A stretch of 20,770 nucleotides of DNA from Brevibacillus sp. (GTDB lineage: Bacteria > Bacillota > Bacilli > Brevibacillales > Brevibacillaceae), in assembly GCA_029240815.1 (NCBI GenBank), contig JARDZO010000070.1, forward strand, positions 1 through 20,770, in the 5' to 3' direction. The notes under the pieces are model-generated. The model was not told the DNA's origin. It ran no database searches and was given only the letters and a program-made list of their open reading frames with translations. The position numbers and the translations under genes were made by a program. Below, piece after piece: positions 1 through 20,770 of the stretch. Numbering within the stretch: the stretch's first letter is position 1; every line of letters begins with the position of its first letter.

Positions 1-4
1 AAGC

Positions 5-48
5 TCTCTTCTTAAAGGAGGCTTGTCCCCATTCAAATAGAGAAGAGA
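5..48 (+). other. Short inverted repeat in the ygaC leader
   Basis: TCTCTTCT at 5-12 is matched by its exact reverse complement AGAAGAGA at 41-48. The loop holds an AAAGGAGG sequence (14-21) that looks like a Shine-Dalgarno site but has no well-spaced start codon behind it; the first TTG (23) is only one base away and runs five codons to TAG. It may be a remnant of an upstream gene or a weak leader structure. The pairing is only 8 bp. Confidence 0.25.
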
Positions 49-63
49 AGAAAGGGGAGAGTC

Positions 64-600
64 ATGTCACCGACTCCCGGCTCCAATATCCGCATTGAAA
101 GTTATAAACATGACCATTCGTTGCACCGCATATGGGACAAATCGACGCTGATTCATACCAGTGATGCGGTGGTGATTGGGGGAAACGATCGGGTTAAGGT
201 GACAGAGGCAGACGGGCGGGAGTGGCGTACGCGCGAGCCGGCCATTTGCACATTTGGTCGAGGTCAGTGGTTTAATACCATTGCGATGATTCGTGATGAC
301 GGCATTTACTATTACTGCAATATTGGTTCGCCATTCAGCCTGAAGGGGCAACTGCTGAGTTACATAGACTACGATCTGGACGTGAAGGTTTATCCTGATA
401 TGACGTATTCCATCCTCGATGAAGAGGAGTTTCTGTTGCACAGCAAACAGATGAACTACCCACCTGTTGTTGTGGAACAAGTACAAACTGCTTTGCGGGA
501 AGTGCTTGATTGGGTGCGTGCACGTCGCGGACCGTTTCAAAATGGTTTCGTTCAACGTTGGTACGAGCGTTATCTTCTAGTACGAGATGATGAGGAATAA
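64..600 (+). CDS. ygaC: YgaC-like DUF402 nucleoside tri-/diphosphate phosphatase
   Basis: A 178-residue cytosolic protein of the DUF402 (PF04167) family, the same size as Bacillus subtilis YgaC. Family members characterised in staphylococci and streptomycetes hydrolyse nucleoside tri- and diphosphates with divalent metal. Visible family signatures are SYKHD near residue 13, GGNDR near 39, TREPAIC near 56, the aromatic run YYYCN near 103, YIDYDLDVKVYPD near 120 with its acidic metal-binding residues, and a C-terminal WYERYL. The ATG at 64 follows AAAGGGGAGAG (51-61), a good ribosome binding site, and no better start is seen. The next gene resembles ygaD, the neighbour of ygaC in Bacillus, which supports the assignment. 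The family call is firm; the exact nucleotide substrate cannot be read from the sequence. Confidence 0.9.
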   Translation: MSPTPGSNIRIESYKHDHSLHRIWDKSTLIHTSDAVVIGGNDRVKVTEADGREWRTREPAICTFGRGQWFNTIAMIRDDGIYYYCNIGSPFSLKGQLLSYIDYDLDVKVYPDMTYSILDEEEFLLHSKQMNYPPVVVEQVQTALREVLDWVRARRGPFQNGFVQRWYERYLLVRDDEE

Positions 601-630
601 TCCCTTTCCCGTTTAGCCGGGGGAGGGATT
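599..630 (+). terminator. Hairpin between ygaC and ygaD
   Basis: AATCCCT (599-605) pairs with AGGGATT (624-630), and the inner CCCG/CGGG adds to the stem across a small internal mismatch. It begins at the ygaC stop codon and is followed by the T-rich TTCCTTGTTTG rather than a clean T-run. It may be a weak terminator or an attenuator lowering ygaD expression. The ygaD ribosome binding site (AAAGGGG) lies about 15 bases after it. Confidence 0.45.
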
Positions 631-662
631 TCCTTGTTTGCAAAGAAAGGGGCGTATTTCTA

Positions 663-2435
663 TTGAGCATAAGGCGTTATTTTTCCTATGTCTTGCCCTA
701 TTGGAAACAAATAGCGGGCACGATTTTGATCGGGATCATCAAGTTTGCCATTCCTCTGTCATTGCCGCTCTTGGTCAAATACGTCATTGACGATCTGCTG
801 CCAAGTCCTATTCCTCAAGCAGAAAAGCTGACGCAGTTATTTTGGCTGATGCTGGGAGCCTTCCTGTTGTTTACCGTCGTTCGCGCACCTGTAGAGTACA
901 TCCGTCAATATTACGCACAGTGGGTATCCAGCAGGATCTTGTTTGACATCCGCAATCAATTGTTCACCCATTTGCAGCGGCTCTCTATGCGCTATTACAA
1001 CAACACCAAAACGGGCGAAGTCATTTCCCGTGTGATCAATGACGTCGAGTCGACCAAGAGTTTTGTGGAAACAGGACTCATGAATCTGTGGCTGGACTTG
1101 ATCACGATTGCCCTTACGTTGGCAATCATGTTCTACATGGATCTCGAGCTGACCATTGTGGCAATCATCGTATTTCCGCTGTACAGCATCTCCGTCAAGT
1201 ATTTCTACAAGCGCTTGCGGCAACTAACAAAGGATCGGTCGGCTGCATTGGCTCGTCTGCAAGGACATCTGTATGAGCGGGTAAACGGAATGTCGCTCAT
1301 TCGCAGCTTTGCCATGGAAGAGCATGAGAGCAAACAGTTTGCCAAGGAAAACGAGAACTTTTTGAAAAAGGCGTTGGCCCAAACCCGTTGGAATGCGAAT
1401 ACCTTTGCTGTCATCAATACCGTGACGGACATCGCACCACTCCTGGTGATTGCTTATGCCGGATATCAGGTCATCGGTGGAGCAATGAGCGTAGGGACAT
1501 TGGTCGCCTTCTATGCTTACTTGGATCGACTTTACACACCACTGAGGAGGTTGGTGAATTCCTCTACGGTGTTGACGCAGGCGCTTGCCTCTATGGATCG
1601 GATGTTTGAATTTATCGACGAATCCTATGACATCGTCGATCGACCGGATGCGAGGGAAATGCCGGTCGATCCGTCCACGAAACGAGTTCGAGGGGAAGTC
1701 CGGTTTGAAAATGTATCGTTTCGTTATCGCGATGAAGGACCACTCGTGCTGGACCATATCAATCTGACCATTGAGCCGGGAGAAACTGTCGCGATCGTCG
1801 GGATGTCGGGAGGCGGGAAATCCTCGTTGATCAGTTTGTTGCCTCGTTTTTGGGATGTGACGGAGGGACGGATCACGGTCGATGGCATCGATGTGAGAGA
1901 TGTCAAACAGCGGAGTCTGCGCCACCACATCGGGATGGTTCAACAGGATAACATCCTCTTTAGCGAGTCGGCGAAAGTGAACATCTTGATGGGGAATCCC
2001 GATGCGGACGATAAGGCAGTCGTTCATGCAGCGCAGGCAGCTAATGCCCACGAGTTTCTCTCTGATCTGCCAAATGGTTACGACACTGAGTTGGGAGAGC
2101 GAGGCGTCAAGCTGTCTGGAGGCCAAAAGCAGAGAGTCGCCATTGCGCGCGTGTTTCTTCGCGATCCGGGCATTTTGATTCTAGACGAAGCCACGTCGGC
2201 ACTTGATTTGGAGTCAGAGCACATGATTCAGGAATCATTGGCTCATTTGACCAAAGACAGAACAACGATCATCGTCGCCCATCGACTGTCCACGATCACG
2301 CATGCGGACAAAATTGTCGTGATGAAAGAGGGGCAGATTGTCGAGCAGGGGAAACACGAAGAATTGCTGGAAAAAAGAGGGGTTTACCACAGCCTGTGGA
2401 GTGTGCAGGATTTGGGAACACTCCAAGAGGGATGA
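663..2435 (+). CDS. ygaD: ABC exporter half-transporter, YgaD-like
   Basis: A 590-residue fusion of an ABC exporter membrane domain and an ATPase domain that would work as a membrane homodimer, as in the MsbA/Sav1866 multidrug and lipid exporter group. The membrane domain spans about residues 1-310. The ATPase domain shows Walker A GMSGGGKSS (380-388), Q-loop Q428, signature LSGGQ (484-488), Walker B ILILDE (504-509) and switch H540. All catalytic residues are present. The start is TTG at 663, preceded by AAAGGGG at 647-653; the protein then opens with SIRRYF, as expected for this family. Sequence and order after ygaC match Bacillus ygaC-ygaD closely. The substrate is unknown. It is probably cotranscribed with ygaC through the intervening hairpin, and with the MFS gene 80 bases downstream. 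Confidence 0.92.
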   Translation: MSIRRYFSYVLPYWKQIAGTILIGIIKFAIPLSLPLLVKYVIDDLLPSPIPQAEKLTQLFWLMLGAFLLFTVVRAPVEYIRQYYAQWVSSRILFDIRNQLFTHLQRLSMRYYNNTKTGEVISRVINDVESTKSFVETGLMNLWLDLITIALTLAIMFYMDLELTIVAIIVFPLYSISVKYFYKRLRQLTKDRSAALARLQGHLYERVNGMSLIRSFAMEEHESKQFAKENENFLKKALAQTRWNANTFAVINTVTDIAPLLVIAYAGYQVIGGAMSVGTLVAFYAYLDRLYTPLRRLVNSSTVLTQALASMDRMFEFIDESYDIVDRPDAREMPVDPSTKRVRGEVRFENVSFRYRDEGPLVLDHINLTIEPGETVAIVGMSGGGKSSLISLLPRFWDVTEGRITVDGIDVRDVKQRSLRHHIGMVQQDNILFSESAKVNILMGNPDADDKAVVHAAQAANAHEFLSDLPNGYDTELGERGVKLSGGQKQRVAIARVFLRDPGILILDEATSALDLESEHMIQESLAHLTKDRTTIIVAHRLSTITHADKIVVMKEGQIVEQGKHEELLEKRGVYHSLWSVQDLGTLQEG

Positions 2436-2515
2436 TACAGAGAAAAGAGACCGGATCGCTTCTGCACGTTCTCAGGAATCATGGGGACTCGTAGAAGGGA
2501 AGGGAGGCGCGTCCG

Positions 2516-3730
2516 ATGGAGACATGGCGGCGTAACTTATACGTGTTGTGTGGTTCATTGTTTGTTGTCATGATGGCGATGAGCATGATCATGCCGTTTT
2601 TACCGCTGTATATTCAGCAGGATTTTGGTATTGAAGATGAGCATCAGGTAACTGCCTGGGCAGGGATCATTTTTGGGGCCAACTTTTTGACGGCCGGTCT
2701 GGTTTCACCGATCTGGGGGAATCTGGCAGATAAGCACGGGCGCAAGATCATGATTTTGCGCTCCGGATACTTCATGTCGATCACTGTAGCGTTGACCGGT
2801 TTTGCCGGGAGCCTGTGGCAATTATTGGCCCTGCGTTTGATCAATGGATTGGTGGGTGGCATCATTCCCGCCAGTACCGCACTTGTCGCGTCTTCTGTCC
2901 CTCGGGAACGAATTGGCTGGGCGCAAGGGATGCTCCAGTCGTGCGTCACGGCGGGCACGATCATGGGTCCGCTGTTTGGCGGGTTTTTGGCTGGACGTAT
3001 TGGTTTTCGAATGATCTTCGTCATTACGGGCTGTTTGTTGTTGCTGGCGACATTGGTCATTACGCTTACGGTGAAAGAGAACTTTGTTCCGCCTGAAAAA
3101 GAAGACCGGTCCAATCTTCGGGAAGATTTTCGCATGATTTTCTCGTCAAAGGAATTGCCGGCGCTCTTTTTTGTAACCGTGATGATCCAGTTTGCTTTGT
3201 TTAGCATCGTACCTGTACTGCCCATTTACATCTCTCAACTATTGGGCTCGGAAGGAAGCAAAGTGGCCCTGTGGGCAGGGATTGTCCAAGCGGCGATGGG
3301 GGTGGCAAACGTATTTGCCGCACCGCGATTGGGTATGCTGGGTGATCGATTCGGTTCACAAAAAGTGCTTTTGTTTGCCCTGTTGGCATCGTCCATCGTC
3401 TTTATCCCGCAAGGACTGGTCGCTACTGTCTGGCAGCTGGTCGTCCTGCGTTTCCTGCTGGGACTTTCACTGGGGGGATTGCTGCCGTCCGTCAACGCAT
3501 TGTTGCGCAGAGCGACTCCCACACATATGGTCAGTCGAGTCTACGGCTACAACCAGAGCTTTGTCAGCATCGGCAGTATGCTCGGGCCGATGATCGGCGG
3601 TTTTATGGCTGGCTATGTCAGCATCGAAGGCGTCTTTTTCATGACCAGCGCGTTTTTGCTGATTAATGCAGGATGGGTGTACTATACTTTCTTCTATCGC
3701 AACAAACCTTTACAGGGAACAGGTGCCTAA
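2516..3730 (+). CDS. MdtG-like MFS multidrug exporter
   Basis: A 404-residue integral membrane protein of the major facilitator superfamily, of the length expected for 12 helices (DHA1 drug/proton antiporters). The N-terminus (IMPFLPLYIQQ after the first helix) and the loop motif A GNLADKHGRKI (residues 68-78) resemble E. coli MdtG. Motif C-like glycines (AGTIMGPLFGG) lie near residue 145. The ATG at 2516 is preceded by GGGAGG (2501-2506), a strong site at good spacing. It follows ygaD by 80 bases without an obvious terminator or promoter, so cotranscription is likely. Proton-driven efflux of hydrophobic compounds is the family role; the actual substrates are not predictable here. Confidence 0.85.
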   Translation: METWRRNLYVLCGSLFVVMMAMSMIMPFLPLYIQQDFGIEDEHQVTAWAGIIFGANFLTAGLVSPIWGNLADKHGRKIMILRSGYFMSITVALTGFAGSLWQLLALRLINGLVGGIIPASTALVASSVPRERIGWAQGMLQSCVTAGTIMGPLFGGFLAGRIGFRMIFVITGCLLLLATLVITLTVKENFVPPEKEDRSNLREDFRMIFSSKELPALFFVTVMIQFALFSIVPVLPIYISQLLGSEGSKVALWAGIVQAAMGVANVFAAPRLGMLGDRFGSQKVLLFALLASSIVFIPQGLVATVWQLVVLRFLLGLSLGGLLPSVNALLRRATPTHMVSRVYGYNQSFVSIGSMLGPMIGGFMAGYVSIEGVFFMTSAFLLINAGWVYYTFFYRNKPLQGTGA

Positions 3731-3738
3731 TCTATAAT
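3709..3738 (+). promoter_or_regulatory. Sigma-A promoter for the second MFS operon
   Basis: TTTACA (3709-3714, five of six consensus bases) and TATAAT (3733-3738, perfect) are separated by 18 bases. The -35 box lies inside the last codons of the upstream MFS gene. The predicted transcription start is near 3745, inside the palindrome AGAAAATTTTCT at 3741-3752. The transcript would carry a leader of about 110 bases before the ATG at 3857. Confidence 0.65.
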
Positions 3739-3740
3739 AG

Positions 3741-3752
3741 AGAAAATTTTCT
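3741..3752. promoter_or_regulatory. 12-bp palindrome over the predicted transcription start
   Basis: AGAAAATTTTCT is a perfect palindrome that begins three bases after the TATAAT box and spans the likely +1. A repressor bound here would block initiation. Short AT-rich palindromes also arise by chance, so this is only a candidate operator. Confidence 0.35.
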
Positions 3753-3762
3753 GAAACGGGGT

Positions 3763-3851
3763 GTACCTCCATTGTGATCCTATGTCGGTTTGGAATGAAC
3801 GAAAAATGTTCATGAGGATATCGCGGATATTCGGAACCGACAGGGAGGTAC
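3763..3851 (+). promoter_or_regulatory. Structured leader that can sequester the ribosome binding site
   Basis: GTACCTCC (3763-3770) is the exact complement of GGAGGTAC (3844-3851), which contains the Shine-Dalgarno core of the MFS gene starting at 3857. Just inside it, TGTCGGTT (3783-3790) pairs exactly with AACCGACA (3835-3842). The two 8-bp helices stack with a 12-base bulge on one side and one base on the other. Two small hairpins, GAAC/GTTC (3797-3811) and ATATC/GATAT (3818-3830), fit in the apical loop. In this fold the ribosome binding site is fully paired, so translation should be low until the stem is opened. The pairings are read from the sequence; the regulatory role is inferred. 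Confidence 0.6.
3774..3815 (+). CDS. Candidate 13-codon leader peptide
   Basis: A GTG at 3774 opens a 13-codon frame, MILCRFGMNEKCS, ending at TGA 3813-3815. GGGGTG (3758-3763) lies ten bases upstream and could serve as its ribosome binding site. Codons 4-6 form the 5' arm of the inner helix that masks the MFS ribosome binding site, so a ribosome translating or stalling here would open that helix. I recognise no known stalling motif, and a non-ATG start makes this tentative. Confidence 0.3.
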   Translation: MILCRFGMNEKCS

Positions 3852-3856
3852 CTTTC

Positions 3857-5101
3857 ATGTGGAATAGAAGGTTTATTTGTCTCTGGGGTGGTCAGACACT
3901 GGCCAACCTGGGGGACGTTTTTTATATTGTCGCGTTTATTTCAGCCATTTACTCTGCGACTGCATCTGTGATGTATACGGCATTGGTTCCGGTAGTCATC
4001 TTGACTGCACAATCCTTGGGAGGGCTGACGGCGCCTCTCCTTTTTCAAAAAATGACTCTGCCGCAAATGCTTGTTCGATCCCAAGCGGTAAAAACAATCC
4101 TTCTAGCGGCTGCAGCGTTCGCTGTGCCGATGGCTACCGAAGCTGGGAAAGAGATGGTTTGGGTTCTTTTTAGTCTGGGATGGGCGATCGCCTTTATGGA
4201 TGGGTGGGCCAATCCGGCGAGGAACGCACTTGTTCCCCAATTGGTGACAGGCACTGAGCTGATGCGAGCCAATGGACTATTGGCTGCGTCTGATCAAACG
4301 GTTTACTTTGCGGGCTGGGCAGCAGGGGGCTTGCTCGTTGCTGCGTTTGGGGATGGTGTGGTTTTATGGGGAACCGTCTTGGCGTACGCGGTGGCGACCA
4401 TAGCAATGCTAGGTGTTAGTCCGCGCATGGACATGGAGAGGCTGGAGCCTGTGCAAGCTATGCCTGACCATGCAAAAAAGGATTGGCTAACAGGCTGGAT
4501 GCTCATCCGCGATACGCCACTCGTGCGCTCGGTGGTTGCGATGGATGTACTGATCGGCTTGTCCAGTGCTGTCTGGATCGCAGCGATCATGCTGCCATTT
4601 GTTCTCGATGAGCTGGGAAGAGGGGAAGAGTGGTGGGGCTACTTAAACGCGAGCTACATGCTCGGCTCCATCGCAGGGGGCGCATTGCTCTTGGCGAATA
4701 CACAAAGACTACGCCATCAGCTGCCACGCTGGATCGTCATCGGGACGATCGGCTCGGGTGTGGTCACCCTTTGCTTTGGCAGTAGTACGAATCCTCTCCT
4801 CGCCTTGTTCTTTTCTTTTGCCTTGGGCCCGATGTACCAAATGCAGATGATCTCCAAGCAGACCCTGCTGCAGCAAGTAACAGCAATAGACAGACTTCCT
4901 TATGTCCTATCAGCAAAGGGAACGATTGATTCACTGGTCTTTGGTATTTCTGCCCTGATCATGGGAGCAGTTGCAGAATGGTTGGGGACTCGGGCTGTTT
5001 ACTTTCTATCGGCAGGTATTCTGGGGGTAGCCGTTCTATTCGCATGGCGGTTGCGCCAGCACTCTCCCATGATGATTGAAGAAACGGAGGGAAAAGCATG
5101 A
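3857..5101 (+). CDS. MFS exporter (MefA/EntS-like group)
   Basis: A 414-residue multi-helix membrane protein. The opening (FICLWGGQTLANLGDVFYIVAF) resembles the EntS/macrolide-efflux type of MFS exporter. The usual motif A between helices 2 and 3 is degenerate (LLFQKMTLPQML), so the usual acidic and basic pattern is missing. The frame extends upstream to GTG 3761, but I chose ATG 3857 because AGGGAGG (3842-3848) sits eight bases before it and the hydrophobic N-terminus begins there; the upstream 32 codons look like leader RNA. It has its own promoter and structured leader. Its last four bases (ATGA) overlap the start of the oxidoreductase gene, implying translational coupling. Likely role: efflux of a toxic compound; the substrate is unknown. 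Confidence 0.8.
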   Translation: MWNRRFICLWGGQTLANLGDVFYIVAFISAIYSATASVMYTALVPVVILTAQSLGGLTAPLLFQKMTLPQMLVRSQAVKTILLAAAAFAVPMATEAGKEMVWVLFSLGWAIAFMDGWANPARNALVPQLVTGTELMRANGLLAASDQTVYFAGWAAGGLLVAAFGDGVVLWGTVLAYAVATIAMLGVSPRMDMERLEPVQAMPDHAKKDWLTGWMLIRDTPLVRSVVAMDVLIGLSSAVWIAAIMLPFVLDELGRGEEWWGYLNASYMLGSIAGGALLLANTQRLRHQLPRWIVIGTIGSGVVTLCFGSSTNPLLALFFSFALGPMYQMQMISKQTLLQQVTAIDRLPYVLSAKGTIDSLVFGISALIMGAVAEWLGTRAVYFLSAGILGVAVLFAWRLRQHSPMMIEETEGKA

Positions 5102-5643
5102 ACGTCCTCGTATTGTACGGCAGCTCGAGAGATAACGGGAATACAGAGCAATTGACACAGCTCGTATTGGAAGGTGTGCCGCATACCAGTATCCGTTTGC
5201 GGGACAAAGACATTCAGTCCATACACGATCAGCGGCATGATCCCGAAGGCTTTTCATCGGTAGCTGATGACTACGATGAGGTGATCAATGCTGTACTGGA
5301 CCATGACGTACTCATTTTTGCCACTCCGATCTATTGGTACGGAATGTCAGGGCATATGAAAAACTTCGTCGATCGCTGGTCGCAGAGTCTGCGCGACAAT
5401 CGTTACAACTTCAAGCAGTCGATGGCGCTAAAGCAGGCCTATGTAATGGCGACAGGTGGCGATGAACCGCGGGTGAAGGGGCTGCCTCTCATCCAGCAAT
5501 TTCAATATATTTTCGGCTTCGTCAACATGCCGTTTGAAGGCTACATCATCGGGGAAGGCAACAAACCGGGTGATGTGCTGGAGGATAAGCGGGCTATTGC
5601 GGACGCAAAGATTTTGAACGGGCTGCTAAAAGCAAAACAATAG
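5098..5643 (+). CDS. Flavodoxin-fold NAD(P)H-dependent FMN oxidoreductase
   Basis: A 181-residue flavodoxin-fold protein of the NADPH-dependent FMN reductase/quinone reductase type, similar in size and motifs to Bacillus YwqN. The phosphate-binding loop GSSRDNGNTE starts at residue 8, and the flavin-ring loop PIYWYGMSGHMKNFVDRWS lies around residues 78-96. It would be cytosolic and reduce quinones, nitro or azo compounds, or flavin. GGAGGG (5086-5091) lies six bases before the ATG, inside the end of the MFS gene, and the ATGA overlap couples the two. Pairing an exporter with a reductase suggests joint handling of a redox-active or aromatic toxicant, which is inference. Confidence 0.87.
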   Translation: MNVLVLYGSSRDNGNTEQLTQLVLEGVPHTSIRLRDKDIQSIHDQRHDPEGFSSVADDYDEVINAVLDHDVLIFATPIYWYGMSGHMKNFVDRWSQSLRDNRYNFKQSMALKQAYVMATGGDEPRVKGLPLIQQFQYIFGFVNMPFEGYIIGEGNKPGDVLEDKRAIADAKILNGLLKAKQ

Positions 5644-5656
5644 GCAACTAGACATT

Positions 5657-5698
5657 CACGTAAAAGGACCGGAAGATAGATTCCGGTCCTTTTACGTG
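5657..5698. terminator. 18-bp perfect-stem bidirectional terminator
   Basis: CACGTAAAAGGACCGGAA (5657-5674) and its exact reverse complement (5681-5698) enclose a six-base loop. The AAAA and TTTT runs inside the stem flank a GGACCGGAA core, so each strand presents a stem followed by a T-run. It sits 13 bases after the oxidoreductase stop and about 95 bases past the stop of the convergent dehydrogenase gene, so it can serve both. Confidence 0.9.
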
Positions 5699-5792
5699 TT
5701 GAGAAATTCCATCTTTAGGGGTTCTATTTGTTGTGTACTTTTTGGCATTAAAGATCGTTGAGTCGAACCAGATCTTTTACAACAGCTAATTG

Positions 5793-6644
5793 CTACTTCC
5801 CTTCCAATTCCTTGATGATCGCCATCAGGTCCAAATCACCCAAACCGTTTTCCAGAGCGTGGCGGTAGCTGGCGTATGCGGATTCGGCCAACGGGGTGGA
5901 CACGCCTGCCTCGCTCGCCAGACGCAGATCTTTCGCCATATGCTTCAGGGCAAATGCGGCTGGATAGTCATCAGCCAGAATAGAGGCAGCTTTTCCGCGG
6001 ATGAGAGGTGTTCCCACGGCACTTTCATCAATGATGTTCAGCATTTTCTCGGTGCCAATTCCAAGGGAGCGGGCGAACAGCAAGGTTTCCGACACACCTT
6101 GTACCGTAATGCCAAGCAACAGATTGATCGCCAGCTTAGCGGACGTTCCAGCTCCATTTGGTCCCAGATGCAGCGTCGCCTTGCCCAGCTTGTCCAGCAT
6201 CGGTTTGGCCTCTTCAAAATCAGACTGCTCTCCGCCAACCATGATGACCAGCTTGCCTTCTTTGGCAGGTCCGACACTTCCGGAAACAGGTGCATCCATA
6301 AATCGCAATCCTGCTTGTTTTGATTGTTCTGCCAGAAAACGGGAAGTATCTGGCGAAATGGTGCTCATGTCAACGGCCAGTTTGCCTTTTACAGCAGCAG
6401 CAAGCAATCCCGCAGGTCCGGTATAGACAGCCTTTACAGCATCGTCATCACTTACCATGCTAAACAGGATGTCGCACTCGTCTACCAAATCCGAGAGCGT
6501 ATCGGCGAACTTTGCTCCCAGTGCAAGCAGCGATGCCGCCTTATCCGCAGTGCGGTTCCATACACGCAGCTCATAGCCCGCTGCGAGCAGGTTGCTTGCC
6601 ATCGGAATGCCCATGTTTCCTAAACCAATCCACCCGATTTTCAT
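5793..6644 (-). CDS. Beta-hydroxyacid dehydrogenase (3-hydroxyisobutyrate dehydrogenase family)
   Basis: A 283-residue NAD(P)-dependent dehydrogenase of the 3-hydroxyisobutyrate, tartronate semialdehyde and gamma-hydroxybutyrate family. The Rossmann motif GLGNMG is at residues 7-12, the substrate-binding signature DAPVSGS at 117-123, and the catalytic lysine in GTSAK is K170 with N174 after it. The frame extends seven codons upstream, but ATG 6644 has AAGGAG eight bases before it and gives the typical MKIGWIG start, so it is preferred. It would interconvert a hydroxy acid and a semialdehyde in the cytosol. It is divergent from an aminotransferase and aldehyde dehydrogenase operon, which hints at a shared semialdehyde intermediate. 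The exact substrate is not resolved. Confidence 0.88.
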   Translation of the reverse strand: MKIGWIGLGNMGIPMASNLLAAGYELRVWNRTADKAASLLALGAKFADTLSDLVDECDILFSMVSDDDAVKAVYTGPAGLLAAAVKGKLAVDMSTISPDTSRFLAEQSKQAGLRFMDAPVSGSVGPAKEGKLVIMVGGEQSDFEEAKPMLDKLGKATLHLGPNGAGTSAKLAINLLLGITVQGVSETLLFARSLGIGTEKMLNIIDESAVGTPLIRGKAASILADDYPAAFALKHMAKDLRLASEAGVSTPLAESAYASYRHALENGLGDLDLMAIIKELEGK

Positions 6645-6735
6645 TTCTCTTTCTCCTTCTATCACTCATCGTTTGTGAAAAATGCACCGAATATCAGCGT
6701 ACCATAATGAAATTTTTGTGTAAAACGAACATGGC

Positions 6736-6764
6736 TTGAAATTTCCGAAAAATATACATTTAAT
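6736..6764 (+). promoter_or_regulatory. Candidate sigma-A promoter for the aminotransferase operon
   Basis: TTGAAA (6736-6741) and TTTAAT (6759-6764) are each one base off consensus and 17 bases apart, ending about 34 bases before the ATG at 6799. The surrounding 130 bases between the divergent genes are AT-rich, as expected for a promoter region. Confidence 0.5.
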
Positions 6765-6798
6765 GTAACGGGACGAAAGGAAAGCAGGTGAAAAAAGC

Positions 6799-7974
6799 AT
6801 GCGTTATCGCTCCAATAAGGTTGCGCAGATTCCGCCTTATATGTTCGCAGAGTTGAACAGGAAAAAAGAAGCGATGAAAAAGGCAGGTATTGATGTTATC
6901 GATCTGGGGATCGGCGACCCTGACTTGCCGACGCCGATGCACATTGTCGAGAAACTGATCGAAGAAGCGCGCCGTCCGGAAAATGGAAAATACCCCAGTT
7001 TTAACGGGTGCGCCGAATTTCGGCATGCCGTTGCCGACTTTTATAAGCGTCAGTTTGAGGTAGAGCTTGATCCCGATACCGAAGTGCTTGCCTTAATCGG
7101 TTCCAAAGAAGGAATTGCCCATTTGATACCTACCATGATTGATCCCGGCGAGGTTGTCTTGCTTCCAGACCCTTGCTATCCTCCGTGCCGCATAGCAACG
7201 CATCTGGCCAACGGCGAAAGCTATGACATGCCGCTCACAAGGGAGAACAACTTTGAACCCCGATTTAATGACATACCGGAGCAAATCTTGAATCGGGCAA
7301 GACTCATGATTTTAAACTATCCGGGCAATCCGACGACGGCGACTGTCAATCTTGAATTTTTCCAGCGGGCTGTTGATTTCGGCCGTACGCATGACATTCC
7401 CATCGCTCACGATTCCGCCTATAACATGATTACGTTTGACGGCTATCGGGCACCCAGCATCCTGCAGGCGGACGGGGCCAAAGAGCTGGCCGTGGAATTC
7501 GGCTCACTCTCCAAAACGTACAATATGACAGGGTGGCGGATCGGCTATGTGGTAGGCAATAAGGAGATCATCCGGTCACTGGCCGTTTACAAAAGCAATA
7601 CGGATACAGGGCAGTTTACCCCGATCCAGAAAGCAGCTGCCTTTGCATTGAATGGCGACCAGAGCTGCATAGCCGCCAATAACCGCATCTATCAAGAGCG
7701 GATGATGGCGATGATCGACGGGCTGAGATCCATCGGTGTGGAAGTGGAGCCGCCAAAAGGCAGTTTTTTCATCTGGGCGCCTGTGCCACATGGTTTTTCA
7801 TCCGACGAGTTCGTGACGAGCGTGCTGGAGCAGACCGGCGTCATTCTTACGCCTGGAAACGCGTTTGGACCGTCAGGCGAAGGATACTTCAGAGTCTCCC
7901 TGTCCGTGCCGAACGACCGGCTGCATGAAGCAGTGGAACGAATCAAGAAAAAAGTACGGATTCCTGCCAAATAG
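6799..7974 (+). CDS. Class I PLP-dependent aminotransferase (DapL-like)
   Basis: A 391-residue fold-type I aminotransferase. The Schiff-base lysine is K239 in SLSKTYNMTGWR, with R247 binding the PLP phosphate. Other cofactor residues are N173 in NYPGNP, D205 and Y208 (HDSAY), and the substrate-carboxylate arginine in YFRVSLS near the C-terminus. Overall it resembles the group often named LL-diaminopimelate aminotransferase. That name rests on similarity only: no lysine-biosynthesis gene is nearby, and the next gene is an aldehyde dehydrogenase, so a catabolic amino donor is equally likely. The ATG follows AGGTG at 6786-6790, eight bases away. It is cotranscribed with the dehydrogenase 36 bases downstream. 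Confidence 0.87.
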   Translation: MRYRSNKVAQIPPYMFAELNRKKEAMKKAGIDVIDLGIGDPDLPTPMHIVEKLIEEARRPENGKYPSFNGCAEFRHAVADFYKRQFEVELDPDTEVLALIGSKEGIAHLIPTMIDPGEVVLLPDPCYPPCRIATHLANGESYDMPLTRENNFEPRFNDIPEQILNRARLMILNYPGNPTTATVNLEFFQRAVDFGRTHDIPIAHDSAYNMITFDGYRAPSILQADGAKELAVEFGSLSKTYNMTGWRIGYVVGNKEIIRSLAVYKSNTDTGQFTPIQKAAAFALNGDQSCIAANNRIYQERMMAMIDGLRSIGVEVEPPKGSFFIWAPVPHGFSSDEFVTSVLEQTGVILTPGNAFGPSGEGYFRVSLSVPNDRLHEAVERIKKKVRIPAK

Positions 7975-8010
7975 CATGAACATAACTTAGACACGAAGGA
8001 GAGAAATAGT

Positions 8011-9492
8011 ATGAAACGATATTTGAACTATATCAATGGAGAATGGGTCGAATCTGCATCCGGAAAGTTTGCCGTAAACACAAACCCGGCTACGGGCGAA
8101 GTGCTTGGGGAGGTAGCGCAGTCGACGCAAGAGGACGTCGAGCGTGCCGTACAGGCTGCGAAACAGGCGCAAAAATCATGGCGTCTCGTGCCTGCACCTG
8201 AGCGGGCTGAAGTACTCTATCGTGTCGGGCAGCTGCTGAAGGAACGGAAAGAAGAACTGGCGCGGACGATCACTCAAGAGATGGGTAAAGTGATCGCGGA
8301 GGCGAGAGGCGAAGTGCAGGAAGCGATCGACATGGCTTATTACATGGCCGGAGAAGGACGCCGCCTGTTTGGGGAAACAGTCCCGTCTGAGCTTCGCGAC
8401 AAGTTTGCGATGAGCGTGCGCGTACCTGTAGGGATCGCCGGATTCATCACGCCGTGGAATTTCCCGATCGCCATCGCTTCGTGGAAGTCTTTGCCCGCGC
8501 TTGTAGCTGGAAACGCGATCGTCTGGAAGCCGGCATCGGAAACGCCATTTACCGCTGCTGAATTCGTCCGGGTCTACGAAGATGCAGGATTACCAAAGGG
8601 ACTGATCAATCTGGTATTCGGTTCCGGAGGCGTGGTCGGAAACGCGCTGGTGGATCACTCGGAGATTGACCTCATCTCTTTTACCGGCTCCAATGAAGTG
8701 GGCAGACAGATCAACGAACGGGCGGGAGGCATGCTGAAGCGGACCTCGCTCGAAATGGGCGGAAAAAACGCAGTGACGGTACTGGAAGACGCCGACCTCG
8801 ACCTGGCCGTGGACGGAATCATCTGGAGCGCTTACGGAACCAGCGGTCAGAGATGCACAGCCTGCAGCCGGATCATCGTCCATGAAGCAGTTAAGGAAGA
8901 GCTGGAGAGAAAAATGCTGGATCGCATCGCCCAATTGAAGCTGGGGGACGGATTGGACGAGTCGGTGAACGTGGGTCCGGTAATCAACCGCTCCTCGTTG
9001 GAAAAAATCGACGAGTTCGTCAAAATCGGGAAAGAAGAAGGAGCGAGACTCCTCACAGGCGGTCAGATCACCTCGGAAAACGGCCTGGACAAGGGGAACT
9101 TCTATGCGCCGACACTCTTTACGGACGTAAAATCTGACATGCGCATCGCACAAGAAGAGATTTTTGGTCCAGTGGCGTCGATCATTCCGGTGAAAAGCCT
9201 GGAAGAGGCGATCGAAGTGAACAACAGCGTGGCATTCGGCTTGTCTAGCTCGATCTTCACCCAGGATATCAACAAGGCATTTTCAGCCATGCGCGATCTG
9301 GATACCGGCATTGTCTACGTGAATGCGGGAACGACCGGTGCGGAAATCCATCTGCCGTTCGGCGGAACCAAAGGAACCGGAAACGGACATCGCGACTCCG
9401 GCGTAGCCGCTCTGGACGTATTCACCGAGTGGAAGTCCATCTATGTGGATTACAGCGGCAAGCTGCAACGAGCCCAAATCGACAATAATTAA
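8011..9492 (+). CDS. NAD(P)-dependent aldehyde dehydrogenase
   Basis: A 493-residue member of the aldehyde dehydrogenase superfamily with all key residues: PWN (148-150), cofactor lysine K173 in VWKPASE, FTGSNEVG (224-231), general base E248 in LEMGG, nucleophile C282 in GQRCTA, and EEIFGP (382-387). It would oxidise an aldehyde or semialdehyde to the acid in the cytosol. The C-terminal segment GAEIHLPFGGTKGTG recalls enzymes acting on amino- or keto-acid semialdehydes (alpha-aminoadipic or 2-oxoglutaric semialdehyde), but this is not decisive. AAGGAG (7996-8001) lies nine bases before the ATG. It forms an operon with the aminotransferase and ends at a hairpin terminator. Confidence 0.92.
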   Translation: MKRYLNYINGEWVESASGKFAVNTNPATGEVLGEVAQSTQEDVERAVQAAKQAQKSWRLVPAPERAEVLYRVGQLLKERKEELARTITQEMGKVIAEARGEVQEAIDMAYYMAGEGRRLFGETVPSELRDKFAMSVRVPVGIAGFITPWNFPIAIASWKSLPALVAGNAIVWKPASETPFTAAEFVRVYEDAGLPKGLINLVFGSGGVVGNALVDHSEIDLISFTGSNEVGRQINERAGGMLKRTSLEMGGKNAVTVLEDADLDLAVDGIIWSAYGTSGQRCTACSRIIVHEAVKEELERKMLDRIAQLKLGDGLDESVNVGPVINRSSLEKIDEFVKIGKEEGARLLTGGQITSENGLDKGNFYAPTLFTDVKSDMRIAQEEIFGPVASIIPVKSLEEAIEVNNSVAFGLSSSIFTQDINKAFSAMRDLDTGIVYVNAGTTGAEIHLPFGGTKGTGNGHRDSGVAALDVFTEWKSIYVDYSGKLQRAQIDNN

Positions 9493-9506
9493 TAAGCAGC
9501 GTTGAG

Positions 9507-9538
9507 AGCCGAATCAACAGTCGTTGGTTCGGCTTCTT
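9507..9538 (+). terminator. Rho-independent terminator after the aldehyde dehydrogenase
   Basis: AGCCGAATCAAC (9507-9518) pairs with GTTGGTTCGGCT (9523-9534) over 12 bp with one G-U pair, four-base loop AGTC, followed by TCTTC. It starts 14 bases after the stop codon. Confidence 0.8.
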
Positions 9539-9674
9539 CATGCCCAGACAAGAAGGTAACACCTATACAGCCGGGTAGCCTTCATCTAGTTCGGCAAAAG
9601 CGTTGTTTTCAGAAATATCTGGATGTCCTTTTTAATCTCTAGCGCATGTTCAAACCGGGTGGTACACTCGTTTT

Positions 9675-9707
9675 ATTACGCACTCCCGGGAGAGGGCGAG
9701 GCGTAAT
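9675..9707 (+). promoter_or_regulatory. Bulged hairpin in the leader of the sensor kinase
   Basis: ATTACGC (9675-9681) pairs exactly with GCGTAAT (9701-9707). Inside it CTC/GAG and CC/GG continue the stem across single-base bulges. It lies about 46 bases upstream of the kinase start and has no long T-run after it, so it reads better as an operator or leader element than as a terminator. No convincing -35/-10 pair was found in 9539-9753; the rest of that stretch shows nothing I recognise. Confidence 0.4.
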
Positions 9708-9753
9708 CTTTGAAAAAACAAGGGATGGCGTTAGCGCATGAGGAGCTGTGAGA

Positions 9754-12129
9754 ATGCATGGAAAAAAAGTGATCGTACTTTTGATTATGGTTTGGTTTCT
9801 TACGTCGGGTTTCGCGGCCTCCCAAAATAGATATGATGAAATCTATGAAAAATACAGTGTCGTTGCAGACTCCTTTTCCAGAGAATCGATTCCATTCACA
9901 GAGGAAGAAATAGAGTACCTGAAAGAAATCAGAAAAAAAGAGTTGAAAGTGCCTCGTGATCTTGATTTCATGGGGGGATTCTATGAATTTAACGATAATG
10001 GCAAGGAATATGGGATCAATGCATTCTTCTACTCCTGCCTGGAAAAAGTATTAGAGTTAAAGCTATCTTATGTTTCAGTAAGCAGTTCAGAGGATGTATT
10101 CCATAAAATATCAAATGGCTCTTTGGATTTGTCACCCATGATTCAAAGGCGTGCAATGAACGATCCTGATATTCTGTTTAGTTCACCCATTAGCATCAAT
10201 ATGAATTACATATTTTATTCGAATGACAAAAAAATAAATTATGACACACTTGGATACACACTTGCTGGGAAAAGAATCGGTATTCTAAACATGTTGGAGG
10301 AAAACAGTCAACCACTGAATCATGTAGGCGATATCAAATACTATCCATACAAAGATATTTCGGTTGCTTATGCTGCATTAAAGGAAAATAAGATCGATTT
10401 TATTTACTCGAATACTCAGAATTACAGAAGTCTTATTAAACGTGGTCTCTTGGCGATTCCTGTCCCTAATCCTGGGAACGATGAAACCTATCGTACCATT
10501 ACTAGCAGCTCCAACCCGCTATTACTATCTATCATAAACAAAGCTGCTTCCAGTCTGTTAGGTCAACTCGTGACAGAATATGAGAAGGAAATACGAAAAG
10601 CATATATGTATCATCACTTCTTTATGACGGAGAAGGAAAAGGAATTTATACGTTCAATTGGAGAAATTCGAGTTATGGTGGATGACAACTTTTCTCCCCT
10701 GTCCTTTTATGATAAAGCAAAAGGGAAATATGCAGGCGCTAGCGTCGAACTTTTTGAAAACATGGCAGACATGATCGGATTACAATATACCTTTATACGT
10801 GATGGAGAACTCAGTTGGTCAGATAAGGTTGATAGAGTGAAGAATAAAGATATAGACCTCCTGTTTCCACTAAGCATTACACCACCCAGACAAAAGTTTG
10901 GTCACTTTTCTAAACCTTATTATTCCACGAATTATTCTGTGATTGCGAAAGCTGATAACTATAAAAAGATCAATTACGCGCAAGAACTGCTTCATGAAAA
11001 AGTAGGAATCGTGAAGGGCACATCAATCACCGAATTTATTGAAACAATCATCCCTAATGAACAAATCACATATTTTGATAGTGATAAAAAGATGTATCGC
11101 GGATTGAAAAATGGCGATGTTGACTATATATTCCAAAATGAGCATGTGTTTTTGGAAGATTATTATGAAAATGAGCTGTTTGATTTGACTACTGTTTATC
11201 GAATTGTAGAGTCCCCTAAAGATTACTCCTATTTTTTTCGAAAATCGGATGAGATGGAAGCCTTAATAAGCATTATGGATCGGGCCATGAATTATTTTGA
11301 TATCAATGAACTGGTAACGAAGTATAAGGTTGGTGAGGTTGATCTTAGGAACAGGTATATTGCGCAAAAGAGAAATCGTAATCTGATCGCTTTCATTTTA
11401 CTGATAGCATTGATCGTTTTATCGCTAGTGGTATTTGGTTTTGTTAGAACCAAAAAGTTCTCGAAAAAGCTTGAAAAAGAAGTAGCAATAAACGAAATGG
11501 CCTATTTGCAGTCACAAATAAAACCTCACTTTTTATACAATGCTTTAAGTGCGATTATGGCCTTTTGCTATACCGATCCAGAAAAAGCAGGAGAATTATT
11601 AAACAGTCTCAGCAAATACCTAAGAATCGTATTTAATACGGATAACCGGGGGGAGCTGGTGACAGTGCAGCGGGAAATAGAACTGGTGCAATCCTATGTG
11701 GATATCGAGCAAGCCAGATATGGAAAACGACTCCAAACCATTTTTGAAATTGATGAAACCTGTTTACAGCATGAGATCATGCCATTGATGATACAGCCTT
11801 TAGTGGAGAATGCAATCCGGCACGGGGTTGTGAAAAAAGCGCAGGGTGGCACGGTAAGGCTTTCCGTCCAAACAAAAGGGGAATTGATTGAAGTCACTGT
11901 GAAAGACGATGGTGTCGGGATGTCAGAACAAAAAATCAAAGAAATTTTGTCCCGAAAGAAGGCCGTTTTAGGGGTAGGTCTCGCCAACATCAATCAAAGG
12001 CTGGGGCATTTTGCGGACAAGAAACTCACCATCGAAAGCAAAGAAGAACAAGGAACAATTGTCACCTTTTATTTACCGCTCACTGAATCACCTACCTCAA
12101 TAACCAGAGGACGAACGCTGCCTTCATAG
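9754..12129 (+). CDS. Sensor histidine kinase with two extracellular solute-binding domains
   Basis: A 791-residue membrane kinase. Residues 1-22 are a signal peptide or first helix. Residues about 55-290 and 303-515 look like two family-3 solute-binding domains (amino-acid-binding fold); the second is clearer, starting IRVMVDDNFSPLSFYD. A membrane segment spans about 544-563. The cytoplasmic part is a LytS/YehU-type kinase (PF06580): H592 in IKPHFLYNAL is the phosphorylated histidine, with N-box PLVENAIRHG (682-691), DDGVGM (718-723) and GVGLAN (740-745) for ATP. ATG 9754 is preferred over GTG 9748 because AGGAG (9741-9745) is eight bases from it. The layout is BvgS-like outside and LytS-like inside. 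It pairs with the regulator 18 bases downstream and probably senses an amino acid or similar solute. The gene is distinctly AT-rich. Confidence 0.9.
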   Translation: MHGKKVIVLLIMVWFLTSGFAASQNRYDEIYEKYSVVADSFSRESIPFTEEEIEYLKEIRKKELKVPRDLDFMGGFYEFNDNGKEYGINAFFYSCLEKVLELKLSYVSVSSSEDVFHKISNGSLDLSPMIQRRAMNDPDILFSSPISINMNYIFYSNDKKINYDTLGYTLAGKRIGILNMLEENSQPLNHVGDIKYYPYKDISVAYAALKENKIDFIYSNTQNYRSLIKRGLLAIPVPNPGNDETYRTITSSSNPLLLSIINKAASSLLGQLVTEYEKEIRKAYMYHHFFMTEKEKEFIRSIGEIRVMVDDNFSPLSFYDKAKGKYAGASVELFENMADMIGLQYTFIRDGELSWSDKVDRVKNKDIDLLFPLSITPPRQKFGHFSKPYYSTNYSVIAKADNYKKINYAQELLHEKVGIVKGTSITEFIETIIPNEQITYFDSDKKMYRGLKNGDVDYIFQNEHVFLEDYYENELFDLTTVYRIVESPKDYSYFFRKSDEMEALISIMDRAMNYFDINELVTKYKVGEVDLRNRYIAQKRNRNLIAFILLIALIVLSLVVFGFVRTKKFSKKLEKEVAINEMAYLQSQIKPHFLYNALSAIMAFCYTDPEKAGELLNSLSKYLRIVFNTDNRGELVTVQREIELVQSYVDIEQARYGKRLQTIFEIDETCLQHEIMPLMIQPLVENAIRHGVVKKAQGGTVRLSVQTKGELIEVTVKDDGVGMSEQKIKEILSRKKAVLGVGLANINQRLGHFADKKLTIESKEEQGTIVTFYLPLTESPTSITRGRTLPS

Positions 12130-12147
12130 ATCAAGGGGGATATGCCT

Positions 12148-13302
12148 ATGCTGCGTGCTATAACCATAGATGACGAGTGGCCAAACCATATTCTTCTAAA
12201 GCGAGCCATTGAACAAAATGGTCAATTGGAAGTGGTTCAGCAGTTTACCCATCCTGAAATGGCTCTTGAAAGAATACATGAGATAAATCCAGATGTTGCG
12301 TTTTTGGATATTGAAATGCCGGACATGAATGGATTGGAGTTGGCAGAAAAGATCCTGGCAATTTACGGGCAAATACAAATCGTATTTGTCACAGCTTACA
12401 GTCAGTATGCCATAGAAGCTTTTAAAGTTAACGCCTTGGATTATATTTTGAAGCCGGTTGATGGACAGGAACTGAATCGAGTTGTTCGAAAAATAGTAAA
12501 CCGTACGAGCCAAAAAAGTCCTGAATCAGCCAAAGAGGCTCACGGGTTCATGCCTAAGGGAAAAATTCTTTGTCTGGGGGATTTTGAAGTCTACGGGAAA
12601 AACTCTACTCAAAAGGTACAATGGATGACAGCAAAGGTTGAGGAGCTATTAGCCTACCTTATCATCCATCTAGGGAAACCCGTAGATAAGTGGGAGCTCT
12701 GTGATTTGCTTTGGCCCCACCTAGACCCTGAGAAGGCAATAACCAATCTCCATACCTCTATTTACCGGTTAAAGAAATCAATTTCTAATGAACTGGTGCC
12801 ACTGCAGATAAAAAGCAGCAGTAATGGCTACTGGGTGGAATTAGAGGAATGTCTTATCGATTATCAGGAATTTGAAAGACTATCCTTGGATTTGTTAAGG
12901 AGTAATCAACAGCCAACTGGCGAAAAAGCAATGACGATGTTTATGAAAGCTGAAAAATACTATCGTGGAGAGCTATTTGGAAATAAAGCTTATCTTTGGA
13001 GCGCTGCTCGCGGTGAAGGCATCAACCAGATGTATATTCGGCTGGTATATCGGATGGCAGAATATTTTCATGAGAATCATCTCATCGAGCAAGAGTTGGA
13101 ACTCCTTAAAAAGGTATTGCGGTTTTTTCCCTATGAGGAAAAGGCATGTATTTTGATTATGGACATTTACGAAAAACGGAAAGATAAACCAGCACTCATG
13201 AGGCTATATCAGCAGTACAGTCAATATCATTTGAAAGAAATGGGCTGTAAACCCTCTCTAAAAATGGAACAGCACTACGAGAAACTACTCAAAACCCTAT
13301 AA
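12148..13302 (+). CDS. SARP-type response regulator (receiver, winged helix, BTAD)
   Basis: A 384-residue response regulator of the receiver plus winged-helix plus BTAD class. The receiver (1-118) has acidic residues D8/D9, phospho-acceptor D54 in FLDIEMPDMNG, T82 and K102 in LKPVD. Residues about 138-232 form an OmpR/SARP-like winged helix (GDFEVYG, ELCDLLWPHL). Residues about 233-384 are the helical bacterial transcriptional activator domain. SARP proteins usually bind direct repeats next to the -10 box and activate transcription. ATG 12148 is chosen over ATG 12142 because AAGGGGG (12133-12139) is eight bases from the former and only two from the latter. It is cotranscribed with the kinase and followed by a terminator. 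The likely target is the transporter operon immediately downstream. Confidence 0.9.
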   Translation: MLRAITIDDEWPNHILLKRAIEQNGQLEVVQQFTHPEMALERIHEINPDVAFLDIEMPDMNGLELAEKILAIYGQIQIVFVTAYSQYAIEAFKVNALDYILKPVDGQELNRVVRKIVNRTSQKSPESAKEAHGFMPKGKILCLGDFEVYGKNSTQKVQWMTAKVEELLAYLIIHLGKPVDKWELCDLLWPHLDPEKAITNLHTSIYRLKKSISNELVPLQIKSSSNGYWVELEECLIDYQEFERLSLDLLRSNQQPTGEKAMTMFMKAEKYYRGELFGNKAYLWSAARGEGINQMYIRLVYRMAEYFHENHLIEQELELLKKVLRFFPYEEKACILIMDIYEKRKDKPALMRLYQQYSQYHLKEMGCKPSLKMEQHYEKLLKTL

Positions 13303-13308
13303 AGCATG

Positions 13309-13358
13309 AAAAGCGATTTGAAAAGGAGCTGCTTCCGATTCAGGTCGCTTTTTTATTT
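13309..13358 (+). terminator. Rho-independent terminator after the two-component pair
   Basis: AAAAGCGATTTGAA (13309-13322) pairs with TTCAGGTCGCTTTT (13339-13352), a 14-bp stem with two G-U pairs, followed by TTATTTTC. It ends transcription of the kinase/regulator operon just before the transporter promoter. Confidence 0.85.
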
Positions 13359-13388
13359 TCGATTATCTAATTTTCTTAATTATTCCTA

Positions 13389-13422
13389 ATGTCAGAATCA
13401 TGTCAGAATCACCACCTAAAAT
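13389..13422 (+). promoter_or_regulatory. Tandem 11-bp direct repeat with -10 box (candidate SARP operator)
   Basis: ATGTCAGAATC occurs twice head to tail (13389-13399 and 13400-13410) with no mismatch. Six bases later TAAAAT (13417-13422) is a good -10 box, and no recognisable -35 box exists at the right distance because the repeats occupy that place. SARP and OmpR-family regulators typically bind direct repeats at 11-bp steps covering the -35 region. The regulator gene just upstream is of that class, so this is the probable activator site for the amino acid transporter operon. Confidence 0.6.
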
Positions 13423-13453
13423 AGGATTCATGAACAGTATGGGGGTAGAGGAA

Positions 13454-14251
13454 ATGAAAAAAAGAAGGTCATGGGTAACAAAAGCACTCATTGTGGGTTT
13501 GCTTGTCAGTAGTGTCCTTGCCGGGTGCGCTGGGCAAAAGGAAAGCGGCCAAGCAGAAGCGTCCAAACAGAACAAAAAGCTGGTAATGGCGACCTCGGCA
13601 GATTATCCGCCATACGAGTTTCACGATACCTCGGGGGGAAAAGACGAAATTGTAGGGCTTGACGTCGACATTGCCAAGTACATCGCGAAGGAAATGGGAG
13701 TAGAGCTAGAAATCAAGGACATGGATTTTAACGGACTTTTGCCTGCCCTTCAGGCTAATCGTGCAGACTTTGTCATGGCTGGCATGACACCGACAGAGGA
13801 ACGGAAAAAGAGTGTGGCTTTTACGGAAACCTACTATGAAGCGAAGAACACGATTGTTGCGAAAACGGGAAGCAATTTGACGAAGATGGAGGATCTGGCA
13901 GGCAAGAAGGTTGTTGTCCAGTTGGGTTCTACACAACAGAACGCTGTTGAAGAGGCGGCAAAAACTATCAAGGGTATTGAGGTAACTCAACTCAATAAGA
14001 TTGGAGACCTGATTCAGGAATTAAAATCGGGTCGTGCGCAGGCAGCGATTATTGAGGATACCGTTGCCAAGGGGTATGTGGAGTCGAACAAGGATCTGGA
14101 AATGAACGCAATTCCGGACAATGGAGAAAATGCGTACGCGGTCGCGCTGCCTATCGGTTCCGCCCATGTAGAAAAGTTCAATCAGGCAATCAAAAAGCTG
14201 AAGGAAAGCGGTGAGTTGGATAAGCTGACGAAAAAATGGTTTGACAAATAA
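13454..14251 (+). CDS. Amino acid ABC transporter substrate-binding lipoprotein
   Basis: A 265-residue family-3 solute-binding protein. A basic N-terminus and hydrophobic helix lead to the lipobox LAGC, with C25 as the lipidated residue, so it is anchored on the outer face of the membrane. The mature part has the family pattern ATSADYPPYEF, VGLDVDIAKYIAKEMG and MAGMTPTEERKKSVAFT, typical for polar amino acids. The frame opens upstream at 13400, but ATG 13454 gives the proper signal peptide and has GGGGGT (13441-13446) seven bases before it; the upstream part overlaps the promoter. It is the first gene of an importer operon with the permease and ATPase. Arginine, glutamine or cystine are possible ligands; the sequence does not decide. 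Confidence 0.9.
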   Translation: MKKRRSWVTKALIVGLLVSSVLAGCAGQKESGQAEASKQNKKLVMATSADYPPYEFHDTSGGKDEIVGLDVDIAKYIAKEMGVELEIKDMDFNGLLPALQANRADFVMAGMTPTEERKKSVAFTETYYEAKNTIVAKTGSNLTKMEDLAGKKVVVQLGSTQQNAVEEAAKTIKGIEVTQLNKIGDLIQELKSGRAQAAIIEDTVAKGYVESNKDLEMNAIPDNGENAYAVALPIGSAHVEKFNQAIKKLKESGELDKLTKKWFDK

Positions 14252-14273
14252 GCTAGGAGGGGCGTAACAGACC

Positions 14274-14933
14274 GTGGACCTTGATTTTTCACTAATCAGC
14301 GACAAGCTGGATTATATTTTACTAGGGGTTATCGACACAGTTCAATTTACCTTGCTTTCCGCGCTTGTCGGATTTCTGGGAGGCGCTCTGCTTGCATTAA
14401 TCAAAATCTCAGACAATAAACCGCTTAAGGGATTCGCTGTCTTCTATACATCGATTTTCAGAGGCACACCGTTGATCTTACAATTGACGCTTATCTATTT
14501 CTCCATACCACAGTTGACGGGATATGATATTTCCCCGTTAGCGGCTGGGGTGATCGCCTTTGGATTAAACTCGGCTGCCTATACTTCGGAAACAATTCGC
14601 GCAGGAATTCTTGCTGTTGATAAAGGGCAACGCGAAGCAGCTATCGCCTTGGGGATTCCGTACCGAAAGATGATGATCGACATCATTTTTCCGCAAGCGC
14701 TAAAAAACATTCTGCCCGCCTTGGTAAATGAAAGCATCAACTTGCTAAAGGATTCTGCGTTGGTTTCCGTAATCGGGGTGACGGATGTGCTGCGGCGTGC
14801 CAATATCGTAGCGGCTGAAACATTTGTTTATTTTGAACCATTGCTGCTAGCCGGTCTGCTCTATTATGTCATGGTAATCGGATTCACCGCCGTAGCCCGC
14901 CGCTTTGAGAGGAGGTTGAGACGCAGTGATTAA
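14274..14933 (+). CDS. Amino acid ABC transporter permease
   Basis: A 219-residue integral membrane permease of the polar amino acid uptake (HisM/GlnP) family. It has several hydrophobic helices and the conserved cytoplasmic EAA loop [17 protein letters not shown] around residues 118-134, which docks on the ATPase; the downstream [14 protein letters not shown] is also typical. The start is GTG 14274, with AGGAGGGG (14255-14262) eleven bases upstream. It starts 22 bases after the binding-protein gene, and its stop overlaps the GTG of the ATPase gene, a standard importer operon. A single permease gene implies a homodimer. Confidence 0.92.
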
Positions 14934-15648
14934 AATGGAGCAAGTATCCAAATCGTTTGGGAATCTTCACGTTCTGTATGAAATTTCAACGGAAATAAAA
15001 AAGGGAGAGGTTGTTGCCATCATCGGCCCGTCCGGTTCGGGAAAATCAACGCTTTTGCGATGTATCAACCAACTCGAGACACCAACAAATGGCCAGATAT
15101 TTATCGATGGAGCAGAGATCGCCAACACGAAAACAAATGTTAGGCAAGTCCGTCAGAAGATCGGGATGGTGTTTCAACATTTTCACCTGTTTCCCCACAT
15201 GACGGTACTGGAGAATATCACGTATGCGCCGATTCAGGTAAAAGGCATCTCAAAAGAGGAAGCTGCAAGAAAGGCGATGGAGCTGCTTTCACGGGTGGGA
15301 TTGGCGGACAAGGTTAACACCTATCCGTCTCGATTATCAGGTGGTCAAAAGCAGCGTGTGGCGATCGCCCGCTCGTTGGCAATGGAGCCGGAAGTGATGC
15401 TTTTTGACGAGCCGACCTCTGCGCTTGATCCTGAAATGGTCAAGGAGGTATTGGAGGTCATGAAGTCGCTTGCCCATACTGGAATGACCATGGCCATTGT
15501 GACGCATGAAATGGGATTTGCGCGGGAAGTTGCAGACCGGATCTTGTTTCTGGATGGTGGCCGCCTGGCTGAGGATGCTCCACCCAATCAGTTTTTCACC
15601 ACGCCCAAAAGTGAACGGGCTCAACTATTTTTGCAAAAAGTACTATGA
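14926..15648 (+). CDS. Amino acid ABC transporter ATPase (GlnQ/HisP type)
   Basis: A 240-residue cytoplasmic ATPase that drives the importer as a dimer. It shows Walker [11 protein letters not shown]-loop in [15 protein letters not shown], signature LSGGQKQR, Walker [13 protein letters not shown] and the switch histidine in IVTHEMGFA. Length and motifs fit the polar amino acid group. The GTG start at 14926 overlaps the permease stop by eight bases and has GAGGAGGT nine bases upstream, inside the permease gene, so the two are translationally coupled. Confidence 0.95.
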
Positions 15649-15694
15649 CTCCAATTATCGTATTTTCTGCTATAAAAAAGAGGAGGATTTTAGA

Positions 15695-16591
15695 ATGAAA
15701 AGACACCTTACAATGATGCTGGCCAGTATTGTTGCACTTAGTACAATAGCAAGTTCTGCGTCAGCAGTATCCAATCAGTCTTCCACACAGGTGCAGGGGG
15801 GAGCGGTACAGCAAGATAAAGCAACAAACGTAAAAGGGCCCACAGGAGATGGGCTGAACAACATTCTGACGATGGCTGTTGCGTGGAAGCAGACCGCGGC
15901 AGAGTATAAGGCGCTATATCACCAAGCCTATAATATGGCCCGATTGCAAGTTGATCTTGCTCTTGCCTACCACAGACCAGGCGATAAACCGTTAGCGATT
16001 ATCACAGATATTGATGACACGATTATTCTCCCAATCAACTATTGGGGATATCTTATCAACAATAATAAAGACTTCTTCGACGATGCCATCTGGGACAAGT
16101 GGATTCCGCAGTACAAAATGGTCGCCTCTCCGGGGGCGCTGGAGTTCCTTCAATACTGCAAGGAAAAAGGGGTGGAGGTTTTCTATGTCTCCAACCGTGA
16201 CCAGGGACCAAACACTTACGAATACGCAATGACACAACTGAACAAACTCCATTTTCCCTATATCGACAATGCTCATCTGACAGTTAACAGAGAAACATCA
16301 AACAAGGAGATCCGCCAAAATGAGATTGCACAAAAATATAATGTGATTTCGTACCTTGGTGATAACCTGAACGATTTCCGTCGAGTTTATTACGTGAAGG
16401 ACGTTGATGAACGTACCAAACTGATGGAACAGGATAAGGATCTCTATGGAAGCAAGTTTATACTCATGCCGAATCCGACTGACGGACATTGGATACGCGC
16501 CATCTTCGGAGAGTCAGAACCTCCAGCTGCCGATCAAAACCGGGCAATATGGAAGAAGGCCGCTGCTCGTTCAGCTTGGGAACAGAAGTAA
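15695..16591 (+). CDS. Secreted HAD-superfamily acid phosphatase (class C-like)
   Basis: A 298-residue exported phosphatase. Residues 1-24 are a signal peptide ending in a SASA-type cleavage site, with no lipobox. The HAD core has motif I DIDDT (105-109; D105 nucleophile, D107 acid/base), motif II VSNRD (165-169), a lysine-rich motif III region near 204-214, and motif IV GDNLND (222-227). This four-aspartate pattern fits class C acid phosphatases related to lipoprotein e(P4), which release phosphate from nucleotides and other small esters. The frame extends upstream to 15506 over the ATPase gene, but ATG 15695 has AAGAGGAGG (15679-15687) before it and gives the signal peptide. It follows the ATPase by 46 bases with no terminator, so it is likely part of the same operon. 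Confidence 0.88.
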   Translation: MKRHLTMMLASIVALSTIASSASAVSNQSSTQVQGGAVQQDKATNVKGPTGDGLNNILTMAVAWKQTAAEYKALYHQAYNMARLQVDLALAYHRPGDKPLAIITDIDDTIILPINYWGYLINNNKDFFDDAIWDKWIPQYKMVASPGALEFLQYCKEKGVEVFYVSNRDQGPNTYEYAMTQLNKLHFPYIDNAHLTVNRETSNKEIRQNEIAQKYNVISYLGDNLNDFRRVYYVKDVDERTKLMEQDKDLYGSKFILMPNPTDGHWIRAIFGESEPPAADQNRAIWKKAAARSAWEQK

Positions 16592-16615
16592 AAGAAGGGT
16601 TTGTTTCATTACATG

Positions 16616-16646
16616 ACCGCGGGTGTATTCCCAGCGGTTTTTCTTA
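16616..16646 (+). terminator. Rho-independent terminator of the transporter/phosphatase operon
   Basis: ACCGCGGG (16616-16623) pairs with CCC-GCGGT (16630-16638) with one bulged A, loop TGTATT, followed by TTTTTCTT. It begins 25 bases after the phosphatase stop. Confidence 0.8.
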
Positions 16647-16691
16647 CTGAATCAGAAAGTATAAACTTCTCGGACTATCTGCCTGATTCAG
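16647..16691. repeat. Spaced 9-bp inverted repeat
   Basis: CTGAATCAG (16647-16655) and CTGATTCAG (16683-16691) are exact reverse complements 27 bases apart. It lies between the phosphatase terminator and the 3' end of the convergent TetR gene. No function is evident. The rest of this spacer to 16770 holds short palindromes (ACCGCGGT at 16712-16719; CCTC/GAGG followed by TTTTC near 16738-16754) but no gene that I can see. Confidence 0.4.
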
Positions 16692-16770
16692 CAAGAATAA
16701 CCATCCGCTAAACCGCGGTCGCTCATCCTTGAGTAGGCCTCGGTAGAGGTTTTCTTAACGTCTAAGTGAT

Positions 16771-17355
16771 TCACCGCGCGCTCACTGAAGGAACCTGATC
16801 CTTAATTAGCAGCATGGCGGCATGGTAGAAATGATCAGCTTTATACATAGATTTTTTCATGTAGGCCATCATGATGGCGCCACTATGGAGGATTTCCAAT
16901 TGGGAGGCAAGTGCTTCAGGGTCTCGGGCCCCTGCTTCCGTCGCCATTTGCTTGACGTGGCACCATAGAATGTGACGGCTCTCAACAGCCTTCGCATGGG
17001 CAGGATGCTCGATGTCGGGAAATTCCACTGCGGTATTCATATAGGGGCATCCTCGAAAACCGGGTTCCTTCATGCGATCCGATATTGATTGAAAAAGAAA
17101 GCGTAATTGTTCGATTGGTTGATTTGGAAAACGCAGTCGCGCTTCCTCGATCCGCTCCAAACTTCTGGGAAGACGCTGCTCCAAAAAAGCCACGATCAGA
17201 TCGTCCTTCGTAGCAAAATTACGGTAAAAGCTGGCTTTTGCCACCCCGGATTCCGCGATAATGCGATCGATGCCGACAGCACGTATCCCTTCTTGATAAA
17301 ACAATTCAGAAGCAACCTGCAAAATCCGTTCTTTGGCGGACTCCTTTTTATCCAT
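16771..17355 (-). CDS. TetR-family repressor of the adjacent exporter
   Basis: A 194-residue TetR-type regulator. Residues about 5-55 are the DNA-binding domain (ERILQVASELFYQEG, then the helix-turn-helix GIDRIIAESGVAKASFYRNFATKDDL). The ligand-binding half contains FRGCPYMNTAVEFPD, characteristic of one TetR subgroup often paired with exporters. The frame extends seven codons further (ATG at 17376), but AAGGAG lies 12 bases before ATG 17355 while the upstream ATG has only a poor site; either is possible. It is divergent from the DHA2 exporter, and two identical palindromes lie between them, so it most likely represses the exporter and itself until a drug-like ligand binds. Confidence 0.88.
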   Translation of the reverse strand: MDKKESAKERILQVASELFYQEGIRAVGIDRIIAESGVAKASFYRNFATKDDLIVAFLEQRLPRSLERIEEARLRFPNQPIEQLRFLFQSISDRMKEPGFRGCPYMNTAVEFPDIEHPAHAKAVESRHILWCHVKQMATEAGARDPEALASQLEILHSGAIMMAYMKKSMYKADHFYHAAMLLIKDQVPSVSAR

Positions 17356-17424
17356 ATCGATGAATCGCTCCTTCATGAATAGTAGAAAACGCCCCGAACA
17401 TTACCAAAAAATCCAAAAACCTGA

Positions 17425-17453
17425 TTGACATGAGACAGATCTGTCTGTATCAT
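17425..17453 (+). promoter_or_regulatory. Sigma-A promoter of the DHA2 exporter
   Basis: TTGACA (17425-17430, perfect) and TATCAT (17448-17453, one mismatch) are 17 bases apart. The spacer is filled by the first operator palindrome. The predicted start near 17460 leaves a 5' leader of about 115 bases containing the second operator. Confidence 0.75.
17433..17446. promoter_or_regulatory. TetR operator O1
   Basis: AGACAGATCTGTCT is a perfect 14-bp palindrome lying between the -35 and -10 boxes of the exporter promoter, a classic position for repression by steric block. Confidence 0.75.
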
Positions 17454-17470
17454 TTGGTTATCAACGAGAC

Positions 17471-17484
17471 AGACAGATCTGTCT
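17471..17484. promoter_or_regulatory. TetR operator O2
   Basis: A second exact copy of AGACAGATCTGTCT, 38 bp from the first and just downstream of the predicted start of the exporter transcript. Two copies of the same 14-bp palindrome in one intergenic region strongly indicate protein-binding sites. Confidence 0.75.
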
Positions 17485-17573
17485 ACTTCTATTTTAGTCA
17501 AGTTTCTCTTCTTCTGTCAATTGACATTCCTTCCTTTTGGATGCGAAAAACTTGGGTGAAAGGGTGTTATCGG

Positions 17574-19262
17574 ATGTCCACAGCGGCAAAATCTATTTCC
17601 TCGGATCAGATGGTCACGAGGGCAGAGGCCAAATCGAGGGTAAATGTGATGCTGGCCGTCATGCTTCTCTCGGTATTTATGACAGTGGCCAATATTTTTA
17701 TCGTAAATGTGGCGACACCATCGCTGCAGCGAGGTCTCCATTCTAGCTTTTCCGGCGTGCAATTTGTGATCACAGGTTATACCTTGGCCTATGCGGTCGC
17801 TCTCATTATCGGGGGGCGCTTGGGAGATCGGTTTGGCCGGAAAAGGATGCTGGCCTACGGAGTAGCGGGCTTTACGATTACGTCTTTATTGAGCGGATTT
17901 TCCTCCGGGGTGAATATGCTTATTCTGTTTCGCATTTTGCAAGGCCTTTGTGCTGCGATGATTGCCCCACAAGTGCTTGCCTTAATCCAGATCAATTACG
18001 TTCCTGAAAAACGGGGTGCCGTGTTCGGGTTATATGGTGCAGCACAGGGACTGGCGGCATCGACAGGGCAGATCATCGGTGGCTTGCTGTTGCATTGGAA
18101 TCCACTGGGGCTTGAATGGAGGACGGTATTTTTCTTTAGCGTGCCTTTCGGAATCATCATCCTGGCTATGCTCCCTTTTATCTCAGAATCCAAGAGTGCT
18201 GTGAAAGCAAAGCTGGATTGGATAGGTGCATTGAGTGTGGCGATCGGCTTGCTTATGATGGTATTTCCGCTCGTGCAGGGACAGAAGGAAGGTTGGCCGC
18301 TATGGCTTGATGTATGCTTGATCTTGTCAATACCGGTGCTAGCGGTCTTCGTCTGGCATGAACGAAGGGTAGCACAGGGTGGCGGTATTCCTTTTATGAA
18401 CGTGGACTTGTTCAAACAGAAAGTGTTTACCGTAGGCATGCTCATCGTGTTTTTGCTGCTATGCTCACAGGCAGCCTTCTTTCTGGTAGCGGCTTATTTT
18501 CTCCAGATGGGAATCGGCTTTACCGCACTCCAGGCGGGATTGGTTATCCTGCCGATGGGCATGGGATATTTTCTGGCCTCGCTCTTCTCTTCCAAAGCGG
18601 TCGCCAAATATGGTGCACATGTTCTTACTTTTGGAGCGGTTCTGAGCGTAATCGGCTTTTTGTCCCTCGCGATCACTGTTCACGCGACAGGGGTTGCCTT
18701 TCAAGGATACGAATCGATTCCCGCCTTACTGATTCTGGGGATCGGTCAGGGGGCGATCGCAGCTCCTTTGACCAATACGGTGCTTGCTAAAATCCGCAGC
18801 AGCGATATTGGCTCTGCTTCGGGTATCCTGACGACAGGTATGCAAGTCGCCTTTGCATTGGGGATTGCCCTGATCGGTGTGATATTTCTGAATACGATGA
18901 GATATCATGCGGACACGGTAAGTGGTGAGGTCGCGCAACAGCTTCGTCAACATCTATCCGTGATTTCACAAGTAGACGCTCAAAACGAGATGATGGTGCA
19001 GCAATTCCGCAGCTGCTATGCGGATTTCGTAAAGACGAACGATCCTTCCGTATTGCCTGCAAGCTGCAAGATCAACTCAGAGCTGCCAGAGATCCAAAGC
19101 GCATTCAAGTCAAGTATCAAAGCTGCAAACGCACAAAATTACACGGATGCTTTTCAGCTATGCCTCTATTTGCTCGCGGTGATTAGCGCAGGTCTGTTGC
19201 TGCTGGTGCTGGCTTTGGCAAAAGGAAATCGGTCGACTGAACCGAATGGGGAAACAGGGTGA
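17574..19262 (+). CDS. DHA2-family (EmrB/QacA-like) MFS drug exporter
   Basis: A 562-residue membrane protein of the 14-helix DHA2 drug/proton antiporter family. Motif A GGRLGDRFGRK is at residues 80-90 and a GQIIGG glycine motif lies near helix 5. Helix 1 reads FMTVANIFIVNVATPS: the acidic residue usual in LDxTIVNVALP is absent. A long outside loop before the last helix (about residues 440-525) holds two cysteines (SCYAD, ASCKI) that could form a disulphide. The frame opens at 17430 inside the promoter. ATG 17574 is chosen because AAAGGGTG (17559-17566) precedes it at good spacing and a typical N-terminus follows. The twin operators and the divergent TetR gene imply induction by an exported compound. 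Confidence 0.9.
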   Translation: MSTAAKSISSDQMVTRAEAKSRVNVMLAVMLLSVFMTVANIFIVNVATPSLQRGLHSSFSGVQFVITGYTLAYAVALIIGGRLGDRFGRKRMLAYGVAGFTITSLLSGFSSGVNMLILFRILQGLCAAMIAPQVLALIQINYVPEKRGAVFGLYGAAQGLAASTGQIIGGLLLHWNPLGLEWRTVFFFSVPFGIIILAMLPFISESKSAVKAKLDWIGALSVAIGLLMMVFPLVQGQKEGWPLWLDVCLILSIPVLAVFVWHERRVAQGGGIPFMNVDLFKQKVFTVGMLIVFLLLCSQAAFFLVAAYFLQMGIGFTALQAGLVILPMGMGYFLASLFSSKAVAKYGAHVLTFGAVLSVIGFLSLAITVHATGVAFQGYESIPALLILGIGQGAIAAPLTNTVLAKIRSSDIGSASGILTTGMQVAFALGIALIGVIFLNTMRYHADTVSGEVAQQLRQHLSVISQVDAQNEMMVQQFRSCYADFVKTNDPSVLPASCKINSELPEIQSAFKSSIKAANAQNYTDAFQLCLYLLAVISAGLLLLVLALAKGNRSTEPNGETG

Positions 19263-19305
19263 TAAGCATTTTGGAAAAATATGTGCCTACAAGATACAAT
19301 GAAAC

Positions 19306-19337
19306 GGCTGTGCTTCCTTAGGGGGCACAGCTTATTT
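19306..19337 (+). terminator. Terminator after the DHA2 exporter
   Basis: GCTGTGC (19307-19313) pairs with GCACAGC (19325-19331) around an 11-base loop, followed by TTATTTG. It is a modest stem in the right place, 44 bases after the stop codon. Confidence 0.6.
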
Positions 19338-19542
19338 GCGAGATAGGAATTCATAAAAATATAGGGGTATACGCAGGGCTTGAGTTGGGGAGAAAGTCCG
19401 ATTGGTTATTTATTCCAATGGGATATGCTCTTATAAGACTGAATTTTGTGAAAATTGCACATGGCGCGGGTAATCCGAAGTCATTACAGTAATAGGTAGG
19501 GTATTCCAGTTTGTCCAAGCGAAAGGTGGGGGTCACTTGAAC

Positions 19543-20703
19543 ATGCAGGCAGATATCATCATTATCGGCGGAGGAGTCATCGGTTCCAGTATTGCCTATC
19601 ATCTGCTGAAAGACGGGTATCACGGGAAAATGATCGTGTTTGAGCGAGACAAGGTTTACGAGTACGCCTCAACACCGCGAAGTGCCGGTGGCATCCGTCA
19701 ATTGTTTACAACCGATATCAATATACAGCTAAGCCGATTCAGCTTGCAGGCATACAAAACCTTTCCCCAGACGATGGCCGTGGATGGAGAGCCGGCGGAA
19801 ATTGACTTCAAACAGCGGGGATATCTGTTTCTGGCAAGCGAAGAGATGCTGCCCCGTTTGGAAACCCACATGAACATTCAACATAAATACGGTGTTCCGT
19901 CCCAACTTCTGCAAAAACATGAGTTGCTCGATATCATCCCTGAATTGAATGTCGGTGATTTGGCAGGCGGATTGTACTGCGCGGAGGATGGGTATCTGGA
20001 CCCGTATTCGGTGATGCAGGGATATATTCGCTGTGCCAAAAAATTGGGAGCGGAGTACATTTACGATGATGTGGACATGATCCTGAGCGATCAGGATGCC
20101 ATAACAGGTGTCCGCCTTCGGGATGGGCGTGAATACCGGGCAAAGGTCGTGGTCAATTGCGCAGGAGCATGGGCTCCCGTATTGAGCGAACAAATGGGTC
20201 TTCCATTACCTGTGGTTCCTCTGCCCAGGCAGGTTTTTCAGTTTAACATCGTGCAGCCCCTGCAAAAATACCTTCCCCTGACCATTGATCCGACAGGAGT
20301 GTACTTCCGGCATGAGGGCGAAAAATTGATTGCGGGTTATTCGGAAGAGAGGGAGCCGGGATATGACTTTACGTGGAGACGATCCTATTTCGTGGAAGAA
20401 CTGTGGCCCATTCTCGCCAGACGCATTCCCAATTTCGAGCAGGCAAAAATTGAACGGGGGTGGGCTGGGTTATACGATTTTAACATCGCGGATCATAATG
20501 CGATCATCGGCGGATACCCAGGGATGAAAGGATACTACGTCGCATTCGGTTTCAGTGGACACGGCATGCAGCAGGCACCGGCTGTCGGGAAGGGACTCTC
20601 CGAACTGATTCGGACGGGAACATACGAATCGATTGACCTGTCGCCTTTGCGAGTGGAACGGTTTGCGGAAAACGATTTAATAATCGAAGATGCGGTTGTC
20701 TGA
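19543..20703 (+). CDS. FAD-dependent oxidoreductase (DAO family, sarcosine/glycine oxidase-like)
   Basis: A 386-residue flavoprotein of the DAO family, which oxidises the C-N bond of N-methyl or primary amino acids. The dinucleotide-binding motif GGGVIGSS is at residues 9-16 and the second FAD strand ends at FERD. TPRSAGGIRQLF resembles the flavin-attachment region of the sarcosine oxidase beta/FOXRED1 group. VVNCAGAWAP and the C-terminal GFSGHGMQQAPAVGK complete the FAD site. No signal peptide is seen. ATG 19543 (GGGGGT nine bases upstream) is preferred; TTG 19537 with AAAGGTGG seven bases upstream would add two residues. The substrate is unknown. The 280-base gap upstream holds the previous terminator and no convincing promoter. 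Confidence 0.87.
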   Translation: MQADIIIIGGGVIGSSIAYHLLKDGYHGKMIVFERDKVYEYASTPRSAGGIRQLFTTDINIQLSRFSLQAYKTFPQTMAVDGEPAEIDFKQRGYLFLASEEMLPRLETHMNIQHKYGVPSQLLQKHELLDIIPELNVGDLAGGLYCAEDGYLDPYSVMQGYIRCAKKLGAEYIYDDVDMILSDQDAITGVRLRDGREYRAKVVVNCAGAWAPVLSEQMGLPLPVVPLPRQVFQFNIVQPLQKYLPLTIDPTGVYFRHEGEKLIAGYSEEREPGYDFTWRRSYFVEELWPILARRIPNFEQAKIERGWAGLYDFNIADHNAIIGGYPGMKGYYVAFGFSGHGMQQAPAVGKGLSELIRTGTYESIDLSPLRVERFAENDLIIEDAVV

Positions 20704-20716
20704 GGAGGGTTGTCGG

Positions 20717-20770
20717 TTGAAGAAGATTCCATTGGGGTTGCTTAGCGCACTTTTGACGGTCGGGATGGCA
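20717..20770 (+). CDS. Start of an exported protein, cut by the window edge
   Basis: A TTG at 20717 preceded at seven bases by GAGGAGGG (20702-20709) opens a frame that runs to the window end: MKKIPLGLLSALLTVGMA. Two lysines followed by a hydrophobic stretch are the beginning of a signal peptide or lipoprotein leader. It starts 13 bases after the oxidoreductase stop, so it is probably cotranscribed. Its product cannot be identified from 18 codons; a substrate-binding protein for the oxidase substrate would fit but is a guess. Confidence 0.65.
   Translation, partial: MKKIPLGLLSALLTVGMA

What the first reader, a model, noticed from the sequence alone, without database searches (positions are those of the whole stretch)
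3709..3857. Leader of the MFS/oxidoreductase operon looks like a drug-inducible translational attenuator
Seen: a strong promoter, then GTACCTCC (3763-3770) exactly complementary to GGAGGTAC (3844-3851), which contains the Shine-Dalgarno core, plus a second exact 8-bp helix (3783-3790 with 3835-3842) inside it. A 13-codon frame (GTG 3774 to TGA 3815) overlaps the 5' arm of the inner helix. Known: erm, cat and some efflux genes are switched on when a stalled ribosome on a leader peptide frees a masked ribosome binding site. Inference: the exporter, and through the ATGA overlap the reductase, are induced by a ribosome-targeting compound they handle.
Basis: partly seen in the sequence, partly recalled or inferred. 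Interest (0 to 1): 0.72.

Follow-up and report, generated by a model that had tools for sequence, protein, structure and literature searches.

The report
Two-codon ribosome switch for exporter gene
Upstream of an efflux-pump gene in a Brevibacillus-like bacterium lies the shortest possible reading frame, a start codon followed at once by a stop codon, beside an RNA hairpin that hides the pump's ribosome-binding site; the same layout recurs in many related bacteria, which suggests that a ribosome held up on those two codons switches the pump on.

Summary
The leader-peptide part fails: the GTG frame is not conserved, and two Brevibacillus lineages have GTA there. What is conserved overlaps it: TTG-TGA (3772-3777), a start codon followed directly by a stop, with its own Shine-Dalgarno (3758-3763). 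A start-stop with an SD precedes the homologous MFS gene in 69 of 79 relatives, against 37 of 330 neighbouring genes and 15% of shuffles, and in 33 of 42 further loci. All three start and all three stop codons occur. The MFS gene's SD is predicted to pair inside the footprint of a ribosome parked on the start-stop (0.52 against 0.09 in shuffles), through 52 different stems in 70 leaders. Best reading: a translational attenuator with no elongation codon. It cannot read a nascent peptide, only whether a ribosome leaves a start codon that has a stop in the A site. Seven paper searches aimed at it found no such attenuator. Inducer and substrate are unknown; induction was not tested.

The parts
3709..3738 (+). 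sigma-70-type promoter, TTTACA-18-TATAAT; the first hexamer lies inside the 3' end of the upstream MFS gene
   Evidence: 11 of 12; chance expectation 0.6 sites; similar promoters at the same place in several Brevibacillus relatives
3758..3763 (+). Shine-Dalgarno of the start-stop, GGGGTG (GAGGTG in most Brevibacillus relatives)
3763..3770 (+). anti-SD arm GTACCTCC, exactly complementary to 3844-3851
   Evidence: pairing of the MFS SD to -8..-2 of the start-stop
3772..3777 (+). start-stop uORF: TTG followed by TGA
   Evidence: TTG-TGA in 16 and TTG-TAA in 3 of 19 aligned Brevibacillus leaders; a start-stop with SD in 69 of 79 relatives and 33 of 42 further loci
3757..3787 (+). stretch that a ribosome parked on TTG would cover (-15 to +15); inferred
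   Evidence: footprint size is recalled; used as the test window
3783..3790 (+). 5' arm of the inner helix
   Evidence: core GTCGG invariant in 19 Brevibacillus leaders
3835..3842 (+). 3' arm of the inner helix
   Evidence: core CCGAC invariant in 19 Brevibacillus leaders
3844..3851 (+). Shine-Dalgarno of the MFS gene, masked: GGAGGTAC
   Evidence: unpaired probability 0.12 free, 0.29 with the footprint blocked
3857..5101 (+). MFS exporter gene, 414 aa, nearest the DHA3 drug:H+ antiporters
   Evidence: PF07690 above its cut-off; TIGR00900 93 bits (cut-off 319.6) and NF041056 173 bits (cut-off 575), both below cut-off; that TIGR00900 stands for DHA3 is recalled
5098..5643 (+). NADPH-dependent FMN reductase-like gene, overlapping the MFS gene by ATGA
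   Evidence: PF03358 and PF02525 above cut-off; neighbour in 10 of 12 Brevibacillus loci L001-L012

Best explanation
The leader is a translational attenuator whose sensor is a start-stop uORF with no elongation codon. Resting state: the SD of the MFS gene is closed in a hairpin, and ribosomes that start on TTG-TGA release fMet and leave fast enough for the hairpin to re-form. Induced state: a compound that keeps a ribosome with fMet-tRNA on the start codon (by blocking release-factor action, exit from initiation, or recycling) parks it over about 3757-3787. It covers the anti-SD arm 3763-3770 and part of the inner helix, so the MFS SD opens and the exporter, with the overlapping reductase, is made. 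Shown here: conservation of the start-stop, of its SD, and of a masking stem placed inside the footprint. Inferred: that the start-stop is translated, the stall, the induction, the inducer, and that the exporter removes it.
For: Start-stop with SD in 69 of 79 relatives (66 with an SD match of 5 or more) against 15% (4.8%) of shuffles and 37 (11) of 330 neighbouring genes. Further loci: 33 of 42 (25 with SD 5 or more); nine further Brevibacillus leaders by eye; 3 of 6 plasmid copies by eye. On the protein tree the label needs 4 changes against 11.4 in shuffles, 0 of 500 as low. Starts ATG 32, GTG 20, TTG 18; stops TAA 43, TGA 17, TAG 10; no frame relation to the MFS start (25, 23, 22). SD pairing inside the footprint 0.519 against 0.092 shuffled, 61 of 70 above their own shuffles; 52 distinct stems in 70 leaders, 43 of 70 with at most 5 of 100 shuffles as good. 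Passages of papers: start-codon stalling on toiL by tetracycline and retapamulin frees the downstream SD (PMC12121999); thermorubin slows RF2 release of fMet on a Met-Stop mRNA 550-fold without blocking initiation (PMC9938272).
Against: No induction, translation or stalling data. Blocking the footprint raises the predicted SD accessibility only from 0.26 to 0.47 on average, by more than 0.3 in 24 of 70, and lowers it in some leaders (such as L025, L034, L036, L042, L046); in the window 0.12 to 0.29, and no shifted-footprint control was run for that measure. 10 of 79 and 9 of 42 relatives lack a start-stop, and about one in seven to nine would show one by chance. In 27 of 70 leaders the masking stem is matched by more than 5 of 100 shuffles, the window's among them (7). 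Within Brevibacillus the inner helix core never varies. In 2.4 Mb of one Brevibacillus genome start-stops upstream of genes are otherwise at chance level, 29 of 1127. The substrate of the exporter is unknown.
Confidence: 0.7

Rival explanations
1. The start-stop is a loading or termination-reinitiation site: ribosomes terminate there and are handed on to the MFS start, or wait there as a standby, with no drug sensing. It would set the basal output of a structured leader.
For: RF2-dependent termination-reinitiation at AUGUGA and GUGUGA sites is shown in E. coli (PMC9841429, passages). The start-stop has a good SD in most leaders.
Against: The MFS start lies 44-118 nt downstream and has its own SD; the anti-SD arm sits in the footprint, which plain reinitiation does not need.
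Confidence: 0.14
2. The leader senses a non-drug signal at the same step: release-factor or recycling activity, initiator-tRNA formylation, or a small molecule such as borate, as the plant AUG-stop does.
For: In Arabidopsis an AUGUAA in the 5' UTR of the NIP5;1 boric-acid channel mRNA stalls ribosomes with boron (PMC11915504, passages). All three stop codons occur.
Against: The controlled protein looks like a drug exporter. The plant mechanism rests on eRF1, which is not related by descent to bacterial release factors (recalled).
Confidence: 0.09
3. One reading: the 13-codon frame GTG 3774 to TGA 3815 encodes a stalling leader peptide.
For: The frame exists and overlaps the 5' arm of the inner helix.
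Against: GTG at that place in 9 of 13 Brevibacillus leaders and 17 of 70 overall; the peptides differ in length and sequence. The start-stop is kept where the GTG is lost.
Confidence: 0.03
4. A riboswitch or a protein-bound leader, in which the start-stop is incidental.
For: A long stable structure with an invariant GTCGG/CCGAC core within Brevibacillus.
Against: No Rfam match at E up to 1. Between genera the stems differ (52 in 70 leaders); the start-stop, its SD and the masking are what recur.
Confidence: 0.03

Closest known systems
Translation attenuators of erm and cat genes (leader-peptide stalling; recalled, with the review passages)
   Same: An SD-preceded uORF, a masked SD of the resistance-type gene, and release expected when a ribosome stays on the uORF.
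   Different: Here the uORF has no codon after the start: no peptide, so no stalling motif.
Start-codon-stalling uORFs: toiL of E. coli, vmlR of B. subtilis (PMC12121999, passages)
   Same: The sensed event is a ribosome held at the start codon, and base-pairing to the downstream SD is relieved.
   Different: Those uORFs have several to many codons (shortest mentioned there: four); here the second codon is a stop, so the A site waits for a release factor and not for a tRNA.
AUG-stop of Arabidopsis NIP5;1 (PMC11915504, passages)
   Same: A minimal start-stop ORF in the leader of a transporter gene as a ribosome-stall sensor.
   Different: Eukaryotic, with mRNA decay and eRF1; no SD masking. Resemblance by convergence only.
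Bacterial start-stop sites from initiation profiling (C. jejuni and E. coli, PMC11955535, passages) and narQ GUGUGA (PMC9841429, passages)
   Same: A start codon with an immediate stop, used by ribosomes.
   Different: The 18 C. jejuni ones are putative, internal and out of frame; narQ is overlapping-start reinitiation. In those passages none is an attenuator of an efflux gene.

Membership tests
Ribosome-mediated translation attenuator | uORF with a usable SD upstream of the controlled gene | tested here: met
   69 of 79 relatives, 33 of 42 further loci; by sequence only
Ribosome-mediated translation attenuator | SD of the controlled gene sequestered in the leader RNA | tested here: met
   predicted: SD unpaired probability below 0.5 in 61 of 70 leaders; footprint pairing 0.519 against 0.092
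Ribosome-mediated translation attenuator | a ribosome stalled on the uORF opens that SD | tested here: inconclusive
   mean accessibility 0.26 to 0.47; gain above 0.3 in 24 of 70
Ribosome-mediated translation attenuator | induction by a ribosome-targeting drug | not testable with these tools
   needs a reporter
Leader-peptide attenuator (erm/cat type) | conserved leader peptide or stalling motif | tested here: not met
   no codon between start and stop; the 13-codon frame is not conserved; 29 of 70 leaders have any longer in-frame ORF, at no constant place
Transcription attenuator (mef/mel, bmrCD type) | intrinsic terminator in the leader | tested here: not met
   0 terminator-like sites in 3600-3900; relatives not scanned
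Known riboswitch or RNA family (Rfam 15) | match to a covariance model | tested here: not met
   window none; 3700-3900 none at E up to 1; 7 relatives: only a T-box in L015, far from the leader
DHA3 drug:H+ antiporters | above a curated family cut-off | tested here: inconclusive
   general MFS_1 (PF07690) above cut-off; TIGR00900 and NF041056 below theirs; the same below-cut-off pattern in 8 of 8 relatives scanned
Eukaryotic AUG-stop boron sensor | stall with borate at the start-stop | not testable with these tools
   needs an assay

The most novel reading that the evidence does not exclude
A widespread class of bacterial start-stop attenuators reads one single event, the exit of a ribosome from a start codon that has a stop codon in the A site. 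It is a natural, in-cell form of the Met-Stop fMet-release assay. It would respond to inhibitors of release, recycling or first-step exit whatever the nascent peptide, and would be a bacterial counterpart, by convergence, of the eukaryotic AUG-stop sensor. The exporters it controls would then pump a class of translation inhibitors not yet recognised as their substrates.
Probability: 0.4. Interest if true: 0.87.

Novelty: new variant of a known kind. Interest (0 to 1): 0.75.

Why it matters
Attenuators of resistance genes are usually found and explained through their leader peptides. A conserved leader without a peptide separates the steps at the start codon (release, exit from initiation, recycling) from elongation, and would give a ready reporter for compounds that act there. 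It escapes a common uORF search: uORF4u takes at least three codons by default (PMC10219788, passages). It also marks a family of exporters in many Bacillales, with copies on plasmids of Staphylococcus, Cytobacillus and Lacticaseibacillus, as probably tied to translation stress.

Tried and rejected
The 13-codon frame: rejected by comparison. A longer leader ORF ending at the same stop: 29 of 70 leaders have any in-frame start upstream, at no constant place; in the window the only one is 33 codons upstream, before the promoter. Riboswitch or known RNA family: no match. Transcription attenuator: no terminator-like site in 3600-3900. A general start-stop regulon: in 2.4 of 6.17 Mb of one genome (G010), 29 of 1127 genes with at least 90 nt upstream have a start-stop (SD 5 or more), close to the 11 of 330, and the MFS leader has the highest masking score (0.65) of the 30 sites; the rest of that genome and other genera were not surveyed. 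Covariation inside Brevibacillus: little, since the helix core is invariant; the pair-counting tool was not run. A link to RiPP clusters was followed because the S. aureus plasmid copy lies beside two HExxH peptide hydroxylase genes and one paper on biphenomycin has an MFS gene in its cluster (PMC12707348, passages); this gave nothing for the window. Solved structures: no chain similar by sequence at E 0.01. Distant-mode DNA search of plasmids with 3640-3960: no match. Phages, with the L024 protein at E 1e-20: no match. Viral contigs: two distant homologues, no start-stop seen by eye.

Papers: ten searches were made. Seven were aimed at start-stop or efflux attenuators; three at ryptide/RiPP, fMet release and borate. 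No listed title or abstract start described a start-stop attenuator of a resistance or efflux gene. The listings were capped (25 of 33, 40 of 123, 20 of 30, 30 of 67), and the library is open-access only without a bioRxiv collection, so this is no proof of absence. Passages were read of PMC11955535, PMC9841429, PMC12121999, PMC13410324, PMC10219788, PMC9938272, PMC11915504 and PMC12707348; no paper was read whole, and all others were seen as listings only.
Full report
WHAT IS IN THE WINDOW. The window is probably from a Brevibacillus: its MFS protein is 92% identical to a protein of B. choshinensis (P0002); no whole genome is held for it. The MFS gene 3857-5101 follows, in the same direction, an ntdP-like gene, an ABC exporter gene and an MdtG-like MFS gene, and overlaps an FMN reductase-like gene by ATGA. 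The helix pair is not chance: 0 of 4000 shuffles had an exact 8-bp SD helix with a second 8-bp helix inside it. Fold z is -3.11 for 3745-3875 and -2.12 for 3745-3900.

WHAT IS CONSERVED. Relatives of the MFS protein were fetched from named genomes (the best 80 of 165 are kept). The Brevibacillus leaders of the window's type (L001-L012) have an SD (GAGGTG or GGGGTG; AAAGGAG in L012), a short C-rich stretch, then TTG followed at once by TGA or TAA. In 19 aligned leaders the hexamer is TTGTGA in 16 and TTGTAA in 3; the change to TAA removes the GTG and keeps the stop. Outside that group the same place holds ATG-TAA, GTG-TAA, ATG-TGA, ATG-TAG and other combinations.

CONTROLS. One fixed rule was used: a start codon, an immediate stop, and an SD match at usable spacing, between -175 and -20 of the MFS match. 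It was met in 69 of 79 loci (66 with an SD match of 5 or more); L018 was dropped beforehand because its match lacks the N-terminus. Dinucleotide shuffles of the same stretches gave 15% and 4.8%. Other genes in the flanks of the same loci, with starts chosen automatically, gave 37 and 11 of 330. The ten misses are L014, three Geobacillus (L044, L050, L051) and six of the Paenibacillus polymyxa group (L066, L067, L071, L074, L077, L079). On a protein tree of 82 rows, in which two viral-contig homologues (no start-stop seen by eye) count as lacking it, the label needs 4 changes against 11.4 in shuffles, 0 of 500 as low. Because the rule looks for start-stops, it is no separate evidence that every second codon is a stop; the counts against controls are the evidence.

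FURTHER LOCI. Whole-genome searches and one fetch gave 53 further loci that were put to the same rule; the script dropped 11 as exact copies of earlier ones. L234-L243, L246-L248, L250, L254, L255 and L285, from genomes already counted, were not given to it. 33 of 42 had a start-stop (25 with an SD of 5 or more); misses were L253, L271, L291, L293, L295, L296, L301, L302, L303. Some of the 42 are second copies in one genome, and some are close kin of each other. By eye, nine further distinct Brevibacillus leaders (L085, L086, L089-L092, L094, L096, L097) all have TTGTGA, L105 has GTGTGA (the same locus as L249, already in the 42), and L104 and L106 (fragments) and L107 (a paralogue) show none. 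Of 21 plasmid records with a homologue six were read: S. aureus pPH1-1 (L228), Cytobacillus (L231) and, 133 nt upstream with a weak SD, Lacticaseibacillus (L230) show one by eye; L229, L232, L233 do not.

THE MASK. In 70 leaders (window and 69 loci) the SD region of the MFS gene is predicted to pair with positions +9 to +17 of the start-stop, or, mainly in Brevibacillus, with -8 to -2. Pairing summed over the footprint -15 to +15 is 0.519, against 0.092 when the leader is shuffled around fixed start-stop and SD; 61 of 70 exceed their own shuffles. By a stem score, 43 of 70 are matched by at most 5 of 100 shuffles, with 52 different stem sequences, for example CTACCCC with GGGGTAG in L034 and TACTGCTC with GAGCAGTA in L076. 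The pairing is thus kept while its letters change. The window is not among the 43 (7 of 100). Against the model, blocking the footprint raises mean SD accessibility only from 0.26 to 0.47, by more than 0.3 in 24 of 70; it falls in some leaders, and in the window it goes from 0.12 to 0.29. No shifted-footprint control was run for this measure.

HOW IT PROBABLY WORKS. The ORF has one codon and a stop. It cannot carry a stall peptide, so it can only report how long a ribosome stays on a start codon whose next codon is a stop. Two published facts fit, both seen as passages. Ribosomes held at the start codon of the toiL uORF by tetracycline or retapamulin free the topAI SD (PMC12121999). Thermorubin does not block initiation but slows RF2 release of fMet from a Met-Stop mRNA 550-fold, and blocks recycling (PMC9938272); the Met-Stop mRNA of that assay is in effect this leader. 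Which compound induces, and which one the pump exports, is unknown. Macrolide exporter Mef(C) and multidrug exporter Tap models each match 4 of 8 relatives scanned, far below their cut-offs, and not the window's protein at E 0.001. One plasmid copy sits beside two peptide hydroxylase genes. All three stop codons occur, so dependence on one release factor alone is unlikely. Synteny differs between genera while the leader stays with the gene (the neighbours were seen only as first residues).

WHAT IS NOT SHOWN. Translation of the start-stop, stalling and induction are inferences. Termination-reinitiation, shown for AUGUGA and GUGUGA in E. coli (PMC9841429, passages), is the main rival, but the MFS start lies 44-118 nt away. 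A non-drug signal, as for the plant AUG-stop and boron (PMC11915504, passages), is not excluded. In 2.4 Mb of one Brevibacillus genome start-stops are otherwise at chance level (29 of 1127), and the MFS leader has the highest masking score of the 30 sites.

NOVELTY. Start-stop sites are known from bacterial initiation profiling as putative regulators (PMC11955535, passages), and start-codon stalling is known for longer uORFs. A conserved attenuator made of a start-stop was not found in the seven searches aimed at it (listed with their caps under Tried and rejected). A common uORF finder starts at three codons (PMC10219788, passages), which may be why it has not been described. It is built like a translation attenuator; it is not a leader-peptide attenuator, since that defining feature was tested and not met.

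Noticed in passing
L228 1853-5209 (S. aureus plasmid pPH1-1): An MFS homologue with an ATG-TAA start-stop leader lies directly behind two aKG-HExxH peptide hydroxylase genes (TIGR04267, above cut-off), a RiPP-like cluster on a mobilizable plasmid from a pheasant isolate.
   Followed up: partly
L044, L050, L051 upstream of the MFS gene: Geobacillus homologues have GGGGGAGGCTTCCATTG about 180 nt upstream of the match, but with CTT instead of a stop after the TTG; perhaps a lengthened or decayed leader.
   Followed up: no
L293 and L294: L294 has GTTCCGATGTGA upstream, and L293 in another genome has GTTCCGATGCGATG at the like place, so it fails the start-stop rule by one base.
   Followed up: no
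window 3761-5101: The MFS frame is open back to GTG 3761 (446 aa), through the whole hairpin; an automatic gene caller could take this longer start.
   Followed up: no
window 16771-19262: A TetR-family regulator gene (minus strand) faces away from an EmrB-like DHA2 MFS exporter gene, a second and ordinary-looking efflux unit.
   Followed up: no
L105/L249, upstream of the MFS gene: A GTG-TGA start-stop with a weak SD only 47 nt upstream; no masking stem was tested there.
   Followed up: no
L015 6415-6636: A T-box leader (RF00230, 117 bits), unrelated to the MFS leader.
   Followed up: no
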